Shown here one piece after another: positions 1-64,000 of a stretch of DNA of 64,000 bases (positions within the stretch are counted from its first letter, which is position 1; every line of letters begins with the position of its first letter). Below the pieces are notes generated by a model. That model saw nothing but the letters and a program-made list of their open reading frames with translations, was not told the origin of the DNA and made no database searches. A program made the translations under genes and the position numbers. Source of the stretch: Hymenobacter oligotrophus (lineage in GTDB: Bacteria > Bacteroidota > Bacteroidia > Cytophagales > Hymenobacteraceae); the NCBI RefSeq assembly GCF_003574965.1, contig NZ_CP032317.1:1798001-1862000 (forward strand). The letters run 5' to 3'.

Positions 1-1410
1 TACGATTTCCGGCGAAGCCACGAACGCGTGGGTGTTCGGGTTGCCGTCGTTACGCTTGGCGAAGTTGCGGTTGAACGAAGTGATGATCGAGTTCTTGCGC
101 TTGGGGTCGTCGGTGTGGCGGGCCCACTGGCCGATGCACGGACCGCAGGCGTTGGCCAGCACCACGCCGCCCATTTGGGCGAAGGTATCGAGCAGGCCGT
201 CGCGCTGCACGGTGTAGCGTACCAGCTCCGAACCCGGCGTTACCGTGAACTCGGCGTTTACCGTCAGGCCTTTGGTTACGGCCTGCTCGGCGATGGAAGC
301 CGCACGGGTGATGTCTTCGTACGACGAGTTGGTGCACGAACCAATCAGGCCTACCTCGAGACGAGCGGGCCAGTTGTGCTCCTTAACGGCCGCCGCAAAC
401 TGCGAAATCGGCCAAGCTGCGTCGGGCGTAAAGGGGCCGTTTACGTGCGGCTCCAGCTCCGAGAGGTTAATCTCGATCAGCTGATCGTAGTACTGAGCCG
501 GGTCGGCCAGCACTTCGTCGTCGGGGCGCAGGTGCTGCGCTACGCCGTTGGCCATGTCGGCAATTTCGGCGCGGCCGGTACCGCTCAGGTAGGTGGCCAT
601 CGACTCGTCGTAGGCGAATACCGAGGTGGTAGCCCCGATTTCGGCGCCCATGTTGCAGATGGTAGCCTTACCCGTGCACGACATGTTCGAAGCGCCTTCG
701 CCGAAGTATTCCACGATAGCGCCGGTGCCGCCTTTTACGGTCAGGATACCCGCTACTTTCAGGATAACGTCTTTGGGCGAAGCCCAGCCCGAAAGCTTGC
801 CGGTCAGCTTCACGCCGATCAGCTTCGGAAACTTCAGCTCCCATGCCATGCCGGCCATTACGTCAACGGCATCGGCACCGCCTACGCCAATGGCAATCAT
901 GCCGAGGCCGCCCGCGTTGGGGGTGTGCGAGTCGGTACCGATCATCATACCGCCGGGGAAGGCGTAGTTTTCGAGCACCACTTGGTGAATGATACCAGCA
1001 CCGGGCTTCCAGAAGCCAATGCCGTACTTGTTCGATACAGAAGCCAGGAAGTCGTACACTTCCTTGTTCTCGTCGTTGGCTACGGCCAGGTCTTCGGCGG
1101 CGCCGTCGCGGGCCTGAATAAGGTGGTCGCAGTGCACGGTGGAGGGCACAGCCGTTTTGTCGCGGCCGGCTTGCATGAACTGCAGCAGGGCCATCTGGGC
1201 GGTGGCGTCCTGCATGGCTACGCGGTCGGGCGCGAAGTCAACGTACGATACGCCACGCTCAAAGCCCTGCGTGGGTGTACCGGCATACAAGTGGGCGTAT
1301 AGGATTTTTTCGGCCAGCGTGAGGGGGCGGCCCACCACGCGGCGGGCAGCTTCTACTCGCTCGCCCAGACCGTTGTACACGGTCTTGATCATGTCCAGGT
1401 CAAACGCCAT
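1..1410 (-). CDS. acn: aconitate hydratase (3' part beyond window)
   Basis: Aconitase interconverts citrate and isocitrate in the TCA cycle in the cytoplasm, using a [4Fe-4S] cluster. The frame is open from an ATG at 1410 to the window edge (470 codons), so the C-terminal swivel domain lies outside. The three cluster cysteines are visible: C359 in [10 protein letters not shown], and C422 and C425 in [10 protein letters not shown]. This numbering closely matches the mitochondrial-type enzyme (358/421/424), as does the [20 protein letters not shown]-type stretch near residue 170. The start is supported by a perfect Bacteroidota promoter about 50 bases upstream (1462-1492). It is transcribed away from the neighbouring thioredoxin-like lipoprotein gene, so it probably has its own transcription unit. 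Identity is near certain; the only gap is the missing C-terminus. Confidence 0.97.
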
Positions 1411-1461
1411 GGGATATCAGCGGGAAAAGGGTGACAAAACCAAGCCAGATTTGGCAAAGCG

Positions 1462-1492
1462 CAAATATAGGCCCCACCACCCGGCAGACAAA
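1462..1492 (-). promoter_or_regulatory. Bacteroidota-type promoter of the aconitase gene
   Basis: On the minus strand the sequence reads TTTG (1492-1489), 19 nt, TATATTTG (1469-1462), an exact match to the Bacteroidota primary-sigma consensus TTTG / TAnnTTTG. Transcription would start near 1455, leaving a leader of about 45 nt before the ATG at 1410. Confidence 0.75.
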
Positions 1493-1592
1493 CTTTATAT
1501 TCGCCCTCGGGTTGTACGCGGGTTTGGCTGCTACGTTGGGTAGCCAAGTGTACTTTTCAGGGGTTCAGTGGGCCCGTATCTTTTTCTAACAG

Positions 1593-2891
1593 ATGACTTT
1601 TCGTTTCGTTTCGGGCCGCCTGCTGTTGGGCAGCGCCGCCCTGCTGGCGTCGGTGCTGACGGCCTGCAACTCGGGTTCCGACAAAACTGCTGCTGATAGC
1701 GTGGAAAAAACCAGCGCGGCCTCGCCGCTGAAAACCGGCCCCTGGCGCGGCACTTTGAAAACCCAAGGGCAGGAAATTCCTTTCCTGTTTGAGGTGGCCG
1801 AAGAAGGTGGCAAACAGGTGGCTTACCTGATTAACAAAGGCATCAACGGCGAGGAGCGCCTGAAGCTGGATGAAATTAGCACCGCTGGCGACTCGACTTC
1901 TATTAAGCTGCACGTGTTTGATGCAGCCTTGGTGGTGCGCCCCGCAGGCGAAGGCAAACTAATTGGTACGTGGGTGAAGTACGACGCGCCCGAGCCGTAC
2001 CGAGTGCCGTTTGAGGCTACGCAAAGCAACCAACTGTTTGGCGATGCGCAGGGCCAAGCCCAAAACTTTGCGGGCACTTGGGCTACCACGTTCAAGGACG
2101 ACGAAGGCAACACCACGCCTGCGGTGGGCATCTTCAAGCAAAACGGCTCGGAGGTTACAGGCACATTTCTGACTACCACGGGCGACTACCGCTACTTGGC
2201 GGGCCAAGCCGAAGGCAACAGCGTGCGCATGACCACTTTCGACGGCAACCACGGATGGCTATTTACAGCCCAAAAGCAGGCAGATGGTACGCTAAAGGGC
2301 GACTTCTACAGCGGCAAATCGGGCCACGAAACCTGGACGGCTAAGCTAGACCCCAATGCCAAGCTGCCCGACGCCAACGCCCTCACCGGCATGAAGCCCG
2401 GCCAGAAGCGCCTCGACTTCAAATTCCCGAACGTGTACGAAGGCGGCTCTATCTCCCCCACCGACCCCAAGTACAAGGGCAAAGTAGTAGTGGTGCAGGT
2501 GCTCGGCTCGTGGTGCCCCAACTGCATGGACGAAACTAACTTCCTGGCGCCGTGGTACGAGAAGAACAAGCAGCGCGGCGTGGAAATCATCGGCCTAGGT
2601 TTCGAGCGCAGCCCCGACCAGAAGGCAGCCGCCCAAAAGCTGCTGAAAATGAAGGAGCGCCTGAACGTGGGCTACGATTTGGCCGTGGCCGGCATAGCCA
2701 ACAAAGACTCGGCGAGCAAAGCCCTGCCCCAGCTCTCGAAAGTACTGGCCTTCCCCACCACCATCTTCCTGGATAAGAAGGGCGAGGTGCGCAAAATTCA
2801 TACGGGCTTTAGCGGCCCCGGCACCGGCGAGTACTACCAAAAGCAGACCGCGGAGTTCAACAAAACCATCGATCAGCTGCTGGCAGAGTAG
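1593..2891 (+). CDS. TlpA-like thioredoxin-fold lipoprotein
   Basis: This is a 432-aa exported lipoprotein: a hydrophobic signal of about 20 residues ends in the lipobox LTAC with the acylated cysteine at C25. Residues 45-260 are a large beta-rich region of a kind that precedes the redox domain in many Bacteroidota TlpA-like proteins. The C-terminal third is a thioredoxin fold with the active-site motif C308-P-N-C311 inside GSWCPNCMDE and a later cis-proline segment (LAFPTTIFLD). It probably acts as a periplasmic thiol reductant or oxidoreductase anchored to a membrane; the substrate cannot be read from sequence. A weak promoter-like TATCTTTT lies at 1577-1584, only 8 nt before the ATG. The gene stands alone, divergent from aconitase. 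Confidence 0.88.
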   Translation: MTFRFVSGRLLLGSAALLASVLTACNSGSDKTAADSVEKTSAASPLKTGPWRGTLKTQGQEIPFLFEVAEEGGKQVAYLINKGINGEERLKLDEISTAGDSTSIKLHVFDAALVVRPAGEGKLIGTWVKYDAPEPYRVPFEATQSNQLFGDAQGQAQNFAGTWATTFKDDEGNTTPAVGIFKQNGSEVTGTFLTTTGDYRYLAGQAEGNSVRMTTFDGNHGWLFTAQKQADGTLKGDFYSGKSGHETWTAKLDPNAKLPDANALTGMKPGQKRLDFKFPNVYEGGSISPTDPKYKGKVVVVQVLGSWCPNCMDETNFLAPWYEKNKQRGVEIIGLGFERSPDQKAAAQKLLKMKERLNVGYDLAVAGIANKDSASKALPQLSKVLAFPTTIFLDKKGEVRKIHTGFSGPGTGEYYQKQTAEFNKTIDQLLAE

Positions 2892-2892
2892 A

Positions 2893-3150
2893 GGCCTCAC
2901 CCCCCCGGCCCCCTACCTCGCTCCAAGCGCGACATCGTGGAGAGGGGGAGCCAGGCGTCAGCAACGATTTCGTTCAACGATTGCGGCGGCTGCGGCTGGC
3001 GCCTTCGCCGCCGCGCTCTAGGTGTGCTAGCAGATTAGAAGAGAAAGTAGCGGGGCCGCCGAACGAGAGTTCGGCGGCCCCGCAATCGTTGCTGATGTTG
3101 CTGACGCCTGGCTCCCCCTCTCTTCGGGAGAGGGGCCGGGGGGTGAGGCC
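2893..3150. repeat. MITE-like intergenic inverted repeat
   Basis: The whole gap between the stop of the thioredoxin-like gene and the stop of the GNAT gene is an imperfect inverted repeat. Left arm 2893-2968 matches the reverse complement of right arm 3085-3150, with a perfect 26-bp core (2940-2965 against 3097-3122). The left arm has about 20 extra bases (around 2920-2940). Inside the loop sits a separate perfect hairpin with 15-bp arms (3050-3064 and 3069-3083) and a GAGA loop. No ORF of its own is credible. It could be a non-autonomous mobile element or a large bidirectional terminator between convergent genes. Confidence 0.75.
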
Positions 3151-3151
3151 C

Positions 3152-3712
3152 CTAGGTACGGATGCGCTCCAGCAACACAATGAGGCCTTCGTGGTACGTG
3201 GTGCGGACAAACTCCTGAAAGCCGAACTTGCCGGCGAGGCGCAGCGAGGCTTCGTTGTCGGGGTCGATGATGCAGGTAATGCGGTTGGTGGGGAAGTGAG
3301 CATCGGCCCAAGCCAGGGCTGCCTCCAGGGCCTGGCTGGCGTAGCCGCGGCGGTGCACGCGCGGCGACAACACCCAGCCCGCTTCGGGCGTGCCTTTGAT
3401 GGAGGGCGTGAGGTCGCGCTGGTAGTCGAAAAAGCCCACCGCCCCGATGTAGCGGCCGGTGGCTCTTTCCTCAATGGCCCAAGAGCCGTAGCCCAGCATG
3501 GCCCAGTGCCCCAGCTGACCCAGGATGCGGCGCCACACTTCTTCCTCCGTATTGGGCTTGTTGCCTAGGTAGCGGAAGAAATCGGGGTCGGTGTGCATGT
3601 CGGCCGACTCCTGCAAATCATCGAGCTTGGGCCCGCGCAGGATAAGGTCGGCGGTTTCGAGCTGCGGCACCAGGTTTTGCGGCGCGGCGAGCAGGCTTAG
3701 GGGCAGGGTCAT
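3152..3712 (-). CDS. GNAT family N-acetyltransferase (RimJ/RimL-like)
   Basis: A 186-aa acetyl-CoA-dependent N-acetyltransferase of the Acetyltransf_3 type. The N-terminal TADLILRGPKLDDL is the usual first strand of RimJ/RimL-like enzymes. The central GWVLSPRVHRRGYASQAL contains the acetyl-CoA pyrophosphate-binding loop (R-R-G-Y-A), and NEASLRLAGKFGF is the typical helix alpha-4 region. The acceptor (protein N-terminus or small molecule) is unknown. It lies 70 bp downstream of the P450 gene on the same strand and may be cotranscribed with it. The stop codon TAG is inside a CCTAGG palindrome. Confidence 0.9.
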   Translation of the reverse strand: MTLPLSLLAAPQNLVPQLETADLILRGPKLDDLQESADMHTDPDFFRYLGNKPNTEEEVWRRILGQLGHWAMLGYGSWAIEERATGRYIGAVGFFDYQRDLTPSIKGTPEAGWVLSPRVHRRGYASQALEAALAWADAHFPTNRITCIIDPDNEASLRLAGKFGFQEFVRTTYHEGLIVLLERIRT

Positions 3713-3781
3713 GATGAGCAGGCAAAAGGAGAGAACAGGTGAAGTGGCCTAGGTGGCTGGCCGCTGCGGGGCGCGAGGCAC

Positions 3782-5167
3782 CTAGGCGCGCACCCGGAAG
3801 CGCAACGTGATTTCGGCGCGGGGACGCAACGTGATGAGCGGGCGCATGCCGGGTGCGGGCTGCGCTTCCCACTCCACCTCGAAGCGGCGCAGGGTTTCGA
3901 GCAGCACCAACTGCATTTCGGTGAGGGCAAATTGGTTGCCGATGCACAGGCGCGGCCCGCCGCCAAACGGCAGGTAGGCGTAGGCAGGCTGCTCGCGCAG
4001 TTGCTCTTTGCCAAAACGCTCGGGCCGGAAAGCTTCGGGCTCGGGCCACAGCCTGGGCAGGTGGTGCACGCCGTAGATGTACGCCGAAATGAGCGTGCCT
4101 TTGGGCAGCGGCAGCCCGTTATACTCGTCGTCGTTGAGGGCTTGGCGGTCTACAATCCAGGCGGGCGGGTACAGCCGCATGGTTTCCTGAATTACCTGCA
4201 GCGAGTACGGCAGTTGGGGCAAGTCCTGAAAAGTCGGGCGCCGCTCACCTAGGGCAGCAGCCATTTCGGCGCGCAGCTTGGTTACAACCTCCGGGTGCTG
4301 GGCCAGCAAGTACCACAGCCACGACAACGCATTGGCCGAGGTTTCGTGGCCGGCCACGAGCAGGATAATGGCTTCGTCGAGCACCTGCGCCTCCGTCATG
4401 GGTTCGTGGGTGTCTTCGTAGCGCGCATCGAGCAGCATCTGCAGCAGGTCGTCTTTGCCGGCGCCTCCCTCCTGCTGCCGTTGCCTGATGTACTTAAGCA
4501 CCAGCTGGCGCATCTGCGCGGCCAGTTGGTCGTGGTAGCGGAATTGGCCCTTCACGGCCAGCCACGGCTTCAGATAAGGCTGGCGCAGGGTGCGCGTGTA
4601 AAAGGCCTGGATATCGGTAAGCAAGTGCGCCAGCTGCTGCAGTTCGGCCTCGCTCATGCTGGTGCTGAATACCGAGCGCGCAATAACCCGGAAAGCCGTG
4701 GTCGTCATCAGCTCGTGCACGGCCACAGTGGTGGCACCGCCTTGCTGCCGGGCCTGCGCGGCCACGGGTTCCAAGCACTCTTCAATTACCTGCAGCATGG
4801 TTTCGGTGAGGGCCGCAATGCGCTGCCGATGAAACCCCGGCTGAATTAGCCGGCGCTGCTGCAGCCAGTAGCTGCCCTCGGAGGTAAGCAGCCCGTGCCC
4901 TAGGTAGCGCGCCACCCCGTGCGACATCTCCGACTTGGGGTAGTTGCGATGGTTTTTCTGCAGAATGTGCTGAATCAGGCCCGGGTCGCGGGTGAGCAAG
5001 GTGGGCTTGATGCCGCCCATGTGCAGCCCAATGGTGTCGCCCAACTCATCGAGGTACTGCGTGAGGACAGGAATCGGATTTTCGGCCAGCGCCAACGAGT
5101 TGCGAAAAGCCCGCAGGCGAGGCACTTGGGGCAGCGTGGGCGAAGCCGCCGGCGCAGAGGCGTTCAT
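3782..5167 (-). CDS. cytochrome P450
   Basis: A 461-aa soluble cytochrome P450. The oxygen-binding I-helix reads AGHETSANALSW, the K-helix ExxR is in ETMRLYPPAW, and the heme loop is FGGGPRLCIGNQ with the thiolate ligand C408. Full family length, with no N-terminal membrane anchor. A longer reading to 5269 is possible, but the ATG at 5167 (MNASAPAAS) matches the normal length, and upstream codons give a low-complexity run unlike the family. Such heme-thiolate enzymes hydroxylate fatty acids, terpenes or carotenoids in Bacteroidota; the substrate is not predictable here. No ferredoxin or reductase gene is adjacent. The stop TAG falls inside CCTAGG. Confidence 0.95.
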   Translation of the reverse strand: MNASAPAASPTLPQVPRLRAFRNSLALAENPIPVLTQYLDELGDTIGLHMGGIKPTLLTRDPGLIQHILQKNHRNYPKSEMSHGVARYLGHGLLTSEGSYWLQQRRLIQPGFHRQRIAALTETMLQVIEECLEPVAAQARQQGGATTVAVHELMTTTAFRVIARSVFSTSMSEAELQQLAHLLTDIQAFYTRTLRQPYLKPWLAVKGQFRYHDQLAAQMRQLVLKYIRQRQQEGGAGKDDLLQMLLDARYEDTHEPMTEAQVLDEAIILLVAGHETSANALSWLWYLLAQHPEVVTKLRAEMAAALGERRPTFQDLPQLPYSLQVIQETMRLYPPAWIVDRQALNDDEYNGLPLPKGTLISAYIYGVHHLPRLWPEPEAFRPERFGKEQLREQPAYAYLPFGGGPRLCIGNQFALTEMQLVLLETLRRFEVEWEAQPAPGMRPLITLRPRAEITLRFRVRA

Positions 5168-5382
5168 AGCTAAAGGGGCAAAATACAGGCGCTGGGCAAA
5201 AGCGCCCCAAAGTACACCCCGGGCCGCAAGCGGCCAACCGCTGCCTTGGTTTTTGCAGGGTTGCGGCACCTAGGCGGGTTACCTTTTTGCAGGTTCGTGC
5301 GTACCACTAGCGTGGGCTAACCCGCGTTAGCACCCAGGCCGTTCGGCACGCTTCCTTAACCCAAAACCAAACACCTCCCCGT

Positions 5383-5697
5383 ATGTGGATTCAGCAGAAA
5401 GCCAACCAGCCCGCTCCCATTACTGAGTTGCAGGGGCACACCGTGGGGCTCAAGTTCGAGTGCAACGAGTGCCAAACCGAAGTTTTCACGGATCTAATCG
5501 GCATTCCGGCCCCCGACCACCTGGCCAACTCCGTGGAAGACGACGGCCAGTTCGAGAAAGAAGAAATTAAGTGCCCCGGCTGCGACATGGTGCACGAAAT
5601 CACGGTAAAAAGCACCTTCGACGGTGTTACGTTTGATGTATCCGACGTGGCCCCCGACAAAGTAAGCTACCAGATTCCACCGGCCGAACAGCACTAG
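5383..5697 (+). CDS. small zinc-ribbon-like protein, unknown function
   Basis: A 104-aa acidic protein with two CxxC pairs, C27-N-E-C30 and C64-P-G-C67, spaced as in a zinc ribbon, so a bound Zn or Fe is likely. It has no signal peptide or membrane segment. The ATG at 5383 is the only reasonable start. It sits alone between the divergent P450 gene and the convergent polyprenyl synthase gene, separated from the latter by a strong hairpin. I do not recognise a named family. Confidence 0.7.
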   Translation: MWIQQKANQPAPITELQGHTVGLKFECNECQTEVFTDLIGIPAPDHLANSVEDDGQFEKEEIKCPGCDMVHEITVKSTFDGVTFDVSDVAPDKVSYQIPPAEQH

Positions 5698-5724
5698 CCA
5701 TAGGCTCAATTGAGCTGAAAACAA

Positions 5725-5760
5725 ACACCGCCCGAAGCAGCCATTTGCTTCGGGCGGTGT
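5725..5760 (-). terminator. rho-independent terminator of the polyprenyl synthase gene
   Basis: A perfect 15-bp stem (5725-5739 with 5746-5760) with a 6-nt loop. On the minus strand it is followed by a TTTG-TTTT-rich stretch, as expected for the gene ending at 5785. On the plus strand it is not followed by U-rich sequence. Confidence 0.75.
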
Positions 5761-5784
5761 GCGTAGCGGGCGTTATTAGGCGCC

Positions 5785-6774
5785 CTATTTTTCGCGCTCG
5801 ATGGTGTAGTCGATCAGCTGCGCCAACGAGGTACGGGCCGGCGACTCCGGAAAGGTGTTCAGGATTTCGAGGGCCTCGTCGCGGAAGCGCGTCATGCACT
5901 CGATGGCGTAATCCAGGCCGCCCGATTTCTTCACGAACTCGATAACCGACTGCACACGGTCGGAGCGGCCGTCGTTGTTTTGCACGTTGTAAATGATGCG
6001 CCGCTTTTGCAGCCACGAGGCCTCGCGCAGGGCGTGAATAAGCGGCAGCGTCATCTTCTTCTCCTTGATATCGATGCCCACGGGCTTGCCGATTTCGGCG
6101 GTGCCGTAGTCAAACAAGTCGTCCTTGATCTGGAACGCCATGCCCACTTTTTCGCCGAACAGGCGGGCACGCTCCACGGTGGCTTTGTCGGCGCCGGCCG
6201 ACGAAGCGCCCACGGCCGTGCAGGAGGCAATCAGCGAAGCCGTTTTCTGCCGGATGATATCGAAGTACACGTCCTCGGTGATGTCGAGGCGGCGCGCTTT
6301 TTCGATCTGCAGCAGTTCGCCTTCGCTCAGCTCGCGCACGGCATTGTTCACGATCTTGAGCAAGTCAAAATCGTCGTTCTCCAGGGCCAGGGCCATGCCG
6401 CGCGAGAGCAGGTAGTCGCCCACGAGCACGGCAATCTTGTTCTTCCAGAGGGCGTTGATGGAGAAGAAGCCGCGGCGGTAGTTCGAATCATCTACCACGT
6501 CGTCGTGCACCAGCGTGGCCGTGTGCAGCAGCTCGATTAGGGCCGCCCCGCGAAAGGAAGCTTCGGGCAGCGGCGCGGTGGGGTCGGCGCTAACGGTGTG
6601 GGCCGTCAGGAACACGAACATGGGCCGCAGCTGCTTGCCTTTGCGCTTGATGATGTAGCCCATGATTTTATCAAGCAGCATCACCCGCGTTTGCATGGAC
6701 TGGCGGAATTTGGTTTCAAATTCCTGCATTTCGGCCGCTATCGGGGCCTGTATATCGTCCAGCGTATATCTCAT
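5785..6774 (-). CDS. ispB: polyprenyl diphosphate synthase (octaprenyl/heptaprenyl type)
   Basis: A 329-aa trans-isoprenyl diphosphate synthase that elongates farnesyl diphosphate with IPP to make the menaquinone side chain. The first aspartate-rich motif is in LVHDDVVDDS (about residue 90), the second is FQIKDDLFDYG (about residue 220), and the GKQLRPMFVF substrate-binding segment lies near residue 45. The start ATG at 6774 gives the usual family length. Because the window also contains a carotenoid cluster, a geranylgeranyl diphosphate synthase role is an alternative, but the size and N-terminus are closer to long-chain quinone synthases. It ends in a clear terminator and seems monocistronic. 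Confidence 0.88.
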   Translation of the reverse strand: MRYTLDDIQAPIAAEMQEFETKFRQSMQTRVMLLDKIMGYIIKRKGKQLRPMFVFLTAHTVSADPTAPLPEASFRGAALIELLHTATLVHDDVVDDSNYRRGFFSINALWKNKIAVLVGDYLLSRGMALALENDDFDLLKIVNNAVRELSEGELLQIEKARRLDITEDVYFDIIRQKTASLIASCTAVGASSAGADKATVERARLFGEKVGMAFQIKDDLFDYGTAEIGKPVGIDIKEKKMTLPLIHALREASWLQKRRIIYNVQNNDGRSDRVQSVIEFVKKSGGLDYAIECMTRFRDEALEILNTFPESPARTSLAQLIDYTIEREK

Positions 6775-7171
6775 GCGGTGGTTGGGCGCGCAATGATACG
6801 CACGCGGCGGCAGTTTTTAAGCGGAAGGGTCGGGCAGAATACGGCGGAAGCGTAGTTTAAGCCAACAACCACCAACCAACCACCTGCGGTTTAAACCACC
6901 TGACTGCCACCGTTACCGGCGCCCTCAATGGAGGCACCGCGTTGTAAGGTGCTTACTGCCAACGCCCCTGCCGAAAACACCAAGCCTGCCACAACTACCA
7001 ATGGCACCGCAGCTCCGCCCTAGCGGCTGGGCCGGGGCAGCGCTGCAGCTTAGCAGGCGCGGTTTTTTCTGGCTTTTGGCAAAAGCCTATCGGCCGTTTC
7101 TGTTGTTGGTTACGTACCTTCTGCTGTAACCCCTCACTGTCGGGCTTCCGAGCCCCATTGCTTTCTGTGCC
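6775..7171. other. 397-bp gap without a recognisable gene
   Basis: The space between the divergent polyprenyl synthase and hydrolase genes. The only structure I see is a small perfect hairpin (7071-7077 with 7081-7087, 3-nt loop) preceded by a T run. A near-consensus -7 element (TATCATTG on the minus strand, about 6791-6798) could serve the synthase gene. The frames that stay open have no coding character. Confidence 0.5.
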
Positions 7172-8050
7172 ATGCCTGCTGCCGCAACCCTCACCCGCCT
7201 CGATTTTGTACTGACGCCCGCGCATCACGCGCGGCCGTTTGCCGCCGATGCCCGCTTTGTGCCCGACGGTAAACCCAAGCCGGTGGTGGTGTTTGTGCAT
7301 GGCTTCAAAGGCTTCAAAGAGTGGGGCCACTTCAACGTGCTGGCCGATTACTTTGCCCAACGCGGCTTTGTGTTCGTGAAGCTCGATTTATCGCACAACG
7401 GCGTGGTAATTGGCGGCACCGGCGACCTGGAAGACCTCGACGCCTTCGGCCGCAACAACTTCAGCATCGAGCTCGATGATATCGGCTGCCTGCTCGATGC
7501 CCTGCACCACCCCGGCGCTGCCCCCGTTCCGCCCACCGAAATGGACCTAGGGCGCTTGTACCTTGCGGGTCACAGCCGCGGCGGCGGGTTGGTAATGCTG
7601 AAAGGAGCTGAAGACAAACGCGTGAAGGCCGTGGCGGCGTGGGCGCCCATTACCAACGTAAACCCCGGCTGGCCCGAGCCCATGATGCAACAGTGGCAGC
7701 AAGCGGGCGTCATCCACGTCGAAAACGCGCGCACCAAGCAGCAATTGCCGCTGTATTTCCAGATTGTGGAAGATTTCCATACCAACCGCTTGCGCCTCGA
7801 TATTCCGCACAACGTGCGCCGCAAGCTGCGCCAGCCGCTGCTCGTGATTCATGGCGACCAAGACGAGACCTTGCCCGTACAAAAAGCGCACGAGGTGCCC
7901 CGCTGGAAACCCGACACCGAGCTGGTAATATTGCCCGGCGCGGGGCATATGTTTGGCGGCGCGCACCCCTGGGATGCCGAACACCTCCCCGAGCCTGCCC
8001 ACGAAGCCGCCGAACGCACCGTTGCCTTTTTTCAGCGCCAAGCCTCCTAG
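7172..8050 (+). CDS. alpha/beta hydrolase
   Basis: A 292-aa alpha/beta-hydrolase-fold enzyme. The oxyanion strand is VVVFVHGFKGFKEWG, the nucleophile elbow is GHSRGGG (Ser in the G-x-S-x-G motif), and the acid residue is likely the Asp in IHGDQDETLP. The catalytic His is in GAGHMFGG. This set suggests a dienelactone hydrolase/esterase-like serine hydrolase acting in the cytoplasm; no signal peptide is seen. It ends 3 bp before folK, so the two are almost certainly cotranscribed, although no shared pathway is obvious. The TAG stop lies inside CCTAGG. Confidence 0.88.
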   Translation: MPAAATLTRLDFVLTPAHHARPFAADARFVPDGKPKPVVVFVHGFKGFKEWGHFNVLADYFAQRGFVFVKLDLSHNGVVIGGTGDLEDLDAFGRNNFSIELDDIGCLLDALHHPGAAPVPPTEMDLGRLYLAGHSRGGGLVMLKGAEDKRVKAVAAWAPITNVNPGWPEPMMQQWQQAGVIHVENARTKQQLPLYFQIVEDFHTNRLRLDIPHNVRRKLRQPLLVIHGDQDETLPVQKAHEVPRWKPDTELVILPGAGHMFGGAHPWDAEHLPEPAHEAAERTVAFFQRQAS

Positions 8051-8053
8051 GCC

Positions 8054-8554
8054 ATGAACCACAAGCACAACGCCTACCTCCTGCTCGGCTCGAACCTGGG
8101 CGACCGGGTTGCTACCCTGCACCGCGCCCTAGTGGCACTGGCCGCCAAAGCCGGCAAAATTGTGTCGGTATCGGGCGTGTACGAAACCGCCGCCTGGGGC
8201 AACCAAGGCCAGCCCGCTTTCCTGAACCAAGCCATCTTGCTGAACACCGACCTCGGGCCCGAGCAGTTGCTTGATGCCTGCCAGCAAGTGGAGCAGGCGT
8301 TTGGCCGCGAGCGGCTGGAGCCTTGGGGCCCGCGCACCCTCGATGTCGATATCCTTTTCTTCGACGATGTGGTGCTGCACACCGAGCGCCTTACCATCCC
8401 GCACCCGCGCCTGCCCGAACGCATGTTCGTGCTGGCCCCCTTGAGCGACATTGCCACCACCTACGTGCACCCCGAGCTGCACAAAAGCGTAGCCGATTTG
8501 CTTGCCGACTGCCCCGATAAATTGCCCGTGGAGCAGTGGATGGGCGATATGTAA
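8054..8554 (+). CDS. folK: 2-amino-4-hydroxy-6-hydroxymethyldihydropteridine pyrophosphokinase
   Basis: HPPK transfers pyrophosphate from ATP to 6-hydroxymethyl-dihydropterin in folate synthesis. The 166-aa protein has the N-terminal LLLGSNLGDR, the pterin/ATP-binding PWGPRTLDVDILFFDD, and the PHPRLPERMFVLAPL signature, all in family order and spacing. The start ATG at 8054 follows the hydrolase stop by 3 bp. The next gene converges with a 1-bp gap, so there is no room for a separate terminator. Confidence 0.97.
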   Translation: MNHKHNAYLLLGSNLGDRVATLHRALVALAAKAGKIVSVSGVYETAAWGNQGQPAFLNQAILLNTDLGPEQLLDACQQVEQAFGRERLEPWGPRTLDVDILFFDDVVLHTERLTIPHPRLPERMFVLAPLSDIATTYVHPELHKSVADLLADCPDKLPVEQWMGDM

Positions 8555-8555
8555 A

Positions 8556-9749
8556 CTAGGGCGCCGGCCGGCTGGTTTGGTGCGGGGCCTCCAACGGCTG
8601 CACCGGCCGCATGCGGCAAAAATGCGCCACCCGAATCATACGCGCGGCCGGGTATACCAGCCACAGGGCCAGCAGCCACACCACCCAACGCCGGCGGGCG
8701 GCCACTCCGCAAACTACCGTGGCCAGCACCAGCAGCACCGGGCCGTACACCACGGCGCAGTAACGCTCCACATCGTACACGTTGCCCGCGCTGCGGCTGG
8801 CCACGGTGGTTGCTATGTGAATGAGCAAGTAAACGACTACGGCAACGCTCAGCTGCCGCACCAACCGGTGGCTTTGCTGCCAACCCAGGTACAGCAAGCC
8901 CGCCAGCGCCCCGAGCAAAAGCACCAGAAACACCCAATGTTTGGGCCACTCGGCTTGGTGCACCGGCACCATCCAACGCACTAGTACGTAGCCGTAGTCG
9001 GCCAAGGCTTCGCGCATGCCTTGCCAGCCTTTGTTGCGGTAAAACTCGGGGTACGGCGCTACTATCCGGGCGTAAATCAGCCAAGCCAAAGCCGCTAAGC
9101 CGCAGGCTGCACCGTGCAGCAGCAAGGCCGGCCGCCGGCGCTTCCAAGCATTGGGGTAAGCCAGCAACAAGCCGAGGCCCATGCCCACCAGCAGAAACAA
9201 CCCCGAGGTGCGCTGCAGCGGCAGCAGCACCCCCAGCACGGTAGCGGCCAACAACCACCTAGGACCATTGTGCTGCAGGTATTGGTGCAGAGAAACCACG
9301 TACAGCCCAAACAGCAAGCCAAATACCGGTTCCGACCACACAAACTTGGCCGTGGCCAGCCAGGGCGTGGCGCAAGCCAATGCCAGTGTAAAAACCACAG
9401 TCACTGCGCGCTTAGGCACCACCTGCCAGCCCAACCAGCTCCAAGCACCTAGGCAGCCCAGTAAGCTCAGGCCATTCAGCACGCCCACCCAATTTTTTAG
9501 GTGGCCCACGCCGGGCGCCAGCAGCACGGGGTACAACGGGCCCCACCAGCAATACGCCGAGCCATCGGGGTTTAGCAGGCGGCCTTGCGCGGCAAAGCTG
9601 CGGGCTGCCGATATGTAGTAACGCGAGTCGGAGGTGGTGCCGGGGCCGGGCCAGTAGGCATAGGCAAACAGGCCCAGCAACCAGCCCGCTGCCAGCAAGC
9701 CAATCACGAGCCTTCCGGCACTACCCCTCGTCAGCTGTGGCTGCTGCAT
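8556..9749 (-). CDS. polytopic membrane protein, GT-C glycosyltransferase-like
   Basis: A 397-aa integral membrane protein with about ten hydrophobic segments. The first periplasmic loop after TM1 contains DSRYYISAARSFAAQGRLL, the D-x-x-Y pattern seen in GT39/PMT-like (GT-C) enzymes that use polyprenyl-phosphate sugars. WWGPLYPVLLAP is also typical of that superfamily. Donor and acceptor are unknown. It ends head-to-tail with folK (1 bp apart) and starts about 60 bp from the end of fabD, with fabD's terminator in between. The functional call is by architecture only. Confidence 0.7.
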   Translation of the reverse strand: MQQPQLTRGSAGRLVIGLLAAGWLLGLFAYAYWPGPGTTSDSRYYISAARSFAAQGRLLNPDGSAYCWWGPLYPVLLAPGVGHLKNWVGVLNGLSLLGCLGAWSWLGWQVVPKRAVTVVFTLALACATPWLATAKFVWSEPVFGLLFGLYVVSLHQYLQHNGPRWLLAATVLGVLLPLQRTSGLFLLVGMGLGLLLAYPNAWKRRRPALLLHGAACGLAALAWLIYARIVAPYPEFYRNKGWQGMREALADYGYVLVRWMVPVHQAEWPKHWVFLVLLLGALAGLLYLGWQQSHRLVRQLSVAVVVYLLIHIATTVASRSAGNVYDVERYCAVVYGPVLLVLATVVCGVAARRRWVVWLLALWLVYPAARMIRVAHFCRMRPVQPLEAPHQTSRPAP

Positions 9750-9769
9750 GCACCTAGGGCAAAAAGCAA

Positions 9770-9794
9770 AAGAGCCGGCGGCGGGCCGGCTCTT
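9770..9794 (-). terminator. rho-independent terminator of fabD
   Basis: A perfect 10-bp stem (9770-9779 with 9785-9794) with a 5-nt loop. On the minus strand it is followed by TTTGCTTTTTG, directly downstream of the fabD stop at 9810. Confidence 0.75.
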
Positions 9795-9809
9795 GCTGTA
9801 ATCGAAAGC

Positions 9810-10694
9810 TTACTGAGCCGAAGCGGTAGCGGCCTGCGGCGAAATCTTTTTCACCAAGCCTTGCAGCACCTTGCCGGGGCCGCACTCCACAAACTCGGCG
9901 GCGCCGTCCTGCGTCATGCGCTGCACCGACTGCGTCCAGCGCACCGGAGCGGTGAGTTGGCTGATCAGGTTCTGGCGAATTTCGTCGGGGTTGGTGTGCG
10001 GGGCAGCGTCTACGTTCTGGTACACGGCGCAACGGCCCGCACTGAAGGTGGTACGGCCAATGGCTTCGGCCAGCGCCGCCTCCGCCGATTGCATCAGCGG
10101 CGAGTGGAAGGCCCCGCCCACCGGCAGCGGCAGAGCGCGCTTGGCGCCGGCGGCCTTCAGGGCTTCGCAAGCCTGCTCGATGCCCAGTTTCGAGCCGCTG
10201 ATTACCAGCTGGCCGGGGCAGTTGTAGTTGGCCGCTACCACCACGTTGCCGCCCTGCGTGATTTCCTGGCAGATGCGCTCCACCGCGGCATCGTCGAGGC
10301 CCAGGATGGCGGCCATGGTGCCGGGCTGCTCTTCGCAGGCCGCTTGCATGGCTTGGGCACGGCGGGCTACCAGTTGCAGCGCGTCTTCAAACTGCAGCAC
10401 CCCCGCCGCTACCAGCGCCGAAAACTCACCTAGGGAGTGGCCGGCTACCATATCGGGCTGCAAGCCGGGCGTGGCCACAAACTGCGCCACCGAGTGCACA
10501 AAGATGGCCGGCTGCGTTACGTCGGTGCGGCGCAGGTCTTCGTCGGAACCCGCAAACATGATATCCGTGAGCGAGAAGCCCAGAATTTCGTTGGCTTGCA
10601 GCATCAGGCGCTTGGCCTCGGCGTTTTGCTCGAAAAGCTCGCGGCCCATGCCCGTAAACTGGCTGCCCTGGCCGGGGAATACTACTGCTTTCAT
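9810..10694 (-). CDS. fabD: malonyl-CoA:ACP transacylase
   Basis: FabD loads malonyl groups from CoA onto acyl carrier protein for fatty-acid synthesis. The N-terminal VVFPGQGSQFTGMG, the nucleophile motif GHSLGE (about residue 93), the R-R-A-Q-A-M arginine segment (substrate carboxylate binding) and the catalytic-His region GGAFHSPLM (about residue 200) are all present. I take the ATG at 10694 (MKAVVFPG) rather than a TTG one codon earlier. It is a single gene with its own terminator and is not next to the other fab genes. Confidence 0.96.
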   Translation of the reverse strand: MKAVVFPGQGSQFTGMGRELFEQNAEAKRLMLQANEILGFSLTDIMFAGSDEDLRRTDVTQPAIFVHSVAQFVATPGLQPDMVAGHSLGEFSALVAAGVLQFEDALQLVARRAQAMQAACEEQPGTMAAILGLDDAAVERICQEITQGGNVVVAANYNCPGQLVISGSKLGIEQACEALKAAGAKRALPLPVGGAFHSPLMQSAEAALAEAIGRTTFSAGRCAVYQNVDAAPHTNPDEIRQNLISQLTAPVRWTQSVQRMTQDGAAEFVECGPGKVLQGLVKKISPQAATASAQ

Positions 10695-10920
10695 CAAGAG
10701 GGAAATGCGATGGAAGAAACGGTGGCGGGCGCGCGGCCCGGTTTAGCAGCGGCTAAACAGGCCGCAAGGTGCGCAATCAGGGCCTTATGCGCAAAACCCA
10801 TAGGGCGGCCCTGGGTGCCGGGGCGCGGTTTTGCCCGCGGCACCTAGGGCCGGTGCGGCGCGGGGCTTGCTCGGCTGCCTGCTTCGCACGTGCGCCCGGG
10901 GCACCTAGGGCCAGCACAAA

Positions 10921-10951
10921 AAACGGGCTGCCGATAATCGGCAGCCCGTTT
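10921..10951 (-). terminator. rho-independent terminator of the secreted 954-aa protein gene
   Basis: 15-bp arms (10921-10935 with 10937-10951) read from the minus strand, followed by TTTTTTG. It lies 23 bp past the stop of the gene ending at 10974. Confidence 0.8.
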
Positions 10952-10973
10952 CTGGAATACTCGCTAAAGGTCG

Positions 10974-13838
10974 TTAGCGCATCAGCTCTACCCAGCCTTT
11001 AAACGTGCGGGTGGTGCGCTTGAGGTCGGCAAACTCCACCTCGAGCAGGTAGTAGTAAGTGCCGGCCGAGGCGCGTGCCCCGGTGTCGCCGCCTTCGTTG
11101 CCGCGGCCGCCGCCGCCGTTCCACAAGGTTAGGTCGCTCGAGGCATTGCCTTCGTACACCTTCGCGCCCCAACGGTTAAAGATCTGCACCTTGGCACGGG
11201 TTACCGGGCTGGCGAAGATGGGCTTGAACGTGTCGTTGCGGCCGTCGCCGTTGGGCGTGAAGATGTTCGGCAGCACAAAAATCTGGCAGTTGTCCTGGCA
11301 CTCGATGTTGCTTTGCGCGCTCGAGGTACCAGCCGAGTCGACGGCAATTACTGCGTAGCAGCCCGCCGCCGAGGCTAGGTTGCGGTGCACAAAGCTTTGC
11401 ACCGGCGTGCGCCCGATTTCGGAAAACTCGCCCTCTTCGGTGGGCCGGAACAGCACGCGGTAGAAGGCAATGTTGCGGCCGCAGTCGGCCGGGGTATTAC
11501 CCAGCGTCCAGCGCAGGTAGTTGTTGTAGCGGGCCTGCCCACCGCGGGGCAAAGTGGCCGCTACGCTGTCGCAGTTGATGGGCCGCAGCGTAAGCACCGG
11601 CGGGCACGGAATGGAGGCCAGCGCCACGCACCGAACCTGGCTTTTGTTGATGAGGTTGCTGGGCAAGTTGGGCGCCCCGTAGGTACCCACGGTTTCCACG
11701 TAGTAGCAGTACGTCTGGTTTTTGCGCAGCGGCTGGGCCGTGGTGCCACGGTCGGTAAAAGTGCCGCCGGTGCGCGTTACCACGGTGTCGGCAATAAGCG
11801 TAAAGGCCGTAGCGCCCGGGTTGCGGCGGTAAATGCGCGTGCGTTGCTGGCTGTTGTCCCAGGGCACGTTGTACGTCCAGTTCAGCTTAATGCTGTTGCC
11901 TACGGCATTGGCCACGCCGTTGAGGCGCACGCTGCTAGCCGGCCCCGCATTCTCGACGATGGCCGCGGAGTTGGGCTGCGTCGAAACGTTGCTGAAGAAC
12001 TCGAGCCGGTACGTGAAGGCTTTGGTCTCGGTGTCGAGGCCGCTGTCTACATACACCGTGTCGTTCAGGTTGTTGATGGTGCTTACCAGCGTGTAGCTGC
12101 CGGTGGCCGGGTTCTGGCCCTCGCCGCGGAACAAGCGGTAGCCCACCGGCGGGTTGAAGCCCGACGAGCTGGCCGGCTTGGTCCACTTCACGGTAATCTG
12201 GCCGTTGGCTACTTCGGTGCGGTCGACGGTAACGTTGGTGAACAACGCCGCTCTTCCTTCCAGCTTTACACAAACTTCCTGCGAGGCAATGCTGGCCCCG
12301 CCTGCCGGGCGCGGAAACTCGGCGTAGATGCGGTAGCAGTAGGTTTTGCCCCGCTCCAGGCCGCGGCCAGCGTTGTCGTCGGTAAAGGAAACCACGTTGC
12401 TGGCCACCGAGCCAATTTGGGTATAGCCGGCGCTGGCCGGTATGCCGGTTTCGCAAGGCCCGGGCCGGAACGATGAAGTATTCTCCTTGCGGAAGATGAG
12501 AATGCGCGAAGCATTGCTGCAGATGTACCGGTCCCAGTTGAGCACAACGGAGCCGCCCTGCGGCCTGCCTGCTAGGTTGGCCGGCGGCGGCCCTACCACC
12601 GTGATGCGCCAAGGCCGCTCGTCGATCAGCGGCGAAATAGCTCCCGGCGGCTGGTCCTGCACCTTAAATACTACCTGCGTGGGGTCGGAGGCAACATCGG
12701 AGCAGCTAGTGGTCCATTGGAAGGTGCCGGCCACGTAGCCGGGCCGGCTAATGGTTTGCCGAAACGTAGCGGGCGGAAAAATCCCGCCGAACGCCTGCAG
12801 CTGCATGGTGTGGTTGTCGGGGTCGGTGCCGGTGATGGTGCGCGTAATGGTGGCGCCGGCAATTACGCAGGTATCGCGCGGCACAAACACGGTGGGGCGC
12901 TGGTTGTTGGAGGCAACTACCGTAATCTGCATGTCGCGAATTACCTCGCCGATGATGCGGCGGCCGCCGTTGGCGTCGCGGCGCCACTCCGTTACAATAA
13001 AGGCCACGTTGTAATCGCCGAGGCCGCGCGGGCTGGGCGCGTTCCAAACCAATTGGCCGGTGCGGGGGTCAATCACCAAAATGGCCGGCTCTCCCTCCTG
13101 CGCCGCAGGCGGCCCGGAGTAGCGCACCTGCACTCCGCCCGGCGACACACTTTGCTCGTTGGGGTAGGCATAGCCGGGCACGGGCGTTGGCTGAGGCCGG
13201 TTGCGGTTGGTGGTAGCCGTGGTAATGCCTACCACACCGCGGGGCTCGCGCTGGCACACCACCAAGCGGTACGAAAGCGAGTCGCCGTCGGGGTCGGAGG
13301 CGGCGGGGTTGTGCAAAAACACCTGCGAAGCCGTGGCCCGATCGACGGCCGGCGCATTAAGCACCGGCGAACTGTTGGCCCCCAAAATGGGGTCGATGGT
13401 GATGCGGGTGTGGATGTAGAAATTTTGCGCATCCGAGGCCTGCATGTTCCGGATGCCGGTGGCCCGGTTCTCACCAATGAAGCTTACAAAGTAGCTACCC
13501 GGTGCATTATAGGTATGCTCGAAATTGTAAACGTTGCGCAGAATGTCGTTGCCAATATTGGTACGGCTGGATACCGTAATGGCATTTACGCCACTCGTGG
13601 TACCATCTCCATAAAATATCGTTTCGGTTTCATCGGCCGACGCCTGCGAGCGGGAGTCGGTGTAGATGATCATCTGAAAAATGATGCGCAGCGGGTTGTT
13701 AGGGTCGGCGCGGGCCTGGATGTCGCCGGCCCGAATGTGCGTGGCCATTGCCTGCCCGGCAACCAGCCACAGCGCAACGAGCGTCAGGAATGTGGCGAGC
13801 CCACGAGAAGCCCGGCAATTAAGTAGCGGAAGCGTCAT
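10974..13838 (-). CDS. secreted protein with T9SS type-B (gliding-motility) C-terminal domain
   Basis: A 954-aa exported protein. Signal peptide: LATFLTLVALWLVAGQAMA, cleaved near residue 32. The following domains are beta-rich: cadherin/Ig-like repeats at about residues 35-420 (with SDPDGDSLSYRL and GTDPDNHTMQLQ calcium-type motifs), then fibronectin-III-like repeats to about 800. The last ~90 residues carry the conserved NIFTPNGDGRNDTFKP and FNRWGAKVYEG motifs, ending in FKGWVELMR. This is the type IX secretion type-B sorting domain. The protein should therefore be exported through the T9SS to the cell surface or medium; its ligand is unknown. No porU/sov-type genes are in the window. Confidence 0.9.
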   Translation of the reverse strand: MTLPLLNCRASRGLATFLTLVALWLVAGQAMATHIRAGDIQARADPNNPLRIIFQMIIYTDSRSQASADETETIFYGDGTTSGVNAITVSSRTNIGNDILRNVYNFEHTYNAPGSYFVSFIGENRATGIRNMQASDAQNFYIHTRITIDPILGANSSPVLNAPAVDRATASQVFLHNPAASDPDGDSLSYRLVVCQREPRGVVGITTATTNRNRPQPTPVPGYAYPNEQSVSPGGVQVRYSGPPAAQEGEPAILVIDPRTGQLVWNAPSPRGLGDYNVAFIVTEWRRDANGGRRIIGEVIRDMQITVVASNNQRPTVFVPRDTCVIAGATITRTITGTDPDNHTMQLQAFGGIFPPATFRQTISRPGYVAGTFQWTTSCSDVASDPTQVVFKVQDQPPGAISPLIDERPWRITVVGPPPANLAGRPQGGSVVLNWDRYICSNASRILIFRKENTSSFRPGPCETGIPASAGYTQIGSVASNVVSFTDDNAGRGLERGKTYCYRIYAEFPRPAGGASIASQEVCVKLEGRAALFTNVTVDRTEVANGQITVKWTKPASSSGFNPPVGYRLFRGEGQNPATGSYTLVSTINNLNDTVYVDSGLDTETKAFTYRLEFFSNVSTQPNSAAIVENAGPASSVRLNGVANAVGNSIKLNWTYNVPWDNSQQRTRIYRRNPGATAFTLIADTVVTRTGGTFTDRGTTAQPLRKNQTYCYYVETVGTYGAPNLPSNLINKSQVRCVALASIPCPPVLTLRPINCDSVAATLPRGGQARYNNYLRWTLGNTPADCGRNIAFYRVLFRPTEEGEFSEIGRTPVQSFVHRNLASAAGCYAVIAVDSAGTSSAQSNIECQDNCQIFVLPNIFTPNGDGRNDTFKPIFASPVTRAKVQIFNRWGAKVYEGNASSDLTLWNGGGGRGNEGGDTGARASAGTYYYLLEVEFADLKRTTRTFKGWVELMR

Positions 13839-14015
13839 ATAGCTAATCCGTTAGAAGCGTCGGCGAGAAGCGAAGAAGATGCGGAAAATTCCTTGATCAA
13901 CCTAACAAAAACCATACTAGTTGGGTTACTAAAATGGTACGATGAGTGTAACGGTTCAACAGCCTAGGTGGTTTGGCCTGCTTCCGAGCTTAATTACTGT
14001 TCGGCTTAGGTTACA

Positions 14016-14046
14016 TTGTTTCGTAGCGGGTCGGGCAGTACCTTTG
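14016..14046 (+). promoter_or_regulatory. Bacteroidota-type promoter of sdhCAB
   Basis: TTG (14016-14018), 20 nt, TACCTTTG (14039-14046): an exact -7 element with a good -33. The predicted start near 14052 leaves a leader of about 35 nt before sdhC. Confidence 0.75.
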
Positions 14047-14086
14047 ACCGGTACAACCCCCCATTTTCTCACCCTTTCGTTCCCCT

Positions 14087-14826
14087 ATGAGTTGGCTTAG
14101 CAAAGCGCTTACCAGCAGCATTGGCCGCAAAATCGTCGTGGCCGTCACGGGTTTGTTCCTGTGCTCGTTCCTCGTCGTTCACTTGGTTGGCAACCTACAG
14201 TTGTTCAAGAACGACGGCGGTGTTGCTTTCAACATTTACTCCCACTTCATGGGCACCAACCCCGTCATTCGGGTGATGGAAATTGTGTTGGTGGCCGGTT
14301 TCGTTTTTCACATCTACGAAACCTACATGCTCACTGCCCGCAACAAAGCCGCCCGCGGTGCCCAGGGCTACGTAGTAAACCACAACGAGCAGAACTCGCC
14401 CTGGCAGTCGCGTAACATGGGTTTGCTGGGTACCATCATCCTGATTTTCCTACTGGTACACCTGTACAATTTCTTTTACCGGGCGCGCTTCGGCGAGCTG
14501 GACCCGGACATTAACAACAACGACGACTTGTTCACGCTGGTGGCTTCGTCGTTTAAGCAGTGGTGGTACGTGGTGCTGTACGTGGCCGCGCAAATTGCAT
14601 TGGGCTTTCACTTGGTGCACGGCTTCAAAAGCGCCTTCCAGACCCTAGGGCTCACCCACCGCAAGTACACCCCGGCCATTACCTACGCCGGGTACGCCTT
14701 CGCCATTTTGGTAGCGGCGGGCTTCGCCGTCATGCCGCTGTACTTCTACTTTCTGACCGACGACAACTATCAGCCTGTGTGGGCCGTGAAGCCGTTGGTG
14801 GACACCATTAACCTCGCGCTCAACTA

Positions 14827-14827
<1 letters not shown>
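14087..14827 (+). CDS. sdhC: succinate dehydrogenase cytochrome b subunit
   Basis: The 246-aa membrane anchor of the Bacteroidota-type succinate:menaquinone oxidoreductase. It has about five transmembrane helices with histidines suited to heme b ligation (for example in [30 protein letters not shown] and [17 protein letters not shown]). A single fused anchor subunit is typical of this type, with no separate sdhD. The gene overlaps sdhA by one base (TAATG), so translation is probably coupled. Confidence 0.95.
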
Positions 14828-16761
<1,934 letters not shown>

Positions 16762-16851
16762 GGTTATAGGGCTTAGGGATTTTGGGGTTAGATTCGTACC
16801 CCTCCCTGCCCTAATACCTACGTTCCTAAGATCTAATACCTCAGAAATAAA

Positions 16852-17637
16852 ATGGCCGGTAATAACCCGAATGCCAAACCCATGAATCTTACCCTGCGCG
16901 TGTGGCGGCAGCGCAACCGCAACAGCGGCGGTAATCTGGTTGACTACCAGGTACGCGACATTTCGCCGGAAATGTCGTTCCTGGAAATGCTTGACGTACT
17001 AAACGAAGACCTGCTTCACAAAGGCGAGGAGCCGGTTGCTTTCGACCACGACTGCCGCGAGGGCATTTGCGGCTCGTGCAACCTGTTCATCAACGGCCGC
17101 GCCCACGGCCCCGAGCCGGGCACCACGACTTGCCAGTTGCACATGCGCAAGTTCAGCGACGGCGACACCATCGTTATCGAGCCCTGGCGCGCGGCGGCAT
17201 TCCCCGTGAACAAAGACCTGAGCGTTGACCGCTCGGCCTTCGACCGGATTATTCAGGCCGGTGGCTATGTGTCGGTAAACACCGGCGGCGTACCCGATGC
17301 CAACGAAATTCCGATTCCGAAGAACATTGCCGACCGTGCATTCGACGCCGCTACCTGCATTGGTTGCGGTGCTTGCGTAGCGGCATGCAAAAATGCTTCG
17401 GCTATGCTGTTCGTATCGGCTAAGGTGTCGCAGCTCGCGCTGTTGCCCCAAGGCCAGGTAGAACGCAAAACCCGCGTGGAGAACATGGTAGCGCAGATGG
17501 ACAAGGAAGGCTTCGGCGCTTGCTCAAACATCGGCTCGTGCGCAGCGGAGTGCCCAGTGGGCATCTCGCTCGAGAACATTGCCATCCTGAACCGCGAGTT
17601 CCTGAACGCCAAGGCAACTTCCAATAACCTTGCGTAG
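16852..17637 (+). CDS. sdhB: succinate dehydrogenase iron-sulfur subunit
   Basis: A 261-aa electron-transfer subunit linking FAD to the membrane quinone site. The [2Fe-2S] cysteines are in [15 protein letters not shown] and the downstream TTCQLHM. The C-terminal ferredoxin-like part has [17 protein letters not shown] and [16 protein letters not shown] for the [4Fe-4S] and [3Fe-4S] clusters. It ends the sdhCAB operon, just before a strong terminator. Confidence 0.98.
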
Positions 17638-17665
17638 CACTTAGCAGTTAAGTGCTGCGAAAGCG

Positions 17666-17697
17666 GAAAAGCGAAACGGCCCTCCGTTTCGCTTTTC
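17666..17697 (+). terminator. rho-independent terminator of sdhCAB
   Basis: A perfect 14-bp stem (17666-17679 with 17684-17697), 4-nt loop, followed by TTTT. Confidence 0.85.
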
Positions 17698-17776
17698 TTT
17701 TGCCCCTACCTCACCTGCCGAGCAATGCGGCTCGCCCCACTACCTAGGGCTTGCAGCATTGCGGCCGGCAACACGC

Positions 17777-18319
17777 ATGGCCCCTACCCCAATGATTACC
17801 ATTATCGCCGGTACCAACCGGCCCCGTTCGCGGGCGCGTCGGCTGAGCAGCCTGTACGCCGCTACGCTGCAAAGCCTGGACGCCGAGGCGCAGGTGCTCG
17901 ACTTGGCCGAGTTGCCTGCTGATTTTATTTCGACCGCGCTCTACGAGCACGCCGGCCGCAACGACGCGTTCAACCGCTTGGCCGGCTTGGCTAGCCAAGC
18001 CGACAAGCTGGTGTTTGTGGTGCCCGAATACAATTGCTCGTTTCCGGGGGTACTGAAAGCGTTTATCGACGGCTTGCCCTACCCCGGCGGCATTCGCAAC
18101 AAAAAAGCAGCCTTAGTGGGTTTGTCGTCGGGCACGCAGGGAGGCTTGTTGGCCCTTACCCACTTAACCGACGTACTGATGTACCTAGGCACGGCGGTGC
18201 TGCCGTTGCGCGTGCGCCTGCCCAACATCGAGGAACACCTTACGCTTGAGGGCGAACTAAAGCACCCGTTGTTCCAGGAACTGCTGCGCCAACAGGCCGA
18301 GGAGCTGATCCGGTTTTAA
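17777..18319 (+). CDS. NAD(P)H-dependent FMN reductase family protein
   Basis: A 180-aa flavodoxin-fold protein of the NADPH-dependent FMN/azo-reductase family. The N-terminal IIAGTNRPRSRARRLSSLY is the FMN phosphate-binding loop. VFVVPEYNCSFPGVLKAFID is the diagnostic PEYN segment, and GLSSGTQGGLLALTHL forms the third binding loop. It probably reduces quinones or provides reduced flavin in the cytoplasm. I chose the ATG at 17777; the ATG at 17792 (MITIIAG) is equally plausible. It is monocistronic, downstream of the sdh terminator. Confidence 0.9.
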   Translation: MAPTPMITIIAGTNRPRSRARRLSSLYAATLQSLDAEAQVLDLAELPADFISTALYEHAGRNDAFNRLAGLASQADKLVFVVPEYNCSFPGVLKAFIDGLPYPGGIRNKKAALVGLSSGTQGGLLALTHLTDVLMYLGTAVLPLRVRLPNIEEHLTLEGELKHPLFQELLRQQAEELIRF

Positions 18320-18598
18320 GAAACCACACCTTGCCACGGAGCCGTTGCCAACTCGCGTATTCCTTCTTTTGAGCTCGGCCCGCTACGCGTTGTTTTGCCC
18401 TTTGGGTGGCCAGCAATACCTAGGGCGGCTTAGCTGCTTGTGGCATTAAGCAGACGCAGAAGCATAATTCGAACGTTGTAGCGTAGCCGATTGGTGCTAC
18501 ATTAAGCATTGCCGGCCATCTGCCTCTGGCAGCACACCATCAGCCCACGGCGCCCTAGGTAATCCGCGCGCAATTTGTAACAAACAGCCCTTGGTTAT

Positions 18599-19372
18599 AT
18601 GCGTTTCCGTACCGCAACTCCTGCTTTTGCCGCCCTGGTGCTGGCCATTGCCTCGCTGGTTTTTACGGCCTGCGGCAGCAAAAATAAGGCGCAGCCCAGC
18701 AAAGGCACATTGCAACTGCAATTCGAGAACGTAGTGGGCACGCAAGCCTTGGCCCTGGGCCAGACGTACACCACCGCCGACGGCGACCCGTTTACCGTAA
18801 GCAAGCTGAACTACTACATCAGCAACATTAGGCTTACCAAAGCCGATGGCAGCGAATGGGCCGAACCCGAAAGCTACCACCTGGTGAAGCACGACCAAAC
18901 CAGTACTCGCACCATTGCGCTGCAGCAGGTGCCCACCGGCAACTACACCGCCATCCGCTTTACCATCGGCGTAGATAGCACCCGCAACGTATCGGGTGCG
19001 CAAGCCGGCGCCCTCGATCCGTTGAACGACATGTTCTGGACGTGGAATACCGGCTACATTTTCCTGAAGCTGGAAGGCACTTCGCCGCGGGCGGCCAACG
19101 GGCAGCTCGTGTTCCATATCGGCGGGTTTCGGGCGCCTCACAACACCATCCGTACGGTGTCGCCGCCCTTGCCCGCGGGTGCGTTGCTGCAGGTACGCGC
19201 CGACAAAGCCGCAACGGTATACTACAAGGCCGATGTGCTGAAGCTGTTCAGCGGCCCCCACCCAGTTCGGTTTGCGGAACTTTCGAACACGATGGGCGGC
19301 GCGGCCGCGGTAAGGGTGGCCAACAACTACGCCGCGGGCATGTTTCGCATCGACCACGTGCACGCCGACTAA
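18599..19372 (+). CDS. MbnP-like copper-binding lipoprotein
   Basis: A 257-aa lipoprotein: signal residues 1-24, lipobox FTAC with C25. The rest matches the MbnP family: FTVSKLNYYISNIRL (about 65-79), the Trp-rich signature DMFWTWNTGYIFLKLEG (about 144-160, W147 and W149), FHIGGF with H173, and a C-terminal MFRIDHVHAD. In the methanotroph system, MbnP binds copper after its di-heme partner MbnH oxidises a tryptophan to kynurenine. The immediate downstream gene is an MbnH/MauG-like di-heme lipoprotein, which supports the same chemistry here. Which tryptophan would be modified is not decided by the sequence alone. Confidence 0.85.
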   Translation: MRFRTATPAFAALVLAIASLVFTACGSKNKAQPSKGTLQLQFENVVGTQALALGQTYTTADGDPFTVSKLNYYISNIRLTKADGSEWAEPESYHLVKHDQTSTRTIALQQVPTGNYTAIRFTIGVDSTRNVSGAQAGALDPLNDMFWTWNTGYIFLKLEGTSPRAANGQLVFHIGGFRAPHNTIRTVSPPLPAGALLQVRADKAATVYYKADVLKLFSGPHPVRFAELSNTMGGAAAVRVANNYAAGMFRIDHVHAD

Positions 19373-19384
19373 CCCAGGGCCGTT

Positions 19385-20440
19385 ATGCAACGCTTGGTGG
19401 CCGTTTTGTTGAGTGCCGCGCTGGCAGGCCTGCTCGTGGGCAGCTGCCGGCCCGATGCCGATTGGCAACCCGTACAGGAGTTGCCTGGCAGCGCGTTGCC
19501 AAGCCGCTTTCCGGCGCCTGCGTATGCGCCCGATCAAAATCCACCCGACCGCGCCGCGTTCGAGCTCGGCCGCAAACTGTTTTACGACGCGCGCCTGTCG
19601 CGCGATGGGAGCGTATCGTGCGGCTCGTGCCACCAGCAAACCCACGCCTTTGCCGACGCGGGCCACGCGCTTAGCCTCGGCGTGGGCGGCCGCCAGGGTA
19701 GCCGCAACACCCCGGCGCTGCAAAACCTGCGGTGGCGCCGTTCGCTGCTCTGGGACGGCGGCGTAGCCCACCTGGAAATGCTGCCACTGGCTCCGCTCGC
19801 CAACCCGGCCGAGATGAACGAAACGCTGCCCAACGTACTGCGCAAGCTGAATGCCGATGCCGACTACCGCCAGCGCTTTGCCCAGGCGTACGGCGCCGGG
19901 CCCATTGGCTCGCAGCAGTTTTTGAAAGCGCTGGCCCAGTTTCTGGCGGGCTTTACTTCGGCCAACTCGCGCTACGACCAGTACGTGCGCAACGAAAGCG
20001 ACGGCACCTTGGCGGCCCCAGAGGTGCGCGGGCTGTTGGTGTTCAAAGCCAACTGCGCCGGTTGCCACGCCACCGATTTGTTTACCGACGAGTCGTTTCG
20101 CAACAACGGCCTCGACCGTGGCTTCGCAGCCGATTCGGGACGGGCACACATTACCGGCCGCGCCGCCGACCGGGGCTTGTTTAAGGTGCCGAGCTTGCGC
20201 AACGTGGCCCGCACGGCGCCCTACATGCACGATGGCCGCTTTGGCACGCTGGAGCAGGTGCTCGATCATTATAACACCGGCGTGGTGGAGTCGCCTACCC
20301 TCGATCCGCAGCTACGCCGCCCCGGCGGCCGCCTAGGTATTGCGCTTACAGTTCAGCAAAAGAGCGACTTGCGGGCTTTCCTGCTCACGCTCACCGACGA
20401 GCAATTTCTCAACAACCCGCAGCTCGCGAAGCCTCGCTAA
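19385..20440 (+). CDS. di-heme cytochrome c peroxidase / MauG-MbnH-like lipoprotein
   Basis: A 351-aa exported lipoprotein (lipobox LVGSC, C21) with two c-heme sites, C79-G-S-C82-H83 and C224-A-G-C227-H228, and the family motifs LLWDGG (about 121-126) and APYMHDGRFGTLEQVLDHYN near the C-terminus. MauG-family enzymes oxidise protein tryptophans through high-valent heme; classical members reduce peroxide. Its gene starts 12 bp after the MbnP-like gene, so a functional pair is likely, with the MbnP-like protein as substrate. The start ATG at 19385 gives a good signal peptide. Confidence 0.9.
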   Translation: MQRLVAVLLSAALAGLLVGSCRPDADWQPVQELPGSALPSRFPAPAYAPDQNPPDRAAFELGRKLFYDARLSRDGSVSCGSCHQQTHAFADAGHALSLGVGGRQGSRNTPALQNLRWRRSLLWDGGVAHLEMLPLAPLANPAEMNETLPNVLRKLNADADYRQRFAQAYGAGPIGSQQFLKALAQFLAGFTSANSRYDQYVRNESDGTLAAPEVRGLLVFKANCAGCHATDLFTDESFRNNGLDRGFAADSGRAHITGRAADRGLFKVPSLRNVARTAPYMHDGRFGTLEQVLDHYNTGVVESPTLDPQLRRPGGRLGIALTVQQKSDLRAFLLTLTDEQFLNNPQLAKPR

Positions 20441-20670
20441 CCGCGCTGTTACCCGCACGCAGGCCGCTTTAGTTGGCAAGCCTACCGAGAGCCCGTGCAT
20501 TTTGGTCGGGGCTTCGTGGTTTTGACGTTGCTGGGCTGGAACTTAATGCCATAGCCACAAATTGCGGCCGACTACGCGCCGACGAGCTTTTGCCCCGAAC
20601 CAAGCCTGCGCGCACGCGGTTCTTCACCTGAAAAGGCGTAATTTCAGCTACCACCCTTAGCCCAAGCATT

Positions 20671-21777
20671 GTGCACCTTGCCGCGCTGCCCCGCATTTAC
20701 CGCCAACTGCTTTGGGCAGGTTTGCTGCTGATGGCCGCCGGCTGCAAGCCCGATAAGGATGTGGAGGAACCCTTGGGTACCCCTACCCCGCTGCAGCTTA
20801 CGGCACCTAGGGGCTTCCCGCGCATCCCCGAAACGCCCGACAATCCGCTCACCGAAGAAGGCGTGGCGTTGGGCAGGGCTCTGTTCTACGAAAAGCAACT
20901 CTCCGCCAACGGCACCGTTTCGTGCGGCTCGTGCCACCAACAAAGCAAGGCATTTGCCGACGACCAAGCCCTGGCCCTAGGTATTGGCGGGCAGCGCAAC
21001 CGCCGCAGCAGCATGTCGCTGGCCAATGTGCTGTGGGAAAAGGCCTTACTGTGGGACGGCGGCGCCTCGGAGCTGGAACAGCAAGCGCGCATTCCCATCG
21101 AAAACCCAATTGAGATGCACCAGTCGTTGGCCGAGGGCGTGCGCAAGCTGCAGCAAACCACTACATACCCGGCGCTGTTTCGCAAAGCGTTCGGCTCTGC
21201 CACCATCACCGAAGAGCACGTGCTGAAAGCGCTGGCGCAGTTTCAGCGCACCCTCATTTCGGCTGGCTCGAAGTACGACCGTTTTCTGACCAACCCAACG
21301 GTGTTCAGCCCCGATGAAGTGCAAGGCTTTGCCTTGTTTCGCTCGCACGCCACCGGCACCACCCGCGGGGCCGAGTGCTTTCACTGCCACGTGCCGCCCA
21401 CGTTTTCGGGCCCCTACAACACCTTTTTCAACAACGGCCTCGACCAAACATTTACCGACTCAGGCCGCGGCGGCGTAACGGGCCTCGGCATCGACATGGG
21501 CCGCTTCAAGGCTCCTACGCTGCGCAACATCGCTCTTACGGCCCCCTACATGCACGATGGACGGTTCAAAACCTTGGAGGAGGTGCTCGACCACTACAGC
21601 GACCATGTGCAACTCAACAGCCCCAACCTCGACCCAAACCTCGCCAACAGCCCCAACCACCCCTCGGGCCGCATGATGCTTTCGGCCACCGAAAAACGCC
21701 AGATCATTGCTTTTTTGAAGACGCTGACAGACTCTACATTCATCAGCAACCCGCAGTTTTCGGCGCCTGGCCCCTAG
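20671..21777 (+). CDS. second di-heme cytochrome c peroxidase-like lipoprotein
   Basis: A 368-aa protein with lipobox MAAGC (C25) and two heme sites, C85-G-S-C88-H89 and C236-F-H-C239-H240. The LLWDGG and APYMHDGRFKTLEEVLDHY signatures match the previous gene, so this is a paralogue (about the same domain order, moderately diverged). The start is a GTG at 20671; a 230-bp gap separates it from the first paralogue, so it may have its own promoter. It could modify the same MbnP-like partner or detoxify peroxide. The stop TAG is inside CCTAGG, 33 bp before a long palindromic terminator. Confidence 0.88.
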   Translation: MHLAALPRIYRQLLWAGLLLMAAGCKPDKDVEEPLGTPTPLQLTAPRGFPRIPETPDNPLTEEGVALGRALFYEKQLSANGTVSCGSCHQQSKAFADDQALALGIGGQRNRRSSMSLANVLWEKALLWDGGASELEQQARIPIENPIEMHQSLAEGVRKLQQTTTYPALFRKAFGSATITEEHVLKALAQFQRTLISAGSKYDRFLTNPTVFSPDEVQGFALFRSHATGTTRGAECFHCHVPPTFSGPYNTFFNNGLDQTFTDSGRGGVTGLGIDMGRFKAPTLRNIALTAPYMHDGRFKTLEEVLDHYSDHVQLNSPNLDPNLANSPNHPSGRMMLSATEKRQIIAFLKTLTDSTFISNPQFSAPGP

Positions 21778-21810
21778 GTAAGCTGCTTGCCCATAAGACC
21801 AAGAAGCCCA

Positions 21811-21852
21811 AAAGCAACGGCCCCGCTGGCATGCCAGCGGGGCCGTTGCTTT
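21811..21852. terminator. bidirectional terminator between the peroxidase gene and ftsZ
   Basis: A perfect 20-bp inverted repeat (21811-21830 with 21833-21852) separated by 2 nt. It is flanked by A-rich sequence on the left and T-rich on the right, so it can serve both convergent units. Confidence 0.85.
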
Positions 21853-21866
21853 ACTAGGTGCAGCAC

Positions 21867-23456
21867 CTAGTCCACGTTGTCGTGCAGGAAGCGGTTGTCG
21901 CCGAGCAGTTCGTTGTCATCGGAGAGGTTGAAGCGCGAGATGTTGCGCTCCGACGACGGCTGCACCGGCTCCAGTTTAACCTGGCGGCGCAAGTAAGCGG
22001 GCACTTCCAGTTGCTCCTTCACCGCATCCGTCGAGAGGCCGTTGCTCAGCTCCATCAGGCGGCGGCGGCGCTCCTCGGCGCGGGCATCCAACGACGGGCG
22101 AGCGGGCACGGCTTGCGGCAGCGGTTCGGCCGGAGCGGCGGGCACGTGTTGCACCACCTGCAACGGCTCGGGGGCCGAAGACGTGGGGTACACCACAGGC
22201 GGCACGAACGGTGAAGGCGACTGCTCTAGGTCGAAGCGGGCTTGCGGCGGCTCCGGGGCCGCAGGCGGTGTTACGGGCGGGTACTCCACAGCCGCCACAG
22301 GCGTGGCTACAACCGGCGCAGGCGGTGCCACCACCGGCGAAGGATTGGGCACAACCGGGCGCATCCCGACGGGCTCGTGGCGGTCTTTGTCGAAGAGGTT
22401 GATCTGCGGGTCGGGCACTACCACCGGCTCCGACTTGGAAACCGAATCGGCTTCGCGCGACAAGCTGTTCATGATGGTGATGCTGTGCGCTTCACGGGCA
22501 AAGCCCGTGGCAATTACCGTTACGCGGATGCTCTGACCCAACGTACCGTCGATGCCGTGGCCGAAAATAACCTCGGCATCCTGGCCGGCTTTGGCCTGGA
22601 TGTACTCGGTGATTTCGGTGAGTTCGTCCATCTCCAGCTCGGCCTGGTCGCCCGACATGATGGAGAGCAGGATTTTCTGCGCGCCGTGAATGTCGGTATT
22701 GTTCAGCAGCGGCGAAGCCAAAGCCTCTTCGGCGGCGCGGCGGGCGCGGTTCTCGCCTTCGGTAATGCTGCTGCCCATTACGGCCGCACCCGAGTCCTTC
22801 ATGACGGTTTTCACGTCTTCAAAGTCCACGTTTACATCGGCCGTTACCGTAATGATTTCGGCAATCGACTTGGCAGCGGTGCTCAACACATTATCTGCTT
22901 TCGCGAAAGCCGAGCGGATGGGCAAATTGCCGTACATCTCGCGCAGCTTGTCGTTGAGGATAACCAGCACCGTGTCGCAGTTGTCGCTCAAATCGCGGAT
23001 ACCCATTTCGGCTTGCTGGCGCTTCTTGCGGCCCTCGAACATGAAGGGCGCCGTCACGATGCCCACCGTCAGGATACCCAGCTCTTTGGCAACTTTGGCA
23101 ATTACCGGCGCAGCGCCCGTACCGGTGCCACCGCCCATGCCTGCCGTAATAAACACCATTTTGGTGCCGTTGCTCAGCAGCTCCCGAATTTGCTCGCGGC
23201 TCTCGATAGCGGCTTGCTTGCCACGCTCAGGGTTGGCGCCAGCACCTAGGCCTTCCGTGAGGTCGACGCCAATTTGCAGGCGGTTCGGTACGGATGAGCT
23301 CTGCAACGCCTGCTTATCGGTGTTGCAGATAACGAACTCTACATCTTTAATCCCCTGCGAGTACATGTGGTTGACGGCGTTGGAGCCGCCACCACCCACA
23401 CCAATCACCTTGATGATGGACTTGCTTTGGGGTGTGATATCAAATTTAAAATCCAT
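21867..23456 (-). CDS. ftsZ: cell division protein FtsZ
   Basis: A 529-aa tubulin-like GTPase that forms the division ring. The GTP-binding region shows VIGVGGGGSNAVNHM at about 17-31 and the tubulin signature GGGTGTGAAP at 108-117. The globular part ends near residue 330. It is followed by a long proline/valine-rich linker (about 340-480) and the conserved FtsA/SepF-binding type peptide PAYLRRQVKLEP. About 35 further residues follow that peptide, which is unusual because the peptide normally sits at the very end. I use the ATG at 23456 (MDFKFDI); upstream in-frame codons lie in repeat sequence. Last gene of the dcw cluster. Confidence 0.97.
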   Translation of the reverse strand: MDFKFDITPQSKSIIKVIGVGGGGSNAVNHMYSQGIKDVEFVICNTDKQALQSSSVPNRLQIGVDLTEGLGAGANPERGKQAAIESREQIRELLSNGTKMVFITAGMGGGTGTGAAPVIAKVAKELGILTVGIVTAPFMFEGRKKRQQAEMGIRDLSDNCDTVLVILNDKLREMYGNLPIRSAFAKADNVLSTAAKSIAEIITVTADVNVDFEDVKTVMKDSGAAVMGSSITEGENRARRAAEEALASPLLNNTDIHGAQKILLSIMSGDQAELEMDELTEITEYIQAKAGQDAEVIFGHGIDGTLGQSIRVTVIATGFAREAHSITIMNSLSREADSVSKSEPVVVPDPQINLFDKDRHEPVGMRPVVPNPSPVVAPPAPVVATPVAAVEYPPVTPPAAPEPPQARFDLEQSPSPFVPPVVYPTSSAPEPLQVVQHVPAAPAEPLPQAVPARPSLDARAEERRRRLMELSNGLSTDAVKEQLEVPAYLRRQVKLEPVQPSSERNISRFNLSDDNELLGDNRFLHDNVD

Positions 23457-23466
23457 GGCAGGATGG

Positions 23467-23576
23467 GCTGTTAGCTGTTGGCTGTTGGCGGTTAGCTTTT
23501 GGGGCTGGCCTGTAGCCATCGGCTGTGTTTCGCGAAGTTCGGAAACTGACAGCTAATAGCTATAAGCTAACAGCTT
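23467..23576. repeat. intergenic mirrored-word hairpin between ftsA and ftsZ
   Basis: The left part (23467-23500) repeats the word GCTGTTAGCT/GCTGTTGGC several times. The right part (23543-23576) carries the reverse complement words AGCTAATAGCT and AGCTAACAGC. Together they can fold into an imperfect long hairpin in the ftsA-ftsZ transcript. No coding capacity. Confidence 0.65.
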
Positions 23577-23578
23577 CC

Positions 23579-24958
23579 CTAGTACTGTTTATCGTCGAAA
23601 TCGTCGATCAACAAACCTTTCGTCTTGGTCAGGATGTCGCGGAAGAAACCGGCGGCCTTGCTCGGCTGCTTGGGCTGCTCCGGTTGTTTGGCTTGCGGTT
23701 GAGCCTGGGTGGGCTGGGCAGCCGGCGTGGTGTTCTGCCGAGCCGAAGCCTCGTGCGGGCGCGTCATGGTGTACTCGTCATACTGCTGGCGCGAGCCGCG
23801 CTCGTCGAGAGAGCGGTACCCGGCCAACACCAAGCCCACCGTGGTAGCGTACATCGGCGACTTCACGGCCTCGATGCGCGACTTGCCTAGGTGTTCGTTG
23901 GGGTAGCCAATGCGGGTATCCATGCCGGTGATGTACTCGGTCAGCTGCACCAAGTTTTGAAGCTGCGAGCCGCCACCCGTCAGCACAATGCCCGCCGCCA
24001 GGCTTTTCTCGAAACCGGTGCGCTGAATTTCGGCGTACACCAGCTCCAGAATTTCCTCCATGCGGGCCTCGATGATGTAAGCCAGGTTTTTCAGGCTGAT
24101 TTCCTTCGGCGCCCGGTCGCGCAGTCCCGGAATGCTCACGATTTCGTACTCCGAGGCTTCTTCAGCAATGGCTTTGCCAAATTTCACCTTCAGTTGCTCG
24201 GCCTGGTTTTGCATTACCAAGCAGCCTTGCTTAATGTCGGAAGTGATGATGTTGCCCCCAAACGGCAGCACGGCCGCGTGGCGAATAATGCCGTCTTTGA
24301 AAATGGCCAGATCGGTGGTGCCGCCGCCGATATCGATCAGGGCCACACCTGCTTCCTTCTCCTCGTCCGACAGCACCGACATCGACGACGCCAGCGGCTC
24401 CAGAATCAGGTTATCGATTTCCAGCCCGGCCTTGGTAACGCACTTATTGATGTTGTTGATGGCCGTGCTCTGCGCCGTGATAATGTGGAAGTTACCTTCC
24501 AGGCGCACGCCCGACATACCCACCGGGTCCATGATGTTCTCCTCGTAATCAACCTTGTAATCCTGAGGCATTACGTGGATGATTTCGGAGCCGGGCGGCG
24601 TTACCAACCGGTACATGTCGTTGGTCAGGCGCATCACGTCTTCCTGCGTAATCTCGCTATCGGCCGACGCACGCGTAATGGAGCCGTTGTGTTGCAGCGA
24701 CTTGATATGCTGACCGGCAATGCCAACGTTTACAATTCCGATGTTAATTCCGGACTGTTCTTCGGCCTGCCGAATAGCACGTTTAATTGCATCAACGGTC
24801 TTGTCGATATTCGAAACAATACCACGCACTACACCCTCCGACACGGCTTTACCCATGCCGAGAATTTCGAGTTTGCCGTATTCGTTTTTACGGCCCACCA
24901 AAGCGCAAATTTTGGTGGTGCCAATGTCAAGACCTACTACAATTTTATCGTGCTGCAT
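23579..24958 (-). CDS. ftsA: cell division protein FtsA
   Basis: A 459-aa actin-like ATPase that tethers FtsZ to the membrane. Phosphate-1 is GLDIGTTKICALVG (about 8-21), phosphate-2 is ALIDIGGGTTDLAIF (about 205-219), and the adenosine motif is IVLTGGGSQLQN (about 325). After about residue 395 the tail is rich in Gln/Pro/Ala with tandem Q-P-K/Q-A units, and it ends in a short hydrophobic/amphipathic region (AAGFFRDILTKTKGLLI) that is the expected membrane-targeting helix. The ATG at 24958 is preferred to upstream in-frame codons. Confidence 0.97.
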   Translation of the reverse strand: MQHDKIVVGLDIGTTKICALVGRKNEYGKLEILGMGKAVSEGVVRGIVSNIDKTVDAIKRAIRQAEEQSGINIGIVNVGIAGQHIKSLQHNGSITRASADSEITQEDVMRLTNDMYRLVTPPGSEIIHVMPQDYKVDYEENIMDPVGMSGVRLEGNFHIITAQSTAINNINKCVTKAGLEIDNLILEPLASSMSVLSDEEKEAGVALIDIGGGTTDLAIFKDGIIRHAAVLPFGGNIITSDIKQGCLVMQNQAEQLKVKFGKAIAEEASEYEIVSIPGLRDRAPKEISLKNLAYIIEARMEEILELVYAEIQRTGFEKSLAAGIVLTGGGSQLQNLVQLTEYITGMDTRIGYPNEHLGKSRIEAVKSPMYATTVGLVLAGYRSLDERGSRQQYDEYTMTRPHEASARQNTTPAAQPTQAQPQAKQPEQPKQPSKAAGFFRDILTKTKGLLIDDFDDKQY

Positions 24959-25042
24959 GGACGTAATGGCTGGCGGGTAAAAGCGGTGTTGAGGGTCGGG
25001 AGAAAGCAAAATGCCGGAAAATCAGATAGTTTCAACGGCCTT

Positions 25043-25807
25043 TTATTCGCAAATAATTTGATTCTGAAATTCCACATTAACCCGGTGGTACGTATCCCAT
25101 CCTAAAGCTGGCGGAATTTGGCGGTAAAATACCATGAGTTTCGCGAATTTTTCCGAAATATTCTCAGGATATCCAAATTCTACGCGTTGGTCGCCTACTT
25201 GCTGGGTAAACGTGAGCTTGCCGTTGACCGACACAAATACTTCGGCCACCTGCGCACGCCAGAAGGGATGCTCGTCGATGTAACGCAAAAACTCCAGGTA
25301 ACGGCGTCCTGTCGAGTCGCGGAAAAACCCGCTGCTCAACGGCGCACCGCCCACGCGCGCAATGGGCACCACGCGCGCCGAATACAGGGTCGAGAGCGGC
25401 AGCGTTTGGCCGTCGGCGTCCACATATAGGTCTTGGTCGGCATTGGGGTGCACGAGGCGGGCAATGGGACGGTTCTGGCGCACATCGGCGTGCAAGTTGC
25501 CGCCTAGGTCGCGGTACACTTGGGCATCCTTCACAAACGGGTGGGTTTTCAAACGCCCCTCCAACGCGCGCAGGTCGAGCTCCTGCGGCTCGGCGCCTTC
25601 CAACTGCTGATTTCCGTTGCGCGTGAGCAGTGCCGTCACTTGCTGTTCGCTGATGAAGAAATTATTGAATTCGTTGCCGATCGAAACAATTACCGAACCC
25701 ACGGGGCGGTTGGCCTGCCGCACCGACGCGAATACCGTTAAAGCCGTCATTAGCAGGAGGCTACCAATAACGAAAAGTACATTTTTTGCCTTACGCTTCA
25801 GCGCCAT
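25043..25807 (-). CDS. ftsQ: cell division protein FtsQ
   Basis: A 254-aa bitopic membrane protein: a short basic N-terminus, one TM helix (VLFVIGSLLLMTALTVFA, about 10-27), then a POTRA-like region (about 40-110, with LKTHPFVKDAQVYRDLGGNLHADV) and the beta domain. It recruits late division proteins in the periplasm. Sequence conservation is low, as usual, so the call rests on topology, POTRA features and position between murC and ftsA. Its start overlaps the 3' end of murC by 17 bp. Confidence 0.92.
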   Translation of the reverse strand: MALKRKAKNVLFVIGSLLLMTALTVFASVRQANRPVGSVIVSIGNEFNNFFISEQQVTALLTRNGNQQLEGAEPQELDLRALEGRLKTHPFVKDAQVYRDLGGNLHADVRQNRPIARLVHPNADQDLYVDADGQTLPLSTLYSARVVPIARVGGAPLSSGFFRDSTGRRYLEFLRYIDEHPFWRAQVAEVFVSVNGKLTFTQQVGDQRVEFGYPENISEKFAKLMVFYRQIPPALGWDTYHRVNVEFQNQIICE

Positions 25808-27236
25808 ACCATTTTTTGTTCAGAATTTTTTTCAATTCCGGGACAAGCTGGTCAATGTCGCCCGCGCCGATGGTGACCAGCACCTCAAAATCGTCGTCGC
25901 CGTAGGCGCTTTCTACTTGCAGCAGGCGCTCCTTGGTGAGCAAGGCTTTGCGGGTAGTAGTCAGCTTCTCGAAGATGATATCCGATTCAACGCCTTCGAT
26001 GGGCTGCTCGCGGGCCGGGTAAATGGGCAACAAAATAACCTCGTCGGCCAGGCTTAGGCTTTGGGCAAAACCATCGACAAAATCGCGGGTGCGGGTGTAG
26101 AGGTGCGGCTGAAAAATGGCCCGAATGCGCTTGCCGGGATATAGGGCGCGCACCGAGCGCAAAAAGGCCTCAATCTCGCGGGGGTGGTGGGCGTAGTCGT
26201 CGATAAAGGCGTGGTCCTCCCCCTTCGTCAGCACAAACTCGAAGCGGCGGTGCACCCCCCGGTAGGCAGCTACGGCCTCGGGCAGTTGCTCCCAGGGCAA
26301 GCCCACAATGCTGGCGGCGGCGGCAGCGGCCAGCAGGTTCTCCACGTTGTGGTAGCCGGGCACCGGCAGCTCCAGGCCAGGCACGCGCATATCACCTAGG
26401 CCGGGCGCCAGCAAATCGAAGTGAAACTTGTGGCCTTGCGCCTGAATGTGGCCGGTATGCAGATCGGGGCCTTGCTCGGGCGTGAGGCCGTAGCGCAACA
26501 CGCGCACACCGGGCTGCACGGCCGTGGCCAGGCTTTGATCGGCGGTGTGGTTGAGCAGCAGCGTGCCACCGGGCTTGATCTGGCTTACAAACTGCCGAAA
26601 CGAATCGACCAGGGCCGACTGCTCGCCGTAAATGTCGAGGTGGTCGGCGTCGGTGCTCGTTACAATGGCCACATCGGGGTGCAGCGTCAGAAACGACCGG
26701 TCGTATTCGTCGGCCTCCACTACCACCGGCACCTCGGGCCCGGCCTCGGCGGGCGGCAGCAGCAGGTTCGAATCGAGGTTGACGCAAATGCCACCCAGGA
26801 AAGCGCCGGCCGGCACTTGCGCGTGGTGCAACAAATGCGCAACCATGCTGCTGGTGGTGGTTTTGCCGTGCGTACCCGCCACGGCCACCGTGCGGCGGCC
26901 CTGCGTGAGCAAGCCCAGCACCTGGCTTCGCTTCTGGATGTTAAAGTTGTTTTCGCGCAGCCAAGCCCACTCGCGGTGGTCTTTGGGCATGGCGGGCGTC
27001 AGTACTACCAGCGTCTTGTCGGGGTTCACCCGCACTTCGGTAGGGATGCTGAGTGGGTCGTCGGCGTAGTGCACGTGGATGCCCTCGTGCTGCAAAGCCT
27101 CGGTAAGCGGCGTACGCGTTTTGTCGTAGCCCCACACAATGTGGCCGTTGGCCCGAAACCAGCGCGCCAGCGCCGACATGCCAATGCCGCCAATACCTAG
27201 GAAATAAACGTAGGGAAATTGAGCTACAGGATTCAT
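25791..27236 (-). CDS. murC: UDP-N-acetylmuramate--L-alanine ligase
   Basis: A 481-aa cytoplasmic Mur ligase adding L-Ala to UDP-MurNAc. The N-terminal FLGIGGIGMSALARWF binds the nucleotide sugar. The P-loop is GTHGKTTTSSM (about 120), the central domain has VVVEADEYDRSFL, and HHPREIEAFL is the C-terminal-domain motif. The start ATG overlaps the murG stop (ATGA-type overlap), indicating coupled translation. Confidence 0.97.
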   Translation of the reverse strand: MNPVAQFPYVYFLGIGGIGMSALARWFRANGHIVWGYDKTRTPLTEALQHEGIHVHYADDPLSIPTEVRVNPDKTLVVLTPAMPKDHREWAWLRENNFNIQKRSQVLGLLTQGRRTVAVAGTHGKTTTSSMVAHLLHHAQVPAGAFLGGICVNLDSNLLLPPAEAGPEVPVVVEADEYDRSFLTLHPDVAIVTSTDADHLDIYGEQSALVDSFRQFVSQIKPGGTLLLNHTADQSLATAVQPGVRVLRYGLTPEQGPDLHTGHIQAQGHKFHFDLLAPGLGDMRVPGLELPVPGYHNVENLLAAAAAASIVGLPWEQLPEAVAAYRGVHRRFEFVLTKGEDHAFIDDYAHHPREIEAFLRSVRALYPGKRIRAIFQPHLYTRTRDFVDGFAQSLSLADEVILLPIYPAREQPIEGVESDIIFEKLTTTRKALLTKERLLQVESAYGDDDFEVLVTIGAGDIDQLVPELKKILNKKWYGAEA

Positions 27237-28387
27237 CGGGCTGCGAGGGCGCGTTGGCGTTCAATTAAGATTTCCAGTTCGTCGACGATGGCCGTGGTGG
27301 CATCGGGGCGGGCCAGGGGCAGAATGTTGCGGCGCAGCTCGGTTTGCCGGGCGGGGTTGCGCAGCAAATCCAAGGCCACATTGTAGAGCTTGTGCGGGAC
27401 CTCGGCATCGGTTACCAGCAAAGCCGCAGAGCGCGAGGACAATGCCTGCGCATTTTTTGTTTGGTGGTCTTCGGCCACGTTGGGCGAGGGCACCAGCACG
27501 CAAGGTTTGCCGGTAAGGCACAGCTCCGAAACCGACAGCGCCCCGGCGCGGCTAATTACCACATCGGCGGCGGCGTAGGCCAAATCCATGCGCCGAATGA
27601 ACTCTAGCGCATGCAAGCCAGCAGCGGCAAAAGGCGCGGCTTCTTGCTGGGCATTAGGGTAGTACAGCTTGCCCGTTTGCCAGAGCAACTGCACGCCAGC
27701 TTCTTGCAACTGTGGCAAGGCCGCTGCCGTGGCTTGGTTAAGCGTACGGGCACCTAGGCTTCCGCCTACCACCAGCAGCACCGGGCGCGCGGGGTCGAGG
27801 CCGAAAAACGTAAGGGCCTCCTCGCGGCTACCGCCGGCAATTTCGCTGCGCACAGGGTTGCCCGTGAGCACCAGCCGATCTTGCGGGAAGAATCGCGCCA
27901 TGCCATCGTAAGCCACGCAAATTTTATCGACGCGGCGGGCCAGCAGCTTGTTTACGAGGCCCGCGTAGGAGTTTTGCTCCTGAATAAGCGACGGAATAGC
28001 GCGCGAGGTAGCAGCCAACAGCACCGGCGCCGAGGCGTAACCGCCTACGCCCACCACGGCATCGGGCCGAAAACGCTCGAGCAGCTTGCCTGCCTTGCGC
28101 ACGGCCCGAAACACCTTAACCGGAAAGAGCAGATTTTGCGGCGTAAGGCGGCGCTGCAAGCCCGAAATATCAAGCCCCACAATGCGGTAGCCGGCTTCGG
28201 GTACGCGCGTCATCTCCATGCGGCCGTTGGCACCCACAAACAGGATGTCGGCATCGGGGCGGCGGCGGCGCAGCTCGTTGGCAATGGCTACGGCCGGAAA
28301 AATGTGCCCACCCGTGCCCCCGCCGCTGATAATCACGCGGCAAGATGCATTCAGATTGGACTCGATATGGGCAGCCGGATTTGGCAT
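27233..28387 (-). CDS. murG: UDP-GlcNAc--undecaprenyl-PP-MurNAc-pentapeptide GlcNAc transferase
   Basis: A 384-aa peripheral membrane glycosyltransferase making lipid II from lipid I. The first G-loop is ISGGGTGGHIFPAVAIANELR (about 20), a second Gly-rich loop is VVGGSLGARTLNQA (about 190), and the donor-binding ISRAGALSVSEL with downstream NVAEDHQTKNA lies near 280-320. The ATG at 28387 (MPNPAAH) is used; a TTG 9 bases upstream is less likely. It overlaps murC by 4 bp. Confidence 0.97.
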   Translation of the reverse strand: MPNPAAHIESNLNASCRVIISGGGTGGHIFPAVAIANELRRRRPDADILFVGANGRMEMTRVPEAGYRIVGLDISGLQRRLTPQNLLFPVKVFRAVRKAGKLLERFRPDAVVGVGGYASAPVLLAATSRAIPSLIQEQNSYAGLVNKLLARRVDKICVAYDGMARFFPQDRLVLTGNPVRSEIAGGSREEALTFFGLDPARPVLLVVGGSLGARTLNQATAAALPQLQEAGVQLLWQTGKLYYPNAQQEAAPFAAAGLHALEFIRRMDLAYAAADVVISRAGALSVSELCLTGKPCVLVPSPNVAEDHQTKNAQALSSRSAALLVTDAEVPHKLYNVALDLLRNPARQTELRRNILPLARPDATTAIVDELEILIERQRALAAR

Positions 28388-28397
28388 GGTGTTCAAA

Positions 28398-28489
28398 TGA
28401 GTGGATGGCTGGCTGAGCAGATAAGTGGATGAAAAGATGGTTTGGCCGGTTACCCGTGTGTATTCATCTGTTCATCCGCTCACCTACTC
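28398..28489. repeat. intergenic mirrored-word hairpin between ftsW and murG
   Basis: Words GAGTGGATG, GAGCAGAT and GTGGATGAAAAGATG on the left (28398-28440) face the reverse-complement words TTCATCTG, TTCATCCGCTCAC and CTACTC on the right (28457-28489). An imperfect hairpin can form; the word differs from those in the other dcw gaps. Confidence 0.6.
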
Positions 28490-28496
28490 GTCTTAA

Positions 28497-29678
28497 TCAA
28501 GCCAGCGCCGTTTGTTTCGGGATGCGGGGTGCATCGTCGGGCTCTCCCGTCATGGGACGAAGCTCCCGCTCGCCCCGGCTCACGCTCAAGATAATACCGA
28601 TGCTGATACCCGTGAAAATCAGCGAGGTACCGCCCATGCTGAGCATGGGCAGCGGCAGGCCCGTAATCGGACCTAGGCCCACGGCAACGCCCATATTCAC
28701 CATGGCCTGCAATACCAAACTAAAGCTCAGCCCAGCCGAGAGTAGCCCTCCGAAAGCGCCGTAACTGCGCATTACGGTAATCAGCCCGCGGTACAGAAAG
28801 GCTAGGTACAGGAACAAGATGCCCACGCCACCAACAAAGCCATACTCTTCGATAATCACAGCGTAAATGAAGTCGGAATACGGGTGCGGCAGAATGTTGC
28901 GCTCGGTGCTTTTGCCGGGACCTTTGCCGGTGAGGCCGCCCGTAGCAATGGCGATGTAGCTGTGCTCGAGCTGAAACGGCACCGGTTTCGATTTGTCCGT
29001 GAACGACTCGATCCGCTTTTGTACCGTACCCCAGCGCTGGCCGGCCGTAAGGGCCACGCCACCTAGGGAAACCACAATTACGACCGTGAGGACCATATGC
29101 TTCATGGGCACGCGGCCGATAAACATCAGCAGCAGGCAGGTAAAAAACAGCAACAGGGCCGTGGAAGCGTTCGACAGCACAATGATGCCGCAGATAACCC
29201 CCACCCAAATCATTACGGGCAGCAGCGTAGTTTTAAAGTTCTCGATATACTGCTGCCGGCGCGACAACATGCTGGCCAAGTGCGAAATCAGCGCGAGCTT
29301 GGCCAAGTCGGAAGGCTGAAACGTTTGGTTGATTACCGGAATGGTAATCCAGCGCGAGGCGTCGTTTACGGTAGTGCCCCCGAAGAAATACGTGAACAAC
29401 AGCAGCGGTACCGAGGCCAGCAGCGCCCACAACGACAAGCGAGAGTAGTGGCGGTAGTCGATGAGGTGCGCCAACCACGCCGAGAACAGTCCGACGAAGA
29501 TCAGGCCAGCGTGCTTGATGAGGAAATACTCGGTATTGCCGCCCATCTTCTTGTACGCCAGGGTGCCCGTGGCCGAGTACACCACCAAAATGCTGATAAC
29601 CGAAAAAATCAGCACGATGACCCATAAGATAGGGTCGCCCTTCAGGTTGCGCTGTAGCCAGTTCTTGATGGGTTCCAT
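28497..29678 (-). CDS. ftsW: SEDS family lipid II polymerase/flippase-type protein FtsW
   Basis: A 393-aa protein with about ten TM helices, of the SEDS family of peptidoglycan glycosyltransferases working at the septum with the cognate class-B PBP (ftsI in this cluster). Typical segments are ATGTLAYKKMGGNTEYFLIKH in the first loop, FQPSDLAKLALISHLA, and the periplasmic GGLTGKGPGKSTERNILPHPYSDFIYAVIIEEYG region. NMGVAVGLGPITGLPLPMLSMGGTS is the C-terminal signature. The start is the ATG at 29678. Confidence 0.96.
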   Translation of the reverse strand: MEPIKNWLQRNLKGDPILWVIVLIFSVISILVVYSATGTLAYKKMGGNTEYFLIKHAGLIFVGLFSAWLAHLIDYRHYSRLSLWALLASVPLLLFTYFFGGTTVNDASRWITIPVINQTFQPSDLAKLALISHLASMLSRRQQYIENFKTTLLPVMIWVGVICGIIVLSNASTALLLFFTCLLLMFIGRVPMKHMVLTVVIVVSLGGVALTAGQRWGTVQKRIESFTDKSKPVPFQLEHSYIAIATGGLTGKGPGKSTERNILPHPYSDFIYAVIIEEYGFVGGVGILFLYLAFLYRGLITVMRSYGAFGGLLSAGLSFSLVLQAMVNMGVAVGLGPITGLPLPMLSMGGTSLIFTGISIGIILSVSRGERELRPMTGEPDDAPRIPKQTALA

Positions 29679-29680
29679 GC

Positions 29681-29760
29681 TGTTGGTGGTGAGTAGTTTG
29701 AAGTGCGTACAAAGAGTTCGTAGCGGGTTTGCAGCTTGTTGGCTTTACTCACCACTTATG
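29681..29760. repeat. intergenic inverted repeat between murD and ftsW
   Basis: Perfect 10-bp arms GTGGTGAGTA (29686-29695) and TACTCACCAC (29746-29755), with weaker repeats of AGTAGTTTG-like words next to them. The murD stop follows immediately (29756). Confidence 0.6.
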
Positions 29761-31129
29761 TCATGGTATTTAATGCTAAATCCTTGACTGCCTGCGCGAA
29801 TTGCCGGCCGCGGTCTTCGTAGTTTTTGAACAAGTCGAACGAGGCGCAGGCGGGCGACAGCAGCACCACGTCGCCGGGGGCGGCCAGCGCGGCGGCGCGG
29901 CGCACGGCCTCGCGCACGTCCTGCGTTTCCTCCAGTTGCGGCACTACCTCACCGAACACTTGGCGCAGCTTGGCGTTGTCGGCACCTAGGCAAATCAGCG
30001 CCTTCACCTTGTCGCGGGCCAGCGGCACGAGCGTGCTGTAATCGTTGCCTTTGTCGGTGCCGCCCGCAATCCATATCAGCGGAGCCTTTACGCCATCGAG
30101 GGCAAACCAAGCGGCCTCCACGTTGGTGGCTTTGGAGTCGTTGATGAAGCGGGCACCGTTGATTTCGCCCACGGGCTGCAGGCGGTGGTCTGCGTTGTGG
30201 AACCTAGGCAGCGCGGCCTCAATTTGCTCGACCGAAACCCCAGCCACGCGCGCAGCCATAATGGCCGCAGCTTGGTTCTGCCGGTTGTGCTGGCCAATCA
30301 GCGGCGAGTTGGCAAGGCTTACTTCCTCGTAGCCGTCGGCCTGCACGTGCGGAATGTCAAGGCGCAGCGTGGTTTCGGCGGTGAAAAAGGCAGCACACTT
30401 GCGCTCCGGATGATCGGCCAGGGTGAACGGTAAGTCGTTGGTATCGACGAATACCGATTGGTACTCCTGCTCGATCAGGCGGTCGTCGGCGTTGTAAATG
30501 AAGTAGCTACTGCTATCCAGGTTGCGCGTAAGGCGCAGCTTGGCCTGCGCGTACTTCTGCATCGAGTACTCGTAGCGGTCGAGGTGGTCGGGCGTGATGT
30601 TCAGCAGCACCGCCACGGTGGGCGCGTAGTCGTAGGTATCGTCGAGCTGAAATGAGCTTAGCTCCAACACGTACCAATCAAACTGGTCGTCGATTACTTG
30701 CTCGGCAAACGAGTGGCCCACGTTGCCAGCCAAGCCTACCTTGTAGCCGGCTTCCTTCAGCAGGTGGTAAGTGAGCAGCGTGGTGGTGGTTTTGCCGTTG
30801 GTACCCGTAATGCCAATGCTCTTGGCTTTGGTGTAGCGGCTGGCCAGGTCGATTTCCGAAATCACGCGGATGCCTTTCGCGCGCACGGCCTGCATTACGG
30901 GCGCTTTTTCCGGAATCCCCGGGCTTTTCACGATTTCGTCAGCGGCCAGAATTTCTTCCAGCGTGTGCGCGCCTTCTTCGTAGCGGATGCCGGCCCGGTC
31001 GAGCTTCTCCTTGTAAACGGGCTTCAGCGCGCCGCCATCCGACACAAACACGTCGTGCCCTTTGGCGTGCGCCAACAGTGCTGCCCCTACCCCGCTTTCG
31101 CCCGAACCTAGGATTACGATTTTAGACAT
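29756..31129 (-). CDS. murD: UDP-N-acetylmuramoylalanine--D-glutamate ligase
   Basis: A 457-aa Mur ligase adding D-Glu. The N-terminal VILGSGESGVGAALLA Rossmann-like motif, the P-loop GITGTNGKTTTTLLTYHLL (about 110), the central NITPDHLDRYEYSMQKYAQAK and the C-terminal FINDSKATNVEAAWFAL are all family markers. It sits between ftsW and mraY in the cluster, with hairpin-rich gaps of about 80-90 bp on both sides. Confidence 0.97.
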   Translation of the reverse strand: MSKIVILGSGESGVGAALLAHAKGHDVFVSDGGALKPVYKEKLDRAGIRYEEGAHTLEEILAADEIVKSPGIPEKAPVMQAVRAKGIRVISEIDLASRYTKAKSIGITGTNGKTTTTLLTYHLLKEAGYKVGLAGNVGHSFAEQVIDDQFDWYVLELSSFQLDDTYDYAPTVAVLLNITPDHLDRYEYSMQKYAQAKLRLTRNLDSSSYFIYNADDRLIEQEYQSVFVDTNDLPFTLADHPERKCAAFFTAETTLRLDIPHVQADGYEEVSLANSPLIGQHNRQNQAAAIMAARVAGVSVEQIEAALPRFHNADHRLQPVGEINGARFINDSKATNVEAAWFALDGVKAPLIWIAGGTDKGNDYSTLVPLARDKVKALICLGADNAKLRQVFGEVVPQLEETQDVREAVRRAAALAAPGDVVLLSPACASFDLFKNYEDRGRQFAQAVKDLALNTMT

Positions 31130-31132
31130 GAG

Positions 31133-31214
31133 AGGTCAGAAGTCAGAGCTTAGCAGATATTCACGAAAAAAAAGAGAAGCGGCTTTGTTCTAAGCTCTGG
31201 CTTCTCCGTTCTGA
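31133..31214. repeat. intergenic mirrored-word hairpin between mraY and murD
   Basis: GTCAGAAGTCAGAGCTTAG on the left faces CTAAGCTCTGGCTTCTCCGTTCTGA on the right. The inner 10 bp (31144-31153 with 31190-31199) are perfect; the loop contains an A8 run. Confidence 0.65.
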
Positions 31215-31217
31215 AAC

Positions 31218-32438
31218 TTAGCGTAGTTTCAAAGTCACAAGAGTTAGCACCGCCAGCATAATACAGACAATCCAGAAGCGCGACACGATTTTGGACTCGT
31301 GGTAGCCCAGCTTCTGGTAGTGGTGGTGCAGCGGCGACATGCGCAGCAAGCGGCGGCCTTCGCCGTACTTGCGCTTGGTGTACTTGAAATAGCTCACCTG
31401 CACCATCACCGAAAGATTCTCGACGAGGAAAATGCCGCAGAGCACCGGAATGAGCAGCTCTTTGCGCACGATAAGGGCCAGCACCGCAATAATGCCGCCA
31501 ATGGCCAACGAGCCCGTGTCGCCCATGAATACCTGGGCCGGGAAGGAGTTGTACCACAAAAAGCCCACGCACGCTCCCACGAAAGCCGTACAGAAAATCG
31601 TCAGCTCGCCCACGTTCGGGATGAACATGATGTCGAGGTAATCGGCCAGCACGGCGTTACCCGACACGAAGGCGAAGATGCCCAGCGTGGTGCCAATAAT
31701 GGCCGAAGTACCTGCCGCGAGGCCATCGAGGCCGTCGGTAATGTTGGCGCCATTCGACACCGCCGTGATGATAAAAATCACGATGGGAATGTAGAAGAAG
31801 GCATAGTACTCGTTGAAGAAGTCGCCGGCCGTAGCAAACAAGTCGCCGTAGTTCAGCTCGTTGTTTTTCGCAAACGGGATGGTGGTAATCATGAGCTTCA
31901 CGTCCTGGTAGACGGTGCTGGCGTCGACGGCCGAAAGCTGCCCGGTGGGCAGCAGGTATTGGCGCACCGTTACATCGCGGCTGAAGAATAGCACCCAGCC
32001 CACCGTCAGGCCCAAGCCAATCTGGCCCAGCATCTTGAAGCGACCCGCTAAGCCCTCCTTGTCCTTCTTTACTACCTTGATGTAGTCGTCCACGAAGCCG
32101 ATGAGCCCAAGCCACACGGTGCTCAGAATCATCAGGATAACGTAGAGGTTATCGAGCTTGGCAAAGAGGAGCGTGGGCACCAAAATGGCCAGCAAAATGA
32201 TGAGGCCGCCCATGGTGGGAGTGCCCTTTTTCTCGAGTTGCCCCTGCAGACCTAGGTCGCGCACGGTTTCGCCAATTTGCCTGCGGCGCAAAATGGCAAT
32301 CAGCCGTTTGCCGAACAGCTGCGCGATGATAAGCGAGGTAACCACTGCCATAGCCGCCCGAAACGAGGTGTACTGAAATACACCCGTGCCGGGAATGTTG
32401 TAATGGCGGTGCAAAAAATCGAAGAGGTAGTAGAGCAT
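31218..32438 (-). CDS. mraY: phospho-N-acetylmuramoyl-pentapeptide transferase
   Basis: A 406-aa integral membrane enzyme that transfers phospho-MurNAc-pentapeptide to undecaprenyl phosphate, giving lipid I. Ten TM helices are expected. Catalytic signatures are [15 protein letters not shown] (about 80), [14 protein letters not shown] with the DD pair (about 125), [15 protein letters not shown] (about 235) and the cytosolic [23 protein letters not shown] (about 365). The ATG at 32438 (MLYYLFDFL) is standard for the family. It has a longer internal loop than E. coli MraY (about 150-210), as in other Bacteroidota. Confidence 0.97.
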
Positions 32439-32593
32439 TAGTGGGGGCTGGAGCGGCAGCCAGTTCAACCGCGGTGAAGCAGCAAAATTTCGGCTTTTTC
32501 GGGTGCGGTCAAACGTTGCGTTTGTAGTGATTTTGTGCTAATCGGGGCGGGCTAAAAACCCTACTTTACTAGCTGGTTGCTTTTAATTTGCAA

Positions 32594-34084
32594 TTACAAG
32601 CTCAGCAGTTCGTAGGCCTCGCGCAGTACTTCGCGGTCGTCGAAAGCGGTGCGCTGGCCTTGGATTTCCTGGTAGATTTCGTGGCCTTTGCCGGCTACCA
32701 GCACAATGTCGTTGGGGCGCGCAATGGCGCAAGCCGTTTTAATGGCCTCGCGGCGGTCGGGCACGGTCAGGTATTTGCCAGCGTCGGTTGGCCGCACGCC
32801 CGCTTGCATTTGTTTCAGAATTTCGTTGGGGTCCTCGAAGCGCGGGTTATCGGAGGTAAGCACGGCCCGGTCGGACAAGCGGCAGGCCAACTCGGCCATT
32901 ACGGGGCGCTTAGCGGCATCGCGGTTGCCGCCGCAACCCACCACGGTAATCACCTGCTGATCGGGCCGCCGGATTTCGGCAATGGTAGTCAGCACATTTT
33001 CCAGCGCGTCGGGTGTGTGGGCGTAATCCACAATACCCACCACGCGCTTGCGCGGCGATACAATCGGCTCGAAGCGGCCAGGCGCCGAGGTAAGGCCCGA
33101 TAGCACCGTCAGCACCTCCTCGGGCTCCTCGCCCAGCAGCGTAGCAGCGCCGTACACCGCCAACAAGTTGTAGGCGTTGAACACTCCAATCAGGCGGAAC
33201 TGCACCTCGTGGCCGTCTACTTCGAGCTGCAGGCCTTCTACGCTATTCTCAATCAGGCGGCCGCGCACCGTGGCCAGGCTGCGCATGGAGTAAGTGGCTT
33301 TGCTGGCTCGGGTGTTTTGCAGCATTACCATGCCGCGCTTGTCGTCGGCGTTGGTAAGGGCAAAGGCCGAAGCAGGCAGCATGTCGAAAAAGCCCTTTTT
33401 GGCCTTAATGTAATTATCGAACGTGCCGTGGTAGTCGAGGTGGTCGTGGGTGAGGTTGGTGAAAATGCCACCGGCAAAATGCAGGCCCGTTACGCGGTGC
33501 TGCACCACCGAGTGCGAGCTTACTTCCATAAAGGCATGCGTGCACCGCGCAGCCACCATACGGGCCAGCAACTCATTCAGCCGAATGGCATCGGGCGTGG
33601 TGTGGGTAGCTGGTATTACCTCTTCGCCAATCTGGTTTTGCACCGTGGAGAGCATGCCTGCTTTATAACCCCGCGCCGTAAACAGCTTATGCATCAGGGT
33701 AGCCACGGTGGTTTTGCCATTGGTGCCCGTTACGCCCACCAGCTTCAGCTGCTTTGATGGGTGCCCGTAAAAAGCGGCAGCCATATGGCCCATGGCCTCG
33801 GCGCTGTCTGCTACCCGCACATACGTAACCTGCTCGCTCAACTCAGCCGGCAATTCTTCGCACACCACCACGCCAGCGCCTAGGTCAACTGCCTTGCCGA
33901 TGAACTGATGACCATCGGCCTGCACGCCGCGCAACGCGAAAAACGCGGTGCCGGCTGCAGCTTGGCGCGAATCGAGCGTAAGGTTGGCGACGAGCACATC
34001 GGCCGAACCGTGCTGCTCGAGCACGTTTACGTCGGTGAGTAAGTCGCGAAGCTGATGCTGGGGGGTGGAGGTTAGCGGAGTCAA
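32594..34084 (-). CDS. murE: UDP-MurNAc-tripeptide synthetase (meso-diaminopimelate adding)
   Basis: A 496-aa Mur ligase adding the third stem-peptide residue. The P-loop is GVTGTNGKTTVATLMHKLF (about 115) and the central domain has NLTHDHLDYHGTFDNYIKAK. LTSDNPRFEDPNEI contains the D-N-P-R motif that marks meso-DAP specificity, so the peptidoglycan should be of the DAP type. No ATG precedes the conserved N-terminus in this frame; the TTG at 34084 is the only suitable start, so initiation may be weak or coupled to ftsI (59 bp upstream). Confidence 0.95.
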   Translation of the reverse strand: MTPLTSTPQHQLRDLLTDVNVLEQHGSADVLVANLTLDSRQAAAGTAFFALRGVQADGHQFIGKAVDLGAGVVVCEELPAELSEQVTYVRVADSAEAMGHMAAAFYGHPSKQLKLVGVTGTNGKTTVATLMHKLFTARGYKAGMLSTVQNQIGEEVIPATHTTPDAIRLNELLARMVAARCTHAFMEVSSHSVVQHRVTGLHFAGGIFTNLTHDHLDYHGTFDNYIKAKKGFFDMLPASAFALTNADDKRGMVMLQNTRASKATYSMRSLATVRGRLIENSVEGLQLEVDGHEVQFRLIGVFNAYNLLAVYGAATLLGEEPEEVLTVLSGLTSAPGRFEPIVSPRKRVVGIVDYAHTPDALENVLTTIAEIRRPDQQVITVVGCGGNRDAAKRPVMAELACRLSDRAVLTSDNPRFEDPNEILKQMQAGVRPTDAGKYLTVPDRREAIKTACAIARPNDIVLVAGKGHEIYQEIQGQRTAFDDREVLREAYELLSL

Positions 34085-34142
34085 GAGCAGTGAAGCAGCG
34101 GGAGGTTCGACGAAATTGGTTTGGCGCGTACGAGGCTAGCAA

Positions 34143-36443
34143 TTAGCGGGAGCGCGCAGGCTTTAGGCCGGGGTACAGCGTGCCTTGGCCCTCGGGCCGG
34201 GCAATGGGTTGGCCGCTAGCCGAAACCGGTTCGGGTATTACCGTGGGCTCGGGAGCCACGGTAGGCCTAGGTGGCGCATAAGGCAGCACTGGCAAGGCAG
34301 CCTTAGCTACCAAGGTTGGGTCTTTGAGTTCCAGGATGATGGTGGCACCGCGTTGCGCCGGAGCACCAGCCGGCAACGATTGCCGCGTAACGCGGCCCGT
34401 CCCTACTGTGCGCACGCGCAGGCCGCGGTTTTCGAGCATAAAGAGCGCGTCGCGGCGGGTTAGGCCTGCTACATTCGGCACCCGGCCCCGGCGCACCGGC
34501 ATGGGCTGCCATTGCAGCGCCTTAATGCCTTGCTGCGTATCGGCCCGCACCCACTCATCGGCCGACGAACCCTCGGCGTGGTTACTGACACCTAGGCGGC
34601 TGCACACCAGTTGTAGGTCTTCTTGCATGCCGGCGTGGGCTGCGGGTACCATGGCCTTGCGCAGCGGCGCGCGGGCCAATAGCGGGCGTTGGCTGGCTTG
34701 GTCGCGGGCCATGGCTTTGTCGGCCACTTCGCGGAACACCGGCGCGGCTACGTCGGCGCCGTAAATGCGGCCGTTCTTGGGCGAATCGACCACCACGATG
34801 CACGAGTACTTGGGCTTATCGGCCGGAAAATAGCCGCAGAAGCTGGTGGAGTAGGTTTTGGTGTAGCGGCCGTTCTTAAACTTCCAGGCCGTGCCGGTTT
34901 TGCCGGCAATCTTGTAATCGAGCGTGCGAATGCCGCGGGCCGTACCGTTTTCCACCACGCCTTCCATCATGGCTTTCACTTTAGCCAAGGTAGATTCGGA
35001 GCAGATTTTGGGGTTCAGCACCTTGGTTTCGAAGCGCTCCAGCACTTGATCGGCCTGCTTTATCTCGCGCACAATAATGGGCTGCACCTTCACGCCGTTG
35101 TTGGCCACAGCGTTGTAGAAGGCCAGCGTTTGCAGCGGGGCCAGCTTCAGCTCGTAGCCGATGCTCATGGTAGAAAGCGAAGTACGGCTCCAGGAACGGT
35201 CTTTGGGGTCTTTGATGTAGGGCCGGGCCTCGCCACTCATCTGAAAACCTAGGGGCTGGTGCAGGCCAAACTTCTTCAGGTAGTCGGTGTACTTGTTGGG
35301 CTCGGGGCTGAAGTGGTCGTTCACCAACTTCGCCACGCCAATGTTCGACGACTTCTCGAACACTTGCTGCACCGAAATCTTGCCGTAAGGGTGCGAGTCG
35401 GTTTTTACGGCGCCGGCAATTTTCATCGAGCCCGTGCGGCCGGTGTTCACCGAGTCGTTCAGGTCCAGCTCGGGGTTGTCTTCAAACAAAGCCATCATCG
35501 AGGCCAGCTTGAAGGTAGAGCCCGGCTCGGTACGGCCCTGATCGGCAATGGCGTAGTTGTAATCCTCGCGGTACACGCCATCGGCCACTTTCCCTAGGTT
35601 GGCTACGGCTTTGATTTCGCCGGTTTTCACCTCCATCAGGATTACCGTACCGTACTGCGCGTTGTTGTCCATCAGGCTGCGCAGCAGGGCGTTTTCGGCT
35701 ACGTCCTGCAGGTTGATGTCGATGGTGGTTTTGATGTCGTAACCATCGAGCGGCTTTACCTCGGCCGCGTCGTACACGGGCTTCAGGCCACCGGGTAGGC
35801 GCTCGAACAGGGCCTCGCCGTCTTTGCCGGCCAGTTGCTTGTTGAACGTGTACTCGAGGCCAGCGCCGTGCTTTTCTTCGTTGATAAAGCCAATGGTACG
35901 CTGCGCCAAACCGCCAAACGGCCGGAAGCGCTTATCCACCTTCTCGAAGATGACGCCGCCGCGGTTTTTGCCGGCCCGGAAAATGGGCCAGGTCGCCAGC
36001 AGTTTTTTCTCCTGAAAGTTGATCTGCCGCGAGTTGAGACGCACGTAACGGACCCGCGCTTTGGGGTTGTGCGCGTTTTTCAGCTTGCGCAGGTATTCGT
36101 CCTTGCTACGGTCGCCGAAAAAGCGCGACAGCAGCAAAGCCAGCGAATCGGCCTTGCGGTTGAACAGCTCGTCGCTTACCACCGAGGGGTCCCAAGCCAC
36201 CCGGTAAAAGGGCAGCGAGGTAGCCATAATGCTTTCGTTATCGGAGAAGATGTTGCCGCGGGTGGCAAACACCGGCTGGTACACAATGCGGCGCTCCTGC
36301 TCGAGGGCCCGCCACCGTTCCCCCTCTTGGTACTGAATGCGCTGAATCTTCCAGACGACGGCGCACGAAAACAGCAGCACGCCCAAAAAGGCGAGCCGCA
36401 CCCGCGTAACGATGGACTTCTTAACGCTACCCTGCTTGCTCAT
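34143..36443 (-). CDS. ftsI: division-specific class B penicillin-binding protein with PASTA domain
   Basis: A 766-aa septal transpeptidase. One N-terminal TM helix (about 15-32) is followed by the dimerisation region (VFATRGNIFSDNESIMA). The transpeptidase domain has the catalytic S-x-x-K in GSTFKLASMM (about 308), S-x-N in KSSNIGVAKL (about 365) and K-T-G in AGKTGTAWKF (about 510). A single PASTA-like domain follows (RVPNVAGLTRRDALFMLENRG, about 660-725), and the tail is Pro-rich. A PASTA domain on FtsI is common in Bacteroidota but absent from E. coli. Adjacent to ftsL upstream, 9 bp apart. Confidence 0.96.
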   Translation of the reverse strand: MSKQGSVKKSIVTRVRLAFLGVLLFSCAVVWKIQRIQYQEGERWRALEQERRIVYQPVFATRGNIFSDNESIMATSLPFYRVAWDPSVVSDELFNRKADSLALLLSRFFGDRSKDEYLRKLKNAHNPKARVRYVRLNSRQINFQEKKLLATWPIFRAGKNRGGVIFEKVDKRFRPFGGLAQRTIGFINEEKHGAGLEYTFNKQLAGKDGEALFERLPGGLKPVYDAAEVKPLDGYDIKTTIDINLQDVAENALLRSLMDNNAQYGTVILMEVKTGEIKAVANLGKVADGVYREDYNYAIADQGRTEPGSTFKLASMMALFEDNPELDLNDSVNTGRTGSMKIAGAVKTDSHPYGKISVQQVFEKSSNIGVAKLVNDHFSPEPNKYTDYLKKFGLHQPLGFQMSGEARPYIKDPKDRSWSRTSLSTMSIGYELKLAPLQTLAFYNAVANNGVKVQPIIVREIKQADQVLERFETKVLNPKICSESTLAKVKAMMEGVVENGTARGIRTLDYKIAGKTGTAWKFKNGRYTKTYSTSFCGYFPADKPKYSCIVVVDSPKNGRIYGADVAAPVFREVADKAMARDQASQRPLLARAPLRKAMVPAAHAGMQEDLQLVCSRLGVSNHAEGSSADEWVRADTQQGIKALQWQPMPVRRGRVPNVAGLTRRDALFMLENRGLRVRTVGTGRVTRQSLPAGAPAQRGATIILELKDPTLVAKAALPVLPYAPPRPTVAPEPTVIPEPVSASGQPIARPEGQGTLYPGLKPARSR

Positions 36444-36452
36444 GCCTCTGCG

Positions 36453-37079
36453 CTAGTGTTGCTCTTCTTCGGTGGGCGGGGTGATTGGCTGGGCTGCCGA
36501 ATCGGTAGCGGCCGAGTCGCGCGCGGCGCGGGCAGCCAACGAGTCGGCGGTTAGTACCGGCAGGCGGTCAAGCTCGGCTTCATCAAGGCCACCAGCTGGC
36601 ACGGTAATGCGGAACGGCGGCGACGAACTCTCTACTAAGCCGTAGGCCGCTACTTTTCGGGCTACCTCGCTCTGCTTGCTGGCCTCCATGTAATCCGATT
36701 TCAGCGTGGTGTAATCGGCTCGGAGGTCTTCGGTTTCTACTTTCAGCTTCTGGATGCTGCGGTTCATGCGCGTGGCGTAGTGCGTGTTGCCGATGTACAC
36801 CAGAATCAGGAACATCACGAACAGCATGTGCGGCAGGAAGCGCACGGGCACGCCGTCGCGGAACAACCCGTCGACGTTTACTACTTTCTCAACTACCGAA
36901 AAAATGCTCCACGTCGATTGCCGACGCGGCTCAGGCTCCCGCTCCGGGCGCGTACGCTTAGGTTCGGGCGTGGGCTCCGGCTCGGGCAGCTCCTCGGGCT
37001 CGAGCACCGGCGGCACTACCTCGCGCGGCGTGTTTTGTCGCGGTTGGTGCGTAGTCGGACGAATAGTATTAACAGCCAC
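36453..37079 (-). CDS. ftsL: FtsL-like cell division protein
   Basis: A 208-aa bitopic protein. The cytoplasmic N-terminus (1-65) is very rich in Pro/Glu/Arg with P-E-P units. One TM helix lies at about 82-98 (PHMLFVMFLILVYIG). Next comes a coiled coil (about 105-145, RSIQKLKVETEDLRADYTTL), then an acidic/Ala-rich tail. The topology and position between rsmH and ftsI identify it as the FtsL equivalent, although it is nearly twice the length of E. coli FtsL because of both extensions. The start is a GTG at 37079, 6 bp after the rsmH stop. Confidence 0.82.
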   Translation of the reverse strand: MAVNTIRPTTHQPRQNTPREVVPPVLEPEELPEPEPTPEPKRTRPEREPEPRRQSTWSIFSVVEKVVNVDGLFRDGVPVRFLPHMLFVMFLILVYIGNTHYATRMNRSIQKLKVETEDLRADYTTLKSDYMEASKQSEVARKVAAYGLVESSSPPFRITVPAGGLDEAELDRLPVLTADSLAARAARDSAATDSAAQPITPPTEEEQH

Positions 37080-37085
37080 GCCGGA

Positions 37086-38042
37086 TTAGTGCTTAGATTT
37101 GATAACGAAGTCATTGCGCACGCCCACGCGCAGCTTGGCGCTGCGGGCGCGGTTGTTCAGCTGCAGTTCCTCTTCCGAAGCCGTAACGGGTTTGCGCGTG
37201 AGCACCTCAAAGGGTTTCTGCGGGTTGCCGAAAAGGTCTTTATCTACCTCCCCGAAGAACTTGCCCGTGCCTAGGTAGTTCTTCACCAGCCGGTCTTCGA
37301 GCGAATGGTACGACATGACGACTAGGCGCCCGCCCGGCCGCAGCACTTGGGCGGCTTGCTCCAGCATGGCCTCCAGCACCGTCAGCTCGTTGTTTACCTC
37401 GATGCGCAAAGCCTGAAATACCTGCGCCAAATACTTATTTTCCTTGCCGCGCGGGGTGCAGCTGGCAATGGCTTTTTTGAGGTCGGCAATGGTTTCGATA
37501 CCCCGGCCGCCCCGGCTTTGTACCACGGCTTTGGCCAAGGTGCGGGCGTTGGTTACCTCGCCGTACATGCCGAAAATGCGGTGCAGCTCGGCTTCGCCGT
37601 ATTCGTTTACCACGTCGGCGGCGGTGGGGCCTTCGTCGGGGTTCATGCGCATATCAAGCGGGCCATCGAAACGGGTGCTGAAGCCGCGCTCCGGCGTATC
37701 GAACTGATACGACGACACGCCTAGGTCGGCGAGTAGCCCATCTACGGGAGCAGCCCCGCGGCGCTCAAGCTCGGCCTGCAGCTCACCAAAGTTGGCCCGG
37801 ATGAACGTGAACCGATCGGCCTGCGGACCCGCGAGGAGGCGTTGCGCTTGCCGCTCGGCGTCGGCGTCTTGGTCGAAGGAGTACAAATGACCTTCCGGAC
37901 CTAGGCGCTCCAGAATAGCCCAAGAGTGCCCACCGCCGCCGAAAGTAACATCGACGTAGCGGCCGTTGGGCTGCAGATCGAGCCCTTCGAGGCACTCTTG
38001 CAGCATCACGGGGCGGTGGTAGGTCGCGTTGGGAGTTTCCAT
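37086..38042 (-). CDS. rsmH: 16S rRNA (cytosine(1402)-N(4))-methyltransferase
   Basis: A 318-aa SAM-dependent methyltransferase acting on C1402 in the decoding centre. YHRPVMLQECLEGL at the N-terminus, the SAM loop VDVTFGGGGHSWAIL (about 30-44), DGLLADLGVSSYQFD (about 100) and RPGGRLVVMSYHSLEDRLVK (about 235) are the family landmarks. It starts 2 bp after the mraZ stop. Confidence 0.97.
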   Translation of the reverse strand: METPNATYHRPVMLQECLEGLDLQPNGRYVDVTFGGGGHSWAILERLGPEGHLYSFDQDADAERQAQRLLAGPQADRFTFIRANFGELQAELERRGAAPVDGLLADLGVSSYQFDTPERGFSTRFDGPLDMRMNPDEGPTAADVVNEYGEAELHRIFGMYGEVTNARTLAKAVVQSRGGRGIETIADLKKAIASCTPRGKENKYLAQVFQALRIEVNNELTVLEAMLEQAAQVLRPGGRLVVMSYHSLEDRLVKNYLGTGKFFGEVDKDLFGNPQKPFEVLTRKPVTASEEELQLNNRARSAKLRVGVRNDFVIKSKH

Positions 38043-38044
38043 GC

Positions 38045-38518
38045 TTATGCGGCCAAACCGCCCGCCGGCGGCGTTTCGTTGGTAAGGAATTTCTGCGCCA
38101 GCTTCGAGAAGCTTTGCTGGTCTTTAATCAGGTACTCGTCGTAGCGGGTAGGGTCCCAGATTTCGCAGCGGTTGCCCAGGCCCACAATAATGGCTTCCTT
38201 CTCGATGCCGGCATAGCGCAGCATGGTGCGCGGCAAGCCAAAGCGCCCGATGTTGTCGAGCTCCACCTCCGTCATGCCCCGGAAGAAGTTACGCTGAAAC
38301 TGGCGGTACTCCTCGTTGAACTCGTCGAGAGCCATTACCTTCTCGTGAATCACGCGCCACGCCGACCTAGGGTACAACACCAAGCAAGGCTCGAACCCCC
38401 GCACCAGCACCAATTGGTTGCCCGACTCCTCGGGCAAGTTGGCCTTCACCTTCGCCGGCAACACGAGCCGCCCTTTCGGGTCGAGCTTGCATTCGTATTC
38501 GCCGGAGAGCAGGTTCAT
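38045..38518 (-). CDS. mraZ: transcriptional regulator MraZ
   Basis: A 157-aa protein with two SpoVT/AbrB-like halves: GEYECKLDPKGRLVLPAKVK (about 6-25) and TEVELDNIGRFGLPRTMLRYAGI (about 84-106), each with the conserved D-x-x-G-R core. MraZ is the first gene of the dcw operon and in other bacteria binds repeated TGG boxes in its own promoter. Three such boxes with a 10-bp period are present upstream (38609-38637). Confidence 0.96.
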   Translation of the reverse strand: MNLLSGEYECKLDPKGRLVLPAKVKANLPEESGNQLVLVRGFEPCLVLYPRSAWRVIHEKVMALDEFNEEYRQFQRNFFRGMTEVELDNIGRFGLPRTMLRYAGIEKEAIIVGLGNRCEIWDPTRYDEYLIKDQQSFSKLAQKFLTNETPPAGGLAA

Positions 38519-38579
38519 AGGTTAGGTGCAAAAAGAAGCCGTAGCTTTGAAGGTGGGGTAAGCGCACGAGGTCGGTAAG

Positions 38580-38609
38580 CAAAAGTACGCAAGCCCCTCG
38601 AAAAGGCAA
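38580..38609 (-). promoter_or_regulatory. dcw cluster promoter (mraZ)
   Basis: On the minus strand: TTG (38609-38607), 19 nt, TACTTTTG (38587-38580), an exact TAnnTTTG match. The predicted transcript start near 38573 gives a leader of about 55 nt. I see no comparable promoter in the gaps further down the cluster. Confidence 0.75.
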
Positions 38610-38637
38610 CCACCATTTACCATTTTCTACCACCACC
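38609..38637 (-). promoter_or_regulatory. candidate MraZ operator (three TGGT boxes, 10-bp period)
   Basis: On the minus strand TGGT occurs with its T at 38632, 38622 and 38612, exactly 10 bp apart. Additional TGG triplets adjoin the first and the last box. The last box touches the -33 TTG. The spacing matches the known MraZ recognition pattern (direct TGG repeats one helical turn apart), here with T in place of the fourth G of the E. coli box. Confidence 0.7.
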
Positions 38638-38782
38638 GGAAATGACCATTTAGAGCCTACTGGGGCACTTTTGGCGAAAATCAGACCGAGCTTGGAGCAG
38701 AAAGTGGAAAACGTTCATTGCCCCCTTGCCATATTGGCAGCCAGCACTTGCTGCACCTAGGGCGAAGCCTAAATCATGTACT

Positions 38783-38817
38783 GCCCGAGCATTTATGTAT
38801 ACCGCTTATGCTCGGGC
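38783..38817. promoter_or_regulatory. inverted repeat at the promoter of the metal-uptake genes
   Basis: Perfect 10-bp arms (38783-38792 with 38808-38817) and a 15-nt spacer. They end 8 bp before a perfect -7 element TATCTTTG (38826-38833), so they cover the -33 position, where no TTG is seen. No gene ends here on the plus strand, so a terminator is unlikely and an operator for an activator or repressor is the better reading. Confidence 0.5.
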
Positions 38818-38837
38818 CTTCTGCGTATCTTTGTGCT

Positions 38838-39302
38838 GTGAAGAAACGCTCGTTGTTCCTGCGCCTCACTAGCTTGTGGCTGGCCTTGTTGGTGCTCACC
38901 TCGTCGGTGGGCCTCACGGTGCAGCAGCACACTTGCTTTGCCAGTGGCCAAACCCAACGAGCCGTTGTACTGACGCCGCACCACGTGTGCGCCCCCAAAG
39001 CTGACGTAGCCGATGCGGCAAGCTGCAACAAGCCCGCACCGGTTGCCAAAGCCGAGGTAAAAGACGGCTGCTGCGACTTCAGTGCTCATCACCACAAGGT
39101 AGACACCTCGGCATCGGCAGGGCCGCTACTAAAAGTGGTAACGCCAGCCCTGCTAGCCGTGCTGCCTCAGCCCATGTGGGCACCGCAGGCACCGGCGGTA
39201 GCCGCCGTAGCGCCCCAGCTTACCTGGCACGCGGGCGATACGTCTCCCCCCCTTCGAGCGGGCCGCGCTTTGCTGGCCTTCAAGTGCACGCTCAACGTCT
39301 AG
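38838..39302 (+). CDS. HYC_CC_PP-type secreted Cys/His-rich protein
   Basis: A 154-aa exported protein that starts at a GTG at 38838; a reading from further upstream adds non-signal sequence. Signal peptide residues 1-25 (LTSLWLALLVLTSSVGL). It then shows H31-T-C33, C51, C63, a C78-C79 pair followed by His84-86, and a Pro-Pro near the end. This order fits the HYC_CC_PP family seen in Cytophagales next to TonB receptors. A metal-binding periplasmic role is likely. The exact -7 box lies only 5 nt upstream, so the transcript may be nearly leaderless. Head of a three-gene set with the TonB receptor and HMA protein. Confidence 0.75.
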   Translation: MKKRSLFLRLTSLWLALLVLTSSVGLTVQQHTCFASGQTQRAVVLTPHHVCAPKADVADAASCNKPAPVAKAEVKDGCCDFSAHHHKVDTSASAGPLLKVVTPALLAVLPQPMWAPQAPAVAAVAPQLTWHAGDTSPPLRAGRALLAFKCTLNV

Positions 39303-39403
39303 GTTAGGCTCTTTTTCGGCAATGCTGGCACCGTGCGGTGCCGGCGGGTATGGTCTTGCACGGCCATCACCCACCCCTCCCGAAGACCTAACCTCCTGAC
39401 TTT

Positions 39404-41749
39404 ATGCTTGCTTCGATGCGAAGTCGCGCTCTGCGCCTCGTGCCCATGCTCCTGCTAGGTGCTGCGCCGGCCGCTTTCGCCCAATCATCTGCCGCACCGC
39501 AACCGGTACGCGGCGAAGTAACCGACGGCGCCTCGCGCGCCGCACTGCCCGGCGCCGTTGTGCGCTGGCTCGGCACCGACCAGGCCACTACCACCGACGA
39601 CAAAGGCTTGTTCGTGCTGCCCTACTCTACCAAGGCTACCTCGGCCCGCTTGGTGGTAAATGCCTTAGGCTACCGTCCCGACACGGTTCAGGCGGCCGGC
39701 TACGTGCGCGTGCCTCTCAAAGGCAGCGCCGAGTTGCAGGAGGTAGTAATTACGGAGCGTGCTCCTAGCTATTCCTCGCTCACGCCCACCAACACGCAGG
39801 TAATCAGTGCGCAAGACCTAACTAAGTCGGCGTGCTGCAACCTGGCCGAAAGTTTCGAGACCAATGCTTCGGTGGAAGTGTCGACGACCGACGCGGCTTC
39901 GGGCGCCAAGCAGATTCAGCTGCTGGGCCTCGATGGCTCCTACTCGCTGCTGACGGTGGACAACTTGCCCGCTCTGCGCGGCCTTTCTACCCCGTACCGC
40001 CTCAACTACCTAGCCGGCCCTTGGATCGAGAGCATCGACATCATCAAGGGCATGGGCTCGGTGGTGAACGGTTACGAGTCGATTTCGGGGCAAGTGAACG
40101 TGCGGCTGAAGGAGCCCGACGTCACGGATCGTCTGCTCTTCAATGCCTACGTCAACGACTTCGGCAAATTCGACCTGAACCTCAACACCTCGGCCCGCAT
40201 CAACCCCAAGCTGAGCACCGCGCTGCTGCTGCACGCCGACCACCTAGGCAACCGAATCGACCGCAACAAAGACGGTTTTATGGACTTGCCCTTGGCCACG
40301 CAGTACAACGTGATGAACAAGTGGAAGTACAAGTCGGGCAAGGCAGTAGTGAGCGAGCTGGGCGTGGGCGCGTTGCGCGAAACCCGCCTAGGTGGCCAAA
40401 TGGGTTTTAAGCAGGATGAGGTTGGCAACCCCAACTACGGCATCACGCAGGAAACCAACCGCTACACAGCCTACAACAAAACCTCTTATACCTGGCCCAG
40501 CAAGCCTTATCAGAGCCTAGGCTTGCTGCTTTCGGGTACCAGCCACAAGTTCAACTCCACGTTTGGGGGCAGCACCTACGGTTTGCCTTTCGATGTGGTG
40601 CTGCAAGAGGGCAACCTGTTCCGCCCGCAGCGCCAGTACGATGGCACGCAACGCACCGGATTGGCTACGCTGCTGTTTCAGAGCGCCATTGGCAACACCT
40701 CGCACGTGTACCGCCTAGGTGCCAGCTACCTCTACGACGATTACCAGGAGTACCTGCGTACCGGCCCGAACGCGGCCGAAACGCCCGCGCAAACCCGCCA
40801 ACGCGAACTGCGGGCCCGCACCGAGCGCGTGCCCGGCGCGTTTGCCGAGTACACCTACCAAAACTCGCGCAACCTCACGGTGGTGGCCGGCGCCCGCGCC
40901 GATTACCACAACCTGTACGGCTGGTTTCTGACGCCGCGCCTGAACGTAAAATACGACCCCACCACCAGCACCGTGCTGCGCTTGGCCGCCGGCCGCGGCT
41001 ACCGCGTGGCCAACCCCATTGCCGAAAACTCGGGCATGCTCGTAAGCAGCCGCCCCTTCAGCATTGCCAACAACCTGCAGTCCGAGCGGGCCTGGAACGT
41101 AGGCGGCTCGTTGTCGCAGTACTTCACGGTGGCTGGGCGGCAGGCAACGTTTGTGGCCGACTACTACCACACCATTTTTCAGAACCAGGTAGTGGCCGAC
41201 CCGTACTCGCTGCCTTCGATGCTCATCATCGGCAACCTAGCGCCAGGCGGCCGCTCGTTCTCGCGCAGCTTTCAGGCCGAGGTGCAGGTAGAGCCCGTGA
41301 AAGGACTACACGCCAAGGCGGCTTACAAGTGGCTCGATGTGCGAACCAGCTACGGCAACCGCTTGCTACCCCGGCCGCTTACGCCGCAGCACCGCTTGTT
41401 TGCCAACGTGGGCTACGCCAGCGCTTACGACAAGTGGCGCGCCGACCTTACGGCCCAATGGTACGGCAAGCGCCCCTACGCCCCCGGCCTGGCCCACCAA
41501 CACGACGCCGGCAGCGCCGGTCCGGTGTTGCGCTACTCGCCGCGCTTCGCTACCCTGAACGCGCAGCTCACCCGTGCCTTTAAGCGCTTCGATGTGTACG
41601 CCGGCGTCGAGAACCTCAGCAATTACCGCCAGCGCAACCCCATTGATGCGGCCGCACAGCCTTTCGGCCCCATGTTTGATGCTGCTATGAACTGGGGCCC
41701 CATCTATGGGCGTTTAACTTACCTAGGCATGCGCTTCCGCCTGGAATAG
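39404..41749 (+). CDS. TonB-dependent outer-membrane receptor, probably for metal (copper)
   Basis: A 781-aa receptor with a signal peptide (1-26), a carboxypeptidase-regulatory-like domain (about 34-110, VRGEVTDGASRAALPGAVV), a plug domain (about 118-235, with GLSTPYRLNYLAGPWIESIDIIKGMGSVVNGYESISGQVNV) and a 22-strand barrel ending in the aromatic residue pattern YLGMRFRLE. The plug carries an exposed C144-C145 pair in TKSACCNLAESFE, typical of the heavy-metal subgroup. It imports its substrate by TonB-ExbBD energy; its neighbours (Cys/His-rich protein upstream, HMA protein downstream) point to copper or another soft metal. Confidence 0.9.
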   Translation: MLASMRSRALRLVPMLLLGAAPAAFAQSSAAPQPVRGEVTDGASRAALPGAVVRWLGTDQATTTDDKGLFVLPYSTKATSARLVVNALGYRPDTVQAAGYVRVPLKGSAELQEVVITERAPSYSSLTPTNTQVISAQDLTKSACCNLAESFETNASVEVSTTDAASGAKQIQLLGLDGSYSLLTVDNLPALRGLSTPYRLNYLAGPWIESIDIIKGMGSVVNGYESISGQVNVRLKEPDVTDRLLFNAYVNDFGKFDLNLNTSARINPKLSTALLLHADHLGNRIDRNKDGFMDLPLATQYNVMNKWKYKSGKAVVSELGVGALRETRLGGQMGFKQDEVGNPNYGITQETNRYTAYNKTSYTWPSKPYQSLGLLLSGTSHKFNSTFGGSTYGLPFDVVLQEGNLFRPQRQYDGTQRTGLATLLFQSAIGNTSHVYRLGASYLYDDYQEYLRTGPNAAETPAQTRQRELRARTERVPGAFAEYTYQNSRNLTVVAGARADYHNLYGWFLTPRLNVKYDPTTSTVLRLAAGRGYRVANPIAENSGMLVSSRPFSIANNLQSERAWNVGGSLSQYFTVAGRQATFVADYYHTIFQNQVVADPYSLPSMLIIGNLAPGGRSFSRSFQAEVQVEPVKGLHAKAAYKWLDVRTSYGNRLLPRPLTPQHRLFANVGYASAYDKWRADLTAQWYGKRPYAPGLAHQHDAGSAGPVLRYSPRFATLNAQLTRAFKRFDVYAGVENLSNYRQRNPIDAAAQPFGPMFDAAMNWGPIYGRLTYLGMRFRLE

Positions 41750-41751
41750 TG

Positions 41752-41880
41752 GTTGGTATCTGGTATTGAGTACTTGGTACTGAGTATGTAGTACTCAGCA
41801 AATAGCAATAAGCACTTGGTAGTTAGAACCGTGCACTAAGTACTCAATACAAAATACTCAATACTGACTACCAAGTATCC
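41752..41880. repeat. intergenic mirrored-word hairpin between the TonB receptor and the HMA gene
   Basis: The left half repeats TTGGTAT, TTGAGTAC, TTGGTACTGAGTA. The right half carries AAGTACTCAATAC, AATACTCAATACTGACTACCAAGTATCC, i.e. the reverse complement. It is clearly AT-richer than its surroundings. Same layout as the dcw gaps but a different word. Confidence 0.7.
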
Positions 41881-41919
41881 CACACAGAACTTCTCTCCTC
41901 TTTTCTTCCTTTTCTAGTC

Positions 41920-42303
41920 ATGAAAACCTTCCGCGCACTTTCCTTTGGCCTCTTAGCCTTTGTTGGCACCCAGTTTTCGCAAGCGCAGGATACCAAGCCC
42001 AAGGCCAAGCAAAAGGCCGGCACCGAGCAGGTAACCATCAAAACTTCGGCCGTGTGCGACATGTGCAAAGCCCGCCTCGAAAAATCATTGGCCTACGAAA
42101 AAGGCGTGCAGGCTGCCGTGCTAAACGTGCCCACCCAAATGCTGACGGTTACCTATCGCACCGATAAAACCAACGCCGACGCACTGCGCTCGGCCGTAGT
42201 GGCCACCGGCTACGATGCCGATACGAAAACCGCCAACGCCAAGGCCTACGAGCGCCTGCCCGAGTGCTGCAAAAAAACCAACGCTGTGCACTCTGCCAAT
42301 TAA
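41920..42303 (+). CDS. periplasmic heavy-metal-associated (HMA) domain protein
   Basis: A 127-aa exported protein: signal peptide 1-22, then one HMA (CopZ/Atx1-like) fold with the metal-binding C46-D-M-C49 in TSAVCDMCKARLEKSL, the beta-strand VLNVPTQMLTVTYR, and a second C116-C117 pair near the C-terminus. It probably receives a soft metal ion from the upstream TonB receptor. It is separated from the receptor gene by a repeat-rich 170-bp gap and followed by a 68-bp palindrome that ends transcription. Confidence 0.9.
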   Translation: MKTFRALSFGLLAFVGTQFSQAQDTKPKAKQKAGTEQVTIKTSAVCDMCKARLEKSLAYEKGVQAAVLNVPTQMLTVTYRTDKTNADALRSAVVATGYDADTKTANAKAYERLPECCKKTNAVHSAN

Positions 42304-42313
42304 GCCTGTGTGC

Positions 42314-42381
42314 CAACGCCCCGCTTACGCAAAACGCCGCCCTAGGTACCTAGGGCGGCGTTTTGCGTAAGCGGGGCGTTG
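42314..42381. terminator. 68-bp perfect palindrome, bidirectional terminator
   Basis: Bases 42314-42347 are the exact reverse complement of 42348-42381, without a spacer. The centre is two head-to-head CCTAGG palindromes (around 42341 and 42349). It lies between convergent genes ending at 42303 and 42385, each arm holding a TTTT/AAAA tract. Confidence 0.85.
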
Positions 42382-42384
42382 CGG

Positions 42385-42954
42385 TTATGCGGCCAACGGG
42401 CCTTTGGCTTGCTCTGTCACTTGCACATCGAAGGTGAGTTGCAGGCGCAGGGGCAGCGGCTGGGTTAGGCGCCGCCGCAATGTGCCCGAAACCTCCACCG
42501 TAAACCAATCGGAACGCAGGTATTCCAGCAGGTTAACGTGGCGCTGCACCTGCATTTCGATGCCGGTGGCGTGCACTTGCCGCTCGCCAAAAGTGGCTAT
42601 CTGGGCTTTGCGGTCGTGGGCGGTTACAAAGCATTGCCCACTGGCAAAAGCGTTCAGCGAAGGTCCTCGGCGCGGCCCCGTGCAAGGCGCTTCGGGCAGC
42701 AGCTCGAGGCTGGCTGTACGCAAACTCACGGCGGTTACGCCGGGCGAGGTAAGGGCCGCCAAACAATCGAGGTTGGAGGGTAAGGTTACTTCCGATACAA
42801 ACAAAAGGTCCAGTAGTGGGTCGATGCGCAGCTTGATGAAACGTGCGCCAACATCGGGACGCGGATAGCGCGCCGGCTCATGGCGCGGTATTGTAAAGGC
42901 CACCCCCAGCACAAGCGGCGGGGCTAGGGGTATGGCAGCAATAGATTGAGACAT
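42385..42954 (-). CDS. hypothetical protein
   Basis: A 189-aa protein that I do not recognise. No signal peptide, no membrane helix and few charged clusters; alternating hydrophobic residues suggest mainly beta structure (AFTIPRHEPARYP, FIKLRIDPLLDLLFVSEV, WFTVEVSGTLRRRL, LRLQLTFDVQV). The start ATG at 42954 (MSQSIAAIP) is preferred to an upstream in-frame codon at 42981. It is divergent from the LytTR regulator gene (260 bp away), so regulation by that protein is conceivable but untested. Confidence 0.6.
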   Translation of the reverse strand: MSQSIAAIPLAPPLVLGVAFTIPRHEPARYPRPDVGARFIKLRIDPLLDLLFVSEVTLPSNLDCLAALTSPGVTAVSLRTASLELLPEAPCTGPRRGPSLNAFASGQCFVTAHDRKAQIATFGERQVHATGIEMQVQRHVNLLEYLRSDWFTVEVSGTLRRRLTQPLPLRLQLTFDVQVTEQAKGPLAA

Positions 42955-43214
42955 AGCGGCAGGTGTGTGAAAGGGCGGCAAGCATCATACAGTAATGTAC
43001 ACACTTTCAGCGCTATAGTTGCCACATGCCAGCAATAGTTTGGGAACATGCCGGCCTCCGGTTGAGCTAGCTCGTGGTTAAAATCGAGGAAACCCGGTTT
43101 GAAGTCGACCAGGGGCGCTTTGTAGTAGGCCAACATTGTTTTCTTTTAATATTTTTTAGCACCCTATACTTCTGCTCGCTATATTGACCCCACGCCTCTA
43201 TTCCCAACCAAGTC

Positions 43215-43955
43215 ATGAAGATTTCCTGCTTGCTTCTCGACGACGACCCGCTGGTGTTGGATTTGCTACAAGCTTATGCTGCCATGACGGACGTGTTGGA
43301 GGTGAAAGCAGCATTTGCCGACCCGCTCGAAGCTCACCGGTATTTGCTTGACCACCAGGTGCAAGTGCTGTTTTCCGACGTAACGATGCCGCACCTGTCG
43401 GGCCTCGATTTGGTGCGCTCCTTGCGCGAGCCGCCGCTGGTGGTGCTCATGACATCGTACCCGCAGTACGCCATGGAGGGCTTCAACCTCGATGTGTGCG
43501 ACTTTCTGCTGAAGCCAATTTCGCTCGACCGTTTTCTAAAAGCCGTAAACAAGATTGCCGGCTTGCTGCGCACCGTCCAGGTGCCGGCCGCCGTCGAGTC
43601 GGGCGATGCGCTGTCGGGTTGGGGGTCGTTTTTCATTCGCACCGATGCGCAGTTCGTGCGCTTGCACTACCGCGAGGTGCTCTACATTGAGGCGCTAAAG
43701 GACTTCACCAAAATCAACACCACCGACGGCCGCACGCACCTCACGCTCGTCAACCTGAAGAACATTGAGGAGCAATTGCCGCCCGGCATGTTCGTGCGCA
43801 CGCACCGCTCCTACCTCGTCAATTCGGCGCGCATCGAGGCGGTTAGCAACCAAGAAGTACGTGTGGGCGGCCACGCCTTGCCCCTGGGCCAAACCTACCG
43901 CGACAAGGTTACGGAGCGCATCGTAAACCGCGCCCTCATCCGACGCACGCACTAG
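43215..43955 (+). CDS. LytTR-family response regulator
   Basis: A 246-aa two-component response regulator. The receiver domain (1-120) has the acidic pocket D9-D11, phospho-acceptor D55 in LFSDVTMPHLSG, T80 and K100 in DFLLKPISL. The DNA-binding LytTR domain (about 140-240) shows VLYIEALKDFTKI and VRTHRSYLVNSARIEAV. No sensor kinase gene lies next to it, so it is an orphan here; usual LytTR partners are LytS/YehU-type kinases. The upstream 80 bp are AT-rich, without a clean TAnnTTTG. Confidence 0.93.
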   Translation: MKISCLLLDDDPLVLDLLQAYAAMTDVLEVKAAFADPLEAHRYLLDHQVQVLFSDVTMPHLSGLDLVRSLREPPLVVLMTSYPQYAMEGFNLDVCDFLLKPISLDRFLKAVNKIAGLLRTVQVPAAVESGDALSGWGSFFIRTDAQFVRLHYREVLYIEALKDFTKINTTDGRTHLTLVNLKNIEEQLPPGMFVRTHRSYLVNSARIEAVSNQEVRVGGHALPLGQTYRDKVTERIVNRALIRRTH

Positions 43956-43969
43956 CCGGCCAAGCACGC

Positions 43970-44752
43970 CTAGGTGCCGGCAGGCCCTGGGCGCAGCGGC
44001 ACCTCGGCGTGCTTGGTGCGCCACAGCCGCCACCACGGCAGGTACGGTTGGTCGTGGTGCTCGTAGTGGTAGCCAAAAAAGTAGCAGCTCACAAACGCCC
44101 ACACGTGGTGCGGCAGTTGGCTGCGCGATTTGTGCACGTTGTCGGGGGCGTGCTCGCCGCGGTGGGGCAAGTACGTACCAAAGTAAAACAGCTGCACCGT
44201 GGCCAGCACCGCCGGCAGCATCCAGAAGGCAATAACGTTGGCCACCGGGAAGAACAGCTTCAGCACATTAAACGTGGCGGCCATCAGCAGCACCTGCCAC
44301 AGCGTGATGTAGTTGCGGGCAAAGCGCAGCAGCCACAGCCCAAAGCTGGGGTGCTGGCCGTCGTGAAAATCGGGGTCGTCGGGGGTGGCTACGTGACGGT
44401 GGTGCGCGTGGTGGCGCGGCAGCAGCCGCGGAAACCAGTTGTAAGCAAACAGCAGCGCCGCCACCGTGCCTAGGGCATTGTTAAGACGTCGGTTGGTGCT
44501 TACCACGCCGTGCATGGCATCGTGCGCGGTAATGAACAGGCCGGTGTAAAGGTGCGTTTGCACCAAGGCCAGCAAGTACGGCCACGGCGTGCGCCAGTTG
44601 GGCTGGTAAAAAGCCAGCAAAAACGCTAGCAGCGCAGCCCACGCCGCCAAAATCAGCAACGCTACCACCACGCCCTTGGAGCCCAGCGGCTTGGGCCGAA
44701 CGCGCCGGTACGTGGCGGGCACTGCGAAAGGTTGTGCCTGAAGCTGGGTCAT
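43970..44752 (-). CDS. crtW: beta-carotene ketolase (CrtW type)
   Basis: A 260-aa membrane di-iron oxygenase with the histidine motifs of the CrtW branch of the fatty-acid desaturase superfamily: ITAHDAMHG (about 74), RHHAHHRHVATPDDPDFH (about 115) and the C-terminal GYHYEHHDQPYLPWWRLW (about 228). It introduces 4-keto groups on beta-ionone rings, giving canthaxanthin/astaxanthin-type pigments. It is the last gene of the minus-strand carotenoid set, about 70 bp after ispH. Its TAG stop is in CCTAGG. A simple fatty-acid desaturase is a less likely alternative, given the neighbours. Confidence 0.85.
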   Translation of the reverse strand: MTQLQAQPFAVPATYRRVRPKPLGSKGVVVALLILAAWAALLAFLLAFYQPNWRTPWPYLLALVQTHLYTGLFITAHDAMHGVVSTNRRLNNALGTVAALLFAYNWFPRLLPRHHAHHRHVATPDDPDFHDGQHPSFGLWLLRFARNYITLWQVLLMAATFNVLKLFFPVANVIAFWMLPAVLATVQLFYFGTYLPHRGEHAPDNVHKSRSQLPHHVWAFVSCYFFGYHYEHHDQPYLPWWRLWRTKHAEVPLRPGPAGT

Positions 44753-44819
44753 AATGCTAAATCAACGAAAAGCCACCTAGGCCGGCCCGCATTGCGCGGC
44801 AGCCCCGGTGGCAAGCGGC

Positions 44820-45668
44820 TCAGAGCCGCAACAGGGCATCGCGCACATCTTCCATCAGCCACATGGGCGTGCTGGTGGCGCCGCAAATGCCAACGGTCTG
44901 TCCGGGCTCAAACCACGCAGTTTGCAGCTCCTCTACCTTGGATATGAAGTGCGTGTTGTCGTTGGTGTTTTTGCACACCTGGTACAGTACTTTGCCGTTG
45001 GAGCTTTTGGTACCCGACACGAACACGATTTGGTCGTACTCGGCGGCAAAGCGGCGCAGCTCCTGGTCGCGGTTCGACACCTGGCGGCAAATGGTATCGT
45101 TGGCGGCCACGTGGTAGCCCCGCCCCTCCAGCTCGCCCTTAATGCGGTAGAAGCTGTCGGTACTTTTGGTGGTTTGGCTGTAGAGCGTGATGTTGGACGG
45201 CAACTCGTGCCGCAGCAGTTCGTCGAGGTTCTCGAACACCACGGCGTCGCCGCGGGTTTGGCCCAGCAGGCCGCGCACCTCGGCATGGCCGTGCTTGCCG
45301 TAAATAAAAATGCGCTCTTTGCGGTCGTAGCTGCTCTTGATGCGGTTTTGCAACTTCAGCACCACCGGGCACGAGGCGTCGATGAGGGTGAGGTTGTTTT
45401 GCAGCGCTGTTTGGTAAGTGCTGGGCGGTTCGCCGTGGGCCCGAATCAGCACCTTCTCGTCGCGCAGGGCTTCCAGAATGTCGTAATCGATGATGCGCAG
45501 GCCCCGCTTTTCGAGGCGCTCCACTTCTTCATCGTTGTGCACAATGTCGCCAAGGCAATACAGGTAGCCCTGCTCGTCGAGGATGTCTTCGGCCATTTGG
45601 ATGGCGTAGATTACCCCAAAGCAGAAGCCGGAGTTCGGGTCGATGCGTACACTTAGGTTGAGCGGCAT
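44820..45668 (-). CDS. ispH: 4-hydroxy-3-methylbut-2-enyl diphosphate reductase
   Basis: A 282-aa last enzyme of the MEP pathway, making IPP and DMAPP with a [4Fe-4S] cluster. The three cluster cysteines are in NSGFCFGVIYA (about 15), DASCPVVLKLQ (about 100) and VGICGATSTPMWLM (near the C-terminus). GKHGHAEVRGLLGQT holds a conserved active-site His. The ATG at 45668 is preferred. Its place inside the carotenoid cluster links precursor supply to pigment synthesis. Confidence 0.96.
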   Translation of the reverse strand: MPLNLSVRIDPNSGFCFGVIYAIQMAEDILDEQGYLYCLGDIVHNDEEVERLEKRGLRIIDYDILEALRDEKVLIRAHGEPPSTYQTALQNNLTLIDASCPVVLKLQNRIKSSYDRKERIFIYGKHGHAEVRGLLGQTRGDAVVFENLDELLRHELPSNITLYSQTTKSTDSFYRIKGELEGRGYHVAANDTICRQVSNRDQELRRFAAEYDQIVFVSGTKSSNGKVLYQVCKNTNDNTHFISKVEELQTAWFEPGQTVGICGATSTPMWLMEDVRDALLRL

Positions 45669-45773
45669 ATCTGTCTCGGTAACCAAGGAGCCAGGCAGAA
45701 GGTTGCGGCAGAGTGTGCGGCAGAAGGTGTGAATTCTGCTTTAAGATAGCATACTCTTGGTGCTGCGCGCAGC

Positions 45774-46316
45774 CTACTCGGGCAACTGGCGCAGTTTAGC
45801 AGCCTCGGAGCCGCCAATGTGGTTGTTGGTGAGCATAAAATCGCGCACGATGCGGAAGCCCTCGGCATCGAGGCCCGAGTTGGGGTGGCGCAGCAAAGCC
45901 TGCTGTACCAGGGCGCGGTCTTCGTCGAGGTGCTTGCTGGCACCCAGGAACTTGGGCAAGTTGCTCTCGATGCTGAAACGCAGGAAGCGCACCTCGGGGT
46001 GCTTGGGGTTAAGGGCCACAGCGGCGTCGAACTGCTGGCTGGCGGCTTTCACGCGGTCGAGCTTATCGAACACGCCCCCAGTGTGCTTGGCCATAATGGC
46101 CTCGGAGGCTGCTTTGTAGGCCAGCACCACGGCATCGCGCTGGGCATAGTTGCGCATCAGCAGATGAAACCGCCGGCTTGCTTCCTCGTCGGTAGCGGCC
46201 TGGCGGTAATGGCGGCGCAACGCGGGCAAGGCGTACGGCGATTGGGCGTCGGCGGTATCGGCGGCAGGTAGCACGGTAACGAGCAAGGTTAAAAGCAGGC
46301 TGAACAGGAGTTTCAC
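45774..46316 (-). CDS. secreted helical (TPR-like) protein of unknown function in the carotenoid cluster
   Basis: A 180-aa protein with a GTG start at 46316, a signal peptide (1-24, LLFSLLLTLLVTVLPA) and then helical repeats (ASRRFHLLMRNYAQRDAVVLAYKAASEAIM, FDAAVALNPKHPEVRFLRFSIESNL) that resemble TPR units. It is located between crtB and ispH, 25 bp from the crtB stop, so it is very likely cotranscribed with pigment genes. I do not recognise a characterised homologue. An envelope role for pigment placement is speculation. Confidence 0.7.
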   Translation of the reverse strand: MKLLFSLLLTLLVTVLPAADTADAQSPYALPALRRHYRQAATDEEASRRFHLLMRNYAQRDAVVLAYKAASEAIMAKHTGGVFDKLDRVKAASQQFDAAVALNPKHPEVRFLRFSIESNLPKFLGASKHLDEDRALVQQALLRHPNSGLDAEGFRIVRDFMLTNNHIGGSEAAKLRQLPE

Positions 46317-46341
46317 GGGGCAGGACGGTAGCGCAGCGGCC

Positions 46342-47223
46342 TTAAATGGCCCGCAGGCGGTACCGGAAATACGACCCTACAAGCAGCAGAAGTTTCGTGT
46401 TGTCGGGCACGCGCACGCGGCCGGCCAAAATGCGCTGAGCCGGCAGCTCCCGGATGGTGGCAAACAGCTTGAGGTAGTACACGTAGGCCAAGTACACGCC
46501 CAGGCGGGCTGAGCGCGGCAGCTGCACAATGCCCGCGTAGCCCGCATCGAAATCGGCTTTGATGTCGGCCTCGATGCGCCGCTTGCAGGCGTCGTCGAAC
46601 TGCTCGTAGCACACGTCCGGAAAATACACCCGGCCACGGTCTTCGTAATCGGAGCGCAAATCGCGCAGGAAGTTGATTTTTTGGAACGCCGCTCCCAACC
46701 GACAGGCTGGGTGGCGCAGCTGCTCAAACTGGGCCTCGTCGCCTTCGCAAAACACGCGCAAACACATCAGGCCCACCACCTCGGCTGAGCCGTAGATGTA
46801 CTCGTTGTAGAGCTGGTCGTTGTAGCAAATGTCCTCGAGGTCCATGGCCATGCTGTGCAGAAACGCATCGATGAACTCGCGGTCGATGCCGTAGCGGTGC
46901 ACGGCCAGCTGAAAGGCGTGCAGCACAGGATTCATGCTGAACTGCTCGTCGATGGCGCGGTGGGTTTCGGCGCGAAACTCGCGCAGCAAGGCAGCCTTGT
47001 CGCGGTCGTGGAAGGTGTCCACTATTTCATCGGCCCAGCGCACAAAGCCGTACACGGCGTAAATGGCCTCGTGAAAACGCGCATCGAGGCTGCGGATGCC
47101 CAGCGTAAAGGAGGTGCTGTAGCGCTGGGTGATGAGCTTGCTACACGCCAGGCTGGCCCGGTCGAAAAGGGCCACGTGGTCCGCAACGGACGGCGGCGAA
47201 ACGGCGGGTTGAGCTGTGGCCAT
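46342..47223 (-). CDS. crtB: phytoene synthase
   Basis: A 293-aa squalene/phytoene synthase condensing two GGPP to phytoene. The first Asp-rich motif is RWADEIVDTF (about 64) and the second is NFLRDLRSDYEDRGRVYFP (about 182). The N-terminal KLITQRYSTSFTLGIR is the usual substrate-binding start. ATG at 47223. It follows crtI by about 100 bp in the same direction. Confidence 0.95.
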   Translation of the reverse strand: MATAQPAVSPPSVADHVALFDRASLACSKLITQRYSTSFTLGIRSLDARFHEAIYAVYGFVRWADEIVDTFHDRDKAALLREFRAETHRAIDEQFSMNPVLHAFQLAVHRYGIDREFIDAFLHSMAMDLEDICYNDQLYNEYIYGSAEVVGLMCLRVFCEGDEAQFEQLRHPACRLGAAFQKINFLRDLRSDYEDRGRVYFPDVCYEQFDDACKRRIEADIKADFDAGYAGIVQLPRSARLGVYLAYVYYLKLFATIRELPAQRILAGRVRVPDNTKLLLLVGSYFRYRLRAI

Positions 47224-47327
47224 TGGGAAAGGTTGGTGTGGTACGCGGTATCTACGGCAGAAGAAGCTAAACGGTAGCGGACGGGCGGGCGGCTGGCTTT
47301 GTCAGCGTATTAATAAGGTAAGCATAA

Positions 47328-48830
47328 TCAGACGGGCAAGGCGTTTTCCTTCTCTACCTCGCCGGCCACCACCTGCCCCGATATCAGCGAAGGCGGCACG
47401 CCCGGGCCTGGCACCGTAAGCTGGCCCGTAAAGTACAGGTTGCTCACTTTGGGGCTTTTGAGCGTGGGTTTGAGGATGGCAGTTTGGCGCAGGGTATTGG
47501 CCAGCCCGTAGGCATTGCCCTTAAAGGCGTGGTAATCCTCGATGAAGTCGCGGTGGGCGTAGCTGCGGCAGTACACCACGGCGTCGCGCACGCTCTGGCC
47601 GGTGTGTTGCTCGAGGCGCGTCATCACCATATCGTAGTACCGCTGGCGGGTGGTTTCGTCGTCGCCCCCTAGGCCGGGGGCCACGGGTATCAGCAGGAAC
47701 AGGTTTTCGCAGCCTTCGGGCGCCAAGGATGGGTCGGTTACGCTGGGTACCGAGGCGTAGAATAACGGCTTGCTGGGCCAGCGCGGCGCCTCGTAAATCT
47801 CGTGGGCGTGCTGGTTGAAGTCTTCGTCGAAGAACAGGTTATGGTGCCGCACGTTGTTGAGGCGCTTGTTCAGGCCTACGTAAAACAGCAACGACGAGGG
47901 CGCCATGGTGCGCGTTTCCCAGTACTTGGGCGAGTAGTGCCGGTGCTCGGGGGCCAGCAGTTGTTGCTCCACGTGGTGGTAATCGGCGCCGGCTACTACG
48001 ATATCGGCCTCCACCAGACCGCTGCTGGTGCGCACGCCGGTGGCGCGGCCGTTCTGCACCTCAATCAGCTCTACTTCTTGGCTGTAGCGGAACTCGACGC
48101 CCTGCTCCTCAGCCACGCGCACCATGCCGCGCACTATCTCGTGCATGCCGCCCATGGGGTACCAGGTACCTAGGGCCAGGTCGGCGTAGTTCATGAGCGA
48201 GTACAGCGCGGGCGTGTTTTGCGGCGTAGCACCCAAAAACAACACCGGAAACTCCATCAACTCCACCAGCTTGGGGTGGCGGAAAAACTTGCGCACGTGG
48301 GTGTGCATGTTCTGGAGCAAATCGAGCCGCACGGCATCCACGAGCAGGCGCGGGTCGGCAAACTCCAGCACCGAGCGGCCGGGCTTGTTCACGAACTTGC
48401 TCATGCCCACCCGGTACTTATAGCCCGCCTGACCTAGGAAATCGTCGAGGCGGCGGCCGGCGCCGGGCTCCAGCTGCTCAAACATGCGGCGCAGGGCTTC
48501 CATGTCGGCCGGCACATCCAGGAAATCGTTGTGGCCAAACACCACGCGGTACGAGGGGTCGAGGCGAACGAGGTTGTAGAAATCGGCCGGCGTGTGGCCG
48601 AAGCGGGCAAAAAACTGCTCAAATACATCGGGCATCCAGTACCAGCTCGGGCCCATATCAAAGGTGAAGCCCTGCGTGCGAAACACGCGCGCCCGCCCGC
48701 CGGGGCCGTCGTTTTTTTCGAGCACCGTAACGCGGTAACCGCGCTGCGCCAACGAGGCAGCAGCGGCCAAACCGGCAAAGCCAGCCCCTATCACGATTAC
48801 TTTTTTACTGGGTTGGGCGGAGGTACTCAA
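47328..48830 (-). CDS. crtI: phytoene desaturase
   Basis: A 500-aa FAD-dependent desaturase converting phytoene to lycopene. FAD motif VIVIGAGFAGLAAAASLAQRG at about 11-31, GRARVFRTQGFTFDMGPSWYWMP in the next 40 residues, and the C-terminal NLYFTGQLTVPGPGVPPSLISGQVVA signature. The frame has no ATG near the conserved N-terminus: a TTG at 48830 fits best, a GTG at about 48879 would add 16 residues. A TACCTTTC (one base off the -7 consensus) lies about 20 bases upstream of the TTG. Confidence 0.92.
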   Translation of the reverse strand: MSTSAQPSKKVIVIGAGFAGLAAAASLAQRGYRVTVLEKNDGPGGRARVFRTQGFTFDMGPSWYWMPDVFEQFFARFGHTPADFYNLVRLDPSYRVVFGHNDFLDVPADMEALRRMFEQLEPGAGRRLDDFLGQAGYKYRVGMSKFVNKPGRSVLEFADPRLLVDAVRLDLLQNMHTHVRKFFRHPKLVELMEFPVLFLGATPQNTPALYSLMNYADLALGTWYPMGGMHEIVRGMVRVAEEQGVEFRYSQEVELIEVQNGRATGVRTSSGLVEADIVVAGADYHHVEQQLLAPEHRHYSPKYWETRTMAPSSLLFYVGLNKRLNNVRHHNLFFDEDFNQHAHEIYEAPRWPSKPLFYASVPSVTDPSLAPEGCENLFLLIPVAPGLGGDDETTRQRYYDMVMTRLEQHTGQSVRDAVVYCRSYAHRDFIEDYHAFKGNAYGLANTLRQTAILKPTLKSPKVSNLYFTGQLTVPGPGVPPSLISGQVVAGEVEKENALPV

Positions 48831-48926
48831 GCGCTGTACAGATGTTGATGAAAGGTAGCAAGCTACCAAATGTGCCCGCACTTTGTTTTGGCGGCGGCCG
48901 GCGGGCACCTAGGGCCGCACAAAAAA

Positions 48927-48969
48927 GGCCGCAAGCCACGCCCTCCGGTTGAGGTTGCAGCTTGCGGCC
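48927..48969 (-). terminator. rho-independent terminator of the ECF sigma factor gene
   Basis: A perfect 10-bp stem (48927-48936 with 48960-48969), 23-nt loop, followed on the minus strand by TTTTTTG. It separates the sigma gene from crtI. Confidence 0.75.
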
Positions 48970-49002
48970 CGTGCACGCTCCCGACTCGATTACTCCTTCC
49001 CC

Positions 49003-49518
49003 CTACGCGCCGGGAGCGTAGACCTTAAGCGCACTCTTGAGCTCCTTGCGGGCTATGTGAATGCGGTTCTTGACGGTGCCAATCGGAATCTGCAGCTTCT
49101 CTGCAATTTCCTGGTATTTGTAGCCGATGTAGTACATCATGAAAGGCGTGCGGTACTCGTGGCCGAGGTGCGCAATGGCTTCGTTGATGTCCGTCACCAC
49201 GAAGTCCGACTGGGCGCCGTTGTGCGTGATGTAGTTCTCATCGGTGTTGAAGTACTGGAAGTACTCAGTGGTATCAATGTGGCTGTTGCGCTTCGTTATC
49301 TTATTGTAATTGTTGATAAACGTGTTGCGCATTATGGTGTAAAGCCACGCCTTCAGGTTGGTCCCTGCCTTGAACTTCTCTTTGTTCAGCAGGGCCTTAA
49401 GCAGGGTTTCTTGCACCAAATCCTTGGCGTCGTCGGCGTCGCGGGTGAGGTTCATCGCCACGGGCCGAAGCGAGTAGGAAATCTTTTGTACTTGGTTGGT
49501 GAATTCCAGGGAAGTCAT
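49003..49518 (-). CDS. ECF-type RNA polymerase sigma factor
   Basis: A 171-aa group IV sigma factor. Region 2 (about 5-80) has DADDAKDLVQETLLKALLN and NLKAWLYTIMRNTFINNYNK; region 4 (about 115-165) has YIGYKYQEIAEKLQIPIGTVKNRIHIARKEL. It has no region 3 or N-terminal region 1.1. No anti-sigma gene is adjacent. It lies between the CarH-like regulator and crtI, with its own terminator and a TATGTTTG -7 element at 49553-49560, so it may direct transcription of the pigment genes. That link is inferred from position only. Confidence 0.92.
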   Translation of the reverse strand: MTSLEFTNQVQKISYSLRPVAMNLTRDADDAKDLVQETLLKALLNKEKFKAGTNLKAWLYTIMRNTFINNYNKITKRNSHIDTTEYFQYFNTDENYITHNGAQSDFVVTDINEAIAHLGHEYRTPFMMYYIGYKYQEIAEKLQIPIGTVKNRIHIARKELKSALKVYAPGA

Positions 49519-49752
49519 ACGCCTGTTTAACTTTCAATACCCAAAAGCTAAACAAACATACGAAACTACTTCATAAGCATACGTGCCTGCCGTCCCTTTT
49601 TTTCGCGGTTTCGGTGAACCACCCCCAAAACTCGATGAACACCACTCACTGCCCGATAAAAGCTTGTTAAAGATATTTAGCCAAATTCGTTAATGCGGTT
49701 TTAATTGCCGAGCTAACAAACTGCAATACAACTATTTGCATATTTCATCAAA

Positions 49753-50670
49753 TCACACCGCCTCATTGCTCGCGGCTACGGTTTCTGTTGAAGCCAGCTG
49801 TTGAACGAGGGCAATGAAATCGGTCATGCGCTGCACCCGCTGAAAGCGCGGCGGCATTTCGGCTTCGGCTTGCAGCGCCGGGCCGTACAACACAAACTCG
49901 GCGCTGGGGCACAGCGTGCCCAGCTCCTGCAGAAACTGCTGTACCCGGTCGCGCTCGGGCACGGTAGTAAGTACCGAGGCCACGTAGTGCGGTTTGTAGC
50001 ACGCGCACACGGCGCTCAGCTCGCGCACAGGCAGGTTTTGCCCTAGGTACAATACGTGGTGCTGGCGTACGCGCAGCAGGTAGTTCATAAACAGCAAAGC
50101 CAGCTCGTGTAGTTCGCCTTCGGGCAAAAACAACACCCAGCGGGTGGTGGTGCCGGCCTCAACGGGCGGCAGGGCATCGGCGGCGGCCAACAGCTTTTGG
50201 CGCAGCAGGTGCGAGGCCATGTGCTCCTGCGCCGGGTTGAGGCTGCCGGTTTGCCAGAGCACCCCAATCCGGTACAGAAAGGGGTACACGATATGAATCA
50301 TGGTGTGCTCGAACCCGATTTCCTTGGCCGCGCGCGCAATTACGTGGCTGAGTTTGGGCTCATCCATGTCCAGGGTGGCCGTGAGCAGCTCGGTTATCTG
50401 CGGGTTGTACAGGTGCGGATCGATGCAACAGGCTGCAACGGCCTGGCATAGCTCCTGCTCCGAAAGGCTAGCCACTTGCGAAATGCGGTGGCCCCGTTCG
50501 CACAGGGTGGCCACGTTCAGCAGGCGGCGCAGGTCGGCGTCGTAATACGTACGAATGTTGGTGGCGGTGCGCTCGGGGCGCAACACGCCGTAGCGCTGCT
50601 CCCACATTCGGATGGTGTGCGCCTTGATGCCGGAAAGGCTTTCCAGGTCCTTAATTGAAAACTGGCCCAC
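49753..50670 (-). CDS. MerR-type regulator with cobalamin-binding domain (CarH/LitR-like)
   Basis: A 305-aa regulator, starting at a GTG at 50670 (GQFSIKDLESLSG). The MerR helix-turn-helix is residues 3-70 (IKAHTIRMWEQRYGVLRPERTATNIRTY). A helical bundle with the W-x9-E-H motif follows (W139, E149-H150), the adenosylcobalamin-sensing signature of CarH. Next comes a B12-binding fold with E186-L-H188-E-L-A, giving the lower axial His (the usual Gly replaced by Ala), then S232-V-L and G263-P. Such proteins repress carotenoid genes in the dark and release DNA on light. Adjacent crtZ, sigma and crt genes support this role. Missing: the His next to the Trp known from Thermus CarH is Gln140 here. 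Confidence 0.88.
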   Translation of the reverse strand: MGQFSIKDLESLSGIKAHTIRMWEQRYGVLRPERTATNIRTYYDADLRRLLNVATLCERGHRISQVASLSEQELCQAVAACCIDPHLYNPQITELLTATLDMDEPKLSHVIARAAKEIGFEHTMIHIVYPFLYRIGVLWQTGSLNPAQEHMASHLLRQKLLAAADALPPVEAGTTTRWVLFLPEGELHELALLFMNYLLRVRQHHVLYLGQNLPVRELSAVCACYKPHYVASVLTTVPERDRVQQFLQELGTLCPSAEFVLYGPALQAEAEMPPRFQRVQRMTDFIALVQQLASTETVAASNEAV

Positions 50671-50698
50671 GGAACAGGAAGAGAGGTAAGAAAATAAG

Positions 50699-51196
50699 TT
50701 AAGCAACGCGGCTCTGCGCGGAGCCGGGTCGGCTGGTTTGGGACTTGCGGCGCGCCAAGGCAAAATATTTGGGCGAAACCCACAGCAAGCCAAACTCCTC
50801 GCTGCCCTCGCGGCCGGTGGTTTTGTGGTGCATTTTGTGGGCCATGTTAAGGGCGCGCAGGTAGGCGTTACTGGTGCGCTTCCAAAAGGGCAAGCGCCGG
50901 TGAATGAGCACATCGTGCACGAAAAAGTAGAGCGTGCCGTACACGGCCACGCCCATGCCCACCCAGTAGCGCCAATCCTTTTCGGGGCCGCCGTACACCA
51001 TCAGCAGCATCGACAAGCCGCCGTAGAACAGAAAGAAAAAGTCGTTGCGCTCGAACCGGTGCGGGTGCCGCACGTGGTGCGAGCGGTGCAAAAACCACAG
51101 CGGGCCATGCAACACAAATTTGTGCATGAACCACGCCACGAATTCCATACCCAGAAAGGTAAGGGCCACCAAGGCCGCGCCAGTCAGAGGAGTCAT
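50699..51196 (-). CDS. crtZ: beta-carotene hydroxylase (CrtZ type)
   Basis: A 165-aa membrane di-iron hydroxylase adding 3-OH groups to beta-ionone rings (zeaxanthin, or astaxanthin with CrtW). The four His motifs of the fatty-acid-hydroxylase family are complete: HKFVLH (about 25), HRSHHVRH (about 37), HDVLIHRR (about 94) and HKMHHKTT (about 122). Four TM segments are expected. ATG at 51196. The CarH-like gene starts 28 bp downstream, so both are probably on one transcript. Confidence 0.95.
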   Translation of the reverse strand: MTPLTGAALVALTFLGMEFVAWFMHKFVLHGPLWFLHRSHHVRHPHRFERNDFFFLFYGGLSMLLMVYGGPEKDWRYWVGMGVAVYGTLYFFVHDVLIHRRLPFWKRTSNAYLRALNMAHKMHHKTTGREGSEEFGLLWVSPKYFALARRKSQTSRPGSAQSRVA

Positions 51197-51294
51197 GGTA
51201 TGCTAACCGCAAGAAGTGGTACTTGTTTTATTTAACCGCCTAGGTGGCACGCGGGCGGCAGCGGAAGTTAGCGCTTCGGCGGCCACAACAGCAA

Positions 51295-51373
51295 CGACGC
51301 GCGGCGCTCTGCCGGCAGGCGGGTGGTAGGCTTAATTACACCCGAGTGCCCCGAAGCAGAAAGCCGCGCGTCG
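51295..51373. repeat. long-range inverted repeat
   Basis: Perfect 11-bp arms (51295-51305 with 51363-51373) 57 bp apart, in the gap between the enoyl-CoA hydratase stop and the crtZ start. It may end the hydratase transcript, but no U tract follows. Confidence 0.4.
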
Positions 51374-51395
51374 CGTAGCGGTGGTTACCCCGGCG

Positions 51396-52205
51396 TTAAT
51401 TCCAGGTAATCTTCTCTTTGTTAAGGAAGGCCGAAATGCCCCGGCGGCAGTCTTCGGAGCCGCGGGCCTCGGCGTTGAGCCGCGCGGCGTAGCGCAGGCT
51501 TTCTTCGAGGGGCAGCTCCGGAATGCGGCCAATCATTTCCTTCGTGATTTCCATGCTTTGCCCCGAATTTTCGACGCAAAGCCTGCGGGCGAAGCGGTAC
51601 ACGTGGTCGGCGAGTTGCTCGGCGGGCACTACCTCGTTGATGAGGTTGTAGGCCGCCGCTTTTTCAGCCGAAAACACGTCGCCGGTGAGCAGCAGCTGCT
51701 TGGTGCGGGCCTCGCCTATTTTGCGCAGCAGGAATACGCTCACAATCGCGGGCAGGAAACCAATTTTCACCTCGGTGTAGCCAAACTTGGCCTCGGGCAC
51801 GGCAAACGAAAAATCGCACAGCGTGGCCAAGCCGCAGCCCCCCGCAAGGGCGTGGCCCTGTACCTGGGCAATTACGACTTTTTTGAGGGTGTAAATCTGG
51901 TGAAACAACTGCATCAGGTGCGTCGAGTCGGCCAGGTTATCGGTGTAGCCGAAGTTTTGCAGTTCCTGAATGTAGCCTAGGTCGGCGCCGGCGCAAAAGG
52001 CCGGGCCTTCGGCGCGCAGCACCACCACTTTGCAGCGGGGGTCGTTCTCGGCGTACTCGAAGGCCTGCTTCAGCTCGGTTACCAGCTCCGAGCTCAGGGC
52101 ATTGCGTTTTTCGGGGCGGTTGAGCGTGATGTAGCCGATGGCCTCATTCGCTTCGTAGCGAATGTACTGTAACGCTTCTAGCTCTTGGGTAGCCATATCT
52201 TCCAT
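51396..52205 (-). CDS. enoyl-CoA hydratase/isomerase family protein
   Basis: A 269-aa crotonase-fold enzyme. The first oxyanion segment is LRAEGPAFCAGADLGYIQ (about 63-80), the second is VQGHALAGGCGLATLCDFSFA (about 115-135) and the active-site Glu region is TEVKIGFLPAIVS. It lacks one of the two paired Glu residues at the classical hydratase positions (GCG at the first site), so the acyl-CoA reaction may be methylglutaconyl-CoA hydratase-like. Two ATGs (52205, 52196) both fit; I give the longer one. A good promoter lies 120 bp upstream. Confidence 0.88.
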   Translation of the reverse strand: MEDMATQELEALQYIRYEANEAIGYITLNRPEKRNALSSELVTELKQAFEYAENDPRCKVVVLRAEGPAFCAGADLGYIQELQNFGYTDNLADSTHLMQLFHQIYTLKKVVIAQVQGHALAGGCGLATLCDFSFAVPEAKFGYTEVKIGFLPAIVSVFLLRKIGEARTKQLLLTGDVFSAEKAAAYNLINEVVPAEQLADHVYRFARRLCVENSGQSMEITKEMIGRIPELPLEESLRYAARLNAEARGSEDCRRGISAFLNKEKITWN

Positions 52206-52327
52206 GAGTCGTCGTTGCGTGTGGGATGTGGTGGAGGGCCGGGGCGCGCGGTGTTCCGGGCCGTTGGCGGCCCGGCAGCGGAGCCGTACAGGCCCGGTGC
52301 GCGGCGGTGGCCCAAACGGACTCGGGT

Positions 52328-52357
52328 CAAACCTAACAAAAATGATGCGACATCAAA
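52328..52357 (-). promoter_or_regulatory. Bacteroidota-type promoter of the enoyl-CoA hydratase gene
   Basis: Minus strand: TTTG (52357-52354), 18 nt, TAGGTTTG (52335-52328), an exact consensus match. The leader would be about 115 nt and includes a GC-rich hairpin (7-bp stem near 52257-52276). Confidence 0.7.
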
Positions 52358-52429
52358 ACCAGCCGGCTAAGGTGCTGCACCGAGAGAATGTACGAAGGAA
52401 TAACGAGTTTGGACGGGGGCCTGCTAAAC

Positions 52430-54703
52430 TTAGTTGGATAGTGCAACTCGCTGATGCCTTAAGCCAGTTGTTACTTGCTGCACCACAGCGCCTTGCGTAG
52501 TTACATCGTGCGCGCGCATGCCCAGGCCTTGCAGTTGCGGCAACAGGCGCGCCACGTACCACGCGCGGCACGACGAATCGAACACCACCAAGGCCCTAGG
52601 TCCGAAGGTGGCCAGCAGCTGCTCGGGCCACACGCGGGCGTTGCGGCGCAGCACCACCACATCAACGGGCACGGGCTGCTGGCCTTTCCAGAGGCGTTGG
52701 CTAACGTAGGCCACGCGCAAGCCGTGCCAGCTGAGGAGCACCGGCCCGCCCGGACCTAGGTGGCGCACGGCCAGCTGCGGCGGCCAGCCGGCCACGTAGC
52801 GCACTTGCCGGTTGCCGCGCTCGGTTAGGCCCGGCAACACGCGGTAGGTTTGCTCGGTGTGGTTGAGCGGCAGCGAGTCGGGCGTGAGGATGAGGGCCGA
52901 GGCGCCATCGTGCAAGCCCAGGGCCGAGCGCCGCGGAATGCTATAGATAACGAGGCGTTTATCGGCGGCAATGCGCCGATCGGCTTGCACGCGGCTGCCC
53001 GAGAACCCCAGCAGCACCACGGCCGCCGCGCCCAGCCACACCATCCGCCGCCACGCCGCAAAAGCCAGCAGCAAAGCAATGAGCAGGTACAGCAGCCAGG
53101 TTTGCGGCGGCGTGAGGTGAATGCCCGTAACCAATGCGCCGGGCATGGCCTCGCCTACCCACACAATGTATTCGTTGAACAGCCAGATCAGCTTTTCGAA
53201 CACCCATCCCAGGCCGCGCGGAAGCCACAGCAACGCTTGCAGGCCCGTGAGTTGCACGGCGCCTTCGGCCAACAACGCCACGGCTTGCAGCCCTAGGCCC
53301 ACGTACAGCGCCAACGACGACAAGGGCACTGCCACCAAATTGGAAAGCAAAAAGCTGAGCGGAAACTGGTGAAAATAGAACAAGCCCAGCGGAAACGTAG
53401 CCACTTGCGCCGCCAACGAAAGCGCCACGGCCTGCCACACCGCATCCAGGGCCCAACCCGTGCCGCCTAGCAGCTTTTGCTGCCAGCGCGGCTGCCACGG
53501 CCGAATGCGGCGGGCTGCCCACTCCTGCGCATCAACCCAGTGGGCAATGCGCGGCTGCAGGTACACGATGCTGAGCACGGCCAGAAACGAGAGCTGAAAG
53601 CCTACATCGACGAGCAGGTACGGGTCGTAGAGCAGCAGGCAGAAGGCGGCCACCGCCAACGTGTTGTACATGTTGCTTTGCCGGCCCGCGGCCCGCGCCG
53701 CGGCCACAAACGTGAACATTACGGCTGCCCGCAGCACCGAGGCCGACAAGCCCGTGAGGAACGCGTAAGCCCAAATTACCAGCAGCCCCACCCCTGCCGA
53801 CCACACCCGAAATCCGCGCGTGTTGCCGAAAAACCGACCTAGCACCAGCTGCAACACCCCAAACAGTAACCCCACCTGCAAGCCCGACACGGCCATGATG
53901 TGCGTGGTACCGGTGTTGGCGTAGGCCTGCTTGGTGTCGCGGTCTACCTCGTCTTTCAGGCCCAGCACCAAGGCATTGGCAATGGCAAACTCGCGCTTGG
54001 CCGTAACGTAGCGCCTGAACACGCCTTCCAACTCTTTGGCGGCTTGCATGCTGTAGTAGCGCAGCCAGTTGGGCGGCCGGAGCGCAACTACGCGGTACTG
54101 ATCGGGGTGGACGAACTGCTGGTGGTAAATCTGGTGGTAGCTGAGGTAGCGCCGGTAGTCGAACTCGCCGGGGTTGAGCGGTGCTTTGGCCGGCGCTGGC
54201 GCACCGCGCACCAACCACACCTGCCCGTAATGCGGCTCCTGCGCCCCGGCCTCGTACCTAGGCACCGATACCCGCACGCCACCTAGGGCCGGGCGCCACT
54301 GCCCCGCCACCCGCACCGCCGACACGCGCAAAGTGGTGGCGTACGTGTTGGGCCGCACCACGGTGTAGTCGTCCACCACGGCGCGGTAAAACTCCACGGG
54401 GCCTTGGTGATACAGGTGTTCGGGGCGGCGGCTTTCGGTGGCTTGTTGGGCTACGGTGGTGCCGGCCAGCACCACCACACCCAGGCCCAGCAGGCCCACG
54501 GCATCGTGGGCACTGGGCGCGCCTGCCCGCGTGGCCCACCAATTAGCCCCTAGGTACAATGCTGTGCCTGCTGCCAACCAGGGCAATAGTTCGGGCAATG
54601 CCTCGCCCCAGTAAAACCAGCTTACGATTCCCAGAACCAAAGCCAACACGAGCCGAACCGCCGGGTGTGTGGCCCACGGAATGGTGGTGGAGCGAATTAC
54701 CAT
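52430..54703 (-). CDS. comEC: ComEC/Rec2 family DNA-uptake membrane protein
   Basis: A 757-aa polytopic protein. The N-terminal region with three TM helices and a DUF4131/OB-like domain (about 25-215) leads into the competence domain (about 220-500). The core shows AIANALVLGLKDEVDRDTKQAYANTGTTHIMAVSGLQVGLLFGV and FLTGLSASVLRAAVMFTFVAAAR, the typical ComEC signatures. The C-terminal metallo-beta-lactamase-like part (about 580-750) is reduced and has no H-x-H-x-D-H metal motif. It forms the inner-membrane channel for single-stranded DNA in natural competence. ATG at 54703 (a GTG 27 bases upstream is possible). Confidence 0.92.
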   Translation of the reverse strand: MVIRSTTIPWATHPAVRLVLALVLGIVSWFYWGEALPELLPWLAAGTALYLGANWWATRAGAPSAHDAVGLLGLGVVVLAGTTVAQQATESRRPEHLYHQGPVEFYRAVVDDYTVVRPNTYATTLRVSAVRVAGQWRPALGGVRVSVPRYEAGAQEPHYGQVWLVRGAPAPAKAPLNPGEFDYRRYLSYHQIYHQQFVHPDQYRVVALRPPNWLRYYSMQAAKELEGVFRRYVTAKREFAIANALVLGLKDEVDRDTKQAYANTGTTHIMAVSGLQVGLLFGVLQLVLGRFFGNTRGFRVWSAGVGLLVIWAYAFLTGLSASVLRAAVMFTFVAAARAAGRQSNMYNTLAVAAFCLLLYDPYLLVDVGFQLSFLAVLSIVYLQPRIAHWVDAQEWAARRIRPWQPRWQQKLLGGTGWALDAVWQAVALSLAAQVATFPLGLFYFHQFPLSFLLSNLVAVPLSSLALYVGLGLQAVALLAEGAVQLTGLQALLWLPRGLGWVFEKLIWLFNEYIVWVGEAMPGALVTGIHLTPPQTWLLYLLIALLLAFAAWRRMVWLGAAAVVLLGFSGSRVQADRRIAADKRLVIYSIPRRSALGLHDGASALILTPDSLPLNHTEQTYRVLPGLTERGNRQVRYVAGWPPQLAVRHLGPGGPVLLSWHGLRVAYVSQRLWKGQQPVPVDVVVLRRNARVWPEQLLATFGPRALVVFDSSCRAWYVARLLPQLQGLGMRAHDVTTQGAVVQQVTTGLRHQRVALSN

Positions 54704-54805
54704 AGCCTGCCTTCTATAAAAATCCTTCACCTATACTTTCCGACCTAGGCAGGTTTGTACGGGCCAGGAATGCTTAGGGTGGCTACGGCCGGCGCGGCGC
54801 GTGCG

Positions 54806-55258
54806 CTACAAGCCTGCCGCTGCCGGGTTGCGCCATTCCATTTTGTAGTGCTGAATGTCGGCCTCGGTAAACTGCTCGCCTACTTTCTCGAAGCCGTGGC
54901 GCTCGTAAAAAGGCACCGCGCGCAGTTGCGCATTCAGGTACACCGTGGCTTCGGGGTGCATGGTTTGTACATCGCGCAGCACGGCTTTCAGGATAGCACT
55001 GCCTACTAGCTGGTTGCGGTACTCCTCGAGCACGGCAAAACGCTCCAGTTTCACGCCGCCCTCGGTGCGGCGCCAGCGGGCGGCGCCGCAGGGCGTGCCG
55101 TCGGTGGCTTGGGCCAGGTAGTGCGTGGCACCGGCTTGGTCGTGGGCGTCGTGCTCCAGCTCGCGCGGCACGTTCTGGCCTTCCACAAACACCTTTTCAC
55201 GGATGGCAAACGCCTGCTCAAGTTCTTCGGGAGCGGTGATGCGGTGGGCGGTAGTCAT
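54806..55258 (-). CDS. GNAT family N-acetyltransferase
   Basis: A 150-aa acetyltransferase of the ElaA/YjcF-like type. FAIREKVFVEGQNVPRELEHD at the N-terminus, GAARWRRTEGGVKLERFAVLEEYRNQLVGSAIL with the acetyl-CoA loop (E-Y-R-N-Q-L-V-G-S), and LNAQLRAVPFYERHGFEKVGEQF at the C-terminus are family typical. The ATG at 55258 gives a compact domain; upstream codons lie in the phoH terminator. Confidence 0.9.
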   Translation of the reverse strand: MTTAHRITAPEELEQAFAIREKVFVEGQNVPRELEHDAHDQAGATHYLAQATDGTPCGAARWRRTEGGVKLERFAVLEEYRNQLVGSAILKAVLRDVQTMHPEATVYLNAQLRAVPFYERHGFEKVGEQFTEADIQHYKMEWRNPAAAGL

Positions 55259-55285
55259 GGCAAAAGTAAGATTGAGAAAAGCACA

Positions 55286-55314
55286 ACGGCGCGGCAGCAA
55301 AGCTACCGCGCCGT
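55286..55314 (-). terminator. rho-independent terminator of phoH
   Basis: A 9-bp GC-rich stem (55286-55294 with 55306-55314), with an inner AGC/GCT extension, followed on the minus strand by TGTGCTTTTCTC. Confidence 0.65.
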
Positions 55315-55337
55315 CGAATATTATTAGCCAACGTAAC

Positions 55338-56417
55338 CTAGGCCTGCTCCTGGTTTACGGGCAACTCTTGCACGGGGCGGTCGTCGCCGTCGGCTTCGGT
55401 GGGGCGCTGGCCGGGTTGGTAGTAGCGCGCGGGGCGCACCGGGCGCTCGGCTTGGGCACGCTGCTGGTCGGCGTCGTGCTTGTCGTAGGCCATTACAATC
55501 TGCTTTACCAAGCGGTGACGCACCACGTCTTCGGCAGTCATTTCTACGAACCCAATGCCGGGCACGTCTTGCAGAATATCCAAAGCATGGAACAAGCCCG
55601 ATTTAATCTTCGTGGGCAAGTCAACCTGGCTCCGGTCGCCGTTCACCATCACTTTTGCATTCGGGCCCATGCGCGTCAAGAACATCTTCAGCTGCGAGGG
55701 CGTGGTGTTCTGGGCTTCGTCGAGCAATACAAAGGCGTGGTTGAGCGTGCGGCCGCGCATGTAGGCCAGCGGCGCAATCTCAATGGTCTTGTTCTCGAGG
55801 TAGAACTTAAACTTCTCGGGCGGCAGCATGTCCTCCAGCGCGTCGTAAATCGGGCGCAGGTAAGGGTCTACTTTCTCCTTCATGTCGCCGGGCAAAAAGC
55901 CTAGGTTCTCGCCGGCTTCTACCACGGGGCGCGAAATGATGATCTTCTTGACCTCCTTGTTTTTGAGGGCGCGCACGGCCAGGGCTACCGAAATATAGGT
56001 TTTGCCCGTACCGGCCGGCCCGAGGGCAAACACCAGGTCGTTTTTGTTTACGGCATCAACCAAGCGCTGCTGATTAGCGGTTTTGGCCTTGATGATGCCC
56101 CCTTTCGCGCCAAACAAAATTACGTCGGGCGACGAGGCGAGGCGGGCGTCCTCCAGCTCCTCATCCGACGAGCCTACGTACTGCGCCACGGTTTTGTCCG
56201 TAACCTGGCCGTACTGGTGGTAGTGCTCGAGCAGCGACGAAAGAATGTCGTTGATGCGCTGGATAACGGCCGTTTGGCCCTGGATCTTAATCTCGTTTCC
56301 GCGCGAAATGATTTTACTGCCGGGGAAGGCAGCCGCCAGCTGGCGGATATTTTGGTTGTCGGGGCCCAAGAAGTCGACTAGCGAAACGTTCTCAAGCGTG
56401 ATGACTTTCTCGACCAA
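55338..56417 (-). CDS. phoH: PhoH family ATPase / ribonuclease-associated protein
   Basis: About 359 aa from a TTG start at 56417 (VEKVITLENVSLVDFLG); a longer 399-aa reading to 56537 starts with a poorly conserved Ala/Ser-rich run. An N-terminal KH-like region (about 20-90, ISRGNEIKIQGQTAVIQRINDIL) precedes the PhoH ATPase domain with Walker A in GPAGTGKTYISVALA (about 155) and Walker B in HAFVLLDEAQN (about 255). PhoH proteins are cytoplasmic ATPases linked to RNA metabolism. The Pro/Gln-rich tail is species specific. Its stop TAG lies in CCTAGG and a hairpin follows. Divergent from the SAM-hydroxide adenosyltransferase gene. Confidence 0.92.
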   Translation of the reverse strand: MVEKVITLENVSLVDFLGPDNQNIRQLAAAFPGSKIISRGNEIKIQGQTAVIQRINDILSSLLEHYHQYGQVTDKTVAQYVGSSDEELEDARLASSPDVILFGAKGGIIKAKTANQQRLVDAVNKNDLVFALGPAGTGKTYISVALAVRALKNKEVKKIIISRPVVEAGENLGFLPGDMKEKVDPYLRPIYDALEDMLPPEKFKFYLENKTIEIAPLAYMRGRTLNHAFVLLDEAQNTTPSQLKMFLTRMGPNAKVMVNGDRSQVDLPTKIKSGLFHALDILQDVPGIGFVEMTAEDVVRHRLVKQIVMAYDKHDADQQRAQAERPVRPARYYQPGQRPTEADGDDRPVQELPVNQEQA

Positions 56418-56504
56418 GCTAAATAGATGTGAAAACGCCAATGGCGCAGTGGAGAGAGAAGAAAAGCGGCCAACTTGCTGAGCGGTCAGTCGGGGCCGAT
56501 TGCC

Positions 56505-56512
56505 TACTTTTG
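56505..56512 (+). promoter_or_regulatory. -7 promoter element of the SAM-hydroxide adenosyltransferase gene
   Basis: An exact TACTTTTG 54 bp upstream of the ATG at 56566. No TTG or TTTG is found 18-20 nt upstream, so the support is partial. Confidence 0.45.
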
Positions 56513-56565
56513 CCGCCGCTGCAGTGGGTTCAAACAATAGTACGCATTCTTCTCAAAAACGGTCA

Positions 56566-57339
56566 ATGGGCCTGATAACGTTCCTTTCGGACTTTGGCTA
56601 CCGCGACCATTACGTGGCCGCCGTTAAGGCGCAGTTGCTGCGCTTGGCGCCCGCAGTGCCCGTACTCGACATTACGCACGCCATTGAGCCGTTCAACATT
56701 GCGCAGGCCGTGCACGTGCTCGGGTCGGTTTTCGCTGATTTTCCGGAGGGCACGGTGCACCTGATTGGCGTTGAAGACCACGGCGCCGGCCGCCGCGGCT
56801 GGCTGGCGGCCGCTTGGCGCGGGCACTACTTTGTGGCCGCCGACAACGGCATCCTGACCTTGCTCACCGACGGCCGCCCCGACGACCTGGTGCGGCTGCC
56901 GCAACCGGCCGAGTGGCCCGCCTCGCCCACCCGCGAGGTGCTGGTGCCCGCCGCGGCGCACCTGGCCAAAGGCGGCGCCCTCACCGACCTAGGGCCGCTC
57001 AGCACCGAGCTCTACCAGCTGCTCAACCGCCAGCTGCGCCTGCAGGACCACCGCATTACCGGCCACGTGGTGCACGTCGACCACTACGGCAACCTCATTA
57101 CCAACATCACCCGCGCAGCCATGGAGGCCGTGGGCCACGACCGGTCGTACTCCATTCATTTTTCCCGCGAAATCGTGCGCCAGATTGCCACGCACTACCA
57201 AGCTGCCGACCCCGGCGATGCCGTGTGCGTGTTCAACAGCGAAGGCGCGCTGTGCATCGGCGTAAACCAGGGCAACGCTTCCGAGCTGCTCGGCCTGCAT
57301 TTCGATTCGCAGGTGGATGTACGGTTTGCCCAGGAGTAG
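56566..57339 (+). CDS. SAM hydroxide adenosyltransferase (DUF62 family)
   Basis: A 257-aa protein of the fluorinase/DUF62 fold; characterised members hydrolyse S-adenosylmethionine to adenosine and methionine. The N-terminal ITFLSDFGYRDHYVAAVK contains the conserved D-F-G-x-x-D, and DITHAIEPFNIAQAVHVLGSV and FVAADNGILTLL complete the first domain. HVVHVDHYGNLITNI with the conserved Y-G-N marks the C-terminal domain. The start ATG at 56566 is preferred over an upstream in-frame codon. Monocistronic or leading the ABM-domain gene 81 bp downstream. Confidence 0.93.
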   Translation: MGLITFLSDFGYRDHYVAAVKAQLLRLAPAVPVLDITHAIEPFNIAQAVHVLGSVFADFPEGTVHLIGVEDHGAGRRGWLAAAWRGHYFVAADNGILTLLTDGRPDDLVRLPQPAEWPASPTREVLVPAAAHLAKGGALTDLGPLSTELYQLLNRQLRLQDHRITGHVVHVDHYGNLITNITRAAMEAVGHDRSYSIHFSREIVRQIATHYQAADPGDAVCVFNSEGALCIGVNQGNASELLGLHFDSQVDVRFAQE

Positions 57340-57420
57340 CGTGCCGGGCCTGGCTGCCAGCGGCGCAGCCGGCATTTGCGACCTAGGGCCCCCGCCACCC
57401 CACCCAAACGATTACCAGCT

Positions 57421-57711
57421 ATGCTCGTTCGCATTGTGCGCCTGACGTTCCGGCCCGAAGCCGTAACGGATTTCCTGAACGTATTCCGGGCTTCCGAAGA
57501 CCGCATTCGGCAGCAACCCGGTTGCCGCCACATGGAGCTCTGGCAAGATGCCGACGCCCCCAACGTGTTTTGCACCCACAGCCACTGGGATTCGGCCGAG
57601 CACCTCGATGCTTACCGCCGCTCCGCTTTGTTTGGGGAGGTGTGGCCAGCCACCAAGCGCCTGTTTGCCGCCCCGCCCGTGGCGTTTTCCGTACACCCCG
57701 TAACGGCCTAA
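57421..57711 (+). CDS. antibiotic biosynthesis monooxygenase (ABM) domain protein
   Basis: A 96-aa ferredoxin-like ABM fold. The first strand is MLVRIVRLTFRPEA, the helix region is FLNVFRASEDRIRQQPGCRHMELWQD, and the last is FCTHSHWDSAEHLDAYRRSALF. Members are small quinone/heme-modifying monooxygenases or dimeric stress proteins; the substrate is unknown. The start at ATG 57421 gives the full domain. Confidence 0.87.
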   Translation: MLVRIVRLTFRPEAVTDFLNVFRASEDRIRQQPGCRHMELWQDADAPNVFCTHSHWDSAEHLDAYRRSALFGEVWPATKRLFAAPPVAFSVHPVTA

Positions 57712-57846
57712 ACCGCCCAGCTGCCACCCCCCGATTCGGTGTTGTAGCCAAACCATACCTAGGAGCGCGTTGTTGCCCGGCACAGCTGGTGCGCAGCCAG
57801 CTTCCGTTCACCGTTTCGCGCGGCCTTAAGCCGTGCGCTTTGCCTT

Positions 57847-58383
57847 ATGCAGCCCGACTACTTTGCCCTCTACGGCCTTCCCGAAAGCTTCTTGCCCGAC
57901 GAAAAGGCCCTCAAAACAAAATACTACGCGCTCAGCCGCGAGTATCACCCCGACTTTCATGCCACGGCCGCGCCCGAGCAGCAGCAGCGCATGCTGGAGC
58001 TATCCACGCAAAACACCAATGCCTACCGCACCCTCTCGAGCTACGACCAGCGCCTGCAGTACATTTTACAGCGCCACGGCCTGCTCGAAGAAGGCAAACA
58101 AGAGCTTCCCGCAGATTTTTTAATGGAAGTTATGGAGCTCAACGAGCAGCTGATGGAGCTGGAATTTGAGCCCGATGCCGGGGTAGCTGCGCGCGTGCAA
58201 ACGGAGGTAGATCGGATTGAGAATGAAATAGAAACCAACATTCGACCGGTGCTTGCGAGCTACACCGAGCTACCCGAAGAACACCGCCCCGCCGCCCTGC
58301 AGCAAGTGCGCACTTATTACTTGAAACGCCGCTACCTCTTGCGCATTCGCGAAAGTCTCTCTAAGTTTGCTACCCGTTCCTGA
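57847..58383 (+). CDS. hscB: Fe-S cluster assembly co-chaperone HscB
   Basis: A 178-aa J-domain protein. The J domain (1-75) has the H-P-D tripeptide in REYHPDFHA, preceded by DYFALYGLPESF, and NTNAYRTLSSYDQRLQYIL follows. The C-terminal helical domain (about 90-178, DFLMEVMELNEQLMELEFE) binds the scaffold IscU. It delivers IscU to HscA. No isc genes are adjacent, so it is separated from the rest of its pathway. Its 3' end contains the promoter of the next tRNA gene. Confidence 0.93.
   Translation: MQPDYFALYGLPESFLPDEKALKTKYYALSREYHPDFHATAAPEQQQRMLELSTQNTNAYRTLSSYDQRLQYILQRHGLLEEGKQELPADFLMEVMELNEQLMELEFEPDAGVAARVQTEVDRIENEIETNIRPVLASYTELPEEHRPAALQQVRTYYLKRRYLLRIRESLSKFATRS
58339..58369 (+). 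promoter_or_regulatory. promoter of tRNA-Leu inside the 3' end of hscB
   Basis: TTG (58339-58341), 20 nt, TAAGTTTG (58362-58369), an exact TAnnTTTG. Predicted start near 58376, 26 nt before the mature tRNA. Confidence 0.65.
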
Positions 58384-58401
58384 GTCGTGGGAACGAGATA
58401 A

Positions 58402-58483
58402 GCCCAGATGGCGGAATCGGTAGACGCGTTGGTCTCAAACACCAATACCGCAAGGTGTGCCGGTTCGACCCCGGCTCTGGGTA
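58402..58483 (+). tRNA. tRNA-Leu (anticodon CAA)
   Basis: An 82-nt class II tRNA reading UUG codons. The acceptor stem GCCCAGA pairs with TCTGGGT, with a G-U closing pair, and A58483 is the discriminator. The D arm is GCGG-AATCGGTAGA-CGCG and the anticodon stem TTGGT/ACCAA encloses the loop CTCAAAC with CAA at 58436-58438. An extended variable arm follows (58446-58458), and the T stem GCCGG/CCGGC carries TTCGACC. The 3' CCA is not encoded. Confidence 0.95.
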
Positions 58484-58509
58484 CTTTTAGGAGGTAAAAC
58501 CTCCAAATC

Positions 58510-58558
58510 AGCCGAAAAGCGGCCTTTCCAGTACAACTGGCAGGGCCGCTTTTCGGCT
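58510..58558 (+). terminator. rho-independent terminator of tRNA-Leu
   Basis: A 15-bp perfect stem (58510-58524 with 58544-58558) with a further small hairpin in the loop, followed by TTATTG. Confidence 0.8.
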
Positions 58559-58829
58559 TTATTGCTGAATTGGTCAGCCAGTACTGCTACAGATTGCATT
58601 CGGTGCGTTGGCATCAGTTGGAGCAGCGGAACTGTCGCCGCTGCACAAGCAGAAGCAAACCAGCCGACAATTGCCCGTTGACCACCTTCGGCCCTAGGTT
58701 GAGGCGCGGCGGCCTGCTGCAACATCCCTAGCGGTTTCCCAACCTAGGGCGGCCGCCCCGCCGAACCAGCGGCGGCCTTATTGGTTGCTAAAGCGTGGGC
58801 AGCCCAACCTAAGGCAGCCCGCCAAACGC

Positions 58830-59717
58830 ATGAGTTCTAAGAACGCCGCCGTTGTTTCCTTCGAGGGGTTTGCGGCACAGTACATGGCCGCTGGCACCGA
58901 GCCGCAGCAAGGCGCCATCCGGGTGTACCCGCTGGCCATGGCCCCGGCTCTCATTCAGCCGCCCACGCCGCTTTTTCGGGCCGAATACAACTTTCTGCTC
59001 TTGATTCAGGCCGGCGGCGGGCAACAGCAGGTCGACAACGAGCTGCTGACCCTGCAAGCCAACGACGTGTTGTTTATTCGAGAAGGCCACCTGAACGCCA
59101 TCAAATCGATTGACCCCGATACGGCGGGTTACTACGTTTACCTCGATAGCGCGCTGCTGCCGCAAGTTTTTGCCGACAGCACCTTGCTTCACCGCCTTAC
59201 TTTTTACCCGAAGCACTCGGTTTCGGAGGCCGATATGCAGTGGCTTGCCCGCTGCTGCGAGCTGCTGGCTGCGCCCCACGCCGCCAACGCCTACGCCACG
59301 CACCTGCGCTGCACCCTGCTGCGGGCGTTGGTGCTAAAGCTGGCCGAAGCTTCGCCCGCTGCCCTGGCTAGGCCCGACCGGCTTTCCGAGCTGAGCTTGC
59401 GCTTTAAGGAGTTGCTCTACGAGCATTTTCTGAGCAAGCGCGACGTAGCTTTTTACGCCGATGCCCTGGCTGTTTCGGAAAATTACCTGAACCGCTGCGT
59501 GCGCACCGCCACGGGCAAGCCGCCCAAGCAGCACATCAACGAAATGGTTATCAACCACAGCAAAGTGCTGCTGCAAAACCCCGCCAAGGACGTAGCCCAG
59601 GTGGCTTTTGAGCTGAATTTTTCGGACCCGTCGTACTTCGGCCGCTTGTTTAAGCAACTAACGCAGCAAACGCCCCGCGCCTACCGCAGCGCGCTGCTGC
59701 CGTGCGCCGCCGGTTAG
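58830..59717 (+). CDS. AraC family transcriptional regulator
   Basis: A 295-aa regulator. The N-terminal half (about 15-150) is a cupin-like sensor (EYNFLLLIQAGGGQQQVDNELLTLQANDVLFIREGHLNAI). The C-terminal AraC/XylS DNA-binding domain (about 195-290) has two helix-turn-helix units, with FYADALAVSENYLNRCVRTATGKPPKQHIN and VAFELNFSDPSYFGRLFKQLTQQTPRAYR. The start is the ATG at 58830. The DUF2141 and SDR genes directly downstream are plausible targets. The ligand is unknown. Confidence 0.93.
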   Translation: MSSKNAAVVSFEGFAAQYMAAGTEPQQGAIRVYPLAMAPALIQPPTPLFRAEYNFLLLIQAGGGQQQVDNELLTLQANDVLFIREGHLNAIKSIDPDTAGYYVYLDSALLPQVFADSTLLHRLTFYPKHSVSEADMQWLARCCELLAAPHAANAYATHLRCTLLRALVLKLAEASPAALARPDRLSELSLRFKELLYEHFLSKRDVAFYADALAVSENYLNRCVRTATGKPPKQHINEMVINHSKVLLQNPAKDVAQVAFELNFSDPSYFGRLFKQLTQQTPRAYRSALLPCAAG

Positions 59718-59863
59718 CCTGCGCAATTGGCCCGGTTTGTCCGGGTACCGGCCGGATTTCTGCCAACGGCCAAGCGGCCGGGTGCCCCAGCTTTGCAGAG
59801 CCTCGCCGCAGGCACCCAAGCCCGGCCATTCGGCCGGCTTGTCACGCTCCGTTCAATAGCCAC

Positions 59864-60295
59864 ATGCAACGCCACCACCTAGCTTTGTTTTCTGTGCTTC
59901 TGCTAGCCGCAGCCGCTTTTAGGCCTGCCGCTCAGCAAGCGCCCTTGCAACTGCAAATCCGGAATGCGCAGCCGGCCCGGGGCCGGATAGTGGTAGAGCT
60001 GTACCGAACCGAGGCGGAATGGCTGCAGACGCCGTTTCGGCGGATTTCGCTGCCCGCCGATGGTGCCGCCTCGCAAGCTACCTTGGCGGTGCCCTACGGG
60101 AAATACGCCGTGTCGATTTACCAAGACGCGAACGGCAACGGCCGGCTCGACCAGAATTTTCTAGGTATCCCGAAGGAGCCCATTGGGTTTGGCAACAACT
60201 ACAAACCGTTTGGCAAGCCGGATTTTGCGCCGGCCGTAATTGAACACGGCCCCACCATCAAACCCGCTGCCATCAAGCTTTTCAGCGTACTCTAA
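59864..60295 (+). CDS. DUF2141 secreted protein
   Basis: A 143-aa exported protein: signal peptide 1-23 (LALFSVLLLAAAAFRPAAQQA), then a small beta-sandwich with the DUF2141 markers YRTEAEWL, VPYGKYAVSIYQDANGNGRLDQNFLGIPKEPIGFGNNYKP and PDFAPAVI. The D-A-N-G-N-G-R-L-D segment looks like a calcium-type loop. Function unknown. 147 bp after the AraC regulator and 15 bp before the SDR gene. Confidence 0.87.
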   Translation: MQRHHLALFSVLLLAAAAFRPAAQQAPLQLQIRNAQPARGRIVVELYRTEAEWLQTPFRRISLPADGAASQATLAVPYGKYAVSIYQDANGNGRLDQNFLGIPKEPIGFGNNYKPFGKPDFAPAVIEHGPTIKPAAIKLFSVL

Positions 60296-60310
60296 CTTTT
60301 TCTGTTGCCC

Positions 60311-61225
60311 ATGACCCAACACTGGAGCGTAGCACAAGTGCCCGCGCAGCCTGGCCGCGTGGCCATCGTAACTGGGGCCAACAGCGGCGTGGGCTACGAA
60401 ACCGCCTTGGCCCTGGCCCAAAAAGGTGCCCACGTGGTGCTGGCTTGCCGCAACCCCGACAAGGCCGCCAAAGCCCAGGCCCGCATACAAGCGGCGGCGC
60501 CCGGTGCCCAAACCGAAATTTTGCCGCTCGACCTAAGCCGCCTGCAAAGCGTGCGCGACTTTGCGGGCGCGTTTGGCCAGCGCCACGCGCGGCTGGATTG
60601 GCTTATCAACAATGCGGGCGTTATGATGCCGCCCCACCAGGTAACCGACGACGGCTTCGAAAACCAATTGGCTACCAACTACCTAGGTCATTTTGCTCTC
60701 ACAGGCCTGCTGTTGCCTAGGCTTGGCAGCACGCCCGGCTCGCGGGTGGTTACGCTAAGCAGCTTGTCGTACAAATGGGCCGAAATTGACTTTGCCGACC
60801 TCCATGCCGGGAAGGGCTACAGCCGGCGCAAGGCTTATGGGCAAAGCAAGCGGGCCTGCCTGGTGTTTGCCTACGAGCTGCAACGCCGCTTGGTCGCCGC
60901 AGGCCTGCCCACGCGCTCGGTGGCTGCGCACCCGGGCCTGGCCAAAACCAACCTCGATCAGTACTTTCCTGCCCTTATTCGGCCGCTGGGCAGCCTGTTT
61001 CTGCAGCCGGCCAGCCAAGGTGCCTGGCCAGTGCTGTACGCCGCGCTGGCCGATAACCTAGGGGGCGGCGAGTTCATCGGGCCGGCCGGCTTTCGGCAAA
61101 TGCGCGGTTACCCCACCCAGGTAGATTCCGATGCGTCCTCGCAGGACCCGCGGGTGGGCCGGCAGTTGTGGCAAGTGAGCGAGGAGCTAACCCAAACCCG
61201 TTACCTCGAGTCGGCAGCTAACTAA
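60311..61225 (+). CDS. short-chain dehydrogenase/reductase
   Basis: A 304-aa NAD(P)-dependent oxidoreductase of the retinol-dehydrogenase/protochlorophyllide-reductase-like SDR group. The nucleotide motif is VTGANSGVGYETALALA (T-G-x3-G-x-G, about 19-35), NNAGVMMPP is at about 100, and the active-site Ser/Tyr/Lys are in LSSLSYKW and KAYGQSKRACLVFAYEL (Y-x-x-x-K). Probably in one transcript with the preceding DUF2141 gene. ATG at 60311. Confidence 0.92.
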   Translation: MTQHWSVAQVPAQPGRVAIVTGANSGVGYETALALAQKGAHVVLACRNPDKAAKAQARIQAAAPGAQTEILPLDLSRLQSVRDFAGAFGQRHARLDWLINNAGVMMPPHQVTDDGFENQLATNYLGHFALTGLLLPRLGSTPGSRVVTLSSLSYKWAEIDFADLHAGKGYSRRKAYGQSKRACLVFAYELQRRLVAAGLPTRSVAAHPGLAKTNLDQYFPALIRPLGSLFLQPASQGAWPVLYAALADNLGGGEFIGPAGFRQMRGYPTQVDSDASSQDPRVGRQLWQVSEELTQTRYLESAAN

Positions 61226-61662
61226 TTTGCTGCGGCCTGAATTTGGAAGTGGTGTACTAGGCTGGGCGTATGGTGCGCAGCTACACCTAGTTAAGCGGCC
61301 TGATGCAGCGGCGGTTGGGGCACCCGCTGGGGCTCCGGGCCGGTTGAGGTGCTGGTTGGCAATGGGCGCGTGGGCTGCGTTGCCACGGCGCGGCGGTAGC
61401 CCAGGTGTCCCGGCCGGTAGCCAAAAGCACCCTTCATACAAACCAGTCGGTTTCGGGTACTGGGCCGGGACGCACAGCGGCTGCCAGCCGCCGTACCCAC
61501 CGCAAAAGGGAAGTTTTCATAGCGCAGAAAGGGAGATTTTGCGCTGGCAAAGCTCGGGCTGGGGCATGACGCGAACATGACCTCAGCATCACAAATGCGT
61601 TAACTACCCGCCGCACCCGCCCAGGCCCGGCCGCCCAAAAGCCCCGCTGCAGCGGGTGGCCG
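61226..61662. other. 437-bp gap without a recognisable gene
   Basis: The space between the convergent SDR and heavy-metal-binding lipoprotein genes. It contains a palindrome CCCGCTGCAGCGGG (61643-61656) followed on the minus strand by a TTTT tract, a weak terminator candidate for the lipoprotein gene. The open frames in it have no start context or family resemblance. Confidence 0.5.
61643..61656 (-). terminator. weak terminator candidate of the heavy-metal-binding lipoprotein gene
   Basis: A 14-bp perfect palindrome with no separate loop, then GGCTTTTGG on the minus strand, 6 bp past the stop. Confidence 0.35.
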
Positions 61663-62628
61663 CTAAGATGTGGCCGGCGCTACGTTCACCGTGAAATCGG
61701 CAGTCCGGACCTTACCGGCGTGGTTAAATTGCAGAAACACCCGGTACAGCCCCGGCTTGTCAAAAGTGGTCTGAAAGCTCACTTTAGGCCCGCTTCCGTT
61801 GCCGTGCTGGGGGTGCACGTGTAGGTACTGCTCGGTATCGGCGCCGATGATGACCATGTGCCCTTTGGCACCTAGGTAGTTGGCCAAATCGGTGATGGGC
61901 TGGCCTTGGCGGCTCAGGTTAGCCGCAACCACCAGCGGCTGCCCCGCCTGCACGCGTTTGTCGAAAGACAGGGCGGCGGTGTAGCCGTCGTTGGTCCAGC
62001 GCAGCTGATCCTGAGCAAATTGCACCGGTTTTTTGGGCGCACCCGCCACCGTCACTACCTGCCGGCTTAGCTGGTGCGCTTTGCCCACGGGCTGATAATC
62101 CTGAAAGAGCACGTACTCGCCCCCGGTTTTGAAAGTGAAGGGCACCTCGTAGCGCCCCGAGGCCTGCAAGTTGGGATGCTCGTGGTAGAACTCTGCCAAA
62201 TCCTTGCTCACAACGATGAGGTGCATCTTTTTTTCGTGCACCACGGCCAGCGGCACAGTGGCTTTTGGGTCGGCGGCGGCTTGGGGTTGGAACGAGAGCG
62301 TGGCGGGCTGGCCCGCTGCAAGCTGCGCCGGCGTAGCCCGGAAATCCATGCGGTAGTCGGGGCCTGTGGTTGCGGCGGGCTGCGGGCTGGGTTGCAGGTC
62401 CATTCCGCATTTGGGGCATTTGCCGGGGTTGGGGCTGGTTACCTCGGGGTGCATGGGGCAAACGTAAGCGGCATTGGCAATGGCCGCGGCAGCTTGCGCT
62501 GGCTCGTGGTTGTGGTGCTCGGCGGCAGCGGCCACAGCGGGCTGCGAGGCCGCCGAATCATTCGACGAACACGACGCAGCCCACGTGAGACTGGCCAAGG
62601 CAAGAACAGGAAACAAAATGCGCTTCAT
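61663..62628 (-). CDS. heavy-metal-binding-domain lipoprotein
   Basis: A 321-aa lipoprotein (lipobox WAASC, C20). A His-rich spacer (AAAEHHNHEP, 35-43) is followed by a heavy-metal-binding YHS-like zinc-finger domain with C57-P-M-H60 and C71-P-K-C74 (YVCPMHPEVTSPNPGKCPKCGMDL type). The C-terminal 240 residues are two beta-sandwich units with HLIVVSKDLAEFYHEHPN and HMVIIGADTEQYLHVHPQH, both His-rich. Such proteins are found with copper/silver efflux systems and could buffer metal at the inner or outer membrane. No CusABC or P-type ATPase gene is in the window. ATG at 62628. Confidence 0.87.
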   Translation of the reverse strand: MKRILFPVLALASLTWAASCSSNDSAASQPAVAAAAEHHNHEPAQAAAAIANAAYVCPMHPEVTSPNPGKCPKCGMDLQPSPQPAATTGPDYRMDFRATPAQLAAGQPATLSFQPQAAADPKATVPLAVVHEKKMHLIVVSKDLAEFYHEHPNLQASGRYEVPFTFKTGGEYVLFQDYQPVGKAHQLSRQVVTVAGAPKKPVQFAQDQLRWTNDGYTAALSFDKRVQAGQPLVVAANLSRQGQPITDLANYLGAKGHMVIIGADTEQYLHVHPQHGNGSGPKVSFQTTFDKPGLYRVFLQFNHAGKVRTADFTVNVAPATS

Positions 62629-63105
62629 CGACAAGGATTGCTTTGAATATCAAACAAGCAGTGGGCCTGCCGGCAGCCCGGCCGGCGCCGCCTGGTTTGT
62701 ACGTCAGCAGCCTGTAAGCGGCAACGCCCACGCTGCCAGGTCAGCCATCGAAGAACGTGCCGAACTGGGGCGCAACCGCAATCATGTAAGGCCTACTCCG
62801 AATTGTGTACGACAGCAGCGTTGCCCGCGGCGCGCGTGACAACTAATGCTGCGCGCAAATGCCTATTGTTCGGCAAGTTGGCCGGGCCAGTCGCCATCGG
62901 CAAACTGCGTCGGTTGGGTTGGGCAGGTGGGTTTCAACACCAACCGGTGCCACGGCTAGGCGCGGGGTTGGGCGGCGGTGCGGCTTAGCACGGTGCGCGT
63001 TTCGTAGTAGCTTGGCACCTTTGCCCTAGGTGCCTAGCGGCCTATCCTGCTTTGGCACCTAGGCCCCACCGCTGTTTCGCCTACAACCACTACCCTGCCC
63101 CCCCA
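62629..63105. other. 477-bp gap without a recognisable gene
   Basis: The space between the divergent lipoprotein and M28 peptidase genes. No open frame has coding character. The part from 63020 to 63065 contains two CCTAGG palindromes about 30 bp apart. No consensus TAnnTTTG promoter is found for either gene. Confidence 0.45.
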
Positions 63106-64000
63106 ATGAAACACACGTTACCCTTGCTGGCCGCGGCGCTTAGCTTGCTGACGGCCTGCGGCACCCGCCCGCCGGGCACTTCGGCCAAAGCCAGCGCCTC
63201 GCCTACCGAGCCACCGGCATTCGGCGCTATTCGCGAAGACGAGCTGCGCCGCGACTTGTTTGAGCTGGCCAGCGACAGCCTGCGCGGGCGCCGCGCCGGC
63301 CGCGAAGATGAGCTCCGCGCCGCCGTTTGGGTGGCCGAGCGTGCCCGCGCCGCCGGCCTCCAACCCGCCGGTGCCGATGGTACCTACTTTCAGTTTTACC
63401 CGCTGCGCCGCGTGGAGGTGTCGGCCGATAGCCGGGTGCAGCTCAACGGGCAGGCGGTGGCTTTGTGGCAGGATGCCTGGGTAACCAACCCCGTAGAAGC
63501 GCGCCTCGACGGCCCCGTGGTATGGCTGAACTCGATGGCTGACACCGCTAGGCGCGACCTACGCGGCAAAATTGTGGCCATGAGCCTGCTGCCGCCCACG
63601 CCGCTGCCCGCGCCCAAAATGAGTTTGTGGGGCTTCCGTTACATCTTGTCGGCCTTAGGTCAGCAGGGTGCGGCGCTGCGCAGCAAGGGTGTGGCGGGCA
63701 TTGTGCTGGTAGCCGATGCCACGGCCGAGCCGCAGTTGGGGTTCGTGGGCTTTCGTTACAAAGACGGCACCTACAACCTGCCGGCCACCGGGGCCGCGCC
63801 CGCCCCGCCAGCTACGCCCTTGCTGCTGGTGCGGCAAGCCCTAGGTGCGCAGCTACGCGCCAAGGCCACGCTGAAGGCCACTTTGGGAGTCGATAGCTAC
63901 ATCTACCCGTCCATCAACGTAATTGCCCGCGCCCCCGGCTCCGACGCCGCCTTGCGCGCCGAGCACGTGCTGTTCAGCGGGCACCACGACCACGACGGCG
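63106..64000 (+). CDS. M28 family metallopeptidase lipoprotein (3' part beyond window)
   Basis: 298 complete codons and one extra base to the edge. Lipobox LTAC with C18; residues 40-90 (DLFELASDSLRGRRAGREDELRAAVWVAERARAAGL) are the usual N-terminal helices of bacterial M28 peptidases. The PA (protease-associated) insert follows at about 120-260, then SINVIARAPGSDAALRAEHVLFSGHHDHDG, whose H-x-D is the first zinc-ligand motif. It is a secreted or outer-membrane aminopeptidase-like enzyme; the remaining catalytic residues are outside. Confidence 0.9.
   Translation, partial: MKHTLPLLAAALSLLTACGTRPPGTSAKASASPTEPPAFGAIREDELRRDLFELASDSLRGRRAGREDELRAAVWVAERARAAGLQPAGADGTYFQFYPLRRVEVSADSRVQLNGQAVALWQDAWVTNPVEARLDGPVVWLNSMADTARRDLRGKIVAMSLLPPTPLPAPKMSLWGFRYILSALGQQGAALRSKGVAGIVLVADATAEPQLGFVGFRYKDGTYNLPATGAAPAPPATPLLLVRQALGAQLRAKATLKATLGVDSYIYPSINVIARAPGSDAALRAEHVLFSGHHDHDG

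Follow-up and report, generated by a model that had tools for sequence, protein, structure and literature searches.

The HYC-receptor-HMA operon of Hymenobacter oligotrophus probably belongs to a copper regulon and serves to handle copper in the cell envelope; its likely controller is an AraC-family activator with a predicted CopZ-like domain acting on a tandem direct repeat. An operator-like element is common to the HYC operon, copA and copZ; it is because this promoter repeat is shared with these and other copper genes that we place the operon in the copper regulon. The DNA analyzed was a 64,000-nucleotide stretch of the genome, referred to here as the window.

The operon and its products

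The features of the locus, in window coordinates, are as follows.

38045..38518, minus strand: mraZ, divergent from the HYC gene (Pfam MraZ 103.7 bits, plus synteny)
38772..38781, plus strand: direct-repeat box 1 (AATCATGTAC), a conserved column block in A4/A5
38783..38792, no strand: inverted repeat, left arm, between box 1 and box 2
38793..38802, plus strand: direct-repeat box 2 (TTATGTATAC), 21 bp from box 1
38808..38817, no strand: inverted repeat, right arm, covering the −33 region
38826..38833, plus strand: −7 element TATCTTTG, ahead of the GTG at 38838
38838..39302, plus strand: HYC_CC_PP-like exported Cys-rich protein, 154 aa, GTG start, near-leaderless
39404..41749, plus strand: TonB-dependent receptor, 781 aa, C144-C145 in the plug (Pfam Plug and TonB_dep_Rec)
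41920..42303, plus strand: exported HMA-domain protein, 127 aa, CxxC at 46-49 and C-terminal CC at 116-117
42314..42381, no strand: perfect 68-bp palindrome 3′ of the operon, between convergent genes; a probable two-way terminator

All three genes described in an earlier note on this DNA are present (the HYC-like CDS starting at GTG 38838, the TonB receptor, and the HMA protein), and their C-C pairs lie where that note had put them, at residues 78-79 (HYC), 144-145 (receptor), and 116-117 (HMA). The note had allowed that these pairs might prove unconserved; they are invariant in every aligned row (HYC 11/11, HMA 11/11, receptor 12/12).

The HYC-like protein matched the NCBIfam family HYC_CC_PP (NF047658) with an E value of 3.7e-5. 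Like that family, it is a small exported protein in which C-C and PP are invariant (11 aligned HYC rows), from which it differs in scoring 24.2 bits, below the 28-bit cut-off. The best 30 of 56 HYC matches were looked at, and a match was present in 8/8 genus genomes. A search of the open literature for HYC_CC_PP by name found no paper, and the best match of the HYC profile to solved structures had an E value of 0.88. The receptor exceeds the Pfam cut-offs for both of its domains (Plug, 43.9 versus 23.9 bits; TonB_dep_Rec, 84.2 versus 27 bits), and C144 and C145 are the only cysteines among its 781 residues. Among solved structures, its profile retrieved nothing more specific than generic TonB receptors and N-terminal domains of the SusC type, the AlphaFold model had a mean pLDDT of 58.2 (residues 108 to 244 below 50), and a literature search with the letters of the CC plug returned no match. 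The HMA protein scored 35 bits for PF00403 (cut-off 24.8), with C46 and C49 forming the CxxC motif.

A direct repeat at HYC, copA and copZ promoters

The HYC promoter contains a tandem direct repeat (approximately AATCCTGCAC / ATTCTGTACC) with a spacing of 21 to 22 bp, ending about 23 nt upstream of the −7 box. Box 2 is degenerate in the window genome (TGTATAC) and reads CATTCTGTAC in several relatives. The pattern TGYAC-N16/17-TRTAC-N22/25-TANNTTTG occurred once per genome, at the HYC promoter, in 7/8 genus genomes, with one control hit. The −7 box TANNTTTG was found in 11/11 loci; the perfect box reported earlier ahead of the window GTG is indeed there, separated from the start codon by 4 nt instead of the 5 given. 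Measured as the distance from the −7 box to the start codon, the near-leaderless arrangement predicted for the HYC message is kept in 33/33 loci examined. In L041 and L043, the boxes lie about 11 bp, one helical turn, nearer to the −7 box.

Genes for the copper P-type ATPase CopA are preceded by the same type of repeat, similarly spaced from the −7 box, and a more variable form stands ahead of copZ, a CDF exporter gene, a Csp-like gene, and an RND efflux cluster. As a blind test, eight genus genomes were searched with a model (R1) whose training set was limited to 17 HYC-type promoters and so included no copA promoter. Its top 8 matches were HYC promoters, and 13 further matches were obtained at E ≤0.06; 10 of these cover the boxes, all of them before copA (7), copZ (1), or CDF (2) genes, and the remaining 3 comprise the −7 half only. 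The best non-HYC match was copA in 6/8 genomes, and R1 was weak in the window genome (copA, E 0.025 and 0.057; CDF, E 0.049).

Model R2, built from the R1 set plus six copA promoters, gave 130 matches in 67 of the 150 family genomes searched, and 116 of these precede copper/metal genes: HYC (37), copA (52, a count partly trained on copA), copZ (16), Csp-like (4), CDF (3), HYC-like/RND (3), and cupredoxin (1). With the 21 training rows left out, 95/109 matches still lay before such genes, although none of these tallies represents independent events because many matches are orthologues. The other 14 of the 130 precede no reference copper gene (L162, L175, L183, L187, L189, L190, L191, L200, L206, L216, L220, L225, L228, and L232). 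The R2 signal is almost restricted to genera g1 and g5. A separate pattern search gave hits in 7/200 genomes with no control hits, 5/7 being at HYC or CDF genes; the matches L058 and L060 appeared unrelated to copper and were discarded.

The distance from box 2 to TTTG was parsed with a rule that took the TTTG closest to 27 or 16 and is thus biased toward agreement. The rule could parse 13 of the 31 copA sites, each giving 26 nt, 11 of the 15 HYC sites, each giving 24 to 27 nt, and none of the 4 Csp-like sites; 3/12 copZ sites gave 33 nt. Regarding the identity of the targets, the chromosomal copA product is a TIGR01511 copper-translocating P-type ATPase (635.6 bits; cut-off, 397). The Csp-like product is so labeled because it missed TIGR04401 (53.5 bits; cut-off, 100) and scored above the cut-off for DUF326. 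The CDF exporter is ZitB-like, below cut-off, and CDF exporters may carry zinc instead of copper.

The soft-metal role advanced in the earlier note thus gains support from the conserved cysteine pairs together with a promoter signal common to copA, copZ, Csp-like, and RND-cluster genes. On these sequence grounds, the metal is most likely copper.

A candidate regulator and the role of the receptor

The probable regulator, acting in trans, belongs to the AraC family and has a predicted CopZ-like domain at its N terminus. In L136 (window genome, contig C3), L137, L138, and L139, its gene follows those for CopA and a cupredoxin, and the product scores 65.3 versus 33.6 bits for HTH_18 and 53.7 versus 26.6 bits for HTH_AraC. 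The N-terminal domain has a predicted beta-alpha-beta-beta-alpha-beta order, and the model matched CopZ (6ff2_A) with a Z of 8.8 (rmsd 2.0, 64 residues), a Z of about 8 being one that can mean a common fold. Pfam detected no HMA domain (PF00403) in the C3 regulator or in its chromosomal paralogue, and profile comparison of the regulator with the window HMA protein was weak (E 0.13). There are five regulator matches in the window genome; the chromosomal paralogue (L234) is 49% identical and has no obvious copper gene nearby. The pairing of regulator and repeat is a proposal based on linkage, domain make-up, and geometry.

AraC, which has an N-terminal sugar-binding domain, binds beside the promoter to a pair of direct repeats (I1-I2) spaced by about 21 bp. 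The candidate resembles AraC-family activators in its HTH_18 domain and in the similarly spaced promoter repeats proposed as its sites, and differs in having a predicted CopZ/HMA-like N-terminal domain in place of the sugar-binding one. Known copper-response regulons, whose regulators include CueR, CsoR, CopY, and CusRS, have a similar target set (CopA, CopZ, storage, and efflux genes); what sets the present one apart is the 21- to 22-bp direct-repeat operator, the probable AraC/CopZ-like regulator, and the inclusion of a TonB receptor operon among the targets.

In the mechanism we propose, the CopZ/HMA-fold N-terminal domain of the AraC-family protein, with its CxxC motif, would bind copper, and the copper-bound regulator would sit on both boxes and turn transcription on. 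Copper excess would then raise all three products of the operon alongside CopA, and within the envelope these products would hand copper from one thiol pair to another; the earlier note had suggested such a hand-over of a soft metal from the outer membrane to the periplasm. The earlier note had read the genes as a metal-uptake set. This is weakened by the spacing between the element and the −7 box, which is about that seen at the copper exporter and predicts induction together with export genes. The operon probably responds in the same direction as the exporter, which suggests that its three genes help the cell envelope to cope with copper rather than serving simple uptake. We suggest, tentatively, that a CopZ-like/AraC fusion may sense copper in Hymenobacter-type bacteria and that the receptor, with its single plug C-C pair, may belong to a copper-excess regulon as a detoxifying component that captures copper at the outer membrane or lets it out there, not as an uptake protein.

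It is unlikely that the receptor supplies cuproenzymes by importing copper, free or chelated, under a regulator spanning both supply and export. Such a role has precedents in OprC of Pseudomonas, a TonB-dependent receptor with a copper-binding plug cysteine, Cys143 (excerpts of PMC8610252), and CrtA of Bordetella (excerpts of PMC12914433), both copper importers, and the plug CC and periplasmic HMA protein would fit an inward hand-over. The window receptor shares with OprC a cysteine in the plug, but it has an adjacent CC pair and lacks the CxxxM of the OprC plug and the HxM of its barrel; an OprC-like receptor carrying that motif is reported from Bizionia, also in the Bacteroidota (excerpts of PMC11213822). 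CrtA is likewise a TonB receptor tied to copper, which is reported to have no conserved Cys or Met (PMC12914433), whereas CC is invariant in the receptors aligned here. Moreover, the promoter signal common to copA, copZ, Csp-like, and RND-cluster genes predicts induction by copper excess, not starvation.

We regard as distinctly improbable that the receptor brings in another cargo, e.g., iron, that protects against copper, as does CciT of Caulobacter, an Fe-importing receptor required for copper resistance (excerpts of PMC12004943). The partner of CciT is an oxygenase, and a thiophilic metal is indicated instead by the CC pair, which is invariant, and by the HMA and HYC proteins encoded alongside.

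The inverted repeat and neighboring regulators

The 10-bp inverted repeat of the earlier note is real, with arms at 38783-38792 and 38808-38817 that are 100% complementary. The whole genome contains a single copy, and its letters are not common to the 10 relatives aligned, for which reason it was rejected as the shared signal; what the promoters have in common is the tandem direct repeat. By eye, L014 and L009 retain imperfect versions. The window contains 12 perfect inverted repeats (at least 10 bp, loop 3 to 30), whereas 20 block shuffles gave 1.8 on average, so they are not rare here, although one placed at a promoter is nonetheless unusual.

There is very little likelihood that this dyad around box 2 is itself an operator or a DNA/RNA hairpin, alone or with the direct repeat. 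Besides the perfect arms over −33, its two spacers were more complementary than expected in the 17 A4 promoters (mean, 6.06, versus 4.70 swapped and 4.72 shuffled; equaled in 0/2,000 swaps and 0/500 shuffles) and, when the set was cut to 11 representatives of the lineages with the window left out, were equaled in 22/500 shuffles. Against this stand the unconserved letters, the comparable repeats in the window, and the lack of excess complementarity in 11 held-out HYC promoters (302/1,000 swaps as good), 11 copA promoters (863/1,000), and 6 copZ promoters (905/1,000). The inverted repeat may be a secondary feature in near relatives. The AraC/CopZ-like direct-repeat model leaves the dyad across box 2 unexplained.

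Contrary to the earlier statement that no regulator gene is adjacent, the divergent neighbor mraZ encodes a DNA-binding regulator, and a LytTR response regulator gene also lies 0.9 kb downstream. The latter, present in L002 to L009 and not found in L010, was rejected as the controller. Control by MraZ is very unlikely: mraZ and HYC diverge in every g1 locus, in 10/10 g6 loci examined, and in about half of g5 loci, and in g6 the −33 region of the HYC promoter is covered by AAGTGG repeats, which are putative MraZ sites, but the conserved element in g1 and g5 is the direct repeat common to unlinked copA genes.

For the AraC/CopZ-like copper regulator or its direct repeat, no paper appeared among the best matches listed in the open literature. 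With a concrete operator, a candidate sensor, and a list of targets, copper sensing in the family of Hymenobacter becomes directly testable. If a TonB receptor is indeed under the same switch as the copper exporter, this would revise the presumed role of such receptors.

The HYC operon and its promoter

The operon lies in a 4.19-Mb genome of the Hymenobacter group, whose closest named relative found, Solirubrum puertoriconensis, has a receptor 96% identical to that of the window. The promoter and genes are as follows (window positions).

38772..38781 and 38793..38802, boxes 1 and 2 of the direct repeat
38783-38792 and 38808-38817, 10-bp arms of the inverted repeat
38838, GTG start of the exported Cys-rich protein (HYC_CC_PP-like), 154 aa, first of three genes in line
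second gene in line, TonB-dependent receptor, 781 aa
third gene in line, HMA protein, 127 aa

The C-C pairs that the earlier note had placed in the three products (C78-C79, C144-C145, and C116-C117) are at those positions and are invariant across all aligned rows of all three proteins. The receptor pair is retained even in two aligned receptors only 37 to 39% identical to that of the window; of the 12 receptor rows, nine have no other cysteine and three have one extra each, a count that includes some rows missing the signal peptide.

By eye, the -7 element TANNTTTG was located 4 to 5 nt 5′ of the start codon in 11/11 loci. The distance was 4 to 8 nt in 22/22 additional family loci, in all of which the gene next after HYC encodes a receptor whose plug carries the CC motif. 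The near-leaderless arrangement proposed from the window alone thus recurs in every locus compared. Upstream of TANNTTTG, the tandem direct repeat is the second conserved promoter feature. A strict pattern of direct repeat plus promoter gave a single match per genome, invariably the HYC promoter, in 7 of the 8 genus genomes, with one control match. Box 2 deviates from this pattern in three loci (L005, L008, and L010), and in two (L041 and L043) the boxes lie about one helical turn nearer to the -7 box.

HYC promoters of genus g6 (loci L048 to L057) carry GTGG/AAGTGG repeats across the -33 region, in the HYC/mraZ divergent interval, replacing the direct repeat. The mraZ-rsmH genes are divergent from the HYC operon (window 38045-38838) in all g1 loci, 10/10 g6 loci examined, and about half of those of g5, a synteny that ties the metal operon to the cell-division cluster. 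The receptor-HMA intergenic gap (41750-41915) is made up of TACTTGGTA/GTACTCA-like repeats with a strong predicted fold (-43.4 kcal/mol), pieces of which occur at five further genomic places (seven rows).

Genes sharing the direct repeat

A search for the boxes only matched 7 of 200 family genomes and no control; the matches were three HYC promoters, two orthologous sites 5′ of a CDF exporter gene (one in the source genome), and two unrelated sites. With R1, a sequence-only model built from 17 HYC promoters, the best 8 matches on the 8 genus genomes were HYC promoters, and the next 13 (E ≤0.06) comprised seven sites before copA, one copZ, two CDF, and three covering the -7 half alone. The chromosomal ATPase scored 635.6 bits against TIGR01511 (copper-translocating; cutoff, 397). 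A second model, R2, trained on the R1 promoters plus six copA promoters, gave four matches at E <0.02 in the source genome: those of HYC and CDF, and one at each of two copA genes, the first chromosomal and the second on contig C3.

On 150 family genomes R2 yielded 130 matches in 67 genomes, all of which were classified, 79 by DNA retrieval and tblastn (65 copper/metal, 14 none) and the remaining 51 by locus reading or by coordinates adjoining known HYC/copA genes. The totals were HYC 37, copA 52, copZ 16, Csp-like 4, CDF 3, HYC-like with RND genes 3, cupredoxin 1, and none 14, counts that do not equal independent events because many matches are mutual orthologues. Once the 21 training rows among them (15 HYC and 6 copA) were removed, 95/109 preceded copper/metal genes. 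By a simple rule, the spacing from box 2 to TTTG was 26 nt at 13/13 copA sites parsed (of 31), 24 to 27 nt at 11/11 HYC sites parsed (of 15), and, for 12 copZ sites, 24 to 27 nt in nine and 33 nt in three; the rule parsed 0/4 Csp-like sites. Some copA promoters have a second box pair immediately 5′ of the first (locus L097, 8910-8958; in two further genomes, G003:C22:491970-492014 and G006:C40:293719-293762).

Inverted repeat and palindrome

The inverted repeat of the earlier note exists, with its 10-bp arms confirmed, but its letters are not conserved, being absent from the 10 relatives compared; imperfect versions were seen by eye in L014 and L009. Its pairing joins the inter-box spacer to the one that separates box 2 from the -7 element. 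Across the 17 HYC-type promoters of alignment A4, mean spacer complementarity was 6.06, versus 4.70 for swapped spacers (0/2000 permutations as good) and 4.72 for letter-shuffled ones (0/500); for 12 lineage representatives 1/500 shuffles was as good, and 22/500 without the window. Dyads of different letters around box 2 (counterparts of window 38783-38817), with scores of 7 to 9, are present in L004, L006, L010, L044, and L045. No excess was found, in contrast, in 11 held-out HYC promoters (302/1000 swaps as good), 11 copA promoters (863/1000), or 6 copZ promoters (905/1000). The inverted repeat may therefore be a genuine feature among near relatives, but it is not the element that the copper genes have in common.

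A perfect 68-bp palindrome (42314-42381) lies 3′ of the operon. In L009, the equivalent place holds a perfect 48-bp palindrome (6804-6851) of other letters with an identical centre (CCTAGGTACCTAGG), so that the pairing seems to be kept while the letters change; in eight other relatives checked, palindromes of >10 bp were absent within 400 nt.

Candidate regulator and predicted copper response

In four of seven copper-cluster regions retrieved (L136 to L139), copA and a cupredoxin gene are followed by a gene for a 207- to 211-aa protein with an AraC DNA-binding domain. Its residues 1 to 80 form a predicted beta-alpha-beta-beta-alpha-beta domain with a CxxC opening the first helix. The model of this N-terminal domain matched CopZ (6ff2_A) with Z 8.8 and rmsd 2.0 over 64 aligned residues and other HMA domains with Z ~8; Foldseek alone gave CsoZ at E 0.1, and profile comparison with the window HMA protein gave a weak match. 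All 60 genomes searched had matches to the candidate regulator at E ≤0.001, the weakest resembling ordinary AraC proteins.

In the source genome, the gene on C3 is accompanied by a paralogue on the chromosome (49% identical), and a paralogue of this kind is listed for 8/8 genus genomes (45 to 49% identical). Among four paralogue regions read, a Met/His-rich exported protein gene is near in L235, L236, and L237, and in L237 the paralogue is also convergent with a Csp-like gene that has its own R2 site; that of the source genome (L234) has no obvious copper neighbour. On the 31.6-kb contig C3 (L136), perhaps a plasmid or island, the second copA and the cupredoxin gene lie together with that of the AraC/CopZ-like candidate regulator and with genes for a heavy-metal-binding-domain protein and for an outer-membrane efflux protein.

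AraC proteins bind paired direct repeats ~21 bp apart beside the promoter, and we infer that the candidate regulator acts through the direct repeat. Copper would be loaded onto its CopZ-like domain, and the loaded protein would occupy both boxes next to the promoter and activate the almost leaderless HYC message.

The individual components are of known kinds; the combination of a sole-C-C TonB receptor under a copper-exporter switch with a CopZ-like/AraC regulator was not found in the open literature, among the matches listed. The TonB receptors OprC (PMC8610252) and CrtA (PMC12914433) are able to import copper, and CciT is a receptor protective against copper via iron import (PMC12004943). 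The OprC motif is missing from the window receptor.

The soft-metal role proposed in the earlier note gains a copper link from the direct repeat common to copA, copZ, Csp-like, and RND-cluster genes. Box placement near that at copA suggests that the HYC operon is probably regulated with the same sign, and hence that the receptor operon would be induced along with export and chaperone genes when copper is in excess, a predicted co-induction that weakens its reading as an uptake system.
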